From Xylanimonas allomyrinae (GTDB taxonomy: Bacteria; Actinomycetota; Actinomycetes; Actinomycetales; Cellulomonadaceae): DNA of 64,000 nucleotides. This document shows positions 1-64,000 of the stretch, piece after piece. A program made the position numbers and the translations under genes. Below the pieces are notes generated by a model that had not been told where the DNA came from, did not search any database, and saw nothing but the letters and a program-made list of their open reading frames with translations. Numbering within the stretch: the stretch's first letter is position 1; each line of letters starts with the position of its first letter. The DNA is taken from the NCBI RefSeq assembly GCF_004135345.1, contig NZ_CP035495.1, positions 1,488,001-1,552,000 of the forward strand. The letters run 5' to 3'.

Positions 1-224
1 ACTCCCCGCTGCCGGTCTCCGGGTTCGTCCTCGCGTTCCTGGTCCCCTTCGTCGGCATCTTCGTCTGCCGCTCGCAGATGAACCTCGCCGCCCACGAGGG
101 CAGGGACAACCAGCTCGCGCGGGCCGGCTTCTACTACTCGGCCGTGGCGCTCGCGATCGCGGGGGTAGCGGTCGTGGCCTACGCGCTGGTGATCATCGGC
201 GTGCTGGTCGCCGTGCGAAGCTGA
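1..224 (+). CDS. C-terminal fragment of a small membrane protein (DUF4190-like)
   Basis: The 5' end lies outside the window; the readable frame begins at position 3 and ends in TGA at 222-224. About 73 residues are visible. They hold two hydrophobic segments (roughly residues 4-20 and 47-70 of the fragment) separated by a short polar stretch with Arg, His and Glu. That layout resembles DUF4190-type two-helix membrane proteins, common in actinobacteria and without known function. It is convergent with the amylase-family gene to its right, with only 30 bases between them. The family assignment is tentative because the N-terminus is missing. Confidence 0.5.
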   Translation, partial: SPLPVSGFVLAFLVPFVGIFVCRSQMNLAAHEGRDNQLARAGFYYSAVALAIAGVAVVAYALVIIGVLVAVRS

Positions 225-254
225 CGAGCGGCTCGCCATCCTCGCGCGAGCGCA

Positions 255-2153
255 TCAGGCGAGCCGCCAGACACCCACCGCGGGTCCGGCGCCACCGACC
301 CGGACGCCGTCGGGCCCGGCCGAGAGCGACGGGGTCGCGACGTACGACCCGCCGTACAGCAGCTCGGGCGCCTGCGTGCCGAGCACCCACGGCGGCAGCG
401 TCGCACCGGACCACGGGCCGCGCGCGACGACGACGAGCACGCGCTCGTCGGGTGTCTCGCGCACGAACGCGACGGCGTCGTCCTCGGCCACGGCCCAGCG
501 CAGGCCGCCGTCGCGCAGGGCACCGCAGTCGCGGCGCAGGCGTGACAGCGAGCGGAACACCCCGTACGTCGTCAGGTCCCAGCGCGGACCACCCGTGGCG
601 GCCTGGTCCCAGGCCATCGTGGTGCGGGCGTGCTCGCCGTTCGAGCCGACGGCACCCGTCTCGTCGCCTGCGAACAGCATGGGCGTGCCCGGATAGGCGA
701 AGAGCATCGCGGCGGCGAGCTCGACGGTCTCCGCCGACCCCAGGAGCGAGCGGACGCGCGGCGTGTCGTGCGAGCCGAGGATGTTCCACTGGGCGGCGGC
801 CACCTGCCACGGCACGCGCGAGGCGAAGTCGCGCATGGCCGCGACCATGGCACGGCCAGGGCCGCGGCCGTAGGGCACGGGCAGGCCGAGGTGCCGGTAC
901 CCGGCGGCCGGGTCGGCGAGCCAGCCCCACACGGGCCGCGAGAAGCCCGAGTAGTTCATCGACGCGTGCCAGCCGTCGCCGGGCAGGTCGCCCGTGTAGT
1001 CGTGGAAGTGCTCGGCGATGAGCGCGCCCTCGGGTCGCAGCTGCGTGATGCGCTCGCGCAGGCGCTGCGCGACCTGGAGCGCGCGGTCGGCGACCCCGTA
1101 CCGGCCCGTCATGTTGGCGACGTCGACGCGCCACCCGTCGAGCTCGTACGGTGCCTGCAGCCAGCGTGCGATGACGGAGTCGTCGGCGTCGACCATGCGG
1201 CGCCACACCTCGTCGTTCGACCAGTCGAGCTTGGGCAGCGTGTGGTGACCCAGCCACGAGACGTACCCGGGCTGGTGACGGGGGTCGATGTCGGCGCCGT
1301 CGGCGGGCACGTCGCCCGAGCCCGCCCACAGGAACATGCCGTGCTCGGGCGAGCCCGGGTCCTGCTGGGCACGCGCGAACCAGTCATGGCCGAGCCCCGT
1401 GTGGTTGGTGGTGACGTCGCCCATGACGCGCAGGCCGCGCGCGTGCGCCGCCGCGGTGAGCCGGGCGAACGCCTCGTCGCCACCGAGCACCGGGTCGACC
1501 GACCCGAAGCTCGACGCGTCGTACCGGTGGTTGGACCGGCCGGGGAAGATCGGCGTCATGTAGAGCGTGGTGACGCCCAGATCCTCCAGGTGGCCCAGGT
1601 GCTCGGCGATGCCGTCGAGGTCGCCGCCGTAGAGCTGCTGCGCCGTGAGCGGGGCGTGGGGCGCGGGCTCGGCGTCCCACGCCGTCGGCACCGCCCAGGC
1701 GGGCAGGGTGCGATCGCCGGCGCGCGCAGAGCGCGCGAACCGGTCGGGGAACACCTGGTAGACGGTGCCCGCGCCGAGCCACGCCGGGGCGGGCGGCGCC
1801 GTCGTGAGCCGGAAGTCGCCCGCGTCGGGGACGTCGTGCTCGTGCACGCCCGCACCGTTGAGCCAGCGGTACCCGCCCGGCGCGCGGGGCGCGCCGAGCA
1901 GGAACCGGTAGGGCGTCGGCTGGTTGTGCACGACGACGTCGGCCACGTAGGTGTCCTCGTGCTCGCCGGCACGGTCGAGGCGTGCCTCGGCCACGCGCGG
2001 CTCGCCGTCACGCACGGTGCGCAGCCACACCCCGGCGACGCCGGCCGCGTGCGGCACCCTGACCCGCACGGGCACGACGTCGCCGGCCTCGTGCCGGCCG
2101 GCCGGGACGTACCCGGCCGAGCCGTCGTGATGCGGCTGGTCGAGCAGGGTCAT
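255..2153 (-). CDS. GH13 alpha-amylase family enzyme, neopullulanase/maltodextrinase-like
   Basis: This 632-residue protein has an N-terminal beta-rich region (about 1-125), as in CBM34-bearing neopullulanases and cyclomaltodextrinases, followed by a GH13 barrel beginning at VYQVFPDRF (131-139). The catalytic triad is visible: nucleophile Asp344 in DGWRVDVAN, acid/base Glu381 in LIAEHF and Asp463 in LGSHDTPR. No signal peptide is seen, so it is probably cytoplasmic and cleaves maltodextrins after import. The ATG at 2151-2153 overlaps the malG stop (ATGA), so it is the last gene of the malEFG operon. Exact specificity (neopullulanase, cyclomaltodextrinase or alpha-glucosidase) cannot be read from sequence alone. 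Confidence 0.9.
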   Translation of the reverse strand: MTLLDQPHHDGSAGYVPAGRHEAGDVVPVRVRVPHAAGVAGVWLRTVRDGEPRVAEARLDRAGEHEDTYVADVVVHNQPTPYRFLLGAPRAPGGYRWLNGAGVHEHDVPDAGDFRLTTAPPAPAWLGAGTVYQVFPDRFARSARAGDRTLPAWAVPTAWDAEPAPHAPLTAQQLYGGDLDGIAEHLGHLEDLGVTTLYMTPIFPGRSNHRYDASSFGSVDPVLGGDEAFARLTAAAHARGLRVMGDVTTNHTGLGHDWFARAQQDPGSPEHGMFLWAGSGDVPADGADIDPRHQPGYVSWLGHHTLPKLDWSNDEVWRRMVDADDSVIARWLQAPYELDGWRVDVANMTGRYGVADRALQVAQRLRERITQLRPEGALIAEHFHDYTGDLPGDGWHASMNYSGFSRPVWGWLADPAAGYRHLGLPVPYGRGPGRAMVAAMRDFASRVPWQVAAAQWNILGSHDTPRVRSLLGSAETVELAAAMLFAYPGTPMLFAGDETGAVGSNGEHARTTMAWDQAATGGPRWDLTTYGVFRSLSRLRRDCGALRDGGLRWAVAEDDAVAFVRETPDERVLVVVARGPWSGATLPPWVLGTQAPELLYGGSYVATPSLSAGPDGVRVGGAGPAVGVWRLA

Positions 2154-3061
2154 CCCTTGACCGACCCTGCGGTGAGCCCGCCGACGATGTACTTCTGCAG
2201 GAACAGGAACAGCACGAGCACCGGCATCGCCGCGATCACGGCACCGGCCGCGAACTGGCCCCAGTTGGCGTTGAGCTGGTCGGAGACCCACCCGAACAAC
2301 CCGACCGCGAGCGTCCAGTTCCCCTGCGACTGCAGGACGATGCGCGCCAGGATGAACTCGCCGAACGAGGTGATGAAGCTGAGCAGCCCCACGACGGCGA
2401 GGATCGGGGCCACGAGGCGCAGCACGATGGTCCAGTAGATCTGCGCGTGCGTGGCGCCGTCGATCTTGGCGGCCTCGTCGAGCTCGATCGGGATCGTGTT
2501 GAAGAACCCGTACATGAGGAACGTGTTGACGCCGAGCGCTCCGCCCAGGTACACGCAGATGAGCGCGATCTTGCTGTTGAGCCCGACGACGGGGAACACC
2601 TGGCCGAGCGTCATGAGCAGCAGGAACACGGCGACGAAGGCGAGCATCTGCGGGAACATCTGGATGACCAGCAGCGCCGTCAGGCTCGTGCGGCGGCCCT
2701 TGAACCGGAACCGGGAGAACGCGTACGAGGCCGCGGCCCCCATGAGCACTGTGCCGACCGCCGTCGTGACGGACACGAACAGCGTGTTGCCGAACCACGT
2801 CCAGAACCGCGTGCCGCCCAGCGCCTCGAAGTTGTGGAAGCTGATCGTGCGGAAGAGCTGGTTGGAGCCCGTCATCGTGCCGCGCTCGGACAGCGAGGCG
2901 GAGATGATGAACACGATCGGGAAGACGGCGTAGACGACGGCGATGACGCCGACGACGTGCCGCCAGCCGAGCTCGCGGGCCCAGCGGCCCGGCTTCATCC
3001 GGGTGCGCAGCACCTGCGGCTGCTCGGTCGTGACGCCGGGCGTCGTGACGTGCGTGGCCAT
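2150..3061 (-). CDS. malG: Maltose/maltodextrin ABC transporter permease MalG
   Basis: This 303-residue inner-membrane permease has about six transmembrane helices and the permease EAA signature (DEAAKIDGATHAQIYWTIVL) that contacts the ATPase. An N-terminal cytoplasmic stretch of about 35 residues precedes the first helix, and the C-terminus ends in GSVKG as in MalG proteins. Its start overlaps the malF stop by four bases and its stop overlaps the GH13 start, so the three are translationally coupled. No ATPase gene is in the operon. In actinobacteria these carbohydrate importers usually share an MsiK-type ATPase encoded elsewhere, and I infer the same here. Confidence 0.95.
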   Translation of the reverse strand: MATHVTTPGVTTEQPQVLRTRMKPGRWARELGWRHVVGVIAVVYAVFPIVFIISASLSERGTMTGSNQLFRTISFHNFEALGGTRFWTWFGNTLFVSVTTAVGTVLMGAAASYAFSRFRFKGRRTSLTALLVIQMFPQMLAFVAVFLLLMTLGQVFPVVGLNSKIALICVYLGGALGVNTFLMYGFFNTIPIELDEAAKIDGATHAQIYWTIVLRLVAPILAVVGLLSFITSFGEFILARIVLQSQGNWTLAVGLFGWVSDQLNANWGQFAAGAVIAAMPVLVLFLFLQKYIVGGLTAGSVKG

Positions 3062-4689
3062 CACATGACCTCCTCGAGCTTGCGCGTCTGCCGGAACCCG
3101 ATCGCGGAGATCGTGCCGACGATGATGAAGATGACGATCGACAAGGCGCTGGCGAGCCCGAAGTTGCGTGCTGCCGTGCCGTCGAGGCCGGACACCGAGT
3201 AGACCATCGAGATCAGGATGTCCGTGTGGCCCAGCGGAACCGCGACGTCGGAGAACCGTGGCCCGCCCCGCGTGAGCATGTAGATCAGCGTGAAGTTGTT
3301 GAAGTTGAAGGCGAACGAGCTGATGAGCAGCGGCGCCGTCGAGACCAGCAGCAGCGGCATCGTGATCGACTTCCACTGCCGCCACTTGCCGGCGCCGTCG
3401 ACCTTCGCGGCCTCCATGACGTCCCCCGGCAGCGACTGGAGGGCACCGGTGCAGATGAGGAACATGTACGGGAACCCGAGCCACAGGTTGACGCCCAGCA
3501 CCGAGAGCCGGGCAAGCCAGGGATCTGTCAGCCACGGGATCGCGGCTCCCCCGAGCAGCACCTGGTTGATGAAGCCGAACGACCTGTTGAGCATGCCGGA
3601 CCAGATGAGGGCCGCGAGGAAGCCGGGGATGGCGTACGGGAAGATCATCAGGGTGCGGTAGATCTTGCGGCCCTTGAGGCGTTCGTCGTTGAAGACGATC
3701 GCGAGCAGGAGGCCGAGCAGGAACGTGGTCACCACGGAGAGGAACGCGAACGCGATGGTCCACACGAGGATGCGCACGAACGGCCCCGAGTAGCGGGCGT
3801 CGGTGAACGCGGTGATGTAGTTCTCGAAGCCGATGTTGACGCGCCAGCCGACGTTGAGCGTCGAGCCGTCCGGGGCCTCGAACATGCCGCGGTCGTTGGG
3901 CGAGTACACGGTGCCGGTGGTGACGTCGGTCATCGTCCCGGCGTCCTCGTCCCACTCCAGGGACGACATGAAGGCGAACGCGTTGCGGCCGTCGGTCGTG
4001 CGGATCGACCCGGACTCCGGGTCCTCCGACACGGGCACCCGCAGCTCGGTGACCTCGCGCTGGTGGTCGGTGACGATCTCCTGGAACGTCAGCACGCGCC
4101 AGCCGGGCACCGACGTGACGGTGCCGCCGTCGGCCTGCGCGCCGTCGACGCGCGCGAGCGGCTCGTCGGCGGTGCCGACGCACACGTCGCCGACCTGCGC
4201 GCCAGCGCAGATCGACACGTCCTGGGTGACGAGCGCGAAGCCCAGCTCGCCGTCGTTCTCGACGACGGTGATCGGGTAGGACGCCGACCCTTCGACGCGC
4301 CGCTCGTTCTGCGCGAGCAGCGCGGTGACCGCCTGCTCCTTGGTCCCGTTGTGGCCGTCGCCGAAGTTCGTGAACGACACGTAGACGGTGTAGCCGACGA
4401 CGAAGATCTGGAAGACGAGAAGGAACGCCAGGCCGGGGTAGATGTACTTGCCCGGCAGCGCCCGCTTGGAGAAGTAGACGTAGTCGGCGGCGATCAGCAG
4501 GACCAGCAGGCCCCAGAACAGCCCCATCGCACCGGCGTTCCAGCAAGCGAGCAGGCCGTAGACGCCCAGGGCGTTGATGGCCGCCATGAGAACCAGCTTG
4601 ACGATGAAGCCGGGTCCGTAGTCGCGGGCGTGCGACGTCCTGTGCCGCTTGCGCTCCGCCGGGTCGAGCTGGGGTGCCGTCGTGGGCAT
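3061..4689 (-). CDS. malF: Maltose/maltodextrin ABC transporter permease MalF
   Basis: At 542 residues this has the long MalF architecture: three N-terminal helices, then an extracytoplasmic loop of roughly 140 residues (about 110-250) corresponding to the P2 region that contacts MalE, then the core permease helices. The EAA loop reads MEAAKVDGAGKWRQWKSITM. The ATG at 4687-4689 has a good ribosome site (GGAGG about 6 bases upstream), and the stop overlaps malG. A strong hairpin lies between malE and this gene and probably reduces permease expression relative to the binding protein. Confidence 0.95.
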   Translation of the reverse strand: MPTTAPQLDPAERKRHRTSHARDYGPGFIVKLVLMAAINALGVYGLLACWNAGAMGLFWGLLVLLIAADYVYFSKRALPGKYIYPGLAFLLVFQIFVVGYTVYVSFTNFGDGHNGTKEQAVTALLAQNERRVEGSASYPITVVENDGELGFALVTQDVSICAGAQVGDVCVGTADEPLARVDGAQADGGTVTSVPGWRVLTFQEIVTDHQREVTELRVPVSEDPESGSIRTTDGRNAFAFMSSLEWDEDAGTMTDVTTGTVYSPNDRGMFEAPDGSTLNVGWRVNIGFENYITAFTDARYSGPFVRILVWTIAFAFLSVVTTFLLGLLLAIVFNDERLKGRKIYRTLMIFPYAIPGFLAALIWSGMLNRSFGFINQVLLGGAAIPWLTDPWLARLSVLGVNLWLGFPYMFLICTGALQSLPGDVMEAAKVDGAGKWRQWKSITMPLLLVSTAPLLISSFAFNFNNFTLIYMLTRGGPRFSDVAVPLGHTDILISMVYSVSGLDGTAARNFGLASALSIVIFIIVGTISAIGFRQTRKLEEVM

Positions 4690-4761
4690 CGGTGCCTCCG
4701 CGAGGTCCAGGGGGTTCCAGGGGTGGTAGATCGAGTGCGTCAGGGCGTGGCCCTAGAGAGA

Positions 4762-4797
4762 ACGGTGGCCCGCAGCGTTGATGCCGCGGGCCACCGT
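4762..4797 (-). terminator. malE-malF intergenic hairpin (attenuating terminator or mRNA stabiliser)
   Basis: A perfect 12-bp inverted repeat (ACGGTGGCCCGC at 4762-4773 and GCGGGCCACCGT at 4786-4797) with a 12-base loop lies just after the malE stop (4811) and 73 bases before the malF start. No U-tract follows. Such hairpins after binding-protein genes let more malE than malF message accumulate, as known for E. coli malE-malF. That role is inferred here. Confidence 0.75.
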
Positions 4798-4810
4798 CAG
4801 GAGGCGAGGA

Positions 4811-6048
4811 TCAGTCGATCGCGGCCTGGATGTCCGAGACCATCTTGTCCCAGGCGGCGACCGGGTCGCCGGCCTGGCCGGAGATGATCTGGGCCTGCGT
4901 GACGCCCCAGAAGGCCCACACGGAACCCATCTGCGGGATCGACGGCATCGGGACGCCGTCGGCGCCGACGGCACGGAAGCCCGCGACGATCGGGTCGGAC
5001 GAGACGGCCTCGGCGGCCGCGGTCAGCGCCGGCGGACGGTTGCCGGCCTCGAACAGCGCGGTCTGCACGTCCTCGGTCGCCAGGAAGTTGACGAGGAAGT
5101 CGTTGGCGACGAGCGCGTTCTGCGACTGGGCCGACAGGTAGAAGCCCTGGACGCCGACGAACGGTGCGGCGGTCTCGCCACCGGCCGACGGGATCGGGTC
5201 GATCGACAGGTTCAGGCCGTCGAAGTTCTCCAGGGTCCACGGGCCGCCGATGAGGAACGGAGCCTTGCCCTGGGCGAAGGCGTCGTTGGCGATGTCCGAC
5301 GTGATGTCGACCGAGAGGTTGCCCGCCTGGCCCTGCGCGGCCAGCCAGCTGGCGAAGTTGTGGCCGGGCTCGCCGCCGAGCTTGAGGACGGGGTTGTAGG
5401 AGCCATCCTCGTTCTGCTCGAACACCGGGGCGCCGAACGACGTCTGCAGCGGGTAGTAGTGGAAGGGGTCACCCTCGGTGCCGGTCTGGATCAGCACCTT
5501 GAACTCGGTGCCGGCGGCCGTGGCCGCCGCGATCGCGTCGTCCCACGTCGCCGGGGCCTCGGGGCGAGGTCGGTGTTGCGGATCAGGGCGATGTTCTCGA
5601 TCGCGTAGGGCAGGCCGAAGACCTGGCCGTCCTGGGTGAACGCCTTGATGGCGACGTCCTCGAAGTCGCCGGCCTTGTCGCCCAGCTCGATGGGTGCGAC
5701 GACGCCGTTCTGCGTCAGCTCGCCGAGCCAGTCGTGCGCGCCGACCGTGATGTCGGGGCCCTCGCCGGTGGGGACCTGCGCGATGAAGTCGGTGCGGATG
5801 TCCTCGAAGTTCTTCTGGACGACCTCGACCTGGGTGCCGGTCTCGGCCTCGAAGGCGTCGGCGGCGGCCTGGACGGGGCCGAGGCGGGTCTCGTCGACCC
5901 AGACGGTCAGCGAGCCGCCCGAGGCTGCCGGGGTGGTGGCGTCAGGGGTCGGGGTGGTGGCGTCGCCAGCGTCGCCGTTGCCGCCCGCGCAGGCGGTCAG
6001 TGCGAGCGTCGCCACGGCGGCGGCGGATAGAAGGATGCCACGTCGCAT
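4811..6048 (-). pseudogene. malE: Maltose/maltodextrin-binding lipoprotein MalE, interrupted by a one-base frameshift
   Basis: This is the extracellular solute-binding lipoprotein of the malEFG importer. Translation starts at ATG 6048 with GGAG nearby and a lipoprotein signal (MRRGILLS, then LALTAC with Cys as the lipid site). The reading frame breaks at 5561-5564, where the coding strand has CCCC. Adding one C restores LAPEAPATWDD and joins both halves into a 412-residue family-1 binding protein ending at 4811. Without it, translation would run into an Arg/Pro-rich tail. Both halves are otherwise intact and full of conserved features (NIALIRNTDLAP, GGPWTLENFDG), which argues for a sequence error or very recent mutation. 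Confidence 0.9.
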
Positions 6049-6088
6049 CGGTACTCCAGGGTGGTGGGAAACGATCTTGACACCGCTC

Positions 6089-6172
6089 ACCGTAGGACGA
6101 GTAAAAGGCGGGTGCAAGGCGAGGTGCAAATTTGCATACGCCGTTGCACAGATCGCGCCAGCAAGGCAGGAT
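6089..6172. promoter_or_regulatory. Divergent malE/malR promoter pair with nested TGCAA operator
   Basis: A perfect palindrome TGCAAATTTGCA (6125-6136) is flanked symmetrically by TGCAA (6113-6117) and TTGCA (6144-6148). On the minus strand TTGCAC (6117-6112), 17 bases, then TACGGT (6094-6089) fits a malE promoter. On the plus strand TTGCAC (6144-6149), 17 bases, then CAGGAT (6167-6172) fits the regulator's own promoter. Each -35 box therefore sits in an outer operator half. TTGCA-type repeats are what Streptomyces MalR recognises, so the LacI-type protein at 6221 is the likely ligand. Confidence 0.75.
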
Positions 6173-6220
6173 CATCCGAGGTCTCGACGAGCGAGACCCT
6201 CGACGGAACAGGGAGGTCCC

Positions 6221-7285
6221 GTGACCGACGCCCCCGGCAGACCCCGGCTCGCCGACGTCGCCGCGTACGCCGGCGTCTCGACGGCGACCGTGTCACGCGT
6301 GCTCAGCGGCAAGAGCACGGTCTCGGCGGAGACACGCCAAACGGTGCTCGCCGCCGCCGACGTGCTCGGCTACGAACGCCCCCGGGTCTCGGGCACGCGC
6401 GCCGCAGGACTCGTGGGCCTCGTGGTGCCCGAGCTCACCAACCCGATCTTCCCCGCCATCGCGCAGGCCGCCGAGGCCCAGCTCGTCAAGGCCGGCTACA
6501 CGCCGCTGCTGTGCGCCCAGTCCCCCGGCGGGACCACCGAGGACGAGTACATCGAGACGCTCAGCGAGCACGGCGCCGACGGCATCGTCTTCGTGTCCGG
6601 CCTGCACGCCGACTCCCTCGCCGGTCACGACCGCTACCGGGCGCTGCGGGAGCGCGGCATGCCGATCGTGCTCGTCGGCGGCTTCGCGCCCGACGTCGAC
6701 GCACCCCAGGTCGCGACCGACGAGGCCACGGCCGAACGCCTCGCCGTCCGCCACCTGGTGGCCCAGGGCCACCGGCACATCGGCCTGACCCTCGGGCCCG
6801 AGCGGTTCGTGCCCTCGCAGCGCAAGCGCGCCGGGTTCGTCGACGCCCTCGTCAGCGCCGGCCTGGCGCACGACGTCACCGACGCCGGCACCCACGTGGC
6901 ATCCACGCTCTACACTGTCGAGGGCGGCCAGGCAGCCGCGAACGACCTTCTCAACTCCGGGCACACCGCGCTCGTGTGCGCCTCGGACCTCATGGCTCTT
7001 GGCGCGATGCGAGCGGTCCGCTCGCGCGGACTGCGCGTGCCCGACGACGTCTCGGTGGTCGGCTTCGACGACTCCCCGCTCATGGCCTTCACCGAGCCGC
7101 CCCTGACGACCGTGCGCCAGCCCGTCCACGTCCTGATGCGCGCCGCGGTGTCGATGCTCCTGTCCGAGATCCGGGGCGAGCGCGTGACCCGCACCGAGCT
7201 GATGATCGAGCCCGAGCTGGTCGTCCGCGGCTCCACCGGCGCCGCCCCCGCCACACCCCCACGCATCGACCGAGGAGAACCATGA
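6221..7285 (+). CDS. LacI-family maltose regulator (MalR-like)
   Basis: This is a 354-residue LacI/GalR repressor. The N-terminal helix-turn-helix reads [20 protein letters not shown] (about 9-28). It is followed by the periplasmic-binding-protein-like effector domain, with [15 protein letters not shown] and [12 protein letters not shown] as typical landmarks. The GTG start at 6221 has GGAGGT four bases upstream. It is divergent from malE and overlaps the downstream alpha-glucosidase start by four bases (ATGA). It most likely represses the mal operon and itself from the palindromic region at 6112-6149, with maltose or a maltodextrin as inducer; the effector is inferred from context. Confidence 0.92.
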
Positions 7286-9000
7286 CGCCCGTCCACGCGC
7301 CGTTCCCGACCGACGAGTGGTGGCGCACCGCCGTCATCTACCAGATCTACCCGCGCTCGTTCGCCGACGGCAACGGCGACGGCATCGGCGACCTTCCTGG
7401 CATCACGGCGCGCCTCGACCACCTGGCGGCACTGGGCGTCGACGCCGTCTGGCTCAGCCCCTTCTACCGCTCGCCGCAGCGCGACGCCGGCTACGACGTC
7501 GCCGACTACCGCGACGTGGACCCGCTGTTCGGCACGCTCGCCGACGCCGACGCGCTCATCGCGCGCGCGCACGAGCTCGGGATGCGCGTCGTCGTCGACC
7601 TCGTGCCCAACCACACGTCGTCCGAGCACGCCTGGTTCCGGGCCGCGCTCGCGGCCGCCCCCGGGTCGCCCGAGCGCGCGCGCTACCTGTTCCGCGACGG
7701 GCGCGGCGAACACGGCGAGCTGCCGCCCAACAACTGGACGTCGGTCTTCGGCGGGCAGGCATGGACGCGCGTCCAGGAACCGTCCGGACAGCCCGGGCAG
7801 TGGTACCTGCACCTGTTCGACTCCTCGCAACCCGACCTCGACTGGTCGAACCCCGAGGTGCGTGCCGAGCTGGAGGACGTGCTGCGGTTCTGGCTGCGCC
7901 GCGGCGTCGACGGCTTCCGCGTCGACGTCGCGCACGGTCTGGTCAAGGCCGACGGCCTGCCCGACTGGGCCGGCCACGTCGCGATGGTCGACGGCACCGA
8001 TGCGGGCGCGCCCGAGGACGGGTCCACACCCGCGACCGAGAGCGGACCCATGTTCGACCAGGACGGCGTCCACGAGATCTACCGTTCGTGGCGCGCGGTG
8101 CTCGACGAGTTCGACGCCGACGGCGAACGCCGCTCGCGAGCCCTCGTCGCCGAGGCGTGGGTCGAGCCGCTGACGCGCCTGGCGCGCTACGTGCGCGACG
8201 ACGAGATGCAGCAGGCGTTCAACTTCTCGTTCCTCACGTCGCACTGGGACGCCGCCGCCTACCGCGCCGTCATCACCGCGTCGCTCGAGGCGCTCGACGC
8301 CGTCGGTGCGCCCGCCACGTGGGTGCTGTCCAACCACGACGTGGTGCGGCACGCGTCGCGGTTCGGACTGGCGGTGCCCGGCGCGCGCCCCAACGGCGTG
8401 TTCGCGACCGACCCCCAGCCCGACGAGGCGCTCGGCCTGCGCCGAGCCCGGGCCGCGACGTTGTTCATGCTCGCGCTCCCGGGGTCCGCGTACCTCTACC
8501 AGGGCGAAGAGCTGGGCCTTCCCGAGCACACCACGCTTCCCGACGACGTCCGCGAGGACCCGGCGTACTTCCGCACGCAGCACGCCGAGGCGGGCCGCGA
8601 CGGGTGCCGGGTCCCCCTGCCGTGGGCGGCCGGTGAGCCGGCGTTCGGGTTCTCCCCCACCGGGAGCTCCTGGCTGCCGCAGCCGGCCCAGTGGTCGACC
8701 TACGCCGCGGACGCCCAGACGGGTGTCGCGGGATCGACGCTCGAGCTCTACCGCGAGGCGTTGCGCCTGCGCCGCGAGCGCGCGCTGGGCGGCAACGGGC
8801 TGGCGTGGCTCGACGGGCACGATGCCGACGTCGTCTCGTTCCGCAGCGTCGCCACGGACGGACGCGACGTCGTCGTGCTGGCCAACCTGGGCTCGGCTCC
8901 GGCGTCCCTGCCTACCGGAGCCGAGGTGCTGCTGGCGTCGGCCGACCTCCCTGACGACGGGATGCTTCCCGCCGACGTCACGGTCTGGCTTTCCGCCTGA
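7282..9000 (+). CDS. GH13 alpha-glucosidase (maltase/oligo-1,6-glucosidase type)
   Basis: This cytoplasmic 572-residue GH13 enzyme has the classic start [19 protein letters not shown] (20-38). Catalytic residues are Asp215 in DGFRVDVAH, Glu291 in LVAEAW and Asp353 in LSNHDVVRH. There is no signal peptide. It would hydrolyse maltose, isomaltose or short maltodextrins to glucose after uptake by MalEFG and pre-cleavage by the GH13 enzyme at 255-2153. It is coupled to the LacI-type regulator by an ATGA overlap. A Val rather than Thr after DLVPNHT-region motifs is not diagnostic enough here to separate alpha-1,4 from alpha-1,6 preference, so I leave specificity open. Confidence 0.93.
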
Positions 9001-9024
9001 CCGGGCCTGCCTGACCGGGCCTGC

Positions 9025-9059
9025 CTGACCCCGCGCGCCGGACCGGCCGCGCGGGTCAG
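9025..9059. terminator. Bidirectional hairpin between alpha-glucosidase and AraC-type gene
   Basis: CTGACCCCGCGCG (9025-9037) pairs with CGCGCGGGTCAG (9048-9059) with one bulged C and a 10-base loop. It overlaps the stop codon of the minus-strand AraC-type gene (9056-9058) and follows the alpha-glucosidase stop by 25 bases, so it can serve both converging genes. Immediately before it (9000-9027) a 14-base unit TGACCGGGCCTGCC is repeated twice. Confidence 0.7.
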
Positions 9060-10132
9060 GCGGCCGAACCGGCCAGGGCCCCGCGGGCGAGCAGGCTCTG
9101 CTCGCGAACCAGCGTGGGGCTCATCCCGGTCGCGCCGCGCACCGCGCGGCGCATGCGCGGAACGGTGCCGAAGCCCGCACGGACGGCGATCTCCTCCATG
9201 GACACGTCGGCGAGCATGGGTTCGCGCAGCAGCGCGAGCGCCCGCTCGAGCCGGGACTGGGTGATGTGCTCGGCCACGCCCACGCCGTCCTCCTCGAACA
9301 GGCGCTGGAGCGAGCGTCTCGAGATGCCGAGGTCTGCCGCGATCGAGGCGGGCGTGAGCTCAGGTGCAGCGCTGCGCTCCGCGATGTGGGCGAGCACCAG
9401 CGAGCGCTGGCGCTGACGGGTCGGAGCCAGTTCGTCGCAGCCCGGAGGCGAGCCGACGACCGACAGGAACGCCGACTGCGCGACCCGTCGCAGCGCGTCA
9501 CGGCTTGCGGCGCCGATACCGCTCTCGTCGCACCGCACCACCTCGGTGAGGGCGGCGCCGGCGACGCGAAGCATGGGGACGTTCGCAGGCCACACCATCG
9601 CGGGGGTGTCCCGCAGCACGGCAGCGAAGGGCGAGTCGTCGGCGGGGACGTCGACGTGGACGCGGCGGACGTCCGTGTCGCTCTCGTACACGTAGTCCTC
9701 CCAGCCGCGCAGCAAGGCTCCGCCGCCTGGTCCCAGGCGTACGGTCCGTCCCCCGGCGCTCAGGCTCGCCTCCCCTTCGAGAATGATGAGCAGACGGACG
9801 GTGCGGTGCGAGCGGCCGAAGTTGTCGCCCGGGCGGGGGACGACGAACGCCGTGTGCTGAGAGAAGCACACGTCCAGCGAACCGAACCGCGTCATGGCGA
9901 TCGTCATGCTGAATCGCGCCTTGTCGGCGGCGGTGGGCGCGGTCGCCCCGAAGCTCGCGAGACCCGACACCCCCACCGTTCTCATGATCGTTCGGACGCC
10001 GCGGGGAATGTCCTCCGAAATCGTTGATGGGCAAGGGCACGCGCGCGGACGAAAGGGGTGGTGCGTCCGCTGCGCCTCGGTACGGGCAAATGGCGATGTG
10101 TGCAGTGCGTCTACTGCATGTTTGGCAGTCAC
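9056..10132 (-). CDS. AraC-family transcriptional regulator of pilus locus 1
   Basis: About 358 residues: an N-terminal AraC-binding-like ligand/dimerisation domain (cupin-like, with GDNFG and [18 protein letters not shown]), then a C-terminal AraC/XylS double helix-turn-helix ([20 protein letters not shown] and [20 protein letters not shown]). I chose GTG 10132 over ATG 9985 because protein similarity to the second AraC-type protein (13300-14367) continues upstream of that ATG ([13 protein letters not shown] against STLEADLP.GVRTI), and both then begin Val-Thr. It is divergent from the first pilin gene and probably controls it. The inducer is unknown; no strong ribosome site is seen at the chosen start. 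Confidence 0.82.
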
Positions 10133-10614
10133 AGAATGTGATTGTCGCGGGTCGAACGCCTCGTGTCGCGCGCTGATTCTTCGGTGGCCACGAAATGGCA
10201 CCGGTCTGGCGCGATTCAGCATCGGCCCCTGCACGCCGGGCCAAGAGGTCCGCGAGCCATTCCGGCTTAATGGCCTGCGACAACGCGGACGTCTCGCCGG
10301 AAACACCCGCCATGGCGCCGTCCGCGACGCTCTTCGAGAACGATATTCGAGATCTTCGACACGTCCAGACTTTCCCTTGCCCCGGAAGGACGACGGGGCC
10401 CGCCGAGGAGACGGAGGACACCCGTGATGCGACACCGGACTGCGGCCCGCCCGGTTCGTGGCTGCACACCGAGCCTCACTCCCGCTCGGCGACGCACCAT
10501 CGCTCGCCGCTGCGCGAGAGCGTCCCGACCCTGACCGAAGGAGGCCGACACGTGAGCGCTCCGGCGTGAACACGTCCTGCAGCGGGCAACCCTGAAAGCC
10601 GAATGGAGAAAGCA
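10133..10614. promoter_or_regulatory. Long divergent intergenic region upstream of pilus locus 1
   Basis: This 482-base stretch separates the AraC-type gene from the first pilin gene and is less GC-rich than its surroundings, especially 10135-10370. I find no credible full gene in either direction. Near its 3' end a strong ribosome site (GAAGGAGG, 10538-10545) precedes a five-codon open frame, GTG AGC GCT CCG GCG TGA (10552-10569), encoding VSAPA. The pilin's own start follows 45 bases later with GGAGAA. It may be a long untranslated leader with a minicistron, or the remains of a lost tip-protein gene such as the one present in locus 2. Confidence 0.5.
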
Positions 10615-12083
10615 GTGAAGACACGAGTCCGTGACGGCGCGCTGCGCGCCGTCGGCATCACCTTGGCCGCGGCGCTGTGCGCGCTCGGCGGCGCGGCCGG
10701 CACGGCCAGCGCGGCCGACGACAACACGCCCCCCAGCGCGGCCGCGCTCAACCTGATCGACCCGAACGCCATGGGTTCGATCACGATCCACAAGTTCGAG
10801 TACCCCGACACGCTCCCGGACGTGCCGGCCGACGGCATGGAACACACCGTCGACGGCCTCACGCCGCTCGCGAAGGTCACGTTCACCGTCGAAAAGGTCG
10901 ATGGCTACGACCTGACCACGAACAAGGGCTGGACCGACCTGGCCGGACTGGACGTCGACGCTGCCAAGGGCAAGGTCACCGGGACGCCACTCGCCGTCAC
11001 GACCAACGACGAAGGCATCGCCAAGGCCTCCGGTCTCGCCGTCGGCCTCTACCTCGTCACCGAGACGGGCTACCCGGCAGGCGCCACCCCGGTGGAGCCA
11101 TTCCTGATCACCGTTCCTCTCACCAACCCGGACGTGAGGAACACGTGGGTCTATGACGTCCACGTCTACCCCAAGAACCCCATCACCACGGCAAAGAAGA
11201 CCGTGGAGGACCAGAAGGCCGTCAAGCTTGGCGACACCGTGACCTGGACCATTCTCGGAGACATTCCCGACGCCGGTTCCATCGACGGGTACAGGGTCGT
11301 CGACAACCTCGACGGAAGGCTCACCTACAGCGGCGCGGCCGTGACCTTGACCAATGACGCTACGCTCGCCGCGTCCGATTACACGATCTCGCACGACCCG
11401 ACCACCAACATCGTCACCGTGACGTTCACGGACACCGGGCTCAAGGTGCTCGACGCGAACTCCAAGGCGCAGGTCAAGGTCGTCATCACGTCCTCCGCTA
11501 ACGCGGTGGGCGAGATTCCGAACACTGCGCTGATCTACCCGAACGCCGCAAGCTTCGGCATCGACAGCGGCAAGGAAGGTGGCCCGACCACCACTCCCCC
11601 GTCGAGACCAAGTTCGGCAACGTGACGATTCACAAGGTCGCGCAGGGCTCGAACAAGAACCTCGCCGACGCCACCTTCGGCATCTACCTCACCGAGGAGG
11701 CCGCCCTCGCCGGCGGCACTCCCATCCAGGAGCAGACGACCGGCGCCGACGGCGTGGCAACCTTCACGGGGCTGCGCTACAGCGGGTTCGCCAACGGCAC
11801 GACGGTGGTGGACACCGCCGCCGACTACCAGTGGTACTGGATCGCCGAGCTCAAGTCCCCCGACGGCTACGAGCTGCTCGCGAAGCCGATCCAGGTCGAC
11901 GTCACGGGGACCGACACGGACATCGACCTGACGGTCGAGAACGTCCCGAGCAACGGCGGGTTCTCGCTCCCGCTGACAGGTGGCACCGGCACCGTCGTCC
12001 TCAGCGCGGCCGGCGCGCTCCTGCTCGCGGGAGCCGTGCTCCTCGTCGTCCGGCACCGCCGCCGTGAGGTCGTCGAGGACTGA
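10615..12083 (+). pseudogene. Sortase-anchored major pilin 1 (SpaA/FimA type), interrupted by a one-base frameshift
   Basis: This is a fimbrial shaft subunit. Parts in order: signal peptide (about 1-33, ending TASA), first Ig-like domain with E-box-like YLVTETGYP (about 146-154), pilin motif WVYDVHVYPKN with the polymerising Lys187, isopeptide D2-type domain, SpaA-like domain with an E-box-like stretch (YWIAELKSPDGY), LPLTG sorting signal, hydrophobic helix and RHRRR tail. The frame breaks in a C5 run at 11596-11600. One added C gives PPVETKFGNV and a continuous 489-residue protein, matching the paralogue at 16567-18015. GTG 10615 is preferred because GGAG sits just upstream and the second pilin has the same arrangement. 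Confidence 0.9.
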
Positions 12084-12125
12084 GTTGTCTCCCCATGTCC
12101 GGGCCCCCGGCTCGGGCGTGCACGC

Positions 12126-12161
12126 AGGTGCGGGGAACGGGACCACCCGTTCCCCGCACCT
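12126..12161 (+). terminator. Hairpin between pilin 1 and sortase 1
   Basis: A perfect 15-bp stem (AGGTGCGGGGAACGG, 12126-12140, with CCGTTCCCCGCACCT, 12147-12161) encloses a 6-base loop, 42 bases after the pilin stop. The inner 14 bp of each arm are identical to the hairpin at 18028-18058 in the second locus. It probably limits read-through into the sortase gene, so that shaft pilin is made in excess. Confidence 0.8.
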
Positions 12162-12177
12162 TCCGCCCGCGGCGCGC

Positions 12178-13233
12178 GTGCCGTCCGCCCCGCTCCCGCC
12201 CCCCTCCGAAGCCGTCCCGCCGCTGGTACGGCGCACACGACGCTCCGCGGCGCGCCGTGCCGGCCTGCGACTCGTGGGCGTCCTCACCGTCGCGAGCGTC
12301 GGCATCGGGATCCTGCTGTACCCCAGCGCGGCACGCTGGTTCGCGGCCCGCGCCCACGACGAGCAGGTGACCGGCTACGTCGAGGAAGTCCGCCAGCTCC
12401 CGCTCCCCCAGAAGCAGGCGGCGCTCACGAGCGCACGCGAGTACAACCAGAGCCTCCCCGGCGTCCCGCTCGGTGACCCGTACCGGTTCCCGCCGGGCAT
12501 GGACCGCACCGCGGCCGGCGTCGCCACGTACCTCGACCAGCTCGGCCTGACACCGGTCCTCGGCCGCGTCAGGATCCCCGTCATCGGGGTGGATCTGCCG
12601 ATCTACCACGGCACCTCCGAGCAGACGCTCTCGCTCGGCGTCGGTCACCTGTTCGGGTCGTCGTTGCCCGTCGGCGGCGAAGGCACGCACGCCGTCCTGA
12701 CGGGGCACTCGGGGCTCGTCGACGCCACGATGTTCGACGGCCTGCACGACCTGAAGATCGGCGATCGCTTCACCATCGTCGTCCTCGACGAGGTCCTCAC
12801 CTACCAGGTCGACCAGATTCTCACCGTCGAGCCCAGCGACACCGAGCCGCTCCGGCCCACCCCGGGCAAGGACTACGTCACCCTCGTCACCTGCACGCCC
12901 ATCGGCGTGAACTCCCATCGGCTGCTCGTGCGCGGCATCCGCGTCCCGACCACGGCGAAGGACGCCTCCACCACGACCGTTCCCGGGACGGGTCAGAGCG
13001 CAGGGTTCCCCTGGTGGGCGCTCGGGATGCTCGCCGCTCCCTCGGCGGCCGCCGTCGGCATGCGCGCCCCGAAGGCCACACGGCACCGCACCGATCGGCG
13101 CCGCACCGTCCGGCGCCGCACGCGACGCGGACCGCGCCGTCCGGTCAGGCACGGTCGCCGTCACGCGGTCCGGCGCGTCCCCCGCGCGGCTCGGCGCACG
13201 GTCGGCACGACCCGCCGACGACGGCGCGGCTGA
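12178..13233 (+). CDS. Class C (pilus-polymerising) sortase 1
   Basis: This is a transpeptidase that links pilin subunits through the YPKN lysine and LPLTG motif. It has a transmembrane helix near 33-50, the lid segment GDPYRF (99-104), catalytic His177 in VLTGHSGL, Cys239 in TLVTCTP and Arg248 in NSHRLL, then a second hydrophobic segment (FPWWALGML). The last ~55 residues are extremely Arg-rich, which is unusual and absent from sortase 2. The start is uncertain: GTG 12178 puts the gene after the hairpin but has no clear ribosome site; TTG 12085, with GAGG upstream, would put the hairpin inside the coding region. Confidence 0.88.
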   Translation: MPSAPLPPPSEAVPPLVRRTRRSAARRAGLRLVGVLTVASVGIGILLYPSAARWFAARAHDEQVTGYVEEVRQLPLPQKQAALTSAREYNQSLPGVPLGDPYRFPPGMDRTAAGVATYLDQLGLTPVLGRVRIPVIGVDLPIYHGTSEQTLSLGVGHLFGSSLPVGGEGTHAVLTGHSGLVDATMFDGLHDLKIGDRFTIVVLDEVLTYQVDQILTVEPSDTEPLRPTPGKDYVTLVTCTPIGVNSHRLLVRGIRVPTTAKDASTTTVPGTGQSAGFPWWALGMLAAPSAAAVGMRAPKATRHRTDRRRTVRRRTRRGPRRPVRHGRRHAVRRVPRAARRTVGTTRRRRRG

Positions 13234-13299
13234 CCGCACCTCGCAGCCCGCACGCACCTCACGGCCCGCGGCCTGCGCGGGCCTCGGCACGGCCGCCGG

Positions 13300-14367
13300 T
13301 CAGCCGCGCGCGGCGCCTGCCGCGACGCGGACACCAGCCGCGGACCGCTCCCGAACATCGGACGGGCACATCCCCGTGGCCAGGCGCACCGCCCTGCGCA
13401 TCCGGGGAACGGACCCGAAGCCCGACAACGCGGCGACCTCCTCCATCGGAAGGTCGATGTACGGGTCGCGCAGCAGCGCGAGCGCATGCTCGAGCCGGGC
13501 CGCGGCAATGTGCTCGGCGACGCCCATCGCCTCCGACTCGAAGAGTCGCTGCAGCGACCGCTTCGACATCCCGAGGCCCTCGGCGACGGAGAGCAGCGTG
13601 AGGTCGTTCGAGGCGTGGTGCTCGGCGATGTAGGCAAGCACCTGAGTCCGGTGCCGCTGGCGCGCGGGCGCGGGAACACCGCCCCGCGGCGGCGCCGCCA
13701 GCACCGAGAGCAGGATGGCTTGCACGAGGCGGCGCAGGGCGTCGCGCTCCACTGCGCGAGCCTCACCCGTGTCACGCCGCACCACCTCGGCGAGGGCCGC
13801 TCCCGCGGCCCGCAGCACCGGCGTGTCCTGCCCCCACACGAGGGCGGGAACGTCACGCAGCGCGGCGGCGAAGGGCGGCTCGTCGGCCGCGAGGTCGACG
13901 TGGACCCGGCTCACATCGCTCGTGCTCTCGTACACGTACTCGTCCCAGCCGTGCAGCAGAGCACCGCCGCCGGGTCCGATCCGCACGGTTCGGCCACCCG
14001 CGCTCACCGTGACCTCGCCCTCCACCACGAAGAGCATCCGCACCGCGCGATACGCATGACCGAAGTTGTCGCCCTGCCGGGGCACGATCACGGCGGTGTG
14101 TCGCGTGTGCCCGATGTCGACCCTGTCGAGCCGCGAGACCGCGAGCGTCAACCGGAACGCCGTCCGCTCGGCAGGCGTGTGCGCCGTGCCACCGATGCGC
14201 GCGAGCCCCGAGACGCCGCTGATCCGCAGGATCGTCCGGACGCCGAGAGGGAGGTCGGCCTCAAGGGTCGACGGCGTGGGCTGCGGGAGCAGCGGACCCT
14301 GCGGCCATTCCTGTTCGGTGGCCGTCGTGGCGGCGATCTGAGGGTCGAGCACGTCATTCAGCGTCAC
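13300..14367 (-). CDS. AraC-family transcriptional regulator of pilus locus 2
   Basis: A 355-residue paralogue of the regulator at 9056-10132, matching it along its whole length (for example GDNFGHAYRAVRMLFVVEGE and the HTH stretch [20 protein letters not shown]). It has the same two domains: ligand/dimerisation cupin-like region, then AraC-type double helix-turn-helix. Its stop lies only 67 bases from the sortase 1 stop, convergent with it. It is divergent from the tip adhesin gene at 14666. GTG 14367 (Val-Thr) is chosen to match the first paralogue; GTG 14433 is an alternative. Having one dedicated AraC-type regulator per pilus locus suggests the two pili answer to different signals. Confidence 0.85.
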   Translation of the reverse strand: MTLNDVLDPQIAATTATEQEWPQGPLLPQPTPSTLEADLPLGVRTILRISGVSGLARIGGTAHTPAERTAFRLTLAVSRLDRVDIGHTRHTAVIVPRQGDNFGHAYRAVRMLFVVEGEVTVSAGGRTVRIGPGGGALLHGWDEYVYESTSDVSRVHVDLAADEPPFAAALRDVPALVWGQDTPVLRAAGAALAEVVRRDTGEARAVERDALRRLVQAILLSVLAAPPRGGVPAPARQRHRTQVLAYIAEHHASNDLTLLSVAEGLGMSKRSLQRLFESEAMGVAEHIAAARLEHALALLRDPYIDLPMEEVAALSGFGSVPRMRRAVRLATGMCPSDVRERSAAGVRVAAGAARG

Positions 14368-14665
14368 ATCGGTGGCACCAGATCGAGGTTCGATGGCGTG
14401 CGACGCGCACTCAGCTGGCGCACGAACGAACACCGATTGGCGCGTTCACGTTCACCCCGCTGGCGTCGCGACGGACGGACAGACCTCAGAATGCGCCCTG
14501 ACCTGGGCATTCACCGCCACTCGGGGCAAATGTTGCCTCGCACATGTCTTGTCAAGGCCAGAAGCGCGCCACAGGCGCGAACGACATGACCTGACACTCG
14601 CCGCGTCGGAGTGCTTCGCAGTGCGCGGAGCAACGAAGTGGCGACGTGAAAGGAGCGGGTGAGAG

Positions 14666-16507
14666 ATGAGGCCCAGAACCCCCACACCGAGGAGAGGGCG
14701 CGGGTACGCCCGTCGAGCCCTGTGCTCCGCGGCCGCGGCTCTTGCGCTCGTGGCGCTCGCCACCGGACCGGTCATCCCCGCCTCGGCCGCCGCGGAGATC
14801 CCCAACGCGATCACATCGATCCAGGTCGTGCCGTCCACACCCAGTCCGGGCGATGAGATCCGGCTCGACCTGACGTGGGCGGTGCCCGACACCGCGCGGG
14901 AAGGCGACACCTTCTCACTGACGCTCCCGGGTCTCCTCACGCAGATCACGTCGGAGTTCGACCTGAGGGACGACGACAACAACCTCGTCGCGTACGCAAC
15001 GGTGACGCAGGGCACCGTCACCTTCACCCTCACCGACTTCGTCAACACGCAACACAACGTGCATGGTTCCGCCTACTTCTGGGCGGGGATCTCCTGGGAG
15101 GCGACCCCCGGACAGACGATCACCCTCGAGTACGGCGTCGGGTCCACTGTGATCACCGTGGGCGAGGCAACGGGCGGCGACCCAGGACCGGTCGAGCCCA
15201 CGCTCACCAAGGGAGGCTGGTGGTGGGGACTGAAGCCCAACGGCGAAGAGGAATGGGGCGTCGAGGGCGATTACATCGGCTACGCCATCACGACACCACC
15301 CGGACCGTTCGAAAAGATCGAGATCGTCGACAACCTCGGAGACGGGCAGGAGTACGTCTGCGACGCCCAGCTAGCCCCTGAGGTTCTGCTCTGGGATGTC
15401 GACGAGAACGGCGGACTGACCAACGGGAGAGAGAAGGCCGCGACGATCGCCTGCTCTGCGGACGCGCTGACCGTCATGTTCACGGATGTCCCGGAGGGCA
15501 CGCTCGCAGTGCTGAACTACAAGGTGCGTGTCACGGACAAGAGTCTCAAGAAATACACCAACGGCGCCACGGTGACCATCGATTCGCGGGAGGAAGAAAC
15601 CTCGGCGGAGGTCGTCCGGAAGGGTGCCGGCGGCTCCGGCACAGGCGAGACGCCTGACACGCCGACGGTCACCGTCGTCAAGTCCGCCAGCCCAGCGAGC
15701 GGCACCACCGTGACCAAGGGTCAGGTCGTGACCTACTCCCTCGCGTTCGACCACACCGGCACCGGGCCGGCGGACGTGGACTTCACGGACGACCTGACAG
15801 ATGTGCTCGACGACGCGACGTTCGTGCGGATCGAGAACGCCGGCGGCCTGACCGTGAGCGGCCCGACCGACGGACGCCTGAGCATCACGGGCTCGCTCGC
15901 CGCTGACACGACCGTCGTCTACTCGGTCCAGGTCAAGCCCGACGGTCGCGGAGACAACGTGCTGCGCAATGCCGTCTTCAAGGGCGACACGCCTGAGGGC
16001 CCCGGTACCGAGCACCCCGTGCGCTACCTGTACGTCCAGAAGACCGACGGGACGAATCCCCTCGGCGGTGGTGTTCAGTTCGCGCTGCGGGCCGAGCTGG
16101 ACGGCGAGCCGGGGCCGATCGTCGCGCTCGACGCCGTCGACGAGACCGGCCTGTTCGTCACCGGCGCGATCGAGCCCGGCACCTACCTCCTCGAGGAGCA
16201 GCGCGCGCCCGACGGGTACCAGCTCCTGGCCACCCCCGTGCGGTTCCACGTCGCCGCCGACGGTGCGATCACGCTGGACGACGCCGAGGCAGACGGCGGA
16301 CGCGTCACCGTGTCCACCCACGGGGACGGCATGAACGTGCTGTCGGTCGCCGACGTCAAGGCACCCGCGCTGCCGCTGACGGGCGGCTCCGGACCGCTCG
16401 CGTACTGGCTGTGCGGAAGCGCCCTCGTCGCCGCGGCCACGTCCCTCGCGGTCCGTCGCCGCACACACCCGGCGGCGCCTTCGATCTCGGCGGAGGCACG
16501 TCGATGA
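14666..16507 (+). CDS. LPxTG-anchored pilus tip / adhesin protein with SpaA-like domain
   Basis: This 613-residue surface protein has a signal peptide (about 1-43, ending PASAAA), then two beta-rich N-terminal domains resembling collagen-binding/adhesion folds (about 44-315) and a DUF11-like or isopeptide domain (TVTVVKSASPASGTTVTKG onward, about 330-450). A SpaA prealbumin-like domain (VQKTDGTNPLGGG with E-box YLLEEQRAPDGY) follows, then LPLTG at 569-573, a hydrophobic helix and an Arg-rich tail. It lacks the YPKN pilin motif, so it is likely the tip or minor adhesin rather than the shaft. AGGAG lies about 11 bases before the ATG. Its stop is 59 bases before the pilin 2 start, in the same operon. 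The ligand cannot be inferred. Confidence 0.85.
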   Translation: MRPRTPTPRRGRGYARRALCSAAAALALVALATGPVIPASAAAEIPNAITSIQVVPSTPSPGDEIRLDLTWAVPDTAREGDTFSLTLPGLLTQITSEFDLRDDDNNLVAYATVTQGTVTFTLTDFVNTQHNVHGSAYFWAGISWEATPGQTITLEYGVGSTVITVGEATGGDPGPVEPTLTKGGWWWGLKPNGEEEWGVEGDYIGYAITTPPGPFEKIEIVDNLGDGQEYVCDAQLAPEVLLWDVDENGGLTNGREKAATIACSADALTVMFTDVPEGTLAVLNYKVRVTDKSLKKYTNGATVTIDSREEETSAEVVRKGAGGSGTGETPDTPTVTVVKSASPASGTTVTKGQVVTYSLAFDHTGTGPADVDFTDDLTDVLDDATFVRIENAGGLTVSGPTDGRLSITGSLAADTTVVYSVQVKPDGRGDNVLRNAVFKGDTPEGPGTEHPVRYLYVQKTDGTNPLGGGVQFALRAELDGEPGPIVALDAVDETGLFVTGAIEPGTYLLEEQRAPDGYQLLATPVRFHVAADGAITLDDAEADGGRVTVSTHGDGMNVLSVADVKAPALPLTGGSGPLAYWLCGSALVAAATSLAVRRRTHPAAPSISAEARR

Positions 16508-16566
16508 CACCTCTTCCGACCACCAGACACCGCTCGTCCGTACTGCCCCCCAGGATGGAGAAGCAC

Positions 16567-18015
16567 GTGAGAACCACACCCTCCCGCCGTGTCCTTCGCA
16601 CCGTGGGCGCCGCGCTCGTCGCGATGCTCGCGACAGCGGGCCTCGCGAGCACCGCGCAGGCGGCCGACGACCTACCCGTGATCCCCGACGGTGCCACGGG
16701 CTCGATCACGATCCACAAGTTCGCGTACCCCGACGCTCTCCCGAACGTGCCGAACGACGGGATGCAGCACCCCGAGATCACGGGGCTCACACCGCTTGAC
16801 GCAGGCTTCACGGTCCGCAAGGTCGGAGGCTACGACCTCACCAAGAACGCCGACTGGCTCAGGCTGAAGTCGCTCACCCCGGACAACGCGAGCCAGGGCA
16901 GCCTGGGGCCCGAGCTGACGGCCGGCACGACGTCCGGTGTCGTCACGTTTGCCAACCTGTCCGTCGGCGTCTACCTGATCACCGAGACGACCTATCCCCA
17001 GGGAGCCGCTCCGGCGGCACCGTTCCTGGTCACCGTGCCGATGACGGACCCCACGACGGACGCGAGGTGGGTCTACGACATTCACGTCTACCCCAAGAAC
17101 GTGGTGTCCACGGCCACCAAGACCGTCGCGGACGCGACGGCCGCCACGTTCAAAAACCCCGTGGTATGGACGATCCTCGGCGACATCCCCGACGTCGACC
17201 CGATCGACGGCTACAAGATCGTCGACAAGCTCGACTCCGCGCTGACCTATAAGGACGTCACGGTCTCGCTGACCGGAACCGGCACACCCGCGCTCACGAC
17301 CGACGACTACACGGCCGTCTACGACCAGAGCACGCACACCGTCACCGTGACCTTCGAAGACACGGGCCTGGCGACGATCGCCAACCGTTCCACCGAGCAG
17401 GTCAAGGTCGTCATCGAAACCGAGGCCAACAAGACCGGTGAGATCCCGAACACGGCGATCGTCTACCCGAACAAGCCTTCGTTCGACATCACCCCTGGCC
17501 AGCCGGGTGGACCCATCGAAACCCCTGTGGTGGAGACCAAGTGGGGAAGCGTCTCGATCAAGAAGGTCGCGCAGGGTGGTCAGTCCGGCCTCGCCGGAGC
17601 CGAGTTCGCGCTCTACCTCAGCCAGGCGGACGCACAGGCGGGGAAGGACGCCATCGCCACCGACGTCTCCGACGTCACGACAGGGCTCGTCACCTTCACC
17701 GGGCTTCGCTACTCCGGCTGGGCCGACGGCAAGGCGGTCGGCGTCGGCGACCCGGGCTACCGGACCTACTGGCTCGCCGAGACCAAGGCGCCGGACGGTT
17801 TCGAGCTCCTCGCCCAGCCGATCGAAGTCGTGGTGAGCGACGACGACCAGGAGTTCGAGTACACGGTGGAGAACGTGCCGAGCCGAGCAGGCTTCACCCT
17901 CCCGCTGACCGGCGGCCTCGGCACCGCGACCCTCATGATCGCGGGCGTCCTGCTCGTCTCGGGCTCCTTCCTCGTGGGTGTCCGCAACCGCCGCGCCCGC
18001 ACGGCGACGGCCTGA
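16567..18015 (+). CDS. Sortase-anchored major pilin 2 (SpaA/FimA type)
   Basis: An intact 482-residue shaft pilin. It has a signal peptide (1-32, TAQA), N-terminal domain with SITIHKFAYPD, E-box YLITETTYP (136-144), pilin motif WVYDIHVYPKN with Lys177, D2-type domain, C-terminal SpaA-like domain with E-box YWLAETKAPDGF, and LPLTG at 445-449 followed by a helix and NRRAR tail. GTG 16567 follows GGAGAA; ATG 16504 (overlapping the tip stop) and ATG 16555 are upstream alternatives in frame. It is similar along its length to pilin 1 and serves as the template that exposes the frameshift there. Confidence 0.93.
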   Translation: MRTTPSRRVLRTVGAALVAMLATAGLASTAQAADDLPVIPDGATGSITIHKFAYPDALPNVPNDGMQHPEITGLTPLDAGFTVRKVGGYDLTKNADWLRLKSLTPDNASQGSLGPELTAGTTSGVVTFANLSVGVYLITETTYPQGAAPAAPFLVTVPMTDPTTDARWVYDIHVYPKNVVSTATKTVADATAATFKNPVVWTILGDIPDVDPIDGYKIVDKLDSALTYKDVTVSLTGTGTPALTTDDYTAVYDQSTHTVTVTFEDTGLATIANRSTEQVKVVIETEANKTGEIPNTAIVYPNKPSFDITPGQPGGPIETPVVETKWGSVSIKKVAQGGQSGLAGAEFALYLSQADAQAGKDAIATDVSDVTTGLVTFTGLRYSGWADGKAVGVGDPGYRTYWLAETKAPDGFELLAQPIEVVVSDDDQEFEYTVENVPSRAGFTLPLTGGLGTATLMIAGVLLVSGSFLVGVRNRRARTATA

Positions 18016-18026
18016 TACCGCCCACC

Positions 18027-18059
18027 GGGTGCGGGGAACGGTCGCCGTTCCCCGCACCC
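18027..18059 (+). terminator. Hairpin between pilin 2 and sortase 2
   Basis: A 15-bp perfect stem (GGGTGCGGGGAACGG, 18027-18041, with CCGTTCCCCGCACCC, 18045-18059) has a 3-base TCG loop and starts 12 bases after the pilin stop. Its inner 14 bp match the arms of the hairpin in locus 1. A strong ribosome site for the sortase begins 7 bases later, so it separates the two genes cleanly. Confidence 0.85.
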
Positions 18060-18077
18060 TGACCCAGGAGGCGACCG

Positions 18078-19082
18078 GTGTCCTTCAGGCCCCCGGCGAC
18101 GCACCGCACGGCCGCGGCCTCGCCGCGGCACCGTGCGGTGCGTCGCCGTGCGTCGAGGCCCGGCCCGCTCCGGCACCGTTCGGCCCAGCCCCGAGCGTCC
18201 AGGCGTCGAGCGGCACGGTCCCGGGTGAGCCGCGCCGTCGTCGCGGCCGTGGCCTGCCTCGGGGTGGCGGTCCTGCTGTACCCCTCCGCGGCCGACTGGT
18301 ATGCCACACGAGCGCACGCCGCAGAGGTCACCGACTATGTCGAGCGGGTACACGACGTCCCCGGCCCCGAACGGACACGGCTCCTGGCCAGCGCGCGTGA
18401 GTACAACTCACGCCTCCCGGGCGTCCCGCTCGGCGATCCGCCCACGACGTCCGCCGGGGACGCCCGCGACCCCGATGTGGCGGCGTACCTCGACCAGCTC
18501 GCCACGACACAGACCATGGCCCGCCTGCGGATCCCCGCGATCGACGCCGACCTGCCCGTCTACCACGGCACGGACGAGCAGACGCTCGCCCGCGGCGTCG
18601 GGCACCTGTACGGGTCGTCGCTCCCCGTCGGCGGTCCCGGCACGCATGCCGTGCTCACCGGCCACGCCGGCCTGGTCGGCACCACGGTCTTCGACCGCCT
18701 CCACGAGCTCACCCGTGGCGACCACTTCACGATCACCGTCCAGGACGAGGTGCTCACCTACGAGGTCGACCAGATCCTCACGGTCGAGCCGGACGACACC
18801 GACGCGCTGAGGCCCACGCCCGGCCGCGACCAGGTCACGCTCGTGACCTGCACGCCCATCGGCGTGAACTCGCACCGTCTGCTGGTCCGCGGCGAGCGCG
18901 TGCCCACCGTGCCGCAGGCGCCGGAGACGGTGGCCGCCATGGTCGCCGCGGGGACCGGATTCCCCTGGTGGACGCTGGGTGTGCTCGCCGTCCCCGCCGC
19001 CTACGGCGTCGGCACGCTGCTCCCTCGCTCGCGCCGCCGCAAGCCATGCCCGACGCAGGGCGACGGCGTCAGCCCCCGCTGA
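18078..19082 (+). CDS. Class C (pilus-polymerising) sortase 2
   Basis: A 334-residue sortase for pilus 2, starting at GTG 18078 behind AGGAGG. A basic cytoplasmic N-terminus of about 50 residues precedes a membrane helix (52-68). Catalytic His196 lies in LTGHAGL, Cys258 in TLVTCTP and Arg267 in NSHRLL; a C-terminal hydrophobic segment (FPWWTLGVLAVP) follows. The lid region reads GDPPTT, so the aromatic residue that usually follows Asp-Pro in class C lids is Pro here; sortase 1 keeps an aromatic (DPY). Its 3' end overlaps the converging dus gene by 14 bases. Confidence 0.92.
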   Translation: MSFRPPATHRTAAASPRHRAVRRRASRPGPLRHRSAQPRASRRRAARSRVSRAVVAAVACLGVAVLLYPSAADWYATRAHAAEVTDYVERVHDVPGPERTRLLASAREYNSRLPGVPLGDPPTTSAGDARDPDVAAYLDQLATTQTMARLRIPAIDADLPVYHGTDEQTLARGVGHLYGSSLPVGGPGTHAVLTGHAGLVGTTVFDRLHELTRGDHFTITVQDEVLTYEVDQILTVEPDDTDALRPTPGRDQVTLVTCTPIGVNSHRLLVRGERVPTVPQAPETVAAMVAAGTGFPWWTLGVLAVPAAYGVGTLLPRSRRRKPCPTQGDGVSPR

Positions 19083-20289
19083 CGCTCAGCTCGGCCTCGC
19101 GCAGCTTCGCCTCCCACGTGGCGTCCAACTCGCGGCTGTCGAGCCAGCCGTAGGGCAGGTGCGGCGTCTTGGGTGTGCCCGCCCGGCCGCGCTGACCCTC
19201 GGCGGCCTCTCCCGGATAGGGTGCGTCGCCGAGCGCGTCGAGGCGCTCGCGCAGCTCGGCACGCGTCGAGACCAGTGCGAGCGCGCGCCGTGCCTCGCCA
19301 CCGACGGCGTACCCCTTCAGATACCAGGCCATGTGCTTGCGCAGGTCACGCATGCCCTTGCCCTCGGCGTCGGCCGCGTGCTCGGCAGTGTCGCCGTCGC
19401 GGTAGTAGTCGATCATGAGCTCGCCGTGCCGGTAGATGGTCTCGGCCACCTGGCGCAGGGTGGGCCGCACGCGCACCGTCTCGCCGTGGAACGCCGCGGC
19501 GAGGTCGGCGAACAGCCACGGGCGACCCTGGCAGCCGCGCCCGACGACGACGCCGTCCGCCCCGGTCTCGCGCACCATGCGCAGTGCGTCGTCGGCCGAC
19601 CAGATGTCGCCGTTGCCGAGCACGGGCACCGTGGTGACGGCCTCCTTGAGGCGGGCGATCGACGTCCAGCGAGCCTGACCCGAGTAGTGCTGCGCGACCG
19701 TGCGCGCGTGCAGCGCGACGGCCGCCACCCCCAAGCCCTCCGCGATCGTGCCCGCCTCCAGGTACGTCAGGTGCTCGTCGTCGATGCCCTCCCGCATCTT
19801 GATCGTCACGGGCACCCCGTACGGTCGCGCCGCCTCGACGGCCGCCCGCACGATGTCGGTGAAGAGCTGCCGCTTCCATGGCAACGCGCCGCCACCGCCC
19901 TTGCGTGTCACCTTGGGCACGGGGCAACCGAAGTTGAGGTCGACGTGGTCGGCGCGGTCCTCGCTCACGATGATCCGTACGGCCGCGCCGACGGTCGCAG
20001 GGTCGACGCCGTAGACCTGCGCCGATCGCGGCACCTCGTCGTCACCGAACGTCACGATGCGCAGCGCTTCGCTGTTGCGTTCGACGAGCGCACGCGACGT
20101 CACCATCTCGGCGACGTACACGCCCGGGTGGTGCCCGGTGGACGCCCCGGCCTCTCGGCACAGGGTGCGGAACGCGCGGTTCGTCACGCCGGCCATCGGG
20201 GCCAGCACGACCGGCGTGTCCACCGTGAGCGACCCGAGCTGCAAGGGCGGCAGGACGCGCGAGAGCGCCGCGGTGGCGAAGGAGGTCAT
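19069..20289 (-). CDS. dus: tRNA-dihydrouridine synthase (DusB/NifR3 family)
   Basis: This FMN enzyme reduces uridines in the tRNA D-loop. Family landmarks: VVLAPMAGVTNRAFR near the N-terminus, DLNFGCPVPKVTRKGGGG with the catalytic Cys, VTIKMREGID, LHARTVAQHYSG and GADGVVVGRGCQGRPWLF. It has 406 residues from ATG 20289, which has GGAG about ten bases upstream; ATG 20298 is an in-frame alternative too close to that site. The 3' end overlaps the converging sortase 2 gene. In actinobacteria dus often lies near glyS, which here is about 9 kb away across apparently inserted genes. Confidence 0.95.
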   Translation of the reverse strand: MTSFATAALSRVLPPLQLGSLTVDTPVVLAPMAGVTNRAFRTLCREAGASTGHHPGVYVAEMVTSRALVERNSEALRIVTFGDDEVPRSAQVYGVDPATVGAAVRIIVSEDRADHVDLNFGCPVPKVTRKGGGGALPWKRQLFTDIVRAAVEAARPYGVPVTIKMREGIDDEHLTYLEAGTIAEGLGVAAVALHARTVAQHYSGQARWTSIARLKEAVTTVPVLGNGDIWSADDALRMVRETGADGVVVGRGCQGRPWLFADLAAAFHGETVRVRPTLRQVAETIYRHGELMIDYYRDGDTAEHAADAEGKGMRDLRKHMAWYLKGYAVGGEARRALALVSTRAELRERLDALGDAPYPGEAAEGQRGRAGTPKTPHLPYGWLDSRELDATWEAKLREAELSVSGG

Positions 20290-20321
20290 GACGCCCATTC
20301 TCCCACCCGGCCCCGCGACCC

Positions 20322-20927
20322 CTAAAGCCAGCCGTTGTCACGTGCGAGACGCACGGCCTCGGCCCGGGTGCGCGCACCTGTCTTCCCGATGGCCGCCGAG
20401 AGGTAGTTGCGCACCGTCCCCTCGGAGAGGAACGCCGTGCTCGCGATCTGCGCGACCGTCGCACCGCTCTCCGCGAGGCGCAGCAGCTCACGCTCGCGGC
20501 CGGTGAGCGGTGACTCCCCCGCCGTGAGCGTCTGGACGGCGAGCTCCGGGTCGACGACGCGCAGTCCCGCGTGGACCCGCCGCACCGCGTCGGCCAGTTC
20601 CTCGGCGGGCGTGTCCTTGACCACGAAGCCGGATGCTCCGGCATCGAGCGCGCGGCGGAGGTAGCCGGGCCGTCCGAACGTCGTGACGATGAGCGCGCGA
20701 CACCCCGGGACCTGGGCCCGCAGCGCCGCAGCCGCACCGATGCCGTCGAGGCCGGGCATCTCGACGTCGAGCAGGGCGACGTCGGCGCCCGAGGCGCGGG
20801 CGGCCTCCACCACCTCGTCGCCGCGCCCCACCTGGGCGACCACCTCCAGGTCGGCCTCCAGGTCGAGCAACGCGGCGAGGGCGCCGCGGACGAGCGCCTG
20901 ATCGTCGGCCAGGAGCAGGCGGATCAC
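20322..20927 (-). CDS. LuxR/NarL-type response regulator
   Basis: A 201-residue regulator with a receiver domain (ADDQ acidic pocket, phospho-acceptor Asp in LLDVEMPG, KDTP) and a C-terminal LuxR helix-turn-helix (LTGRERELLRLAESGATVAQ, then LSEGTVRNYLSAAIGKTGAR). GTG 20927 overlaps the histidine kinase stop (GTGA), so the pair is coupled. It resembles DesR/LiaR-type regulators that control adjacent ABC-2 transporters. The exporter at 22196-23991, upstream in the same direction, is the obvious candidate target. Confidence 0.93.
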   Translation of the reverse strand: MIRLLLADDQALVRGALAALLDLEADLEVVAQVGRGDEVVEAARASGADVALLDVEMPGLDGIGAAAALRAQVPGCRALIVTTFGRPGYLRRALDAGASGFVVKDTPAEELADAVRRVHAGLRVVDPELAVQTLTAGESPLTGRERELLRLAESGATVAQIASTAFLSEGTVRNYLSAAIGKTGARTRAEAVRLARDNGWL

Positions 20928-22165
20928 GGGGCGATCCTCCCATCCGTCTGCGCGGACCCGAACCTCACGGCGATGCGGAAGCCGCCGAGCGGGCCGCGCC
21001 CCGCCGAGAGCGTCGCGCCCGCGGCCCTCGACCGTTCGCCGAGCCCCCGCAGTCCGCTGCCGTCCGCCAGCGCGCCGGCATCGGGGCCGCGCCCGTCGTC
21101 GTCGACGATGATCGAGTCCTGGCCGAGGGCGACGACCACGCGGCGCGCGAGCGAGTGCCGCAGCACGTTGGTGGTCGCCTCGCGCAGCGCCCACGCGAAC
21201 AGCTCCTGGCGGGCGGGCGGCACGGTGTCGACAGTGCCGGGCAGCGCAGCCTCGATACCCGCAGCGTCGAACGCGGCACGAGCGGCCGCGAGCTCGCCGG
21301 GTAGCGTGACGGGCCGCGCTCCGGTCACCATGCTCCGCACGTCCGCGAGCGCCGAACGCGTGAGCCGCTGGATGTCGGCGAGCTCGGCGGCCGCTCGGTC
21401 GGGGTCCTCCCGCAGCAGCCGCGCCGCAAGCTCTGCCTTGACGCTGACGACGGTGAGCGAGTGGCCGACGACGTCGTGGACGTCGCGGGCGAGGCGCTCT
21501 CGCTCGTGGGCGGCGGCGAGCGTGGCGACCTCCTCCTGGGCGACGAAGAGCTGGCGGTTGCGTGCGACGAGCTGGGTGAACGCGAAGACGGCCAGTCCGG
21601 CCAGCACCGCGGACAACGCCGTGGAGTCCTCGCTCTCCCACCCGGGCACCAGCCGGGGCACGACCAGCAGGACGACGACGATCACGGCGAGCACGACGAG
21701 CGCGGTGCGTCGGCGCACGAGGAACACGGAGGTCACGCCCACGAAGACGAGACCGACCATGCCGTGCTGGTGGGCCGCGAGCGACGTGAGGGCGACGAAC
21801 GCGGTCTGGACCGCCAGCACCGTGACCACGACGCGGGCCGGGGCGTCCTGGAAGCGCAGGGCGTAGACCGAGAACCCGTAGACCGCGGCGACCCCGGCCA
21901 CTCCGATCACTCCGAGGACCCGCAGGGCGGGCGGTTCCGCGGCGAGCGCGGTGGTGAGCGGCTCGGCGAGGAACACGACCCAGACGAGCCCGAGCAGCGG
22001 TCCGAACCGGCGCCAGCCCGGCGCCCGGCCGAGCGCCGCCGGCCGCTGGTCGCGCACGAGTGCGGTACGCCACCCCGGCGTGCTGCCGCCCTCGCCGGGC
22101 CGTGCGTGCCCGCCGGGCCGGGCTGCGGCGTCGTGCGGCACGGGGGCTGTGGTCACGGTGTCCAC
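20924..22165 (-). CDS. Sensor histidine kinase (DesK/LiaS-like, HisKA_3 type)
   Basis: A 413-residue membrane kinase. A Pro/Gly-rich N-terminus of about 50 residues precedes five or six membrane helices (about 52-190). The dimerisation domain holds the phospho-accepting His in ERLARDVHDVVGHSL, and the ATP-binding domain shows EATTNVLRHS, VDDDGRG and GSGLRGLGER. There is no large extracellular sensor domain, so it probably senses the membrane, as DesK-type kinases do. It is coupled to the response regulator and lies 30 bases downstream of the ABC-2 permease gene. Confidence 0.93.
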   Translation of the reverse strand: MDTVTTAPVPHDAAARPGGHARPGEGGSTPGWRTALVRDQRPAALGRAPGWRRFGPLLGLVWVVFLAEPLTTALAAEPPALRVLGVIGVAGVAAVYGFSVYALRFQDAPARVVVTVLAVQTAFVALTSLAAHQHGMVGLVFVGVTSVFLVRRRTALVVLAVIVVVLLVVPRLVPGWESEDSTALSAVLAGLAVFAFTQLVARNRQLFVAQEEVATLAAAHERERLARDVHDVVGHSLTVVSVKAELAARLLREDPDRAAAELADIQRLTRSALADVRSMVTGARPVTLPGELAAARAAFDAAGIEAALPGTVDTVPPARQELFAWALREATTNVLRHSLARRVVVALGQDSIIVDDDGRGPDAGALADGSGLRGLGERSRAAGATLSAGRGPLGGFRIAVRFGSAQTDGRIAP

Positions 22166-22195
22166 GCTCGCACACGTGGCGCCCGGACCTGGGCG

Positions 22196-23014
22196 TCAGA
22201 CACGCGCGGTGTCGCGGCGGAACCGCCACGCGGCGCCGATGCCGAAGATCGCGGCCCACGCTGCGACGTTGACCAACGCCGTCCACGAGAAGTCGCCGCC
22301 GAGCGGCCAGCGCACGAGCTCGGCGAGCCCGTAGGTGGGGGTGAACCGGGCGATGTCGTAGAAGAGCGACCCCTTGTCGAGGGGAACGAACAGCCCGCCC
22401 GCGAAGGACAGCAGCGCGGTGGCGGGCCCGAGGATCTGCATGACGTTCTCGGTGGGGAGCAGGTAGCCCATGAACAGGCCGAACGCGGCGAACACGACGG
22501 AACCGCCCCAGGCGAGCAGAGCGCAGCCGGCCCAGGCTCCGGCGGTCATCTGCGCGTGCGCGAACGCGGCGACGACGAGGGTCAGCGCGACGGACACCGC
22601 ACCGAGCGCGAGCGCGGCCCCGAGCTTGGTGACGACGTAGGCGGCGGGGCGCAGCGGCGTGAGCCGCAGGTGCCGGGTCCAGCCCTGCGCTCGCTCGACG
22701 GAGACGCTCGCGCCGCCCGCGACGGCCGCGAGCATGGCCCCGTACAGCGCCATCGAGACGGCCACGTAGGCCACGACGTTGGCGTGCGCCCCGGCCGGGA
22801 CCGTCCGGTAGGCGGCGTTGGTGCCGAAGATGAGGAAGAAGACGGGTGGCATGACGAGCGAGAAGATCAGCGAACGCCGGTTGCGGAGCATGCGGCGCAG
22901 CTCGATGCGCAGGTAGCGAGCGTTGACCAGCGCGCCGATCCCGCGCGCCGCGCGCGGCCCCGGAACGTCCGTGAGGGCCGGGTGGGTGGCGGCTTGATCG
23001 AGGGTCGTGCTCAT
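22196..23014 (-). CDS. ABC-2 type exporter permease
   Basis: A 272-residue permease with a cytoplasmic N-terminus and about six helices. The first follows RIELRRMLRNRRSLIFSLVM, a typical ABC-2 membrane entry. The start ATG overlaps the stop of the upstream ATPase gene (ATGA), so the two subunits are made together. The next genes are a DesK/DesR-like two-component pair, the usual layout for drug- or lipid-responsive ABC-2 exporters. The substrate is unknown. Confidence 0.9.
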   Translation of the reverse strand: MSTTLDQAATHPALTDVPGPRAARGIGALVNARYLRIELRRMLRNRRSLIFSLVMPPVFFLIFGTNAAYRTVPAGAHANVVAYVAVSMALYGAMLAAVAGGASVSVERAQGWTRHLRLTPLRPAAYVVTKLGAALALGAVSVALTLVVAAFAHAQMTAGAWAGCALLAWGGSVVFAAFGLFMGYLLPTENVMQILGPATALLSFAGGLFVPLDKGSLFYDIARFTPTYGLAELVRWPLGGDFSWTALVNVAAWAAIFGIGAAWRFRRDTARV

Positions 23015-23991
23015 CGTGCGCTCGCTTCGGTCGTGAGGGCGACGAACGCGTCCTCGAGGTTGCGGGAGGTGATCTCGACGTCCCGGGCCGGGGTGGCGGT
23101 CAGCAGGTGGCGTGCGACGGCATCCGAGTCCGCCGTGTGGACGATGAGGCGCACGCCCCGCTCCTCGACCGACTCGACGGCGCCGAGGCGCCGCAGGGCG
23201 CCGACGGCGTGGGCGCGGGTCGCGTCGTCGTCGATCTCGGCGGAGACGACGCGGCCCGAGGCGAGCGCCTTGACCTCGGCGGCCGTCCCGTCGGCGACGA
23301 CGCGCCCGTGGCTGACCATGACGACGCGATCGGCGTAGGCGTCGGCCTCGTCGAGGTAGTGCGTGGCGAAGACGACGGTGCGGCCGCCGGCGGCGTCGGC
23401 GCGGATGGCGGCCCAGAACTCGCGTCGCCCCTCGACGTCCATGCCGGTGGTCGGCTCGTCGAGGACGAGCAGGTCGGGGTCGGGCACCAGAGCCATGGCG
23501 AACCGCAGGCGCTGCTGCTGGCCGCCGGAGCACTTGGCGACCAGGCGATCGGCGAGGTCGGCGATGCCGGCGCGGGCGAGGTAGGCGGCGGGGTCGACGT
23601 CCCTGCCGAACAGTGCGCCCGTGAGGCCCACGGTCTCGCCGACGGTGAGGTCGCGCAGCAGGCCGCCAGTCTGCATGACGGCGGCCACCCGGCCTGCGGC
23701 CACGGCCGCCTCGGGCGTCCCGCCGAGCACCGCCACGGTGCCCGACGTGGGTGCGGCCAGGCCGAGGACCATGTCGATGGTCGTGGTCTTTCCCGCCCCG
23801 TTCGGGCCCAGGAAGGCGACGACCTCGCCACGCTCGATGCGCAGGTCCAGCCCGTCGACGGCACGCACCGACCCGGACGGGCTGCGGAACTCCTTGACGA
23901 GCCCGCGCAGCTCGACCGCCGGTGCGGCAGACGCCCTGGCAGACGCCCTGGCAGTCGGTAGGGCGGCAGCGGGTGCAGGCGATGTGCTCAT
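23011..23991 (-). CDS. ABC transporter ATP-binding protein (ABC-2 exporter, daunorubicin-resistance type)
   Basis: A 326-residue ATPase: Walker A GPNGAGKTT, signature in the variant form KCSGGQQQR, Walker B LLVLDEPTTGMD, H-loop FATHYLDEAD, and a C-terminal ~90-residue extension of the DrrA/CcmA type. An Ala/Arg-rich leader of about 25 residues precedes the domain. ATG 23991 has GGGAGG nine bases upstream. It is the first gene of an operon with the permease, kinase and response regulator. Confidence 0.93.
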   Translation of the reverse strand: MSTSPAPAAALPTARASARASAAPAVELRGLVKEFRSPSGSVRAVDGLDLRIERGEVVAFLGPNGAGKTTTIDMVLGLAAPTSGTVAVLGGTPEAAVAAGRVAAVMQTGGLLRDLTVGETVGLTGALFGRDVDPAAYLARAGIADLADRLVAKCSGGQQQRLRFAMALVPDPDLLVLDEPTTGMDVEGRREFWAAIRADAAGGRTVVFATHYLDEADAYADRVVMVSHGRVVADGTAAEVKALASGRVVSAEIDDDATRAHAVGALRRLGAVESVEERGVRLIVHTADSDAVARHLLTATPARDVEITSRNLEDAFVALTTEASAR

Positions 23992-24122
23992 GTCACGCAG
24001 CCTCCCGCCGCCGGGTCCGCGGCGGCAGGCGCGACTGTCACCGGTCGGGCATGACATCCGTCATGCGGGATTCACCGTTCGCGGCCTCCCCCCGGAGGCC
24101 GGCGTTGCGCCACACTGTCGCC

Positions 24123-24959
24123 ATGCGCCGTCCCCTCCTCACCGCCGTCCTCGCCGTCGTCGCCGTCCTGGGAGCGTCCGCGTGCTCGTCGGGCTCCGGC
24201 CCCGAGGCCGCCCCGGCGACCGGCGACGCCCGCTACGTCACGGCGGGCAAGCTCACGATCGCGACCGCCGAGCCCGCCTACTCGCCGTGGGTGGAGAACG
24301 ACGACCCGGCCTCGGGCGAGGGGTTCGAGGCCGCCGTCGCCTACGCCGTCGCCGACCGGCTCGGGTTCGCCCGCGACGACGTCGTGTGGACGCGCACCAC
24401 CTTCGACGAGGCGATCGCGCCGGGCCCCAAGGACTTCGACCTCAACCTTCAGCAGTTCTCCATCACGGACGAACGCCGCAACGCCGTCGACTTCTCGACG
24501 CCGTACTACGAGACGACCCAGGTGGCCATCACCGTCGAGGGCTCCCCCGCGGCGTCGGCCACCACGCTCGCGGACCTCAAGCCGCTGCGGATCGGGGCGC
24601 AGACCGGCACCACGAGCCTCGACGCGGTCGACGCGTCGATCGCGCCCGACGGCGGCGCCCAGGTCTTCAACACCAACGACGACGCCAAGCTCGCGCTCCA
24701 GAACGGCACGATCGACGCGCTCGTCGTCGACCTGCCGACGGCGTTCTACCTGGTCGGAGCCGAGCTCGACGGCGGCACGATCCTGGGCCAGCTCCCGGAC
24801 TCGGCGGGCGGCGACCAGTTCGGCATCGTGCTCGAGAAGGACTCGCCGCTGACCGCCGACGTCTCGGCGGCCGTCGACGCCCTGCGCGCCGACGGCACGC
24901 TCGACGAGCTGGCGCGCACGTGGCTCGGCGGCGAGGGCGCCGCACCGGTGCTCCACTGA
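24123..24959 (+). CDS. Amino-acid ABC transporter substrate-binding lipoprotein
   Basis: A 278-residue family-3 solute-binding protein. The lipoprotein signal ends GASAC (Cys about 20). Typical features are KLTIATAEPAYSPW, GFEAAVAYAVADRLG, DFDLNLQQFSITDERRNAVD and IGAQTGTTS. It would capture a polar amino acid or small organic compound outside the cell for the permease and ATPase encoded just downstream. The start ATG is followed by MRRPLL; the stop overlaps the permease ATG by one base (TGATG). It is divergent from the ABC-2 operon. Confidence 0.92.
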   Translation: MRRPLLTAVLAVVAVLGASACSSGSGPEAAPATGDARYVTAGKLTIATAEPAYSPWVENDDPASGEGFEAAVAYAVADRLGFARDDVVWTRTTFDEAIAPGPKDFDLNLQQFSITDERRNAVDFSTPYYETTQVAITVEGSPAASATTLADLKPLRIGAQTGTTSLDAVDASIAPDGGAQVFNTNDDAKLALQNGTIDALVVDLPTAFYLVGAELDGGTILGQLPDSAGGDQFGIVLEKDSPLTADVSAAVDALRADGTLDELARTWLGGEGAAPVLH

Positions 24960-25807
24960 TGCCGCCGCGGACGCCGTCGGCGCTGGAGCTGGACCGGCGC
25001 GTCTACCGCACGCGGCAGGGCTACCGTTCGGTCGCCGTGAGCCTGGTCAGCACGGCGGTGTTCGCGGCGGTCGTGGTCTGGGCGCTGCGCGCGGCTCCGG
25101 GCTGGCCGCGCGTCGTCGACTCGTTCTTCGACCTCCAGGCGGCGCGTCGTTCGTTCCCGGCCGTCCTGACGGGCCTGTGGCTCAACCTGCGCGTGCTGCT
25201 CGTCGCGGCGGTCGGCGTCCTCGTGGTGTCGCTGCTGGTCGCGACCGCGCGCACGTTGCGCGGGGCGGTGTTCTTCCCGCTGCGCGCCCTGGCCGCCGGG
25301 TACACCGACCTGTTCCGCGGGATGCCGCTCATCATCGTGCTCTACCTCGTCGGGTTCGGGGTGCCGGGGCTGCGGTTCTTCCCGCGCATGGACGCCGCGT
25401 TCTGGGGCACGATCGCGCTCGTGCTGGTCTACTCGGCCTACGTCGCGGAGGTGTGGCGGGCCGGCATCGAGGCGGTGCACCCGTCGCAGCGGCTCGCCGC
25501 CCGGGGGCTCGGGCTCACGCACGGGCAGACGTTGCGGAGGGTGGTGCTGCCGCAGGCCGTGCGCAAGGTCGCGCCGGCGCTCATGAACGACTTCGTCGCG
25601 ATGCAGAAGGACGTCGGGCTCATCTCGGTGCTCGGCGCCGTCGACGCCGTGCGTGCGGCCCAGATCGAGACGTCTCGCTACTACGACTTCACGCCCTACG
25701 TCGTGGCGGGCCTGCTGTTCGTCCTGCTCGCGCTCCCGGTCATCCGGCTGACCGACTGGTACACGGCGCGGCTTCGGCGGCGCGAGCAGGTGGGAGGGTT
25801 CGTATGA
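24959..25807 (+). CDS. Amino-acid ABC transporter permease (HisM/GlnP type)
   Basis: A 282-residue permease with about five helices and the polar amino-acid permease signature: GLWLNLRVLLVAA at the start of the domain, DLFRGMPLIIVLYLV, and the EAA loop ARGLGLTHGQTLRRVVLPQAVRK. Only one permease gene is present, so the transporter is probably a homodimer in the membrane. It is coupled to the binding protein upstream and to the ATPase downstream by one- and four-base overlaps. Confidence 0.93.
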   Translation: MPPRTPSALELDRRVYRTRQGYRSVAVSLVSTAVFAAVVVWALRAAPGWPRVVDSFFDLQAARRSFPAVLTGLWLNLRVLLVAAVGVLVVSLLVATARTLRGAVFFPLRALAAGYTDLFRGMPLIIVLYLVGFGVPGLRFFPRMDAAFWGTIALVLVYSAYVAEVWRAGIEAVHPSQRLAARGLGLTHGQTLRRVVLPQAVRKVAPALMNDFVAMQKDVGLISVLGAVDAVRAAQIETSRYYDFTPYVVAGLLFVLLALPVIRLTDWYTARLRRREQVGGFV

Positions 25808-26553
25808 CCGCGCAGCGCCCGCCCGTCCTGGAGCTGCGCGACGTGTGGTGCGCCTTCGGCGACCACGAGGTGCTGCGCGGCATCGACCTGGCGGTCCATC
25901 GTCACGAGGTCGTCGTCCTGGTCGGGCCGAGCGGCTCGGGCAAGTCGACGCTGCTGCGCACCGCCAACCTCCTCGAGCACGTCGACGACGGTCAGATCCT
26001 GCTGACGGGCGAGGACATCACCGACCCGCGCGTCGACGCCGACGCCGTCCGTGCGCGTGTCGGCACGGTGTTCCAGGCGTACAACCTGTTCCCGCACCTG
26101 TCGGTGCTCGACAACGTGACGCTCGCCTCGCGCGTGGTGCACAAGCGCCCCCGGGCCGAGGCCGAGGCGCACGGCCGTGAGCTGCTGGCCGGGATCGGCC
26201 TGGGCGCCAAGGCCGACGCGTACCCCGACATGCTCTCGGGCGGCCAGCAGCAGCGCGTCGCGATCGTGCGGGCCATCGCGGCCGACCCCGAGCTCCTGCT
26301 GCTCGACGAGATCACGTCGGCGCTCGACCCCGAGCTGGTCGGCGAGGTCCTCGACCTGGTGCGCTCGCTCAAGGACCGCGGGGCGACCATCCTCATGGCG
26401 ACGCACGAGATGGCGTTCGCGCGCGACGTCGCCGACCGCGTCGTGTTCCTCGACCAGGGGCGCGTGCTGGAGCAGGGCCCGGCCCGGGAGTTCTTCGCAG
26501 ACCCGCGCGAGACGCGCACGCGCGAGTTCCTCGCGAGGTTCCGCGCGGTGTAG
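25804..26553 (+). CDS. Amino-acid ABC transporter ATP-binding protein (GlnQ/HisP type)
   Basis: A 249-residue ATPase energising the amino-acid importer. Walker A GPSGSGKST, Q-loop VFQAYNLFPH, signature LSGGQQQR, Walker B LLLLDEITSALDPE and H-loop MATHEMAFARDVADR are all intact, and the last four are characteristic of the polar amino-acid subfamily. Walker B has DEITSALDPE, a common variant. The ATG overlaps the permease stop by four bases, and the gene ends the three-gene operon. Confidence 0.95.
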   Translation: MTAQRPPVLELRDVWCAFGDHEVLRGIDLAVHRHEVVVLVGPSGSGKSTLLRTANLLEHVDDGQILLTGEDITDPRVDADAVRARVGTVFQAYNLFPHLSVLDNVTLASRVVHKRPRAEAEAHGRELLAGIGLGAKADAYPDMLSGGQQQRVAIVRAIAADPELLLLDEITSALDPELVGEVLDLVRSLKDRGATILMATHEMAFARDVADRVVFLDQGRVLEQGPAREFFADPRETRTREFLARFRAV

Positions 26554-26571
26554 CGGCCCGGCGGTGTTTGC

Positions 26572-26600
26572 CACGAGCAACTACTCGTGTCAGAGTACTC
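26572..26600 (+). promoter_or_regulatory. Candidate PadR operator
   Basis: Inverted repeat CACGAG (26572-26577) / CTCGTG (26584-26589) with a 6-base spacer, followed by the palindrome GAGTACTC (26593-26600), directly before the PadR start at 26603. PadR-type repressors commonly bind such repeats in their own promoter, so autoregulation of the padR-MFS pair is likely. No clear Shine-Dalgarno site is seen for PadR. Confidence 0.5.
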
Positions 26601-26602
26601 GC

Positions 26603-27172
26603 GTGTCCACGGTTCGCCTCTTCGTGCTCGACTCGCTCGTGCGCCACGGCCCCATGCACGGCCACCAGATGCGCGCCCTCGCCGACCAGGAGCACGTCGA
26701 CGACTGGACGGACATCACCGTCGGGTCGCTCTACGGCGCGCTCAAGCGCCTGGAGGCCGAGGGCCTGCTCGTCGCCGTCCGCACCGAACGCGAGGGCAAC
26801 TACCCGCCCCGGCGCGTGCTCGACATCACCGAGACCGGGCGCGCCGCGCTCGCCGAGCTGCACGCGGCGGCGCTCGCCGTCGTCGGGCTGCGGCCCGACC
26901 CCGTGGACTACGCCCTCGCCCGCCCCCAGCTCGACCAGCTCGACGACCTCGAGTCGGTGCTGACCGACCGGCTCGCCGAGCTCCGCGCGCAGCTCACCGC
27001 GCACACGGCTCACCTCGCCGCGGTCGACCAGTACCTCACCGTGGCCGAGCGCCTCACCCTCACGCACACGACCGACCGGCTGACCGCCGAGGTCGTCTTC
27101 CACGAGCGCATGCTCGCCGCCGCCCCCGCGATCGTCGCCGACGAGCGCACCCGGAAGGACCCCCATGTCTGA
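26603..27172 (+). CDS. PadR-family transcriptional regulator
   Basis: A 189-residue repressor with an N-terminal winged helix (LFVLDSLVRHGPMHGHQMRALA, then WTDITVGSLYGALKRLEAEGLL and the wing EGNYPPRRVLDITETGRAAL) and a C-terminal helical dimerisation domain (Vir_act_alpha_C type). GTG 26603 begins VSTVRL. It overlaps the downstream MFS exporter gene by eight bases. PadR-exporter pairs usually respond to the drug the exporter expels; the inducer here is unknown. Confidence 0.92.
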   Translation: MSTVRLFVLDSLVRHGPMHGHQMRALADQEHVDDWTDITVGSLYGALKRLEAEGLLVAVRTEREGNYPPRRVLDITETGRAALAELHAAALAVVGLRPDPVDYALARPQLDQLDDLESVLTDRLAELRAQLTAHTAHLAAVDQYLTVAERLTLTHTTDRLTAEVVFHERMLAAAPAIVADERTRKDPHV

Positions 27173-28622
27173 CATCACGACGACGCTGCCCTTCAGCGTC
27201 CCCCGGCGCACCTGGCTCTCGCTGTCGGTGCTGCTGCTCGGCGTCGCGATGGCGCTGCTCGACACGACCATCGTCAACGTCGCGCTGCCGACCATCCGCG
27301 AGAGCCTCTCCGCCTCGGAGTCCACGCTCTCGTGGATCATCTCGGGCTACGCGCTCGCGTTCGGGCTCGCGCTCATCCCCGCCGGGCGGATCGGCGACAG
27401 GTTCGGGCACGCGTGGATGTTCATCGGCGGCCTGGCGTGCTTCACGCTCGCGAGCCTGTGGTGCGGCCTGGCGACCGGCCCGACGTCGCTCATCGTGGCC
27501 CGCGTCGTCCAGGGCCTCGCCGGAGGCGCGTTCTTCCCCGCCGTCACGGCGCTCATCCAGCTCATGTTCCCCGGACCGCTGCGCGGACGCGCCTTCGCCG
27601 TCATGGGCGCCACCATCGGCTTCTCGACGGCGCTCGGGCCGATCGTCGGCGGCCTGCTCATCGAGGCGTTCGGCACGGGCGACGGCTGGCGCACCATCTT
27701 CTTCGTCAACCTGCCGTTCGGCGTGGTCGCCGTCACCGCAGCGATCTGGCTGCTGCCGCGCGTGGTCGCCGGGTCGCAGGCACGCGGCGTCGACGTGCTC
27801 GGGCTCGTGCTGCTGGCCGGCTCGCTCGTCGCGATCCTGGTGCCGCTCATCCAGGGCGAGGACGCCGGCTGGCCCCTGTGGACGTGGCTATCGATCGCGG
27901 GCGGAGTCGTGCTGCTCGCCGTCTTCGGACTGTGGGAGGTCGCCGTCACCCGGCGCGGTGGCACCCCGCTCGTGCCGCCGCGACTGTTCGCCCACGGGCA
28001 CTTCACCGGCGGCGTGATCCTCGCGCTGGTCTACTTTGCGGCGTTCACCAGCATCTTCTTCACCATCTCGATCCTGTGGCAGGCCGGGCTCGGGCACACC
28101 GCGCTGGAGTCCGGCCTCGTGTCGATCCCGTTCGCGATCGGGTCCATCATCGGCGCCTCGCAGAGCGACCGGCTCTCAGCCCGCCTGGGCCGCACCGTGC
28201 TCGTCGTCGGCACGGGCATGGTGGCCCTCGGGCTCGTCGCGGTGTGGGTCATCCTGCGCACCGTGGACGCCGCGGATCTCACGCACTGGATCCTGCTGCC
28301 CCCGCTCCTCGTGGCGGGCATCGGCTCGGGCATGTTCATCGCGCCCAACGCCCAGTTCATCGTCGCGACCGTCGACAGGTCCGAGGCGGGGGCGGCGTCG
28401 GGCGTCGTCGGGACGGCGCAGCGCGTCGGGTCCGCGGCCGGCATCGCCGTCATCGGCTCGGTGCTCTTCGGCTCGCTCGACTTCCCGCAGGGCCGGCCCA
28501 CGCCCGCCGTGGTCGCCGACGTCTTCACCCACGCGGCGGCGACGGCGATGGTCGTCTCCGCGGCGCTGGCGGTGCTGGCGTTCGCCCTGGTGTTCGCCCT
28601 CCCGAAGCAGGTCACGCACTGA
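27165..28622 (+). CDS. MFS drug exporter, DHA2 (14-helix) family
   Basis: A 485-residue proton-driven exporter. The motif LDTTIVNVALPTI at the end of helix 1 and the GRIGDRFGHAWMF loop between helices 2 and 3 mark the DHA2 (EmrB/QacA) family, and about 14 helices can be traced. GGAAGG lies upstream of the ATG. It is translationally overlapped with the PadR regulator, so expression is presumably tied to PadR derepression. The substrate cannot be deduced. Transcription ends at the strong hairpin overlapping its stop codon. Confidence 0.93.
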   Translation: MSDITTTLPFSVPRRTWLSLSVLLLGVAMALLDTTIVNVALPTIRESLSASESTLSWIISGYALAFGLALIPAGRIGDRFGHAWMFIGGLACFTLASLWCGLATGPTSLIVARVVQGLAGGAFFPAVTALIQLMFPGPLRGRAFAVMGATIGFSTALGPIVGGLLIEAFGTGDGWRTIFFVNLPFGVVAVTAAIWLLPRVVAGSQARGVDVLGLVLLAGSLVAILVPLIQGEDAGWPLWTWLSIAGGVVLLAVFGLWEVAVTRRGGTPLVPPRLFAHGHFTGGVILALVYFAAFTSIFFTISILWQAGLGHTALESGLVSIPFAIGSIIGASQSDRLSARLGRTVLVVGTGMVALGLVAVWVILRTVDAADLTHWILLPPLLVAGIGSGMFIAPNAQFIVATVDRSEAGAASGVVGTAQRVGSAAGIAVIGSVLFGSLDFPQGRPTPAVVADVFTHAAATAMVVSAALAVLAFALVFALPKQVTH

Positions 28623-28658
28623 CCTCGCCCGGTAGTGCCGGGGCGAGGTCAGTGCGTG
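28613..28658. terminator. Strong bidirectional terminator between MFS exporter and glyS
   Basis: An 18-bp perfect stem (28613-28630 paired with 28641-28658; core TGACCTCGCCC / GGGCGAGGTCA) with a 10-base loop. It contains the MFS stop codon (28620-28622) and sits 11 bases before the glyS stop on the other strand, so it can end both converging transcripts. Confidence 0.85.
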
Positions 28659-28668
28659 CGGCGGCGGG

Positions 28669-30069
28669 TCAGGCGCCCAGCAGGTGGGTCGCCAGGTAGG
28701 AGGCGACCTTGTCGAGGGCGATGCGCTCCTGGGTCATCGTGTCGCGGTGGCGCACCGTGACGGCCTGGTCCTCCAGGGTGTCGAAGTCGACCGTGACGCA
28801 GAACGGGGTGCCGATCTCGTCCTGGCGGCGGTAGCGCTTGCCGATGGCCTGCGTGACGTCGTAATCGACGTTCCAGTGCTGGCGCAGCTCGGCAGCGAGC
28901 TTCTCCGACACCGGCAGGAGGTCGGCCGACTTGGACAGCGGCAGCACCGCGGCCTTGACCGGGGCCAGGCGCGGGTCGAGGTGCAGCACGGTGCGCTTGT
29001 CGACACCGCCCTTGGTGTTGGGCGCCTCGTCCTCGTCGTACGCCTCGATGAGGAAGGCCATGAGGCTGCGGGTGAGACCCGCGGCCGGCTCGATGACGTA
29101 CGGGTAGTACTTCTCGTTCGTCACCGGGTCGCGGTACATCAGGTCCTTGCCGCTGTGCTCCGAGTGCGTCTTGAGGTCGAAGTCGGTGCGGTTGGCGATG
29201 CCTTCGAGCTCACCCCACTCCGAGCCCTGGAAGCCGAACCGGTACTCGATGTCGACCGTCCGGGTCGAGTAGTGCGACAGCTTCTCCTGCGGGTGCTCGT
29301 ACTGCCGCAGGTTCTCGGGGTCGATGCCCAGGCCCGTGTACCAGGCGGTCCGCTGGTCGATCCAGTACTGGTGCCACTCGGCGTCGGTGCCGGGCACCAC
29401 GAAGAACTCCATCTCCATCTGCTCGAACTCGCGCGTGCGGAAGATGAAGTTGCCGGGCGTGATCTCGTTGCGGAACGACTTGCCGATCTGCGCGATGCCG
29501 AACGGCGGCTTGCTGCGCGAGGCCGCGGCCACGTTCTGGAAGTTGACGAAGATGCCCTGCGCGGTCTCGGGGCGCAGGTAGTGCAGCCCGGACTCGTCCT
29601 CGACGGGGCCGAGGTACGTCTTGAGCATCATGTTGAAGTCGCGCGGCTCGGTCCACTGGCCGCGCGTGCCGCAGTTGGGGCACGCGATCGTGTCGAGTGC
29701 CACCTCGTCCGGGTTGTCCAGACCCTTCTTCTCGGCGACGGCCTCCTGCATCTGGTCGACGCGGAAGCGCTTGTGGCACGAGAGGCACTCGGTCAGCGGG
29801 TCGGTGAACACGCCGACGTGGCCCGAGGCGACCCACACCTGGCGCGGCAGGATCACCGAGGAGTCGAGGCCGACGACGTCGTCGCGCCGCGTCATGGCCT
29901 TCCACCACTGCCGCTTGATGTTCTCCTTGAGCTCGACGCCGAGGGGTCCGTAGTCCCACGCGGAGCGCGTGCCTCCGTAGATCTCGCCCGAGGGGAACAC
30001 GAAGCCCCGGCGCTTGGCGAGGGAGACGACGGCGTCGAGACGGGCGGTAGCGGACTGCGCAGCGGCCAC
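28669..30069 (-). CDS. glyS: Glycyl-tRNA synthetase (alpha2 type)
   Basis: A 466-residue class II synthetase charging tRNA-Gly. Visible are [23 protein letters not shown] at the N-terminus, a CxxC...CxxC zinc-like insertion (CLSCHKRF and CPNCGTRG), motif 2 ([25 protein letters not shown]) and motif 3 ([10 protein letters not shown]). GTG 30069 has AGGAG seven bases upstream and is preferred to an upstream start at 30117. A small hairpin (CCGCCGG/CCGGCGG, 30091-30109) lies in the leader. The 5' gap of 177 bases to znuA is too short for a T-box plus two promoters, and I see none. Confidence 0.97.
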
Positions 30070-30209
30070 GTGATCACTCCTGGAGGTCGGCCGCCGGTGG
30101 CTCCGGCGGACGGGCACGATGACGCCGGTCGGCGTCGGCGCCCCAGCCTACGTCCCGCCCGGCAGCGACGCGGCGCGCCCGCCGCCGGGGCGCGCTCGGC
30201 GCCCCGGAG

Positions 30210-30247
30210 TTGACAATCATTCTCACATCTCCTGAAAATCATTCTCA
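30210..30247 (+). promoter_or_regulatory. znuA promoter with two tandem Zur boxes
   Basis: Two near-identical boxes, TGACAATCATTCTCA (30211-30225) and TGAAAATCATTCTCA (30233-30247), match the actinobacterial Zur motif (TGAAAATGATTTTCA type). TTGACA (30210-30215) and GAAAAT (30234-30239), 18 bases apart, make a promoter whose start would fall at or one base before the znuA ATG (30247). Each box covers one promoter element, so zinc-loaded Zur would block polymerase. Confidence 0.85.
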
Positions 30248-31431
30248 TGCACCTGCGACGTACCGCTGCCCTGGCGGCCACTGCCGTCCTCGTCCCGCTC
30301 GCCCTGACGGGCTGCGCCACGACCCCGAGCGCCGACGACGCCGACGGGCGCGTCCAGGTGCTCGCCTCGTTCTACCCGCTGCAGTTCGTCGCCGAGCAGG
30401 TGGGCGGCGACCTCGTCGACGTCCAGAACCTCACGCCGCCCGCGGCCGACCCGCACGACCTCGAGCTCTCCCCCGCCCGCTCCCGCGAGATCGGCCAGGC
30501 CGACGTCGTCGTGTTCCTGTCCGGCTTCCAGCCCGCCGTCGACGACGCGATCGCACAGCGCCAGCCCGAGAACGTCGTCGACGCCGCCGACCACGTGACG
30601 CTCCTGTCGGCGTCCGTCACGGGCGGGGACCAGGCCCACAGCCACGACCACGAGGCGGACGAGGCGGACCACGCACACGACGACGCCGAGGCCGATCACG
30701 ACCACGAGGCGGACACCGGCGCGACGGACGACCACGCCGACCACGACCACGCGACGGACGACCACGACCACGCGACGGACGACCACGACCACGCGACGGA
30801 CGAGGCCGCGACGGACGAGGCCGCGACCGACGACCACGCGACGGACGGCGACGCAACCGACGACCACGCGGCCGACGACCACGCCGACCACGACGACATG
30901 TCCGGCAACGACCCGCACTTCTGGCTCGACCCGACGCTGCTCGCCCAGCTCGCCGACCCCGTCGCCGACGCGCTCACCAAGGCCGACCCCGGCAGCGCCG
31001 AGACGTTCGCCGCCAACGCCGCCGCCCTCCGGGACCGGCTCGCCGACCTCGACCAGGAGCTCGCGGAGGGCCTGGCCCCGTTCAAGGGCGCGACGCTCAT
31101 CACGAACCACACCGCGTTCGGATACCTCGCACAGCGCTATGGTCTGGAGCAGGTCGGCATCACCGGCCTCGACCACAACACCGAGCCGTCACCGGCCCGC
31201 CTGCGTGAGATCGGTCAGATCGCGCGCGACCACAACGTCTCGACGCTGTTCTACGAGACACTGGTGAGCCCGCGCGTGGTGCAGACCCTCGCGTCGGACC
31301 AGGGACTGAAGTCCGCCGTCCTCGACACGCTGGAGGGCCTGAACCAGCAGAGCCTCGACGCGGGCGACGATTTCATCTCGATCATGCAGCGCAACCTCCA
31401 GATCCTCCAGGAAGGACTCGTGGCCCCGTGA
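30247..31431 (+). CDS. znuA: Zinc ABC transporter substrate-binding lipoprotein ZnuA with long His/Asp-rich loop
   Basis: A 394-residue cluster A-I metal-binding protein. The lipobox is LTGC (Cys about 22). Metal-site histidines are expected in PHDLEL, DPHFWLDP, TNHTAFGYL and the Asp region near FYETLVSP. Between about residues 125 and 218 lies an unusually long loop built of Asp, His and Ala with some 18 histidines. It is encoded partly by 21-bp tandem repeats (30751-30792) and 15-bp repeats (30793-30822). Such loops bind extra zinc in ZnuA proteins. No ribosome site precedes the ATG, consistent with a leaderless message. Confidence 0.95.
   Translation: MHLRRTAALAATAVLVPLALTGCATTPSADDADGRVQVLASFYPLQFVAEQVGGDLVDVQNLTPPAADPHDLELSPARSREIGQADVVVFLSGFQPAVDDAIAQRQPENVVDAADHVTLLSASVTGGDQAHSHDHEADEADHAHDDAEADHDHEADTGATDDHADHDHATDDHDHATDDHDHATDEAATDEAATDDHATDGDATDDHAADDHADHDDMSGNDPHFWLDPTLLAQLADPVADALTKADPGSAETFAANAAALRDRLADLDQELAEGLAPFKGATLITNHTAFGYLAQRYGLEQVGITGLDHNTEPSPARLREIGQIARDHNVSTLFYETLVSPRVVQTLASDQGLKSAVLDTLEGLNQQSLDAGDDFISIMQRNLQILQEGLVAP
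30751..30822 (+). repeat. Tandem coding repeats in the znuA metal-binding loop
   Basis: Two exact 21-bp units (30751-30771 and 30772-30792), each encoding ATDDHDH, are followed by two exact 15-bp units (30793-30807 and 30808-30822) encoding ATDEA. Units start with GCGACGGACGA in both sets. All keep the reading frame, so loop length can change by slippage without loss of function. Confidence 0.9.
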
Positions 31432-32402
31432 GCCCACATCCTCCACAGTCCGGAGGGCTCGGCCGCACCCGCGCGGCCGAGCCCTCCGGGCCTTCCGCGG
31501 GCGGCAGCACGGGCGGCGCCGACGGCAGCCACGCCGACGGCGCCCGTGCCGACGTCGTGATCGCCGCCGCGGGCGTGCACGTCCGGCTCGGCACCAGCCA
31601 CGTGCTGCGCGGCGTCGACCTGACGGTGCGTCGCGGCGAGGTCGTCGCCCTGCTCGGCGCGAACGGGTCGGGCAAGTCGACGCTCGTGCGGACGCTCGTG
31701 GGCGTGCTCACGCCCGCGGCGGGCACGGTGCGACTGCCCGGTGCGGCCCGTGTCGGCTACGTGCCGCAGCGCGTCTCGGCGGCCGGCGGCCTGCCCGCGA
31801 CGGCGGCCGAGGTCGTCGCCTCGGGCCTGCTGCGTCCCGGCCGGCTGCGCCTGCCGCGCGGGTGGCGGGCGCAGGTCGCCGAGGCGCTCGCGCAGGTCGG
31901 TCTGGGCGAGCGCGGCAACGTGGCCACCAACCACCTCTCGGGCGGCCAGCAGCAGCGTGTGCTCATCGCACGCGCCCTGGTGCGCAAGCCCGATGTGCTG
32001 GTGCTCGACGAGCCCGTCGCCGGCGTCGACCAGCCCTCGCAGGAGCAGTTCGCGGCGACCATGACACGCCTCGTCGCGCAGGGCATCACCGTGCTGGTGG
32101 TGCTGCACGAGCTCGGCGAGCTCGCCCCCCTCGTGACGCGCGCCGTCGTGCTGCGGCACGGGCGCGTGGTGCACGACGGCGCCCCGCCCCGTCCGCGGGC
32201 GGGGCACGCGGACGCCGGCCACGACCACGTGCACCCGCACGCCGACGGCATGGTGCCGCTCGACAGCATCGAGACCGGCTTCGCCGGGATCGAGGACGCG
32301 ACCGCGGCCCTGACCGAGCACGGCGACCCCGACGTCGCACCGCGTGCCGTGCGCCCGCAGCGGGCGCTGAGCCACGCCTGCCCAGAGATCACGGAGGAGT
32401 GA
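31428..32402 (+). CDS. znuC: Zinc ABC transporter ATP-binding protein ZnuC
   Basis: ATPase of the zinc importer. It shows Walker A GANGSGKST, Q-loop YVPQRV, signature LSGGQQQR, Walker B VLVLDEPVAGVD and H-loop VLHELGEL. The C-terminal extension has a short His-rich stretch (GHDHVHPHADG). The GTG at 31428 overlaps the znuA stop, but the first ~42 residues are low-complexity Gly/Ser/Ala and contain the hairpin. GTG 31557, just before the domain begins (VIAAAGVHVRLG), is a plausible alternative start without a clear ribosome site. The family and role are firm; the start is not. Confidence 0.92.
   Translation: MSPHPPQSGGLGRTRAAEPSGPSAGGSTGGADGSHADGARADVVIAAAGVHVRLGTSHVLRGVDLTVRRGEVVALLGANGSGKSTLVRTLVGVLTPAAGTVRLPGAARVGYVPQRVSAAGGLPATAAEVVASGLLRPGRLRLPRGWRAQVAEALAQVGLGERGNVATNHLSGGQQQRVLIARALVRKPDVLVLDEPVAGVDQPSQEQFAATMTRLVAQGITVLVVLHELGELAPLVTRAVVLRHGRVVHDGAPPRPRAGHADAGHDHVHPHADGMVPLDSIETGFAGIEDATAALTEHGDPDVAPRAVRPQRALSHACPEITEE
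31450..31489 (+). terminator. Hairpin between znuA and znuC
   Basis: A perfect 17-bp stem (CCGGAGGGCTCGGCCGC, 31450-31466, with its complement at 31473-31489) has a 6-base loop and begins 19 bases after the znuA stop. It lies inside the first codons of znuC if GTG 31428 is used. It probably attenuates transcription so that binding protein exceeds ATPase and permease. Confidence 0.75.
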
Positions 32403-33676
32403 TGGTCGCGGAACTGCAGATGATGCTGTCCGACACGCTCATGCAGCGCGCGCTGATCGCGGCGCTGCTCGTGGGCGCGGCCGCTCCCGTCGTGGGCACC
32501 TACCTGGTGCAGCGGCGCCTGTCGCTGCTGGGCGACGGCATCGGGCACATCGCGCTGACCGGTGTCGCGCTCGGCTGGCTGATCGGCTCGCTGCTCGGGC
32601 TGCGCCCGCACGACGTGCTGACCGTGCCGGGCGCCGTGGTCACCGCCGTCATCGGCTCGGTGCTCATCGAGGTGGTCCGCCGCCGCGGCCGCACGTCGGG
32701 TGACCTCGCGCTCGCGCTCATGTTCTACGGCGGCGTCGCGGGCGGCGTGCTCATCATCGGCATCGCCGGCGGCACGTCGGGCAACCTCATGGCGTACCTG
32801 TTCGGCTCGATCTCGACGGTGTCCACCACGGACCTGTGGCTGACGGTCGTGCTGTCGCTCATCATCCTGGCCGTCGGGATCGGGCTGCGCACCGCGCTGT
32901 TCGCGGTGAGCCACGACGAGGAGTTCGCCGTCGCGTCGGGCCTGCCGGTGTGGCTGCTCAACATGGCCGTCGCGATCGTGTCGGCGCTCACCGTGACGGT
33001 CGCGATGCGCGTGGTGGGGCTGCTGCTGGTGTCGGCGCTCATGATCGTGCCGGTCGCCGTCGCGCAGCAGCTCACGCACTCGTTCCGGCGCACGATGCTC
33101 GTGGCGTCGGTGGTGGGCGTCGTCGTGTGCGTCGTCGGGCTGAGCATCACGTACTGGCACAACGTGTCACCGGGCGCGACCATCGTCGTGCTCGCCATCG
33201 GGGTGTACCTCGCGGCGTCGCTGTTCCGGCCGCTGCTGCACCGGCGCGGGGCGCTCGCCCCGCACGACCCGCACCCCGACATCCCCGACGACGTCGCCGT
33301 CGCCGTCTCCCCCAGGAGGGCGTGTGAGCACCACCCAGCACGGGCCCGTCCGCATGACGCGACAGCGCGCGGCCGTGGCCGACGCGCTGCGCAGCGCCGA
33401 CGAGTTCCGCAGCGCGCAGCAGCTTCACGAGGTGCTGCGCGCCCGCGGCGACACGGTCGGGCTCGCCACCGTGTACCGCACGTTGCAGACGCTGGTCGAC
33501 GGCGGCGACGTCGACGTGCTGCGCACCGACGACGGCGAGGCGGTGTACCGGTGGTGCGCGCGCAGCGAGCACCACCACCACCTGGTGTGCCGGGCGTGCG
33601 GGCGCACCGTCGAGATCGACGGGCCGACGGTCGAGGCGTGGGCCGCGATGGTCGGCACCGAGCACGGGTTCAGTGA
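32402..33676 (+). CDS. znuB: Zinc ABC transporter permease ZnuB, with an apparent 3' frameshift
   Basis: Membrane subunit of the zinc importer. About eight or nine helices run from ALIAALLVGAAAPVVGTYLV to ATIVVLAIGVYLAASLF, with the family stretches RRLSLLGDGIGHIALTGVALG and VGLLLVSALMIVPVAVAQQL. After about residue 303 the frame continues past the zur start into an Arg-rich out-of-frame tail ending at 33676 (424 residues; the family is usually near 280-300). Adding one C to the run at 33309-33313 gives VSPQEGV and a stop at 33325-33327, making a GTGA overlap with zur and a 308-residue protein. I take the short form to be the real one. Confidence 0.9.
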   Translation: MVAELQMMLSDTLMQRALIAALLVGAAAPVVGTYLVQRRLSLLGDGIGHIALTGVALGWLIGSLLGLRPHDVLTVPGAVVTAVIGSVLIEVVRRRGRTSGDLALALMFYGGVAGGVLIIGIAGGTSGNLMAYLFGSISTVSTTDLWLTVVLSLIILAVGIGLRTALFAVSHDEEFAVASGLPVWLLNMAVAIVSALTVTVAMRVVGLLLVSALMIVPVAVAQQLTHSFRRTMLVASVVGVVVCVVGLSITYWHNVSPGATIVVLAIGVYLAASLFRPLLHRRGALAPHDPHPDIPDDVAVAVSPRRACEHHPARARPHDATARGRGRRAAQRRRVPQRAAASRGAARPRRHGRARHRVPHVADAGRRRRRRRAAHRRRRGGVPVVRAQRAPPPPGVPGVRAHRRDRRADGRGVGRDGRHRARVQ

Positions 33677-33731
33677 CATAGAGCACACGGTCGAGCTGTG
33701 GGGGACGTGTCAGGCCTGCCGCGAGGCGTGA
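33324..33731 (+). CDS. zur: Fur-family zinc uptake regulator Zur
   Basis: A 135-residue Fur-family repressor. An N-terminal winged helix (MTRQRAAVADAL, SAQQLHEVL, LATVYRTLQTLVDGGDVD) is followed by the metal-binding dimer domain with HHHH (about 86-89), CRAC and CQAC, the latter two forming the structural zinc site. Its position at the end of znuABC and the two Zur boxes before znuA identify it as Zur rather than Fur. GTG 33324 has AGGAGG seven bases upstream. It would repress its own operon when zinc is plentiful. Confidence 0.95.
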   Translation: MSTTQHGPVRMTRQRAAVADALRSADEFRSAQQLHEVLRARGDTVGLATVYRTLQTLVDGGDVDVLRTDDGEAVYRWCARSEHHHHLVCRACGRTVEIDGPTVEAWAAMVGTEHGFSDIEHTVELWGTCQACREA

Positions 33732-33736
33732 GAAGG

Positions 33737-33753
33737 TTAGGTAATGCTTACCT
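33737..33753 (+). promoter_or_regulatory. DtxR/IdeR iron box overlapping the first FecCD start codon
   Basis: TTAGGTAATGCTTACCT contains the perfect dyad AGGTAA-TGC-TTACCT, the core of the DtxR/IdeR iron box. The start codon ATG (33744-33746) is at its centre, so an iron-loaded regulator would cover the translation start. It is six bases past the zur stop, switching the region from zinc to iron control. Confidence 0.85.
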
Positions 33754-34805
33754 CGTCGGCGGCTGGTCCGCCGATCACCGGTGAAGCCACGCCGCCGTCC
33801 GTCCACCAGCGCCGCGCGCGCTTCGTCGCCGTCCTCGTGGCCGCGCTCGCGCTGCTGGCCCTCGTCGTCGCCGCGAGCCTGCTGCTCGGCGTGCGCACCG
33901 TCGCACCGGGCCAGGTGTGGGCCGCCCTGCTGCCCGGCTCCACGGGCCACGACCCCGGCAACCCGGACCAGGCGGTCGTGCTTCAGCTGCGCGTGCCGCG
34001 CACCGTGCTGGGCCTGCTGGCCGGCCTCGCGCTCGGATGCGTCGGCACGGTCATCCAGGGCGTCACCCGCAACCCCATCGCCGACCCCGGCCTGCTGGGC
34101 ATCACGCCCGGCGCGTCGCTCGCCGTCGTCGCCGCGGTCTCGTTCCTCGGCGTGTCGACGCCGCTCGGATTCGTGTGGTTCGCCTTCGCCGGGGCGGCGC
34201 TGGCCGCCGTCGTCGTCTTCGCGATCGGGCACGCGCAGCCCGTGCGGCTGGCCCTCGTGGGCGCGGCCCTGACCGCGTTCGTCACGCCCGTCATCGCGCT
34301 GCTGCTGCTGCGCGACGTCCAGGCGTTCGACCAGTACCGCTTCTGGGCGGTCGGCTCGCTCGCGGCTCGTGGCCTCGACACGGTCGCCGCGCTGTGGCCG
34401 TTCCTCGCCGTCGGCGTCGTGCTCACCGCCCTGCTCGCGCCGCGCCTGACGCTGCTGTCCATGGGCGACGACGTCGCCGCGGCGCTCGGGCAGGACGTGC
34501 GGGTCACGCGCGGGCTGGCCGCGGTCGCGATCGTCGTGCTCGCCGGGACGGCGACCGCCTTCGCCGGGCCGATCGCCCTCGTCGGCCTCGTGGTCCCGCA
34601 CGCCGCCCGGCGCCTCGTCGGGTCCGACTACCGGCGCCTGACGCCCGTCGCGGCCGTGCTCGGCCCGGCGATGCTGCTCGGCGCCGACGTCGTGGGGCGC
34701 CTCGTCGTGCCGAACTCCGAGCTGGAGGCCGGCGTCGTCGCCGCGTTCGTCGGGGCACCGGTGCTGGTCGCCGTGGCGCGCGGCCGCTCCGTGGCGGGGG
34801 TGTGA
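33744..34805 (+). CDS. Iron-siderophore ABC transporter permease 1 (FecCD family)
   Basis: A 353-residue permease with about nine helices. Family landmarks are LRVPRTVLGLLAGLALGCVGTVIQGVTRNPIADPGLLGITPGAS and, near the end, GPIALVGLVVPHAARRLVG. Together with the next gene it forms the heterodimeric membrane part of a ferric-siderophore importer. The ATG at 33744 lies inside the iron box. GAAGG is 6-7 bases upstream but partly covered by the box. The stop is one base from the next start. Confidence 0.95.
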   Translation: MLTSSAAGPPITGEATPPSVHQRRARFVAVLVAALALLALVVAASLLLGVRTVAPGQVWAALLPGSTGHDPGNPDQAVVLQLRVPRTVLGLLAGLALGCVGTVIQGVTRNPIADPGLLGITPGASLAVVAAVSFLGVSTPLGFVWFAFAGAALAAVVVFAIGHAQPVRLALVGAALTAFVTPVIALLLLRDVQAFDQYRFWAVGSLAARGLDTVAALWPFLAVGVVLTALLAPRLTLLSMGDDVAAALGQDVRVTRGLAAVAIVVLAGTATAFAGPIALVGLVVPHAARRLVGSDYRRLTPVAAVLGPAMLLGADVVGRLVVPNSELEAGVVAAFVGAPVLVAVARGRSVAGV

Positions 34806-34806
34806 G

Positions 34807-35847
34807 ATGAGCGCCGAGACCCTGGACACGGTCGTCGCGCTTCGCGGCGCACGCCGTCGGCGAGGCTCGCTCGTGATCGGCGTGACCCTCGCGGCGGCGC
34901 TCGTGCTCGCCACGTTCGCCCTCACGCTCGGGGCCGCCGGGCTCAGCCCGTTCCGCGCGCTGGCCGCCGTCGTCGGCGCGGGCGACGCGACCGACGTCTT
35001 CGTCGTCCAGCAGCTGCGCCTGCCGCGCGTGCTCGCCGCGCTGCTGGGCGGGGTCGCGTTCGCGCTCGCCGGCGCGCTGTTCCAGTCGACGCTGCGCAAC
35101 CCGCTCGCCAGCCCCGACATCCTCGGGGTCTCGACGGGGGCGAGCCTCGGTGCCGTGTGGGCGATCCTCGGCCTGGGCGTCTCCGGGCTGGCCGTCGCGG
35201 GCTGGGCGTTCGGCGGCGCGCTCGCCGCGGCGGCCGCGATCTGGGTGCTGGCCTGGCGGCGCGGGCTGCACTCGATCCGGTTCGTGCTCGTGGGCGTCGG
35301 CGTCTCGTACGTGTGCGGCGCCGTGCTCGCCTGGCTCATGGCACGCGCCGAGGTGCGCGCGGCGCAGACGGCGCTGCTGTGGACCATCGGCTCGGTCGCC
35401 GACGTGCGCGGCACGCCCCTGACGATCCTCGCCGTCGGCGTCGCAGGGCTCGGCGCGGCGACGGTCGTCCTGGCCCGCACGCAGGGCCCGCTGGCGCTCG
35501 GGGACGAGCACGCCGCCGCGCTCGGCGTCCGTGTCCACGCCGCGCGCGCCACCGCGCTGCTGGTCGCCGTCGCGCTCGTGGCCGTCGCGACCGCGGCCGC
35601 CGGGCCCATCGCGTTCGTCGCGCTGGTCGCCCCCGCGATCGCGCGCCGCCTGCTCGACGACGGCGGCGCCGCGCTCGCGACGTCGTCGGCCGTGGGCGCG
35701 CTGCTCGTGCTCGCCGCCGACCTCGCCGGGCAGCACGCCGTGCCGACGATGTCCGTTCCCGCGGGCATCGTGACCGGCCTCGTCGGCGCCCCCTACCTGC
35801 TGTGGCTGCTCAGCGGCCGCTCCGACCGAAGGACGTCGCCCTCGTGA
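34807..35847 (+). CDS. Iron-siderophore ABC transporter permease 2 (FecCD family)
   Basis: A 346-residue partner permease. It has LRLPRVLAALLGGVAFALAGALFQSTLRNPLASPDILGVSTGASLG, the CD-family signature, and GPIAFVALVAPAIARRLLDDG toward the C-terminus. About nine helices are visible. It is coupled to the ATPase gene by a GTGA overlap. FecCD pairs of this kind carry hydroxamate or catecholate siderophores; the exact ligand cannot be read here. Confidence 0.95.
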   Translation: MSAETLDTVVALRGARRRRGSLVIGVTLAAALVLATFALTLGAAGLSPFRALAAVVGAGDATDVFVVQQLRLPRVLAALLGGVAFALAGALFQSTLRNPLASPDILGVSTGASLGAVWAILGLGVSGLAVAGWAFGGALAAAAAIWVLAWRRGLHSIRFVLVGVGVSYVCGAVLAWLMARAEVRAAQTALLWTIGSVADVRGTPLTILAVGVAGLGAATVVLARTQGPLALGDEHAAALGVRVHAARATALLVAVALVAVATAAAGPIAFVALVAPAIARRLLDDGGAALATSSAVGALLVLAADLAGQHAVPTMSVPAGIVTGLVGAPYLLWLLSGRSDRRTSPS

Positions 35848-36662
35848 CCGCCACGACCACCGCCCCCGCCCTGCGTGCCGAGGGAGTCCGGATCGGCTAC
35901 GACGGCCGCCCCGTGATCGACGGGCTCGACCTGGACCTGCCCGCGGGCCTGGTCACGGCGATCGTCGGCCCCAACGCCTGCGGCAAGTCGACGCTGCTCA
36001 AGGGCCTGGCGCGGCTGCACCCCCTCGAGGCGGGCCGCGTGCTGCTGGGCGGGCGCGACGTGGCCGGCATGCCGCGCCGGGAGCTCGCGCGCCGCCTGGG
36101 CGTGCTGCCGCAGAGCTCGATCGCCCCCGACGGCGTGCGCGTGGCCGAGCTGGTCGCGCGCGGGCGCTACCCGCACCAGGGCTGGTTCGGCCGCCACTCC
36201 TCGACCGACGACGCCGCCGTCGCGCGCGCCCTCGCGGCCACCGGGGTCGCCGACCTCGCGGACCGGCCCGTGGCCGAGCTCTCGGGCGGGCAGCGGCAGC
36301 GCGTGTGGATCGCCATGGTGCTCGCGCAGGAGACCGACCTCGTGCTGCTCGACGAGCCGACGACGTTCCTCGACGTGGCACACCAGGTCGACCTGCTCGA
36401 CCTGCTCGCGGACCTCAACGCCGAGCGCGGCACGACGGTCGTCATGGTGCTGCACGAGCTCAACCTCGCGGCGCGGTACGCCGACCACCTCGTGGTCATG
36501 CGCGACGGTCGCGTCGTGGTCCAGGGCGAGCCGGGGGCGGTGCTGACCGAGCAGGCGGTGCATGACGCGTTCGGGCTCGAGGCGCGCGTGGTGGCGGACC
36601 CCGTGGCCGGGACGCCGCTCGTGGTGCCCGTGGGCCGGCACGGGGCGGCCGCGCGCGGGTGA
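35844..36662 (+). CDS. Iron-siderophore ABC transporter ATP-binding protein
   Basis: A 272-residue ATPase: Walker A GPNACGKST (Ala-Cys replacing the usual Gly residues, a variant common in FepC proteins), Q-loop VLPQSS, signature LSGGQRQR, Walker B LVLLDEPTTFLD and H-loop VLHELNLAARYADH. It ends the three-gene transcript that starts at the iron box at 33737. The matching binding protein follows 182 bases later under its own iron box. Confidence 0.95.
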   Translation: MTATTTAPALRAEGVRIGYDGRPVIDGLDLDLPAGLVTAIVGPNACGKSTLLKGLARLHPLEAGRVLLGGRDVAGMPRRELARRLGVLPQSSIAPDGVRVAELVARGRYPHQGWFGRHSSTDDAAVARALAATGVADLADRPVAELSGGQRQRVWIAMVLAQETDLVLLDEPTTFLDVAHQVDLLDLLADLNAERGTTVVMVLHELNLAARYADHLVVMRDGRVVVQGEPGAVLTEQAVHDAFGLEARVVADPVAGTPLVVPVGRHGAAARG

Positions 36663-36759
36663 GCCCTCCCGTTCGGGGCGACCGTGGCCGGCCGCACCGT
36701 CGTCGTGACGCTCGCGCGTCGCGCACGCGGCCCCACCGACGACGACCGGCGCGACCCTG

Positions 36760-36797
36760 TTGCCGAAAACGCTCTCCGTCAGGTTAGCCTTACCTCA
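36760..36797 (+). promoter_or_regulatory. Iron-regulated promoter of the siderophore-binding protein
   Basis: TTGCCG (36760-36765), an 18-base gap and TTAGCC (36784-36789) form a plausible promoter. The -10 box lies within a DtxR/IdeR-type box, AGGTTAGCCTTACCT (36781-36795). A second iron box for the same system lets the binding protein be transcribed separately from the permeases. Confidence 0.8.
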
Positions 36798-36844
36798 CCA
36801 ACCATCGCCTCGCGGTCTCGCCGCGAGCGTCCCAAGGAGTGTGC

Positions 36845-37885
36845 GTGCGTTCTCGCCGTCCCCTGTCCGTCCTGACCGCGCTGGCCACCGTCACGGCCCT
36901 GGCCCTGTCCGGCTGCTCGTCGTCGACCCCCGACGCGCCCGCCTCCCCCACGGAGGCCACCGCCGGCGACGCGACCGACGCCTTCCCCGTCACCGTGACG
37001 TCCGCGCTCGGCGACGCAACCATCGAGTCGGAGCCGCAGCGCGTGGCCACCTGGGGCTGGGGCTCCACCGAGGCCGCGATCGCCGTCGGCGTCTACCCGG
37101 TCGCCGTGGCCGAGCAGCGCTGGACCGTCGGCGCCGGCAACCTGCTGCCGTGGGTCGAGGACGCCTTCGAGAAGGCCGGCAAGGACCTCCCGGCGACCCT
37201 CACCGACGACGCCGCCGGCTCCACCGTGCCCTACGAGGAGCTCATCGCCGCCCGGCCCGACCTCATCCTGGCGCCCTACTCGGGGCTCACGCAGGAGCAG
37301 TTCGACACCCTGAGCAAGATCGCGCCCGTCGTCGCCTACCCCGACGGCCCCTGGACCACGAGCTGGGACGACGTCATCCGGATCACCGCCAAGGCGCTCG
37401 GACGGACCGCCGCCGGCGACGCGGTGCTCGCAGGGATCGACGCGTTCCTCGCCCAGCAGAAGGCCGCGCACCCCCAGTTCGAGGGCACGACGTTCGCGGG
37501 CATCTGGGACGGCGACGGCTCGGTCTCGGTCTACACCCGCGCCGACTCGCGCGTCGGGATCCTGGAGCGCGTCGGCCTGACGATCGCCCCCTCGGTCTCG
37601 GACCTCGACACCTCGGACGGCGGGTTCTTCTACGACCTGTCCTACGAGAAGCTCGACCAGCTCACCGCCGACTTCGTCATCATCTACGGCAACAGCGAGC
37701 AGGAGGTCGCCGCATCGCTCGCCAAGCCCGCGATCCAGGCGATCCCGGCGGTCGCGGCCGGCCGCGTGGTCACCGTCGTCGACCCGGTGACCGTGTCGTC
37801 CGTGTCCCCGCCGACGGCGCTGACGTTCCAGTGGGCGAACGGCCTGCCCGCCCTGATCGACCAGATCGCGGGCGTGGTGGGCTGA
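36845..37885 (+). CDS. Iron-siderophore ABC transporter substrate-binding lipoprotein
   Basis: A 346-residue family-8 (FepB/FhuD-like) binding protein with lipobox LSGC (Cys about 23) and a Ser/Pro/Ala linker. The mature part shows RVATWGWGSTEAAIAVGVYP, AARPDLILAPYSGLT and a long interdomain helix. GTG 36845 is chosen because AAGGAG lies five bases upstream; GTG 36839 is in frame but overlaps that site. It feeds the permeases and ATPase at 33744-36662. A terminator follows at 37894. Confidence 0.93.
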   Translation: MRSRRPLSVLTALATVTALALSGCSSSTPDAPASPTEATAGDATDAFPVTVTSALGDATIESEPQRVATWGWGSTEAAIAVGVYPVAVAEQRWTVGAGNLLPWVEDAFEKAGKDLPATLTDDAAGSTVPYEELIAARPDLILAPYSGLTQEQFDTLSKIAPVVAYPDGPWTTSWDDVIRITAKALGRTAAGDAVLAGIDAFLAQQKAAHPQFEGTTFAGIWDGDGSVSVYTRADSRVGILERVGLTIAPSVSDLDTSDGGFFYDLSYEKLDQLTADFVIIYGNSEQEVAASLAKPAIQAIPAVAAGRVVTVVDPVTVSSVSPPTALTFQWANGLPALIDQIAGVVG

Positions 37886-37893
37886 GGCACCGA

Positions 37894-37924
37894 CGTCGGG
37901 GCGCCCACGGCGGGTGCCCCGACG
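37894..37924 (+). terminator. Terminator after the siderophore-binding protein gene
   Basis: A 13-bp stem with one G-T pair (CGTCGGGGCGCCC, 37894-37906, with GGGTGCCCCGACG, 37912-37924) and a 5-base loop starts 9 bases after the stop. A converging gene ends at 37963, so it may act in both directions. Confidence 0.75.
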
Positions 37925-37962
37925 CGTCGCCCCCGTGCGCGTCGTCGGCGCCCCCGGGCTCG

Positions 37963-39549
37963 TCAGGCGATCGAACCGAGCACCTGGGCGATGAGGATCT
38001 TCCCGATCATCATCGCCGGGTAGATCATGGCGTACCCGAGCGCGACCCGTGCGTCGGACCCGGTGGCCCCGTTCGAGAACGCCAGCAGCGCGGGCTGGGT
38101 CTGCACCGCCGACAGCATGCCCGCGGTCTTGGTGCCGCCCGTGCCGAACAGCCGGCGCACCACGAGGTAGGCGACGGCCACGAGAGCGCTCGTGAAGAAG
38201 GCACCGAGCAGCACGATGCGAACCCAGTCGCCGGACGCGAACGCGGCACCGATCTGCCCACCGGCCGTCGTCCCGGCCTGCGCCAGGAACAGCAGCAGCC
38301 CCAGGTCGGTCAGCGCCTGTGACGCGGAGATCGGCATGCTCAGCGCGACCGGCCCCACGCGCCCCACCCGGCCGAAGACCAGACCCACGATGAGGCACCC
38401 GGCGGCCACGCCCAGCGACAGCCCGACACCCGGCACCGTGACCAACCCGACGAGCGCGCCGATCGCCATCCCACCCGCCAGCGCGAGCGGGTTGAGCTCG
38501 GAGTTCCCGCGCGCCGAGTCGCCCAGGAACGCCGTCGCCGAGTCCATCCGGTCGGCCGGACAGATGACCCGCAGACGGTCGCCCATCTGGAGGATGTCCT
38601 CGGGGGCGGCGACCTTGTCGACGTCGCCGCGCCGGATCCTGGTGACGGCGGCACCGAACTGGGTGCTCATGCGCAGATCACCCAGCGTGACGCCGACCAG
38701 GGCAGGGCTGGACACGGTGATGCGGCGCATCGCGAGGCGGTGCGACTCCCGTTCGATGTGATGGGTGGAGACGTGCCCGAGCAGGGTCGTGGCCTCCTCG
38801 ACGAGGTTCGTCGGGCCGTCGATGACCAGGACGTCCCCCACCCGCAGCGGGTCGTCGAACATGGCCGTCTCGACCGGACCGTCCTCCTCGTGGCGCACAC
38901 GCGAGAACGTCACCTGCTCCGAGAACCACTCGTTGACGTCCCCGAGCGTCCGGAAACCTTCGGTCCGCTCCACCCGGATCGAACGGGACACGACCTGCGG
39001 CGGCGTGTCCGTGTCGGCGGATCGGTGACGCAGCGCCAGGACGATCAGGGCGAGGGGGCCCAGCGCCCCGAACAGGTAGGCGACGGAGTACCCGATGGTC
39101 GGGACCGAGCTTCCGGACGCCTCGACCGCGGCGCCGAGCGCCGGGGTGTTGTTGACGGCCCCCGCGAACGTCCCCGCGATCAGCGGAACGTCCATCCCCA
39201 TGGCCAGGCCGACCATGACCCCCACGACCGCGACCACGACGAGAGCGGCCACGACCGACACGACGAGCCGCCACGCGGTCCGCAGCGACCGGAAGAGACT
39301 AGGACCGCACGCGACGCCGATGGTGAACGTGAACAGCATCAGGCCCAGCGACCCGACCAGTGCGGGCACCTCGACGGGGGTCCCCTGACCGTCGGCCCAC
39401 GCGGCCACGCCGATCGCCGTGAACAGCACGGCCGCAGGGCCGAGCGCAACCCCGCGCACCTTGATCTTCCCGAGCGCGGTGCCGAGGCAGATCAGCGCGA
39501 ACACGAAGACGAGCGGCTGCTCGGAGAGCAACGTGAGCACAGGCAGCAT
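37963..39549 (-). CDS. AspT/YidE-type transporter with two TrkA-C domains
   Basis: A 528-residue membrane protein of the aspartate-alanine exchanger superfamily. Two membrane halves of about five helices each (about 1-170 and 355-528) carry the duplicated AspT-AsT repeat, with GAVNNTPALGAA and the C-terminal SNGATGSDARVALGYAMIYPAMM. Between them lie two TrkA-C (RCK_C) domains of about 70 residues each (starting near VVSRSIRVE and RRITVSSPAL). It probably exchanges or exports a dicarboxylate or amino acid. It stands alone, convergent with the iron system. ATG 39549 has GGAGGT eleven bases upstream. Confidence 0.9.
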   Translation of the reverse strand: MLPVLTLLSEQPLVFVFALICLGTALGKIKVRGVALGPAAVLFTAIGVAAWADGQGTPVEVPALVGSLGLMLFTFTIGVACGPSLFRSLRTAWRLVVSVVAALVVVAVVGVMVGLAMGMDVPLIAGTFAGAVNNTPALGAAVEASGSSVPTIGYSVAYLFGALGPLALIVLALRHRSADTDTPPQVVSRSIRVERTEGFRTLGDVNEWFSEQVTFSRVRHEEDGPVETAMFDDPLRVGDVLVIDGPTNLVEEATTLLGHVSTHHIERESHRLAMRRITVSSPALVGVTLGDLRMSTQFGAAVTRIRRGDVDKVAAPEDILQMGDRLRVICPADRMDSATAFLGDSARGNSELNPLALAGGMAIGALVGLVTVPGVGLSLGVAAGCLIVGLVFGRVGRVGPVALSMPISASQALTDLGLLLFLAQAGTTAGGQIGAAFASGDWVRIVLLGAFFTSALVAVAYLVVRRLFGTGGTKTAGMLSAVQTQPALLAFSNGATGSDARVALGYAMIYPAMMIGKILIAQVLGSIA

Positions 39550-39720
39550 GGCGACCGCTGACCTCCTTGGCGACCCTCCTCACAGCATCGGCACCTGCGG
39601 GCCCCGACCCCTCGTCGTGTGCGCTCAGTGATCGTTTTCAAGGCGCTGGCCAGGTCTACGCTCGCGGCCGGCGCGCGCACCCCGGTCCGCCACCGCCGCG
39701 GTGCGCGCGGCGGCGGCCGG

Positions 39721-40512
39721 TCACTCGCCCGCCGGACCCGGCAGGTCCACCGCCCCGCCGTAGCGCCGGTCGCGGCTCGCGTACTCCTCGCACGCCTTCC
39801 ACAGGTGGCGCCGGTCGACGTCGGGCCACAGCTCGGGGATGAACATCAGCTCGGCGTAGGCGGCCTGCCAGATCATGAAGTTCGAGATCCGCTGCTCGCC
39901 CGACGAGCGCAGGAACAGGTCGACGTCGGGCAGGTCGGGCTCGTCCAGGTACTTCTGGATCGTCTTCTCGCTGACCTTGTCCGGGTTGATCTTCCCGGCC
40001 ACGGCGTCGCGCGCGATCGCGGCGGCGGCGTCCGCCAGCTCGGCGCGACCACCGTAGTTGACGCACATCGTCAGCGTGCACCTGTCGTTGTCGCGCGTCA
40101 TCTGCTCGGCGACCTGAAGCTCCTTGATGACCGAGCCCCACAGGCGCGGGGTGCGCCCCGCCCAGCGGATGCGCACACCCCAGGAACCCATCTCGTCACG
40201 CCGCGACCGGATGACGTCACGGTTGAAGCCGAGCAGGAACTTGACCTCCTCGGGCGACCGCTTCCAGTTCTCGGTGCTGAACGCGTACGCGCTGATGTGC
40301 TTGACCCCGAGCTGCACGGCCCCGGCGACCACGTCGAGCAGCGACTTCTCACCCTGCTTGTGACCTTCGATGCGGCTCAGCCCGCGCTGGTTGGCCCAGC
40401 GGCCGTTGCCGTCCATGACGACGGCGACGTGCCGGGGCAGCAGGTCGGCCGGGATGGGTGGCGGCGTCGCTCCCGACGGGTGCGGGTACGGCTCGGCGTA
40501 GGTGCGGGGCAT
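39721..40512 (-). CDS. uppS: Isoprenyl transferase (cis-prenyltransferase, UppS family)
   Basis: A 263-residue enzyme extending farnesyl or geranyl diphosphate with isopentenyl diphosphate in cis to make the lipid carrier for cell-wall synthesis. Conserved regions include HVAVVMDGNGRWANQRG with the catalytic Asp, GHKQGEKSLLDVV, AYAFSTENWKRS, NYGGRAELADAA and DLFLRSSGEQRISNFMIWQAAYAELMF. The ATG overlaps the recO stop (ATGA), an order conserved in actinobacteria. Confidence 0.97.
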   Translation of the reverse strand: MPRTYAEPYPHPSGATPPPIPADLLPRHVAVVMDGNGRWANQRGLSRIEGHKQGEKSLLDVVAGAVQLGVKHISAYAFSTENWKRSPEEVKFLLGFNRDVIRSRRDEMGSWGVRIRWAGRTPRLWGSVIKELQVAEQMTRDNDRCTLTMCVNYGGRAELADAAAAIARDAVAGKINPDKVSEKTIQKYLDEPDLPDVDLFLRSSGEQRISNFMIWQAAYAELMFIPELWPDVDRRHLWKACEEYASRDRRYGGAVDLPGPAGE

Positions 40513-41264
40513 CAGACCTCTCTCACGGTCGTCGGGGTGCGGTCCACGTGCCGCAACGAGCGCAGCGTGCGTTCCAGGTAGTACTGCGTGTAGGCGGCCA
40601 CGAGGCCGGAGGCCTCCTTGCGGTGTCGCTCCCCCGCCGCGTCCGCGACCGCCCACTCACCCGTCAGCAGCGCGGCCAGCAGGGCGAACGTCTCGGGTGC
40701 GGGCGCGGTCGAGCCCGGTGGCCTGCAGCGCGCGCACACCGCGCCTCCCGTGGCGACGGAGAACGCGTGGTGCGGCCCGGGCTCGCCGCACCGCGCGCAG
40801 TCGGTGAAGGACGGCGCCCAGCCGGCGACGGCGAAGGCCCGCAGCAGGTAGGAGTCGAGCACGAGCGAGGGCGCGTGGTCGCGTTGCGAGAGCGCCCGCA
40901 GCGCCCCAGCCAGGAGCCAGTACTGCTGCACGGCGGGCTCGCGCTCGGCCTCGACGAGGCGGTCGGCGGCCTCCAGCATCGCCGCGCCCGCGGTGTACAG
41001 GGTGTAGTCGGCGCAGATCGCGCGGGCGTACGGGCCGACGGTCTCGGCCTGCGTCACGGTGTCGAGCGAACGGCCCACATGAAGCTGCGCGTCCACGACC
41101 ATGAACGGCTCGAGCCGGGCCCCGAACCGCGACGACGTGCGGCGCACCCCCTTGCCGACGGCACGTACCTTGCCGTGCTCGCGCGTCAGGAGCGTGACGA
41201 TGCGGTCGGCCTCACCCAGCTTCTGGGTGCGCAGCACGATGGCGTCGTCTCGGTACAGGGGCAC
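40512..41264 (-). CDS. recO: DNA repair protein RecO
   Basis: A 250-residue recombination mediator that helps load RecA on gapped DNA. It shows an N-terminal OB fold ([40 protein letters not shown]), a helical C-terminal domain and a zinc-finger-like pair of Cys motifs (CARCGEPG and CARCRPPG). GTG 41264 has GGGGGAG nine bases upstream. It is the first gene of the recO-uppS pair, divergent from the clpP pair. Confidence 0.95.
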
Positions 41265-41325
41265 GGGAGCATTCTCCCCCGCCGCACCGACAGCGCCGGT
41301 CCGCGGCCACGTCGTGCGCCCCGGG

Positions 41326-41357
41326 CGGACGGACGGCGGACGGACGGCGGACCGACG
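41326..41357 (+). repeat. Short tandem repeat upstream of the clpP pair
   Basis: The 11-base unit CGGACGGACGG occurs twice in tandem (41326-41336 and 41337-41347), followed by a diverged copy CGGACCGACG. It lies between recO and the first clpP gene, about 70 bases before the clpP start. It could be an expansion by slippage or part of the divergent promoter; no role is evident. Confidence 0.7.
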
Positions 41358-41427
41358 CTGCTCTGGGCGGATCCGCCGAGAGCAGCGCGCCCTGCCACCG
41401 CCGTCTGCCGCCGTGCACGGTGGAGGC

Positions 41428-42048
41428 ATGAGCGACACACCCGCATCACGCCTCTTCGACGCTCGTGCCCGTCGCGAGCTCTACGACCGCCGCGTCCTCG
41501 TGCTCGACGGCGTGCTCGACGACGACAACGGCACCCTGCTGGCGACGCAGCTGATCACCCTCGCGGCCGAGGACGACTCCGACATCGCCCTGTGGATCCA
41601 CTCCCCTGGCGGGTCGGTCCCCGCGATGCTCGCGATCAGGGACCTCATGCGCACCGTCCCCTCCGACGTCGCGACGCTCGCCCTCGGCATCGCGGCCAGC
41701 GCCGGGCAGTTCCTCCTGTCGGCCGGCACCCGCGGCAAGCGCCGGGCGCTGCCGCACGCGCGCGTGCTGCTGCACCAGGGCTCGGCCGGCATCGGCGGCC
41801 CCGCCGTCGACATCGCGCTGCAGGCCGACGACCTGCGCCACACGCGCGACACCGTGCTTCGCCTCATCGCCGACGACGTCGGCCAGCCCGTCGAACGCGT
41901 CTTCGACGACTCGCTGCACGACCACTGGTTCACGGCCGGCGAGGCACGCGAGTACGGGTTCGTCGACGCCGTCGTCACGTCGTACGCGGACATCGCGCCG
42001 CTGCGGCGAGGCCGCGCCGGGTTCGGCCACACCGAGGAGGAGCAGTGA
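41428..42048 (+). CDS. clpP: ATP-dependent Clp protease proteolytic subunit, catalytically complete accessory ClpP
   Basis: A 206-residue ClpP. The substrate-binding strand reads [12 protein letters not shown]. The triad is present: Ser91 in GIAASAGQ, His116 in VLLHQG and probably Asp161 in [13 protein letters not shown] lies upstream of the ATG. It overlaps the second clpP gene (GTGA), and no clpX or tig is nearby, so this is an accessory pair like Streptomyces clpP3-clpP4 and not the housekeeping clpP1-clpP2. It would form a mixed ring with the next gene's product. Confidence 0.93.
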
Positions 42049-42629
42049 CCTACACGATCCCCCACGTCGTCGCCGCGCACCCGCGCGGCGAGCGCATCAT
42101 GGACGTCTACTCCCAGCTCCTGACCGAGCGGATCGTCTACCTGGGCTCGGCGCTCGACGCGGGCGTCGCCAACGCGCTGATCGCCCAGCTCCTGTTCCTG
42201 GAGTCCGCCGACCCCGACTCCGACATCCAGCTCTACGTCAACTGCGAGGGCGGCGACCCGAGCGCAGCCCTCGCCGTCTACGACACGCTGCGCTACGTGC
42301 GCCCCGACGTCGCCACGACGTGCGTGGGGCAGGCCGTCGCCGTGGGCGCCGTCCTGCTCGCGGCCGGCGCCCACGGCAAGCGTGCCGCGCTCCCGCACGC
42401 CCGCGTGGTGCTGCACCAGCCCGCCGCGCAGGGGCGAGGGCCGATCCCCGACCTCATCCTGCAGGCCGACGAGGTGCTGCGGATCCGCTCGGACCTTGAG
42501 GACGTGCTCGCGCGGCACACCGGGCAGGCGGTCGCCACGCTGCGTGCCGACACCGACCACGACCGCGTGCTCACGGCCGCGCAGGCGCGGGACTACGGCA
42601 TCCTCGACCACGTCATCGAGGTGCGCTGA
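42045..42629 (+). CDS. ClpP-family subunit lacking the catalytic serine
   Basis: A 194-residue ClpP homologue aligned along its whole length. The position of the nucleophile is Ala99: the segment reads CVGQAVAVGA where active ClpP has GQAASMGA; codon 99 is GCC, one base from Ser TCC. His124 (VVLHQP) and Asp169 (RADTDHDR) remain. The binding-strand motif is CEGGDPSAALAVYDTL. The frame is clean and coupled to the active subunit, so this looks like a maintained structural or regulatory subunit, comparable in principle to the ClpR subunits of cyanobacteria. It should be inactive by itself. Confidence 0.9.
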   Translation: MTYTIPHVVAAHPRGERIMDVYSQLLTERIVYLGSALDAGVANALIAQLLFLESADPDSDIQLYVNCEGGDPSAALAVYDTLRYVRPDVATTCVGQAVAVGAVLLAAGAHGKRAALPHARVVLHQPAAQGRGPIPDLILQADEVLRIRSDLEDVLARHTGQAVATLRADTDHDRVLTAAQARDYGILDHVIEVR

Positions 42630-42654
42630 GTCGTGTCGAGGTGCGCTGAGTCGT
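42616..42654 (+). repeat. Tandem duplication across the second clpP stop codon
   Basis: TCGAGGTGCGCTGAGTCGT occurs at 42616-42634 and again at 42636-42654, one base apart. The first copy contains the stop codon TGA (42627-42629), so the duplication repeats the end of the gene without altering the protein. A partial third copy follows before the palindrome CTGAGCTCAG (42664-42673). Confidence 0.9.
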
Positions 42655-42659
42655 CGAGC

Positions 42660-42685
42660 GGCGCTGAGCTCAGGCCGCCAGCGCC
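42660..42685. terminator. Possible terminator between clpP pair and PopR-like gene
   Basis: GGCGCTG (42660-42666) pairs with CAGCGCC (42679-42685) across a 12-base loop. It spans the stop codon of the minus-strand regulator gene and follows the clpP stop by 30 bases. The stem is short, so termination is only possible. Confidence 0.4.
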
Positions 42686-42978
42686 CACGCCGTCGGGCCG
42701 GCGTGCGCGCGCGCGGACGCCGGCGTGCGCGCGGCCCGCAGGTCCGCGGCGACGCCGAGGGTCAGGTCCACGAGCGTGACGTCCAGCGCACCTGCGACGG
42801 CGGCGATCATCTCGCTCGACGGTTCCTTGACGCCCCGCTCGATCTCCGACAGGTACTGCGGCGAGACGCCGGCCCGGCGCGCGACGTCACCCAGGGTTCT
42901 GCCGCGGCGATGCCGCAGTCGCCGGAGCCGCTCGCCCAACGCGTCCCGCCACAGCGGTTCGCCCGCTTCGCTCGCCAT
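42670..42978 (-). CDS. ClgR/PopR-like XRE-family activator, probable ClpP substrate
   Basis: A 102-residue DNA-binding protein with a Cro/C1-type helix-turn-helix (LGERLRRLRHRRGRTLGDVA, then AGVSPQYLSEIERGVKEPSS, about 15-56), the hallmark sequence of the ClgR/PopR family. The C-terminus is a short Ala-rich tail ending AWALAA. In Streptomyces lividans PopR activates clpP3-clpP4 and is itself degraded by ClpP through two C-terminal alanines. The tail and the location next to an accessory clpP pair fit that model. It is convergent with the clpP pair. The ATG at 42978 has no strong ribosome site. Confidence 0.85.
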   Translation of the reverse strand: MASEAGEPLWRDALGERLRRLRHRRGRTLGDVARRAGVSPQYLSEIERGVKEPSSEMIAAVAGALDVTLVDLTLGVAADLRAARTPASARAHAGPTAWALAA

Positions 42979-43062
42979 GGGACGACGCTACCGACGGCGC
43001 CGCCCCGCGCGCCCTCGGCTCCGCTGACAGCGGAACGAGGGTGCGCGCGGGGCGGCCGGGCG

Positions 43063-43949
43063 TCAGTCGCGGGCGGCGAGCCAGGAGTGCTGCGGCTCGT
43101 AGCCGAGCACCCGGCGGGCCTTGTCGATGCTCAGGAGCGTCTCGCGCCCGTGGACCGGACGCTTGAGCGGCACCTCGGGAAAATGCTCGGCGAGCAGGGA
43201 CGCGGAGTCGCGCTCCATGACGGTGTCCCCGTTGGCCACGATGAACGCCTCCCACCCCGTCAGGTCGGCCTCGAGCGCCAGGCGCACGGCCTGGGCGCCG
43301 TCGCGCGCGTCGATGTACCCCCACAGGTTCCAGCGGCGCTTGCTCGCGTCGTCCTGCCAGCCGGGGAACTGCGCGTAGTCCTCGGGCAGCATGACGTTCG
43401 AGAAGCGCAGCCCGACGAGCTTGAGCGACGGGTCCCACCGGGTCAGGTGCCGCGCCATCTCCTCCTCGACGGCCTTGCCGAGCGAGTAGGTCGTCTCGGG
43501 CCGCACCGGGTAGTCCTCGTCGACGGGCACGTACGGCGGCGGCACGTCGAACGGCAGCCCCAGCAGGGTCTCGCTCGACGCCCACACCACGTTCCTGATC
43601 CCGGCGACGCGCGCGGCCCGGAACACGTTGTACGTGGCGGGCACGTTGTTCGCGAACGTCGCCGCGTCGGGCGCGAGGCCCGGTGCGGGGATCGCGGCGA
43701 GGTGCACGACGGCGGTGGCGGGCGCCGACTCGTCGAACCCGGTGACCAGCTCGACGACCTGGCCGAGGTCGGTCAGGTCGGCTCGCACGAACCGCGCGGG
43801 CAGCGGCTCGGGCGGCGGCGTGCGGTCGGCGGCCACGACGTCCCAGCCGTGCTCGGCGAGGTGCCGGACGACGGCCGGTCCCAGCCGCCCGCTGGCCCCG
43901 GTGACGACCACGCGCCCCGAGGTCGCGTGGTGCGGGAGGGTCGCGGCCA

Positions 43950-43950
<1 letters not shown>
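43063..43950 (-). CDS. NAD-dependent epimerase/dehydratase family protein (extended SDR)
   Basis: A 295-residue Rossmann protein. The nucleotide-binding motif is VVVTGASGRLGPAVV (14-28), ADLTDL follows in the position of the adenine contact, and the catalytic pair is Tyr-xxx-Lys in TTYSLGK. It belongs to the sugar-epimerase type of extended SDR; the best description may be nucleoside-sugar or uronate dehydrogenase-like, but the substrate is not clear. Its ATG overlaps the leuA stop by four bases, so it is cotranscribed with leuA although no link to leucine synthesis is known. Confidence 0.87.
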
Positions 43951-45797
<1,847 letters not shown>

Positions 45798-45817
<20 letters not shown>

Positions 45818-45848
45818 ACGCAAGGAGGAGGCTCACCGTGCGCCGCAC
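45798..45848 (-). CDS. Leucine-rich leader peptide of leuA
   Basis: A 16-codon frame on the minus strand, GTG 45848 to TGA 45798-45800, encodes VRRTVSLLLACRGGAL. Three adjacent leucine codons (CTC CTC CTT, 45830-45822) plus a fourth before the stop make it a classic attenuation leader. TATGGT (45860-45855) lies six bases before the GTG, so the peptide may be translated from a leaderless message. An internal GTG (45836) would give MSLLLACRGGAL. Low leucyl-tRNA would stall the ribosome at the Leu run. Confidence 0.75.
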
Positions 45849-45905
45849 AGCGCCACCATACCCCTGCGCCGGTCCGCGCCCGCCCGGCGGCCGCGATCTG
45901 GGCGG

Positions 45906-47612
45906 TCAGCCGCGCGCACGCAGCGCCGCGTCGATCTGCGGGTCGCCCAGCGCGCCCAGCCAGTCGAGCAGCGCGGGGTAGGTCGACGGGTTGGCCGCGA
46001 CCAGCGGTCGCAGGTGCGGCGCCTCCTGGACGATCAGCGCCAGGTCGGCGAGCGGGGTGCCCGGGTCGATGGCGTGCGCCGCGGTCCACCGTGAGTCCGG
46101 CATGTCGCCGACGGCGGGCAGCACCTGCGTCGCGCCGACGACGCCGAACGGCCCGGTGGGCCCGTGGTGCTCCGGCACCGGGGCCTGCGCGGGAGGCGAC
46201 GGGTCGGCCGGCTCGCCCTCCCCTGCGGGGCCACCCGCCGCACCGGGCGCCGCGGTGGGTGCGACCGCGGGGGCCGAGCTGGTCGCGAGCACCACCGTCT
46301 GGGTCGGGTCGGGCTCGAGCGGAGCGGGAGAGGACCCCCCGGCAGCGTGGACCCCGCCCGGCGGCGCGGCCGCGACCCCGGCCGCCGGAGGCTCCGGATC
46401 CGCGGGGGGCTCCGCCGTCACCGGAGCGTCGGCCTCGGGCGCCGCCTGCGGGGCCTGGACCCGCAGCTCGCGCAGCGACCGCGGCACGAGCAGCACCGAC
46501 AGGACGATCGCGGGCAGCCCGAAGGCCAGGAGCACGTCGACGGGGCTGGTCCGCGTGCTCGCACCCGCACGCACGACGATGAGCACGACCCCGAGCGTCG
46601 CGATGACGAGCGCGGCGCCGACGGCGGTGGCGTGGCCCGTGGCGACGTCACGCCTCAGGGCGCGATACGCGAAGAACGCGACGACCGCGACGGCGATGCC
46701 GAACACGAGCCTCAGCACCGAGGACGGCGACACCCCGTCCTCGCCGGAGTCGATGAGCCAGGTCAGCGCGATCAGCGCGACGTAGCCGCCCAGCGCGAGC
46801 GCGAGCACCAGCGCGAGCACGGCGGCGTCGGCCCACTGCCGCGCCTGGGCGCCGGCCTCGACCGCGTGCCCGACCACCCGCGGCACGGCCGCCGCGGCCA
46901 TGACCGGCAGCAGCACGATCCCGAACCAGCCTCCGTCGACGCTCTCGACCCAGGGCACCACGGTCTGGCCGCCCAGGAGCGTGCCCGCGAGCGCGATGAC
47001 GACCCCCAGCCCGACCAGCAGCACGCCCGCCGCGTGGTCCCCGTGCTCGAGGCGCCAGACGGTCAGCCAGAGCACCCCCAGCGCCAGCAACGACGTGAGC
47101 ACCACCCCGACGAACCGCCAGGCGGAGAACCCGGCGTCGACCACGTCGAGCACCGGGGAGGCGACGGCACCGAGGGCGAGCACGCCCGCGACGACCAGCA
47201 CCAGGCGCGGCCACGCGATCTCGGCGGCCAGCACCGCGCCCGCCAGCCCGATCCCGAGCCCGATGCCGATGCCGGTGAGACCGCCGGGCAGCACGTCGCG
47301 CACGAGGTGGGCCACCGCGACGACCGCCAGCGGGATCACGCCCAGGCTGCGGGTTCTCCGTTCGTCGGCGGCCCACGTGGCCGTCACCAGCTCGGCACGG
47401 CGCGCATACGGCACGACGACGGCCAGCAGCGCGACGATCGTGGCGAGCACGACCTCGATGCGGTCGCTGCCGCGCGCCTGGGCCGTCCACGGCAGCACCA
47501 CCCCGGTCAGCAGCGCGACGGCTGCGACGACGTCCCGCACGAGGTCGCGCGCGGGAACTCCCGCGAACGGCCTGCGCGGTGAGCGTTCGGTGGTCGTGAC
47601 GGCATCGGTCAT
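45906..47612 (-). CDS. Polytopic membrane protein with C-terminal variant-leucine-repeat-like domain
   Basis: A 568-residue protein of unknown function. Residues about 25-375 contain some 11-12 hydrophobic helices; about 385-500 is a long Pro/Ala/Gly-rich linker; the last ~60 residues (ADLALIVQEAPHLRPLVAANPSTYPALLDWLGALGDPQIDAALRARG) resemble the variant leucine-rich repeat units (NPSTYPALLDWL) seen in many actinobacterial hypothetical proteins. The repeat domain would face the cytoplasm and may mediate protein contacts. ATG 47612 begins MTDAVTTTERS. It is flanked by leuA and by the hydrolase gene with no clear operon partner. Confidence 0.7.
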   Translation of the reverse strand: MTDAVTTTERSPRRPFAGVPARDLVRDVVAAVALLTGVVLPWTAQARGSDRIEVVLATIVALLAVVVPYARRAELVTATWAADERRTRSLGVIPLAVVAVAHLVRDVLPGGLTGIGIGLGIGLAGAVLAAEIAWPRLVLVVAGVLALGAVASPVLDVVDAGFSAWRFVGVVLTSLLALGVLWLTVWRLEHGDHAAGVLLVGLGVVIALAGTLLGGQTVVPWVESVDGGWFGIVLLPVMAAAAVPRVVGHAVEAGAQARQWADAAVLALVLALALGGYVALIALTWLIDSGEDGVSPSSVLRLVFGIAVAVVAFFAYRALRRDVATGHATAVGAALVIATLGVVLIVVRAGASTRTSPVDVLLAFGLPAIVLSVLLVPRSLRELRVQAPQAAPEADAPVTAEPPADPEPPAAGVAAAPPGGVHAAGGSSPAPLEPDPTQTVVLATSSAPAVAPTAAPGAAGGPAGEGEPADPSPPAQAPVPEHHGPTGPFGVVGATQVLPAVGDMPDSRWTAAHAIDPGTPLADLALIVQEAPHLRPLVAANPSTYPALLDWLGALGDPQIDAALRARG

Positions 47613-47699
47613 GGGCAGTGTCTCCCTCGTTCGCGGCGCCCGCCTGGACGCCTGCGGTCGTTTCTACCGTCTTCACCTGGGGATGTCAGGCCCCGGCCC

Positions 47700-49265
47700 T
47701 CAGATCCCCAGCTGGAAGACGCCCCAGTAGGTGAGCCACAGCAGCAGCGACAGCGCACCGACCAGCACCGCCCACACGGTCAGGTGGGCGGGCCAGCCCT
47801 TCGCGACGACCGCCTCGTGGTCGCCCGCTCGGCGCTCCGTCAGCACGTCACGCACGCGCCCGATGAGCAGCGCCGCGCACACCACGGTCGCCAGGCCGAG
47901 CAGGCGCACGCCGATCCACCCGGCCTGCACGACGAGGTCGTCCTGCTTGTAGTTGAGCGCGAGCCGGGCGACGGCGCGCAGGTACAGGACCAGGGCGGCC
48001 GTGGTCACGACGGAACCCGCGCCCAGCCCTGCCAGCACCGGCCCGACGCCGCGTGCCAGATGTGCCGTGCGTCGGCCCCGCAGCGCGCCGCGGCCCACGG
48101 CGGTGAGCCGGCGCAGCAGCGCGGAGGTGCCCCACACGAGCGGGCCGACCAGGAGCAGTGCGACCCCGCCCAGCACGGCACCGATGATGATGTCTCCGTT
48201 GCCCCACCACCGTGGCCGCGGCACGGGAGAGGCGAGGTAGAGCTGCTGCGGCTGGGCCCCGGCGATGCGCGGCTGCGCCGTCGCGGTCTCGGGCAGCCCC
48301 TGGACCCAGGCGGCGACGTCGCGCGGGAACTGCGGCACGAGGGTCCCGTCCACGCGCAGCCCGTGGTTGGCACCCTCGTAGAAGCGGACCGTGACGGGCG
48401 CGGCGGTGCCGCCCACGGCCGTGTCGGCGATGATCTGGCGCGTGCCCTGCTCGATGGGCATGGACGGGTCGCCCGTGCCGTAGGCGACGAGCACGGGTGC
48501 CGTCTGCCGTTCGAGCCACGGCCGGACGTCGAAGTCGGCGTAGTCGAGCAGCCCGGTCGGGAGCTGGATGCCGACGGCGCGCGGGATCGCGCGGAAGACC
48601 TGCTGGGGCACGTTGGTGTTGCGCAGATAGTTGTCGACGGCGAACGCGGCCTGCTGCCGTGGCTCGACGACGGGTGCCGAGACCAGCACGGTGAACGCGA
48701 CGCTCGGGTCCTTCGCCTGCATGATCGGCACGATCCAGGCGCCCTCGGACTCGCCGTAGACCCCGACGCGGGCGGGGTCGACCTCCGGGACGTCGCGCAG
48801 GACGTCGACCGACCGCAGGTAGTCGTCGGCCATGGTGACGTAGTCGCGGCGCCAGGTCGTGTAGGTGTCGAGACGCTTGTCGGGAACCAGCGTGACGACA
48901 CCGGCCGAAGCGATCTGCGTGGCCTGCGCGACGAACGCGCTGCTCGCCTTGCCCGTGCCTGCCCCGTGCACGAACACCATGCCCGCCAGACCGTCGCCCG
49001 CCCCGACCGGTTCGCGCAGCAGGCCGCCGACGGTGGCCCCGTCGAGGTGGATGCTGACGGGCGTCTCACGCACGGCGAACGTGCCCGGCGGGTGGACGCG
49101 CCCGTCGGCCGCCCCGGCCTCCGTCCCGCCGATCGCCGTGGACGACGCCGCCGGGCGAAGGTGGTCGGTGATGGGCACCGGGTCCCAGGTGGGACCGGCG
49201 AGCGCCCCGGCGACCGCGAGTCCCACGAGGATCGCCGCACTCGACGCAACCGTCCGCAACACCAC
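47700..49265 (-). CDS. Alpha/beta hydrolase with N-terminal anchor and C-terminal membrane domain
   Basis: About 521 residues: an N-terminal hydrophobic helix (ASSAAILVGLAVAGALAG), an extracytoplasmic alpha/beta-hydrolase domain with MVFVHGAGTGKASSAF as oxyanion-hole region, nucleophile Ser in GVYGESEGAW (GxSxG) and probable acid/His in VAYGTGDPSMPIE and GANHGLR, then four or five C-terminal helices. Dienelactone-hydrolase-like peptidases or esterases match best; the substrate is unknown. GTG 49265 is chosen because TATTCT (49277-49272) lies six bases before it and would give a leaderless message. A longer frame runs upstream to 49496 but would cross the divergent promoter region. Confidence 0.75.
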   Translation of the reverse strand: MVLRTVASSAAILVGLAVAGALAGPTWDPVPITDHLRPAASSTAIGGTEAGAADGRVHPPGTFAVRETPVSIHLDGATVGGLLREPVGAGDGLAGMVFVHGAGTGKASSAFVAQATQIASAGVVTLVPDKRLDTYTTWRRDYVTMADDYLRSVDVLRDVPEVDPARVGVYGESEGAWIVPIMQAKDPSVAFTVLVSAPVVEPRQQAAFAVDNYLRNTNVPQQVFRAIPRAVGIQLPTGLLDYADFDVRPWLERQTAPVLVAYGTGDPSMPIEQGTRQIIADTAVGGTAAPVTVRFYEGANHGLRVDGTLVPQFPRDVAAWVQGLPETATAQPRIAGAQPQQLYLASPVPRPRWWGNGDIIIGAVLGGVALLLVGPLVWGTSALLRRLTAVGRGALRGRRTAHLARGVGPVLAGLGAGSVVTTAALVLYLRAVARLALNYKQDDLVVQAGWIGVRLLGLATVVCAALLIGRVRDVLTERRAGDHEAVVAKGWPAHLTVWAVLVGALSLLLWLTYWGVFQLGI

Positions 49266-49498
49266 CTCGGGAGAATACCCGCGCAGCCGTCGCGCTCGGG
49301 GCGAACCGCCGAAGCGGAGCTCCCGTCGACGGATCGACCCGGCCCGGTCGGCACTTCGCGCCACCGGCCCTGGACCCCCATGCCGCGTCGATAACGTTCC
49401 CCCGTCCTCGACGGCGACCGGTCCCCCGGCGTCGTCGGCGCCCCCTGCGCCTGGACCCGCACCTGCCGCCACGCGGCGGGTCGTTGCAAGGAGCAAGC

Positions 49499-51559
49499 AT
49501 GTGGAAGAAAGCGCTGATCGCTGCCGCGATCCTCGCGCAAGCCGTGTACATCGTCTATCGCGTCGGGTTCACGCTTCCCGTGCGATTCGGCCTCGTCGCG
49601 ATGGTCTTCGCCGTCGTGCTGGTGGTCGCGGAGATGTCGTCCGTGTTCCAGGGGCTGTTCGAGTTCTTCACCTTCGGGCGCCGCAACGCGGTCCGCAAAG
49701 GCCCGCTGGCCGACGAGGACTATCCCGACGTCGACATCTTCATCACCACGCACAACGAGTCCCGCGGTCTGATCTACAAGACCCTCAACGGGTGCACGAC
49801 GCTGCACTACCCCGACCCGGCCAAGGTCCACATCTACCTGCTGGACGACACGAACCGGCCCGAGATGCGTGAGCTCGCCGCGAGCTTCGGCGTCGACTAC
49901 ATCGGGATGGACGCGGGCGAGAACCCGAGCAAGAAGGCGGGCAACCTCAACAACGCGCTGCGGCACACAGCCTCCCCGCTCGTGGTGTGCCTCGACAGCG
50001 ACATGATCCCGAAGAGCACCTTCCTCGACGAGGTCGTGCCCTACTTCTACGAGACGGCCCACAACACGCCCGAGGAGGTCAGGGCCTACGTCCGAGAGCT
50101 GGAGTCGAACGGTCACCGCTACCGCGTCGGCTACGTGCAGACGCCGCAGGACTTCTACTCGCTCGACTTGTTCCAGCACAACCTGTTCGCCGAGGACATC
50201 ATCCCGAACGACCAGGACTACTTCTTCAAGAAGGTGAACGAGGCGCGCTCGTCGATGAACTCGCCGATCTTCTGCGGCTCCAACGCGATCCTCTCGCGCG
50301 AGGCGCTGGTGTCGATCGGCGGACTGTCGACCGACAGCATCACCGAGGACCTCTCGTCGAGCATCAAGCTCCAGAAGGCCGGGTACGTCTCCAAGGCCAT
50401 CTCCGAGAGCTATGGCTACGGCCTGTCGCCGTTCACGATCGACGACCTCAGGTCCCAGCGCACCCGCTGGAGCCGCGGGTTCGTCCAGGCCATGCGCGCG
50501 AACAAGCCCTTCCGCAGCCGGCTGTCATTCCTTGCCAAGCTCAGCTACCTCGACCTGTACAACTATTGGATGTTCGTGTTCCGGCGCGTCGTCTTCATGG
50601 TGCTGCCGATCGTGACCGTCCTGCTGGGCGTGCGCGTCCTCGACACGGACGCCCTCCACTTCGTCGCCCTCTGGGGCGGGGCGTACGCGCTGTACAACGT
50701 GACGCTGGCACGCACGTCGGACGGGACCATGGGCCGGTTCTACAGCAATCTCGTCGAGACGATCCTGGCGCCGTACCTCGTCGTCGGGCTGGCCAAGGAG
50801 CTCGTGGGGATCCGCGAGGACCGGTTCGTCGTGACCCCCAAGAGCGCCCAGAGCGTCAACGACACGCCCAGCCTGCGCTTCACCGTCCTGAACTGGGTCA
50901 CGTTCGTCCTGACGGTGGCGGCGCTGGTGCTCAACATCGTCAACATCCAGGGCATGCCGTTCGTCTCGCAGCTCATCGTCGGGTACTGGCTGCTCCAGAA
51001 CGCCGTGCTGCTCGTCTACGCGATCAGCTTCACCAAGACGCGCCCGGGCATGGAGGACGAGCTGACCAAGTGGAGCATCACGCTGCCCGCGACGGTCGCC
51101 GTCTGCGGGGCGCGGTTCGACGCCACGACCCACGAGCTCAACGAACGGCACATCACCGTGCGCTCCGCGCAGGACCTGGCCCTCGCACCGGGCGACCTCG
51201 CCGCCCTGACCGTCACCGACGACCGCTACAGCGCGTCCCTGCGGGTGTCGTACCTGCACCGCTCCGGCGACCTGCACACGTTCGGGATCGACGAGTCGGC
51301 CGAGACGTTCAACGCCGAGCTCAACCAGTACCTGGACATCCTTCATGACCGGGACACGACCTACAAGCACACCGGAGGCAGCCGCCTCGCCTGGGCCCCG
51401 AACTTCCTGAAGAACCTGCGCAACATCCTGCCCGCCGCCCCGGCGACGGCCCGCGGTGCCGACGTCCGCGCGGCACGCCGCGCCGCAGACCTCGAGGCGA
51501 CGACCGTCGGGGCGCTCGTCGTCCCGCGACCGCGGGCCGCCGCCGGCCGCCGCCGCTGA
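49499..51559 (+). CDS. Cellulose-synthase-like family 2 glycosyltransferase
   Basis: A 686-residue processive beta-glycosyltransferase. Two N-terminal helices precede the GT2 domain (about 70-340) with the catalytic set LLDDT, DSD in VCLDSDMI, TED in SITEDLSS and QRTRW in SQRTRWSRG. Four to six helices follow, then a C-terminal beta-rich region (about 520-610) that may be PilZ-like, though the canonical RxxxR and D/NxSxxG motifs are not obvious. It would extrude a beta-glucan-type polymer. AAGGAG lies five bases before the ATG. No bcsB, bcsZ or other polysaccharide gene is beside it. Confidence 0.88.
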   Translation: MWKKALIAAAILAQAVYIVYRVGFTLPVRFGLVAMVFAVVLVVAEMSSVFQGLFEFFTFGRRNAVRKGPLADEDYPDVDIFITTHNESRGLIYKTLNGCTTLHYPDPAKVHIYLLDDTNRPEMRELAASFGVDYIGMDAGENPSKKAGNLNNALRHTASPLVVCLDSDMIPKSTFLDEVVPYFYETAHNTPEEVRAYVRELESNGHRYRVGYVQTPQDFYSLDLFQHNLFAEDIIPNDQDYFFKKVNEARSSMNSPIFCGSNAILSREALVSIGGLSTDSITEDLSSSIKLQKAGYVSKAISESYGYGLSPFTIDDLRSQRTRWSRGFVQAMRANKPFRSRLSFLAKLSYLDLYNYWMFVFRRVVFMVLPIVTVLLGVRVLDTDALHFVALWGGAYALYNVTLARTSDGTMGRFYSNLVETILAPYLVVGLAKELVGIREDRFVVTPKSAQSVNDTPSLRFTVLNWVTFVLTVAALVLNIVNIQGMPFVSQLIVGYWLLQNAVLLVYAISFTKTRPGMEDELTKWSITLPATVAVCGARFDATTHELNERHITVRSAQDLALAPGDLAALTVTDDRYSASLRVSYLHRSGDLHTFGIDESAETFNAELNQYLDILHDRDTTYKHTGGSRLAWAPNFLKNLRNILPAAPATARGADVRAARRAADLEATTVGALVVPRPRAAAGRRR

Positions 51560-51577
51560 GGGTGGACCGGCGGGGCC

Positions 51578-52537
51578 TCAGAAGCCGAGCTTGCGAAGCT
51601 GCTTGGGGTCCCGCTGCCAGTCCCTCGCGACCTTGACGTGCAGGTCGAGGTAGACGCGCGCGCCGAGCAGCCGCTCGATGCCCTGGCGCGCGTTCGTGCC
51701 GACCTCGCGCAGCCGCGAGCCGCCGCGGCCGATGACGATGGCCTTCTGCGAGTCGCGTTCGACGTAGAGGTTGACACGCACGTCGAGCAGCGGCGGCCGC
51801 CCCTTGTCGGGGTCGGCCGAGCCCTCGCGCTCGATGATCTCCTCGACGACGACGGCGAGCGAGTGGGGCAGCTCGTCGCGCACGCCTTCGAGCGCCGCCT
51901 CGCGCACGAGCTCGGCGACCATGACCTGCTCGGGCTCGTCGGTCAGCTCGCCGCCGGGGTACAGCTCGGGCCCCGCCGGCAGGTGCGACACGAGGACGTC
52001 TTCGAGCGTCGAGACCTGGAACCCGTCCTTGGCGGAGACCGGCACGATGTCGGCCCACTCGCGGTCGGCCTCGCGCGCGAGCGCGTCGACGGCCAGCAGG
52101 TGCTCGGCGAGGCGCCCGCGGTCCACGAGGTCGGCCTTGGTGACGACGGCGACGACGGGCACCGCCCGCCGGCCGGTCATGAGCGGCGCGAGCTGGTTCG
52201 CGATGAACCGGTCGCCCGGCCCGACCTTCTGGTCGGCGGGCAGGCAGAACGCGATGACGTCGACCTCGCCCAGCGTCTCCCTGACGAGGTCGTTGAGCCG
52301 CTGGCCCAGCAGCGTGCGCGGGCGGTGCAGCCCGGGCGTGTCGACCAGCACGAGCTGGGCGTCGGGGCGGTGCACGATGCCGCGGATGGTGTGCCGCGTG
52401 GTCTGGGGCCGCGCGGACATGATCGCGACCTTCTCCCCGACCAGCGCGTTGGTCAGCGTGGACTTGCCCGCGTTGGGGCGGCCCACCAGGCAGGCGAAGC
52501 CTGAGCGGTGCTCGGCCGGTGGCACGGTCTCGGTCAT
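51578..52537 (-). CDS. era: GTPase Era
   Basis: A 319-residue ribosome-assembly GTPase. The G motifs are GRPNAGKST (19-27), the switch I Thr in QTTRHTI, DTPGLHR, TKAD and SAKDG; the C-terminal KH domain has AIVIGRGGSRLREVG and binds the 3' end of 16S rRNA. The ATG overlaps the stop of the upstream CorC-like gene. It is the last gene of the hrcA-era run and is convergent with the GT2 gene, whose stop is 18 bases away. Confidence 0.97.
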   Translation of the reverse strand: MTETVPPAEHRSGFACLVGRPNAGKSTLTNALVGEKVAIMSARPQTTRHTIRGIVHRPDAQLVLVDTPGLHRPRTLLGQRLNDLVRETLGEVDVIAFCLPADQKVGPGDRFIANQLAPLMTGRRAVPVVAVVTKADLVDRGRLAEHLLAVDALAREADREWADIVPVSAKDGFQVSTLEDVLVSHLPAGPELYPGGELTDEPEQVMVAELVREAALEGVRDELPHSLAVVVEEIIEREGSADPDKGRPPLLDVRVNLYVERDSQKAIVIGRGGSRLREVGTNARQGIERLLGARVYLDLHVKVARDWQRDPKQLRKLGF

Positions 52538-53826
52538 GCGGTCACGTCCTTGTCGTCGTTCTCTTCCTCGACCCGGGTCCGGCTCACGAGGATGGTCGAC
52601 ACCTGCTTGCGGCGGCCCTCGACACGCTCGGCCTCCAGGTGCAGGCCTCCGACGTCGGCCTGCGACCCGGCCAGGGGTACCTTGCCGATCGCCTTGGCGA
52701 GCAGGCCGCCCGCCGTGTCGACGTCGTCGTCGTCGAAGCGCAGGTCGAACAGGTTGCCGAGCTCGTCGACCGGGAGGCGGGCCGGCACCCGGAACACGCC
52801 GGGGGCGACGGGCTCGGGCTCGTCCTCGATCACGCGGTCGTGCTCGTCGACGAGCTCGCCCACGAGCTCCTCGAGCACGTCCTCGACCGTGACGAGCCCC
52901 GCGACCCCGCCGTACTCGTCGATGACGACGGCGATGTGCGTCGCCTTCTGCTGCATCTCGCGCAGCAGGTCGTCGGCCGGCTTGGACTCCGGCACGAACA
53001 CCGGCGCCCGCGCGACGTCGGACACGGGCCGGTGCGCGGCACCCGGGTCGGCGTCGAGCAGCCGCGCCACGTCCTTGAGGTAGGCGACGCCGAGCAGGTC
53101 GTCGACCGACTCCCCGACGACCGGCACGCGCGAGAAGCCCGAGCGCACGTACAGGCGCATGACCTTGCCGAGCGGAGTCGCGGCGTCGACCGTGACCATG
53201 TCCGTGCGCGGCACCATGACCTCGCGGGTCAGGGTTCCGCCCAGCTCGAACACGCTGCGGATCAGCTCGCGCTCGTCCTCCTCGATGACGGCCGACTCCC
53301 CCACGCGGTCGACGAGATCACGCAGCTCGTCCTCGGTGGGCGTGGCCTCGCCGTCGCGCACGGTGGGGCGCGCCGCCCACCCGGTCAGGCGGCGTGCGGC
53401 GGTCAGCAGCGCGGACAGCGCGAGCACGACGCGCAGCGAGCGGCGGAACCCGATCTGGCGCGGGCTCAGGCGCGCCATGACGAGCCCCGCGAGCAGGCCC
53501 AGCACGAGGAGCGCGAGCAGCACCTCCCACCCGTCGTGCAGCAGGTCCTCCAGGAGCAGCGCGAGCGAGCCGAGCGCCAGCAGCTCGGCCGCGACGCGCA
53601 CGGTCGCCACCGAGGCGACGGTCGCCGTCGGGTCGACGACGAGCGCCTGCGCGGCGCGAACCCGGTCCGCGACCGTCTCTGCCCGCAGGCCCTCGCCCTG
53701 CTCGGCCGCGGCGAGCGCGTCGGCCAGCGACGCGCGCGTCACGCGCAGCACGGCCGCCTCGCCCGCCGAGAGCAGCCCGGCGAGCACCAGCCCGCCGACG
53801 GCGACGAGCACCAGGACACCGGTCAC
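52534..53826 (-). CDS. CNNM/CorC (HlyC/CorC) family membrane protein with CBS domains
   Basis: A 430-residue membrane protein: DUF21/CNNM membrane domain (about 1-140, four hydrophobic segments), a CBS pair (VMVPRTDMVTVDAATPLGKVM and APVFVPESKPADDLLREMQ...IAVVIDEYGGVAGLVTVEDVLEELVG), and a C-terminal CorC_HlyC domain (about 340-420). Homologues are implicated in Mg/Co export. Position between ybeY and era is conserved in actinobacteria. GTG 53826 is seven bases beyond the ybeY stop. Confidence 0.93.
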   Translation of the reverse strand: MTGVLVLVAVGGLVLAGLLSAGEAAVLRVTRASLADALAAAEQGEGLRAETVADRVRAAQALVVDPTATVASVATVRVAAELLALGSLALLLEDLLHDGWEVLLALLVLGLLAGLVMARLSPRQIGFRRSLRVVLALSALLTAARRLTGWAARPTVRDGEATPTEDELRDLVDRVGESAVIEEDERELIRSVFELGGTLTREVMVPRTDMVTVDAATPLGKVMRLYVRSGFSRVPVVGESVDDLLGVAYLKDVARLLDADPGAAHRPVSDVARAPVFVPESKPADDLLREMQQKATHIAVVIDEYGGVAGLVTVEDVLEELVGELVDEHDRVIEDEPEPVAPGVFRVPARLPVDELGNLFDLRFDDDDVDTAGGLLAKAIGKVPLAGSQADVGGLHLEAERVEGRRKQVSTILVSRTRVEEENDDKDVTA

Positions 53827-53833
53827 CGGCGCG

Positions 53834-54295
53834 TCACCGCCCGGCGAGGAACGTGAGCAGGAGGCGGCGCTGGAGGCCGAACATCTCCTTCTCCTCCTCC
53901 GGTTCCGCGTGGTCGTAGCCCAGCAGGTGCAGGATGCCGTGCGTCGTCAGCAGCAGCATCTCCTCGACCGTGGAGTGCCCGGCGACGACGGCCTGCCCGG
54001 CCGCGACCTCGGGGCACAGCACGATGTCGCCGAGCGTGCCGGGCGGAGTCAGGTCGCCCTCGCGGCCCGGGCGCAGCTCGTCCATGGGGAAGCTGAGCAC
54101 GTCGGTGGGTCCGGGCTCGTCCATCCACCGCACGTGCAGGTCGGTCATGACGGCGGTGTCGACGAACAGGATCGACAGCTCGGCCTGGGGGTGGACGTGC
54201 ATCGCGTCGAGCACGAACCGCCCGAGCTCGGCGAACTCGGCCTCGTCGAGCCCGTCGACGTCGTACCCGGACTCGTTGTTGACTTCAATGGACAC
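53834..54295 (-). CDS. ybeY: Endoribonuclease YbeY
   Basis: A 153-residue zinc endoribonuclease for 16S rRNA 3'-end maturation and ribosome quality control. The metal site H-x3-H-x5-H is intact in [11 protein letters not shown], preceded by the conserved [11 protein letters not shown] segment. GTG 54295 lies six bases from the phoH stop, in the usual phoH-ybeY-corC-era order. Confidence 0.96.
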
Positions 54296-54301
54296 CGCTG
54301 C

Positions 54302-55318
<1,017 letters not shown>

Positions 55319-55330
55319 GAAGAGGCCATG

Positions 55331-55690
55331 TTACGCGGGCGTCCACCCCAGACGCGCCCCGCCGACGACGTGCCCGTGCACGTGGAAGACGCTCTGCCCC
55401 GCACGCGGGCCGCTGTTGAAGATCAGCCGGTACTGGCCGTCGGCCAGCTCCGTCGCGACCTCGTCCGCAGTGGCGACGACCTCGGCCAGCAGCGACGGGT
55501 CGGCGGCCGCGAGCACCGACACGTCGCCGTGGTGCGCCTTGGGCACCACGAGCACGTGCAGGGGCGCCTTCGGGTCGATGTCGCGGAACGCGAGCACGCG
55601 CTCGGACGACGCGACGACGTCGGCCGGGACGTCACCCGCGACGATCTTGCAGAACAGGCAGTTGGCCGAGGCCGCCGGTGCGTTCGTCAT
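55331..55690 (-). CDS. HIT-family (Hint-type) nucleotide-binding hydrolase
   Basis: A 119-residue phosphoramidase-like protein. The N-terminal CLFCKIVAGDVPADVV and the catalytic histidine triad HVHGHVVGG are clear. Members hydrolyse AMP-linked phosphoramidates. It lies between rsmE and phoH, where HIT genes are common in actinobacteria, and it is probably cotranscribed. Confidence 0.95.
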   Translation of the reverse strand: MTNAPAASANCLFCKIVAGDVPADVVASSERVLAFRDIDPKAPLHVLVVPKAHHGDVSVLAAADPSLLAEVVATADEVATELADGQYRLIFNSGPRAGQSVFHVHGHVVGGARLGWTPA

Positions 55691-55700
55691 ACCGTTCAGG

Positions 55701-56480
55701 CTATCCCCAGCGGCCCAGTCGTTCGCTGAGCAACGCGACGGCGACCGGTCCGGCCGTCGAGGTGCGCAGCACGTGCGGCCCCAGCCGTACCGCGCGCGCG
55801 CCCGCGTCGGTCAGCGCCCGCACCTCGCCATCGCTGATCCCGCCCTCGGGCCCGACGACGACCAACAGCTCGGGAGCGCCCGCCCCGTCGCGCGCGGGCT
55901 CCGGTGTCGGGGCCTCGGCGAGCGGCGTCGTCGCCTCCTCGTGCAGCACGAGCGCGACCCCACCGGCGCCGACCACGTCACGCACCCGCGCGGCCAGCTG
56001 CGGCGTCGTCACGGCGTCGCCCACGGCCGGGACCCAGGCGCGCCGCGACTGCTTGACCGCCGAGCGCACGGTGGCGACCCACCGCGCGCGCGACCGGGCG
56101 GCACGGTCGCCCCGCCAGACGACGACGGACCGCTCGGCCTGCCACGGCACGACGGCGTCGACGCCCGTCTCCACGGCGGCCTCGACGGCGAGCTCGTCCC
56201 GGTCGCCCTTGGCGAGCGCCTGCACGAGCGTCAGGACGACGCCAGGCGCCGCCTCGGTGACGGTCTCCTCGACGGTGAGCCGCACCTGCGAGCCCTCGGT
56301 CCCCGCGACGACGCACCGCAGCCGCGTCCCGGCGCCGTCGACGACGTCGACACGCTCCCCGACGCGCTTGCGCTGCACGACCGCCGCGTGACGCCCCTCG
56401 GCTCCGTCGAGCACGTAGGTGCTGCCGGAGGCGACCGACGTCAGCGAGGTGCCGTCGGCGAGGAAGACGGGGGCGCTCAC
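55701..56480 (-). CDS. rsmE: 16S rRNA (uracil-1498-N3)-methyltransferase RsmE
   Basis: A 259-residue SPOUT methyltransferase that modifies U1498 of 16S rRNA using S-adenosylmethionine. An N-terminal PUA-like domain (HAAVVQRKRVGERVDVVDG) precedes the knotted domain with VVGPEGGISDGEV and the C-terminal RLGPHVLRTSTAGPVAV. GTG 56480 is the first good start. It is followed by the HIT gene after 10 bases. Confidence 0.95.
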   Translation of the reverse strand: MSAPVFLADGTSLTSVASGSTYVLDGAEGRHAAVVQRKRVGERVDVVDGAGTRLRCVVAGTEGSQVRLTVEETVTEAAPGVVLTLVQALAKGDRDELAVEAAVETGVDAVVPWQAERSVVVWRGDRAARSRARWVATVRSAVKQSRRAWVPAVGDAVTTPQLAARVRDVVGAGGVALVLHEEATTPLAEAPTPEPARDGAGAPELLVVVGPEGGISDGEVRALTDAGARAVRLGPHVLRTSTAGPVAVALLSERLGRWG

Positions 56481-56507
56481 GGGCGGCGCACCGGACGGGT
56501 CACGCCG

Positions 56508-57629
56508 TCACCGGCCGCTGAGCTTGTCGCGCAGGCGGCCGAACACACCCGGGTGCGCGGCGGCCAGGCGCGGCTCGGGGCGCTCCTCACCGCGCAGCGC
56601 GGCGAGCGAGCGCAGCAGCTGCGTCTGCTCGTCGTCGAGCGACGTGGGCACCTCGACCTCGACGTGGACGTGCAGGTCACCGCGGCCACCCGCGTGCAGG
56701 TGGCCGACGCCCAGGCCCTTGAGGGTGACGATCTGGCCCGGCTGGGTGCCGGGGCGCAGGTCGATCTCCTGCGGACCGTCGAGCGTCTCCAGGTCGAGCA
56801 CGGTGCCGAGCGCGGCCGCCGTCATGGGCACGGGCAGCGTGCAGTGCAGGTCGTCGCCCCGGCGCACGAACGTCTCGTGCGGCTTCTCGCGGATCTCGAC
56901 GTACAGGTCGCCCGCAGGGCCGCCGCCCGGGCCGACCTCGCCCTGCGCGGTGAGCTTGATGCGCGTGCCGGTGTCGACGCCGGCCGGGACGTTGACCGTC
57001 AGGGTGCGGCGCGAGCGGACGCGCCCCTCACCGGCGCAGTCGGCGCACGCCTCGGGGATGACGGTGCCGTGGCCGCCGCACGCGGTGCACGGCGCGGTCG
57101 TCATGACCTGACCGAGGAACGAGCGGGCGACACGCTGCACGTGCCCGCGGCCCGCGCAGACGTCGCACGTGCGCAGCGACGTGCCAGGGCGGGCGCCGTT
57201 GCCGCCGCACGTGGAGCACGCGACGGCGGTGTCGACCTGCAGCTCACGCTTGGCGCCGAAGGTCGCCTCGGCGAGGTCGACGTCCATGCGAACGAGGGCG
57301 TCCTGGCCGCGGCGCGCGCGCGGGATGGGGCCCTGCGCCGCCTGGCCGCCACCGAAGAACGTCTCGAAGATGTCCTGGAAGCCGAAGCCCGCGCCGAACC
57401 CGCTGCCTCCGCCGCCCGGGGCGGTCGGGTCGACGCCACGGTCGTACTGCTGGCGCTTGTCGGGGTTGCTCAGCACCTCGTACGCGCGCGCGACGTCCTT
57501 GAATCGCTCTTCCCCGGACTCCCCCGCGACATCGGGGTGCAGCTCGCGGGCGAGGCGACGGTATGCCTTCTTGATCTGCTCGGGCGTGGCGTCGCGCTCG
57601 ACGCCGAGGATCTCGTAGTAGTCGGCCAC
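56508..57629 (-). CDS. dnaJ: Chaperone protein DnaJ (DnaJ2 type, HrcA-linked)
   Basis: A 373-residue co-chaperone with J-domain (1-70, HPD in ELHPDVAG), Gly/Phe-rich region (GGGGSGFGAGFGF), four CxxCxGxG zinc repeats (CSTCGGNG, CDVCAGRG, CTACGGHG, CADCAGEG) and a C-terminal substrate-binding region. It follows hrcA by 36 bases, the standard hrcA-dnaJ2 order, and is expected to share the CIRCE-controlled promoter at 58792. Confidence 0.97.
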   Translation of the reverse strand: MADYYEILGVERDATPEQIKKAYRRLARELHPDVAGESGEERFKDVARAYEVLSNPDKRQQYDRGVDPTAPGGGGSGFGAGFGFQDIFETFFGGGQAAQGPIPRARRGQDALVRMDVDLAEATFGAKRELQVDTAVACSTCGGNGARPGTSLRTCDVCAGRGHVQRVARSFLGQVMTTAPCTACGGHGTVIPEACADCAGEGRVRSRRTLTVNVPAGVDTGTRIKLTAQGEVGPGGGPAGDLYVEIREKPHETFVRRGDDLHCTLPVPMTAAALGTVLDLETLDGPQEIDLRPGTQPGQIVTLKGLGVGHLHAGGRGDLHVHVEVEVPTSLDDEQTQLLRSLAALRGEERPEPRLAAAHPGVFGRLRDKLSGR

Positions 57630-57665
57630 AGCTCTCTCGGGTTCGTGGGTGTTGATGCGGACGGG

Positions 57666-58727
57666 TCAGGACGGCAGGACGCGCGACAGGTAGCGCGCGA
57701 CCGCGCGCACCGCCGCGATGGTTCCGGGGTAGTCCATGCGGGTGGGGCCGATCGAGCCGAGGATCGCGACGGCGTCGCCGTCGCCCGACGCCGGGCCGTA
57801 CCCGGACGTGACGACCGACGCCTCGGTCAGTCCTTCGAGCCCGTTCTCGTGGCCGATGCGGATCGCGACCGGGCCGACGCCCGGCTCCTGGGCCATCTCG
57901 GTCAGCAGGCCGAGCAGCACGACCTGCTCCTCGAGCGCCTCGAGCACGGGCCGCAGACCCTGCTCGAACCGCATCGAGGCACGCGCCAGGTTCGCGGTGC
58001 CGGCCAGCACGATGCGCTCCTCGTTCTCCTCACCGAGCGTGTCGACCACCGTCGCAGCGACCTGCTCGGCCAACGGGACGAGCGCGGGCTCGACGCGTGC
58101 GGCCACCGACGCGAACGCGTCGCCGAGGTCGGCGAGGCGCTTGCCCGCGGCGGCGGCGTTGAAGCGGGCACGCAGCTCGCCGAGCGCGCCGTCGTCGAGC
58201 ACGAGCGGCTCGCTCGCACCCGCGCCAGGCTCCGGGACGTCCAGGTAGCGCTGCTCGACGCGGCCCGTGTCCGTGATGACGACGACGAGCAGGCGCCCGG
58301 CGCCGACCGGCACGAGCTCCAGGTGCCGCAGCCCCGAGCGCCGCAGCGACGGGTACTGCACGACGGCGACCTGGCCCGTGAGCTGCGCGATGAGGCGCCC
58401 GGCACGGCCCAGCACGTCGTCGAGGTCCACGCCCTGCGACAGGAACGTCTCGATCGCGCGCTTCTGCGGGCTCGACAGGGGCCGCACCTCGGCCAGCTGG
58501 TCGACGAACAGGCGGTAGCCCTTGTCGGTCGGCACGCGCCCCGCCGACGTGTGCGGCTGGGCGATGTACCCGGCCTCCTCAAGGGCAGCCATGTCGTTGC
58601 GGATCGTCGCGGGCGAGACGCCCAGGCGGTGCCTCTCGGTCAGCACGCGCGAGCCGACGGGCTCGCGCGTCGCGACGTAGTCCTCCACGATGGCGCGCAG
58701 CACCTCGAGCCGGCGGTCGTCGGCCAC
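57666..58727 (-). CDS. hrcA: Heat-inducible transcription repressor HrcA
   Basis: A 353-residue repressor with winged helix ([20 protein letters not shown]...[21 protein letters not shown]) and GAF-like C-terminal regions. It binds CIRCE and is kept active by GroEL. GTG 58727 is preferred because GGAGGA lies just upstream; the open frame extends further but without a good site. A CIRCE element lies 65 bases upstream, so it is autoregulated. Confidence 0.96.
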
Positions 58728-59089
58728 GGCTCCTCCTCGCGTCACGGTCAGGCTCACGGCTGTCTCTCTCGGGCCCGGCGCTGTCAGCGCCTGGCACTCC
58801 CATGGTTCGAGTGCCATCTTACGGCGCTCGCTGCACACACTCACGGACATCGCAGTCCGGGACCCGAACACGCAGGCGAGGAGGGCGCGAGACCGGACCG
58901 TTCGCACGCAGGGTCCGCCTCGCCGGCACACCCGGCACGTCCGCCCGCAGACACGTCGCCCGCCGTCTCGACCGTTCCCGAGGGTCCCGTCGCGCGCTCG
59001 CCGATGCCCTCGCAGTCGCGTGGCCCACGCCGGCGCCGCAGCCTCCGGAGCGGCCACAGCCGAGAGAACGGGCACTACGGTGATCGCCC
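58728..59089. other. Intergenic region between hrcA and DUF1275 gene
   Basis: Apart from the CIRCE element and hrcA promoter at its left end, this 362-base divergent region shows no gene I can support. Near its right end TACGGT (59076-59081) stands eight bases before GTG 59090 and may be the -10 box of a leaderless message for the DUF1275 protein. The middle (58830-59060) shows nothing recognisable. Confidence 0.6.
58792..58816 (-). promoter_or_regulatory. CIRCE operator of the hrcA-dnaJ operon
   Basis: TGGCACTC (58792-58799), nine bases, GAGTGCCA (58809-58816): a perfect inverted repeat matching CIRCE (consensus TTAGCACTC-N9-GAGTGCTAA), with G for A at the outer positions. TAAGAT (58821-58816, minus strand) just upstream may be the -10 box, placing CIRCE at the transcription start. 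Confidence 0.9.
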
Positions 59090-59791
59090 GTGACCCGCCA
59101 ACCTGAAACGCGCGCCCGCCTCGACCTCGCCCTGATGCTCGCACTGACCTTCTCGACGGGCGTCGCGGACGCCGTCGGCTACCTCGGCCTCGACCGCGTC
59201 TTCACCGGGAACATGACCGGCAACGTCGTCATCCTCGCAATGGCGCTCGCCGGCGCCGACGACCTTCCGGTCACCGGCCCGCTCGTCGCGTTGTGCGCGT
59301 TCATGCTCGGCGCGGCGCTCGCGGGACGCGTGCTGCGGTCAGCCCCGAGCGGATGGTCGGCACGAGCGACGGCGCTGTTCGCGGTCGTCGGCGCTCTGCT
59401 CGCAGGTGTCGGCCTGACCCTCGCCCTGGCGCACGACGGCGCGAGCACCGCGAGCGGGTTCGCACGGGGAGTCGAGCTGGCCTCGACAGCCGGGCTCGCG
59501 CTCGCCATGGGGACCCAGGCGGCGACGGCGCGGCACATCGCGGTCAAGGACGTCACCACCGTCGTGGTCACCTCGACGATCACCGGACTTGCCGCAGACT
59601 CGTGGCTCGGTCGCGCGGTACCTCAGCCCTGGGTACGCCGGACACTCGCCATCGTTCTCATCGGTGCCGGCGCGTCGGCGGGCGCCGTGCTGCTGCGAAC
59701 CGGCCTTGCGTGGGGCGTCGTCCTGGCGATGGTGGTGACGATCGGGGTCGCCACCCTCGGCCGCGGAGTCGCACGCCGCGGACCCGCCTGA
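59090..59791 (+). CDS. DUF1275 (YoaK-like) membrane protein
   Basis: A 233-residue protein of unknown function with about six membrane helices. The family signature is at the start: [32 protein letters not shown], followed by [12 protein letters not shown] and [35 protein letters not shown] 59090 has no Shine-Dalgarno but a -10-like TACGGT eight bases upstream. It stands alone between the hrcA operon and the oligopeptide transporter. Confidence 0.88.
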
Positions 59792-59928
59792 GGCCCACCG
59801 TCCGGCAGGCAAGACACCCCTAGACGCGCGCATCCAAAGTTAACAGGATGGCAACCTGCCGAATACCATCGCCCGCCTCCTGAACTGATTGCATTCAATC
59901 TGCCATCGCCGACGAGATTGGACATCCA
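59792..59928 (+). promoter_or_regulatory. Upstream region of the oligopeptide transporter operon
   Basis: This AT-richer segment contains the inverted repeat GATTG-CATT-CAATC (59887-59900), a candidate operator, and GAGATT (59915-59920) nine bases before the GTG start. No ribosome site precedes that GTG, so a leaderless or weakly initiated message is possible. Regulator unknown. Confidence 0.4.
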
Positions 59929-61620
59929 GTGCGCGCATCCAGGACTCCCTCAACTGCTCGGTTCCCACGACCCCCGCTCCGCCTGCGCCCACGCACCGTG
60001 GTCGTGGGCGCCCTCCTCGCCACGGCCGCCCTGGCGACGACCGGCTGTCAGGCGGTCCAGCAGCCGTCCGCCGCCCAGAGCGGCACGACCCCGGCCGACG
60101 TCACCGACGTCTCGCTCTCGGGCAAGACGGTCGCCGAGGGCGGCGACCTCGTCATGGCGCTGTCCGCCGAGCCCGACAGACTCGACCCCACGACGTCGTC
60201 CTCCCTCTACACGCGCTACGTCATGCAGACGATGTGCGAAAAGCTCTACGACATCGACGCGCACGGCGAGCTGGCCCCGATGCTCGCCACCGACCTTCCG
60301 ACCGTCTCCGACGACGGCCTCACGGTCACGATCCCGCTGAAGGACGGCGTCACGTTCGCCGATGGCACGCCGTTCGACGCCGACGCGGTCAAGACCACGC
60401 TCGAACGGAACGTCAGCAAGAAGGACTCGGCACGCACGAGCGAGCTCGGCCCGATCACCGAAGTGACCGCCGTCGACGACCGCACCGTCCAGATCAGCTA
60501 CGCGTCCCCGTTCGCCCCGCTGACGGCCGTCCTCGCCGATCGCGCCGGAATGATCATGTCGCCGAAGGCCCTCGCTGACGAGGGCGACGACTTCGGCGAC
60601 CACCCGGTCTGCGTCGGACCGTTCAAGTTCGTGGAGCGCGTGCCGCAGACCTCCATCAAGGTCGAGCGCGACCCTCTCTACTACGCAGCCGACAAGGTTC
60701 ACCTCGACACGATCACGTACCGGATCATCACCGACGCATCGATCCGTGCTGCCAACCTGCGCTCTGGCGACGTTCAGGTCGCCGACTCCCTGTCCCCGCA
60801 GGACGTGGGCAACCTCGAGGCCGCCGACAACGTGGGCCTGCTCAAGGTAGGGTCCCTCGGCTATCAGGGCCTGACCATCAACATGGGCAACACGGACGGG
60901 CTGGGCGCGCCCCCCGGAGTGATCGACACTCCGCTCGCCAAGGACGCGAGAGTGCGCCAGGCACTCTCGTTGGCCGTCGACCGCAAGCAGCTCGTCGCCT
61001 CGGTGTTCAACGACGTGTACGACGTCGCATGTTCGCCGATCTCACCCACCAGCCCGTTCAGCACCAACGCCAGCGAGGCGTGCCCCGAGCACGACGTCGC
61101 GAAGGCCAAGGAGCTGCTGAAGGAGGCGGGGGTCACGACGCCGTACAGCGTCGAGATGAAGGTCTCGAACAACCCTGACACGCTGCGTCTGGCCCAGGCG
61201 ATCCAGGCGTCGGTGAAGGACGCCGGCTTCGACATCACGATCACGCCGGTCGAGTACGCAACGCTGCTTGACGCCCAGAACGCAGGCGACTTCTCACTCC
61301 TCCAGCTCGGCTGGTCGGGCCGCATCGACCCGCACGGCAACATGTACAACTTCCTCGCGACCGGCGCCGGCAACAACGTCGGTGGCTACTCCGACGAAAC
61401 CGTGGACCAGAAGCTCACTGAGGCCGCCAGCGAGACGGACACGGCAGCGCGCGCGCAGCTCTACGGCGAGGTCGTCACGAAGGTCCAGCAAGACAACCCC
61501 ATCATCTACCTGTACCGCCAGCGCTCGATCACCGGGTACACCCTGGACGTCGCCGGCGTCTCGACGTACTCCGACGGCGTCGTCCGCCTGGGGCAGGCCG
61601 CGTTCGTCAGCCGGGGCTGA
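59929..61620 (+). CDS. Oligopeptide/dipeptide ABC transporter substrate-binding lipoprotein
   Basis: A 563-residue family-5 solute-binding protein. An Arg/Pro-rich n-region precedes a lipobox LATTGC (Cys about 40). Typical features: GGDLVMALSAEPDRLDPTTSSSLYTRYV, LKDGVTFADGTPFDADAVKTTLERN, VGPFKFVERVPQ and RVRQALSLAVDRKQL. It delivers peptides or a peptide-like compound such as glutathione or a nickel chelate to the permeases downstream. A gamma-glutamyltransferase-family gene at the end of the operon favours a gamma-glutamyl compound, but this is inference. Confidence 0.92.
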   Translation: MRASRTPSTARFPRPPLRLRPRTVVVGALLATAALATTGCQAVQQPSAAQSGTTPADVTDVSLSGKTVAEGGDLVMALSAEPDRLDPTTSSSLYTRYVMQTMCEKLYDIDAHGELAPMLATDLPTVSDDGLTVTIPLKDGVTFADGTPFDADAVKTTLERNVSKKDSARTSELGPITEVTAVDDRTVQISYASPFAPLTAVLADRAGMIMSPKALADEGDDFGDHPVCVGPFKFVERVPQTSIKVERDPLYYAADKVHLDTITYRIITDASIRAANLRSGDVQVADSLSPQDVGNLEAADNVGLLKVGSLGYQGLTINMGNTDGLGAPPGVIDTPLAKDARVRQALSLAVDRKQLVASVFNDVYDVACSPISPTSPFSTNASEACPEHDVAKAKELLKEAGVTTPYSVEMKVSNNPDTLRLAQAIQASVKDAGFDITITPVEYATLLDAQNAGDFSLLQLGWSGRIDPHGNMYNFLATGAGNNVGGYSDETVDQKLTEAASETDTAARAQLYGEVVTKVQQDNPIIYLYRQRSITGYTLDVAGVSTYSDGVVRLGQAAFVSRG

Positions 61621-61625
61621 CCGGC

Positions 61626-62582
61626 ATGACGCGCTACCTCCTTGCCCGCCTCGGGCAGTCGGTCGTCACGCTGCTGCTCGCCTCCGTCGTGATCTTCGTA
61701 GGCATTCGCCTGTTGCCCGGAGACCCGGCGCTGGCGATGGCGGGCGAGGAGGCCTCGCCCGAGCAGGTGGCCGCCGTACGGTCACAGCTCGGCCTCGACC
61801 AGCCGCTGCCCGTCCAGTTCGCCGCGTTCCTCGGCCATGTCGTGACGGGCGACCTGGGTGCATCCACGCGTACGGGATCGTCCGTGACGAGCATGATCGC
61901 GCTCACCCTGCCCGTCACGCTCTGGCTCAGCCTGTACGCGATCGTCATCGCCGTCGTCCTCGGGATCGCGGCCGGAGTCGTCGCCGAGCGGTTCCGCGGC
62001 CGCTGGCCCGAGTGGCTCGCCAACCTGGGGGCGCTCGCGGGCCTGTCCGTGCCGCACTTCTGGCTCGGCATCCTCGCGATCCTGTGGCTCGCCGTCGACC
62101 TGAAGGTCTTTCCCGCTTCGGGGTACGTCGATCCCACGACCGACGTCGTCGAATGGGTGCGGCATCTGACGCTGCCCGCCGTCGTGCTCGGCACCGGACT
62201 CGCCGCCGTGATCATGCGGCAGACGCGAGCGTCGATGATCGAGGCGATGGGCTCGGACTACGTCCGCACAGCCCGGGCCACGGGCCTCGGCAAGGGCCGG
62301 ATCCTCGCCCGCTACGGACTGCGCAACTCGCTCATCGTCGTCGTCACGATCACGGGCCTGCAGCTCGGCGGACTCATCTCCGGTGCGGTCGTCACCGAGC
62401 GCGTGTTCGCCCTGCCGGGCTTCGGCAAGCTCACGCTCGACGCCGTCTTCACACGCGACTACCCGGTCATCCAGGCCGTCGTGCTCGTCACCACCGCCGG
62501 CTACGTGCTCATCAACCTCGCGGTCGACGTGCTGTACACGGTGGTCAACCCGCGGATACGGGTGGGAGGGAAGAGCTCATGA
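61626..62582 (+). CDS. Oligopeptide ABC transporter permease (DppB type)
   Basis: A 318-residue permease beginning MTRYLLARLGQSVVTLLLAS, the usual DppB N-terminus, with VIFVGIRLLPGDPA, about six helices, and the EAA loop YVRTARATGLGKGRILARYGLRNSL. It starts six bases after the binding-protein stop and overlaps the next permease by four bases (ATGA). Confidence 0.95.
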   Translation: MTRYLLARLGQSVVTLLLASVVIFVGIRLLPGDPALAMAGEEASPEQVAAVRSQLGLDQPLPVQFAAFLGHVVTGDLGASTRTGSSVTSMIALTLPVTLWLSLYAIVIAVVLGIAAGVVAERFRGRWPEWLANLGALAGLSVPHFWLGILAILWLAVDLKVFPASGYVDPTTDVVEWVRHLTLPAVVLGTGLAAVIMRQTRASMIEAMGSDYVRTARATGLGKGRILARYGLRNSLIVVVTITGLQLGGLISGAVVTERVFALPGFGKLTLDAVFTRDYPVIQAVVLVTTAGYVLINLAVDVLYTVVNPRIRVGGKSS

Positions 62583-63490
62583 CCCAGCTCGTCAACGCCG
62601 GCACCTCGGGCGCCGGGCTCGCTGCCGCACCGGCCCGCGAGGCGGCACACCCCCGGTGGCGGGTGCTGACGCACCTCGTGCGTTCACCGCTGGCCCTGGC
62701 TGGGCTCGCCATGCTGGCCGTCGTCGTCCTGGCCGCGCTGCTGGCACCGTGGCTCGCTCCGTACCCTCCTGACCAGGTGCACTTCGACGCCCCTCTCCAG
62801 CGACCGGGGACCGTGGGTTTCCCCCTCGGGACGGACGACCTGGGGCGGGACGTCCTGTCGCGAATGCTCTGGGGCGTGCGAGCGTCACTGATGGTGGGCG
62901 TGATGTCCGTCGTCCTCGCAGTCGGAGTCGGCACGCCGTTGGGCCTGGCGGCCGGATACTGGCGCCGCATCGACCCCGTGCTCTCCCGCCTGACCGACGT
63001 GACGCTCGCGTTCCCGTTCCTCGTGCTCGCGGTCGGTCTTGCCGCGATCAGCGGGCCAAGCCTGACGAACGCTGCCATCGCGCTCGGCGTCGCGCAGGTC
63101 CCGACGATGGTCCGCGTGGTGCGCGGCGAGACGCTGCGCCTGCGCGAGCTCGAGTACGTGCAGGCAGCGGTCGCGATGGACGCATCCGGACTGCGCATCC
63201 TCGCCCAGCACGTGCTGCCCAACTGCCTGTCGGCCGTCGTCGTCCAGGCAACGGTCATCATGCCGGTCGCGGTGCTCGGCGAGGCCGTCCTCTCGTTCCT
63301 CGGCCTGGGCATCCAACCCCCGACGCCCAGCCTCGGCATCATGCTCTCCGACGCCCAGCAGTACCTGTCGCGCACGCAGTGGCCAGCCGTTCTGCCTGGC
63401 ATGGCGATCGTCATCATCTGCCTCGGCTTCAACCTCGTCGGAGACGCGCTCCGTGACGCCATCGACCCCGCGACCGCGAGAAACGAGTGA
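62579..63490 (+). CDS. Oligopeptide ABC transporter permease (DppC type)
   Basis: A 303-residue permease with the OppC-type N-terminus (HLVRSPLALAGLAMLAVVVLAALLAPWLAPYPP), the conserved GTDDLGRDVLSRMLWGVRASL, and the EAA loop YVQAAVAMDASGLRILAQHVLPN. It pairs with the DppB-type protein. Its stop overlaps the gamma-glutamyltransferase start (GTGA). ATPase genes (DppD/DppF) are not yet seen and may lie beyond the window. Confidence 0.95.
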   Translation: MTQLVNAGTSGAGLAAAPAREAAHPRWRVLTHLVRSPLALAGLAMLAVVVLAALLAPWLAPYPPDQVHFDAPLQRPGTVGFPLGTDDLGRDVLSRMLWGVRASLMVGVMSVVLAVGVGTPLGLAAGYWRRIDPVLSRLTDVTLAFPFLVLAVGLAAISGPSLTNAAIALGVAQVPTMVRVVRGETLRLRELEYVQAAVAMDASGLRILAQHVLPNCLSAVVVQATVIMPVAVLGEAVLSFLGLGIQPPTPSLGIMLSDAQQYLSRTQWPAVLPGMAIVIICLGFNLVGDALRDAIDPATARNE

Positions 63491-64000
63491 TCACCACCGT
63501 GAGAAACGACAGCTTCGTCCCGCCGCCGGCCCATCTCTCCCGCCCCGACCTCAGCGGCACGTTCGGTATGGCCGCCACGACGCACTGGCTGGCCACCGGG
63601 AGCGCACAGGCCGTGCTCGAGCGCGGAGGCAACGCGTTCGACGCCGCAGTGGCCGCCGCATTCGTCCTGCACGTCGTCGAGCCCCACCTGAACGGACCCG
63701 GCGGTGACATGACCGGCGTGTTCGCGACGGCGGCCGACCCCGGCCGCCCGGTCGTCCTCGTCGGCCAAGGGCCGGCCCCAGCGCGTGCGACCATCGACCA
63801 CTACCGTGCCGAGGGGCTCGATCTCGTCCCCGGTTCCGGAGCGCTGGCCGCAGCCGTCCCCGGGGCGGTGGACGCATGGCTCCTGCTTCTTCGCGACCAC
63901 GGCACGTGGCCGCTCGGTGACGTTCTTGCCTTCGCGCTCGAGTACGCCCGGTCAGGCCACCCCGTGCTGCCGCGGGTGGTCAGCACCATCCGCGGAGTCG
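63487..64000 (+). CDS. Gamma-glutamyltransferase family protein, N-terminal part
   Basis: The frame is open from GTG 63487 to the window edge (171 residues seen). Family motifs: GMAATTHWLATGSAQAVLERGGNAFDAAVAAAF and VVEPHLNGPGGDMTG, corresponding to the conserved N-terminal region of GGT and GGT-like acylases. No signal peptide is present, so this member is likely cytoplasmic. The autoprocessing Thr is beyond the window. Coupled to the peptide permease by a GTGA overlap, it may cleave an imported gamma-glutamyl compound such as glutathione. Confidence 0.87.
   Translation, partial: MITTVRNDSFVPPPAHLSRPDLSGTFGMAATTHWLATGSAQAVLERGGNAFDAAVAAAFVLHVVEPHLNGPGGDMTGVFATAADPGRPVVLVGQGPAPARATIDHYRAEGLDLVPGSGALAAAVPGAVDAWLLLLRDHGTWPLGDVLAFALEYARSGHPVLPRVVSTIRGV

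Follow-up and report, generated by a model that had tools for sequence, protein, structure and literature searches.

Xylanimonas allomyrinae carries, 1.1 Mb from the housekeeping clpP1P2 genes of the same genome, an accessory clpP pair in which the ClpP1-like subunit keeps its catalytic triad and the ClpP2-like subunit has lost the catalytic serine while remaining under purifying selection. The pair lies in the window, the whole 64,000-nucleotide stretch of DNA that was analysed, together with a PopR-like regulator gene and a PopR-type operator sequence. It probably encodes an accessory, PopR-controlled protease core of the ClpP3P4 type, in which the P1-like ring would do the cutting and an inert P2-like ring would dock the ATPase and gate entry. 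The PopR/ClpP3P4 system itself is already known. A wider proposal, which we advance tentatively and regard as somewhat doubtful, is that the PopR-controlled back-up Clp core has repeatedly evolved, across the Actinomycetota including Streptomyces, into an asymmetric machine of an inert docking ring and a catalytic ring, by way of different triad residues, and that inertness may be favoured.

Gene organisation of the accessory pair

Both genes were found on the + strand where the initial annotation had placed them. The first (41428-42048) encodes the ClpP1-like catalytic subunit of 206 amino acids with the triad Ser91-His116-Asp165, and the second (42045-42629), which has a GTG start, encodes the ClpP2-like subunit of 194 amino acids, predicted to be inert, with Ala99-His124-Asp173 at these positions. 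The two are coupled by a GTGA stop/start overlap (42045-42048, + strand). Codon 99 of the second gene reads GCC (42339-42341, + strand) and gives alanine in place of the catalytic serine, so the reported Ala99 and retained His124 are borne out, as are Ser91 and His116 of the first protein. The aspartates had been misnumbered as Asp161 and Asp169; alignment to solved ClpPs fixes them at Asp165 and Asp173, and both are present. We take their E. coli ClpP counterpart to be the catalytic Asp171 of the mature protein.

Both proteins match PF00574 (167 bits for the first, 212 bits for the second) and the NCBI ClpP models, yet they score below the curated cut-offs of the latter. Judged by sequence, the second subunit is a non-peptidase homologue within the S14 family, since it has the ClpP fold and the PF00574 match but lacks the Ser-His-Asp triad at Ala99. 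Its best AlphaFold2 model has a mean pLDDT of 89 (the other four models 49-64), and the top Foldseek matches of the predicted structure are M. tuberculosis ClpP1P2 chains (TM 0.93-0.94).

The genome contains four ClpPs, the housekeeping pair at C1:413481 and 414217 and the accessory pair at 1529473 and 1530084. A ClpX-sized ATPase frame adjoins the housekeeping clpP1P2. The Clp D2-small domain has three matches in the genome, one adjoining clpP1P2 and none adjoining the accessory pair, from which it appears that the accessory core has no ATPase of its own and probably shares the Clp ATPases of the genome. Upstream of the pair, the longest RecO frame (40512-41438, - strand) crosses the operator and the start of the first clpP. 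The RecO domain of this frame begins only at residue 62 (near 41255), so the true RecO start probably lies downstream of the operator, with RecO and the first clpP divergent.

Loss of the catalytic serine in a maintained protein

A sample of 150 genomes from the family contained 23 loci with 77-100% identity to the second protein. Position 99 is Ala in every one of the 23, with GCC or GCG as the codon, and Ser is intact in each of their 23 partners; no close family relative had Ser at position 99. A sequence error or lone mutation, which the initial annotation had named as a way for its reading to fail, is thereby ruled out. The next family group (about 53-65% identical) mostly carries Ser, with Ala or Gly in four members (L060, L058, L056 and L073). 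Further P2-like members with Gly, Ala or Thr came from a sample of 396 genomes of the order. One P2-like protein of another family, at 77% identity, carries Ser (L118).

Pseudogene decay is ruled out by the dN/dS values and by the lack of internal stops in any match listed. For 13 hand-chosen pairs of related loci, dN/dS of the dead subunit was 0.02-0.29, and it was below that of the active partner in 10 of the 13. The view that the pair is maintained with open frames despite the lost nucleophile is therefore upheld. The companion claim, that the Ala99 change itself looks selected, is not borne out: by entropy the column ranks 143 of 191, among the more variable, and besides A it admits G, T or D, and three members of the dead clade have Ser. 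At the sequence level the P2-like protein is constrained as a whole while site 99 is not, a pattern which fits a dispensable site within a constrained protein.

The retention of His124 and Asp173 might suggest that the P2-like subunit has remained proteolytically active by means of a different nucleophile. We consider this highly improbable. An alignment of 27 P2-like proteins offered no candidate for a conserved alternative nucleophile; Cys93, near the site, also occurs in Ser-bearing members and is absent from some dead ones (Val in L008 and L123), and 63 of 88 dead members have Glu (57 rows) or Asp where the SPGG motif has Pro.

Distribution of dead and canonical P2-like subunits

Among the best 80 of at least 580 relatives, the Ser position holds Ala in 61, Gly in 15, Ser in three and Asp in one, so that Ser is absent in 77 of 80. 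Genera represented among these 80 include Oerskovia, Promicromonospora, Streptosporangium, Nonomuraea, Actinomadura, Nocardioides, Tsukamurella, Glycomyces, Microbacterium and Embleya. The accessory set comprises 217 loci (genomes reached twice included), which de-replication at 93% identity reduced to 133 clusters. The P1-like triad is SHD in 216/216 readable loci and intact in 132/132 clusters; the L210 partner ends at a contig end and was left out of the P1 counts. Of the 133 clusters, 43 have a canonical P2-like triad and 89 a non-canonical one, and in one the Asp is unread. The non-canonical clusters divide into 81 without Ser, seven with Ser but without His (SGD) and one without Asp only (SHA). 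As controls, housekeeping ClpP2 is SHD in all of 30 hand-chosen genomes bearing an accessory pair, and the ordinary ClpP2-like genes of the phylum sample are SHD in 23/23.

Where no P1-like gene reached a score of 430, the locus was excluded from the accessory set (L242-L262, L264, L265 and the repeats L275 and L277), and all of these loci are ordinary ClpP2-like by sequence. A P1-like partner adjoins the P2-like gene in 199/199 readable loci from the family, the order and the best 80 of at least 580 relatives. The paired genes overlap by 4 nt in 91 and by 1 nt in 31 of 132 clusters, with start codons chosen by script.

This arrangement bears on the possibility of cross-assembly, in which the P2-like (or P1-like) subunit would pair with housekeeping ClpP1 or ClpP2 and regulate the main core. 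The constant P1-like partner, the mostly 4-nt or 1-nt overlaps and the one common upstream operator speak against it, and if the inert subunit were the only one that mattered, there would be no need for the P1-like one. There is a precedent in Streptomyces ClpP-ADEP, a ClpP1 homologue reported to disrupt ClpP1 and pair with ClpP2 (PMC12607617), and Tyr64 and Tyr84 of the inert subunit are found in the housekeeping ClpP2 of X. allomyrinae too. On balance we regard cross-assembly as unlikely and a dedicated core of the two accessory subunits as the better reading.

Several further variants were seen. In single relatives the catalytic His has gone as well, replaced by Asp in Glycomyces buryatensis and by Asn in Microbacterium barkeri (L207 and L231), and an Acidipropionibacterium MAG (L178) has Asp at the Ser position. 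A second type of accessory clpP pair, with a canonical P2-like triad, makes up most of L062-L111 and is also PopR-linked; its PopR-like gene is not adjacent but about 1 kb off in several genomes. The PopR-type clpP pair of Streptomyces fungicidicus is carried on a 0.93-Mb plasmid, and Ala-type pairs occur on replicons filed as plasmids in Embleya (L237) and Tsukamurella (L238). Plasmid carriage could help explain the spread of the pair between orders.

Repeated change on the tree

A quick method, with positions 99, 124 and 169 masked and five own-genus rows as outgroup, was used to build a tree from 138 P2-like rows; only 22 of its 135 inner branches are starred. The active/dead label needs at least 11 changes on this tree against a mean of about 41 when shuffled, at least six of them forced by starred branches, and these counts do not separate gain from loss. 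The label is thus clustered beyond chance. With corrected triads, Ser versus non-Ser needs at least 10 changes. The dead (88) and canonical (45) groups used for the tree, patch and operator counts were scored at Asp169, under which L276 (SHA) and L108 (Asp lost at a contig end) count as canonical, and a count of 13 changes on corrected triads takes L108 as non-canonical.

Three Ser-bearing clusters lie inside the dead clade (L118, L193 and L213), the first of which shares its motifs with L201. They are the only canonical clusters with Glu for the Pro of the SPGG motif (NCEGG). Because they share this dead-type motif, their Ser may be a reversion in a degraded site.

Regulator and operator

The initial annotation missed two features. 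Directly downstream of the clpP pair and convergent with it is a gene (42670-42978, - strand) for a ClgR/PopR-like XRE regulator of 102 amino acids whose C-terminus (...TAWALAA) is degron-like. It scores 69 and 68 bits to NF041677 (ClgR), under the cut-off of 170, and a better ClgR match, at 122 bits, lies elsewhere in the genome at C1:531909 (L278), which makes the regulator beside the pair a ClgR paralogue, as PopR is. The C1:531909 protein ends in ELTPVG and does not have the C-terminal Ala-Ala reported for Streptomyces ClgR.

A relative of the regulator was present in the fetched flank at 73 of the best 80 of at least 580 relatives; 71 of the 73 have a C-terminal Ala-Ala, and convergent orientation within 250 nt was seen for 60. 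Four of the seven loci without a regulator have less than 400 nt of contig downstream. At the family and order loci a relative was found in 67/71, in some cases about 1 kb away.

The second feature is a palindromic, putative PopR-type operator (41358-41385, no strand; core GGCGGATCCGCC at 41366-41377) whose left end is 70 nt before the start codon of the first clpP. It fits YTGCYNNNRGCRGATCYGCYNNNRGC, matching on both strands where 0.06 matches would be expected by chance, and this is the only place in the 3.85-Mb genome where the pattern occurs without mismatch; the same genome-wide search gave no exact match at the housekeeping clpP1P2. Within three mismatches, the pattern occurs in 108/120 upstream regions and in 1/1200 shuffles that preserved base composition only, the former figure being partly circular since YTGCYNNNRGCRGATCYGCYNNNRGC was derived from the same upstream regions. 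In 79 of the 108 the left end falls 69-71 nt before the start codon. The upstream region of S. fungicidicus, where circularity does not enter, holds the exact PopR box as quoted in PMC9775585. The operator in the window has the half-site architecture of this published box, with letters that are not identical. A first PopR-box search with TCTGCCNNNGGC returned background levels (28 found, 37.9 expected). A ClgR box (GTTCGC-N5-GCG) with one mismatch at 41314-41330 was rejected as a candidate, the window holding 114 such matches where 91 are expected (1/100 shuffles as high).

A coupled clpP pair apart from clpP1P2, a ClgR paralogue ending in Ala-Ala and an upstream PopR-type box are the features of PopR-type membership, and together the regulator and operator place the pair, itself confirmed, in the known ClpP3P4 back-up system. 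In Streptomyces PopR is reported to be degraded by ClpP1P2 (PMC9765437, PMC12607617), so that ClpP3P4 appears once ClpP1P2 fails, and clpP3P4 of S. lividans can sustain life without clpP1P2 (PMC9765437). The operator is found alike in canonical (37/43) and dead (71/77) pairs.

Docking residues and a proposed division of labour

The Clp ATPase-binding patch of relatives is represented in E. coli by Tyr74, Tyr76 and Phe96 (PMC4416901, PMC9765437). In the second protein these align with Gln62, Tyr64 and Tyr84; the first protein has Ala54, Trp56 and Thr76 there. Position 64 of the P2-like proteins is Tyr in 85/88 dead and 45/45 canonical rows, with Thr or Phe in the other three dead rows. All 133 rows have Tyr, Phe or His at position 84, the His being confined to dead rows (19/88), so the patch is slightly eroded at both positions in dead members. 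Pro6 of the N-loop is kept in 132/133 P2-like proteins. At the third patch position the P1-like subunit is aromatic in 0/132, and the housekeeping ClpP1 of X. allomyrinae has Trp, Tyr and Phe at the patch positions, Phe being at the third.

The missing aromatic of the P1-like subunit is weak evidence, since Streptomyces ClpP1 also has patch aromatics and yet the ATPases there dock on ClpP2 only (PMC9765437). Canonical accessory pairs show the same patch split between P1-like and P2-like subunits as dead pairs, so the split does not explain the catalytic loss. Indeed the regulator, the operator and the patch split are all present in canonical pairs, and none of them explains or requires inertness.

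Published mutants of relatives work with an inactive ClpP2 ring. In Streptomyces, ClpP1P2 with ClpP2 S131A is described as keeping full protease activity and ClpP1 S113A as abolishing it (PMC9765437), and in M. tuberculosis an inactive ClpP2 ring left processing complete and unimpaired, with both ATPases requiring the ClpP2 face (PMC4416901). By analogy, the natural accessory pair looks like a fixed counterpart of those mutants.

An arrangement like that of ClpR, with active and inert subunits mixed within each ring and active sites thinned in both, fits this background less well. Actinobacterial housekeeping cores consist of a ClpP1 ring and a ClpP2 ring with the ATPases on the ClpP2 side (PMC4416901), the predicted P2-like model is closest to M. 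tuberculosis ClpP1P2 chains, and the division of docking features between the subunits suits separate faces. The precedent for mixing is cyanobacterial ClpP3/R, with three and four subunits per ring, in which restoring the site in ClpR did not make the core faster (PMC4673316). We judge mixed rings improbable here, slightly more so than cross-assembly, and prefer one inert and one catalytic ring.

As to why the site was lost, neutral loss has not far short of an even chance: the P2-like site would be dispensable and inertness without advantage. This concerns only the cause of the loss and is compatible with a docking role for the inert ring. It agrees with the variability of site 99 (A, G, T, D or S), with the drift of His and Asp in a few P2-like members, with the regulator and operator common to canonical and dead pairs, and with a Ser-to-Ala change that is silent in a relative, Streptomyces ClpP2 (PMC9765437). 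Yet the housekeeping ClpP2, which can do without its site in vitro, keeps it in 30/30 genomes, so a loss confined to the accessory pair needs more than dispensability as its explanation.

Proposed mechanism and significance

In the mechanism we propose, the PopR-like activator would normally be destroyed through its C-terminal LAA by housekeeping ClpXP1P2. When the housekeeping protease fails or is inhibited, the activator would accumulate, bind the operator at 41358-41385 and switch on both subunits together through translational coupling. The ClpP1-like subunit would form the sole catalytic ring, and the inert ClpP2-like ring would dock a Clp ATPase (ClpX or ClpC), open the pore and hold the catalytic ring in its active state. 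If the P2-like active site adds nothing that is needed, evolution could repeatedly discard its nucleophile (or, in the Streptomyces type, its His) and retain everything else in the protein.

ClpP is an antibiotic target. If the wider proposal holds, inertness may be favoured, for example by protecting the back-up core from inhibitors aimed at the ClpP active site or by avoiding cleavage close to the entry pore. The findings also bear on why actinobacteria use two unlike ClpP rings. The pairs make up a natural series in which catalysis was lost several times and docking residues were kept, so natural enzymes offer a test of the division of labour proposed from mutants. A repeatedly dead P2-like subunit in a back-up Clp core, by way of different triad residues, was not found stated in the open-licence full-text literature consulted, which did not include the original PopR papers of Viala and colleagues.

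Comparison with known Clp systems

The closest known system is PopR-clpP3clpP4 of Streptomyces, which likewise has two adjacent clpP genes, a convergent helix-turn-helix regulator ending in AA and an upstream PopR box. Plasmid p1 of S. fungicidicus shows this order, the clpP pair being followed by a convergent helix-turn-helix gene. The proteins of the window are only about 50-56% identical to those of the Streptomyces-type pairs, and the lesions differ: Streptomyces-type P2-like subunits keep Ser and have Gly for His (7/7), whereas that of the window has Ala for Ser. The His loss is based on S. fungicidicus and six genomes grouping with it. Gly in place of the catalytic His leads to the prediction that the Streptomyces back-up protease likewise has an inert P2-like subunit, through another residue.

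Housekeeping ClpP1P2 of M. tuberculosis and Streptomyces resembles the accessory pair in combining a P1-like with a P2-like subunit, in its docking features on the P2 side and as the source of the top Foldseek matches, but housekeeping ClpP2 differs from the P2-like subunit of the window in keeping its triad; the housekeeping ClpP1 of X. allomyrinae keeps its triad also.

ClpR of cyanobacteria and plastids, which the initial annotation had named as the nearest idea, is a conserved ClpP homologue without a working triad that occurs with an active ClpP, as the P2-like subunit does by its sequence. The comparison is apt as an analogy of function and fails for the arrangement, because cyanobacterial ClpR occupies one ring together with ClpP3 and has ClpC as its partner (PMC4673316), while the actinobacterial cores studied have a ClpP1 ring and a ClpP2 ring. 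Accessory pairs differ from ClpR also in that different triad residues are affected in different lineages. In Listeria too, one of the two ClpPs (ClpP1, with Asn for Asp) departs from the standard triad; the triad of Listeria ClpP1 is reported to be aligned in the mixed complex (PMC9765437), whereas the P2-like subunit of the window is without the nucleophile altogether.
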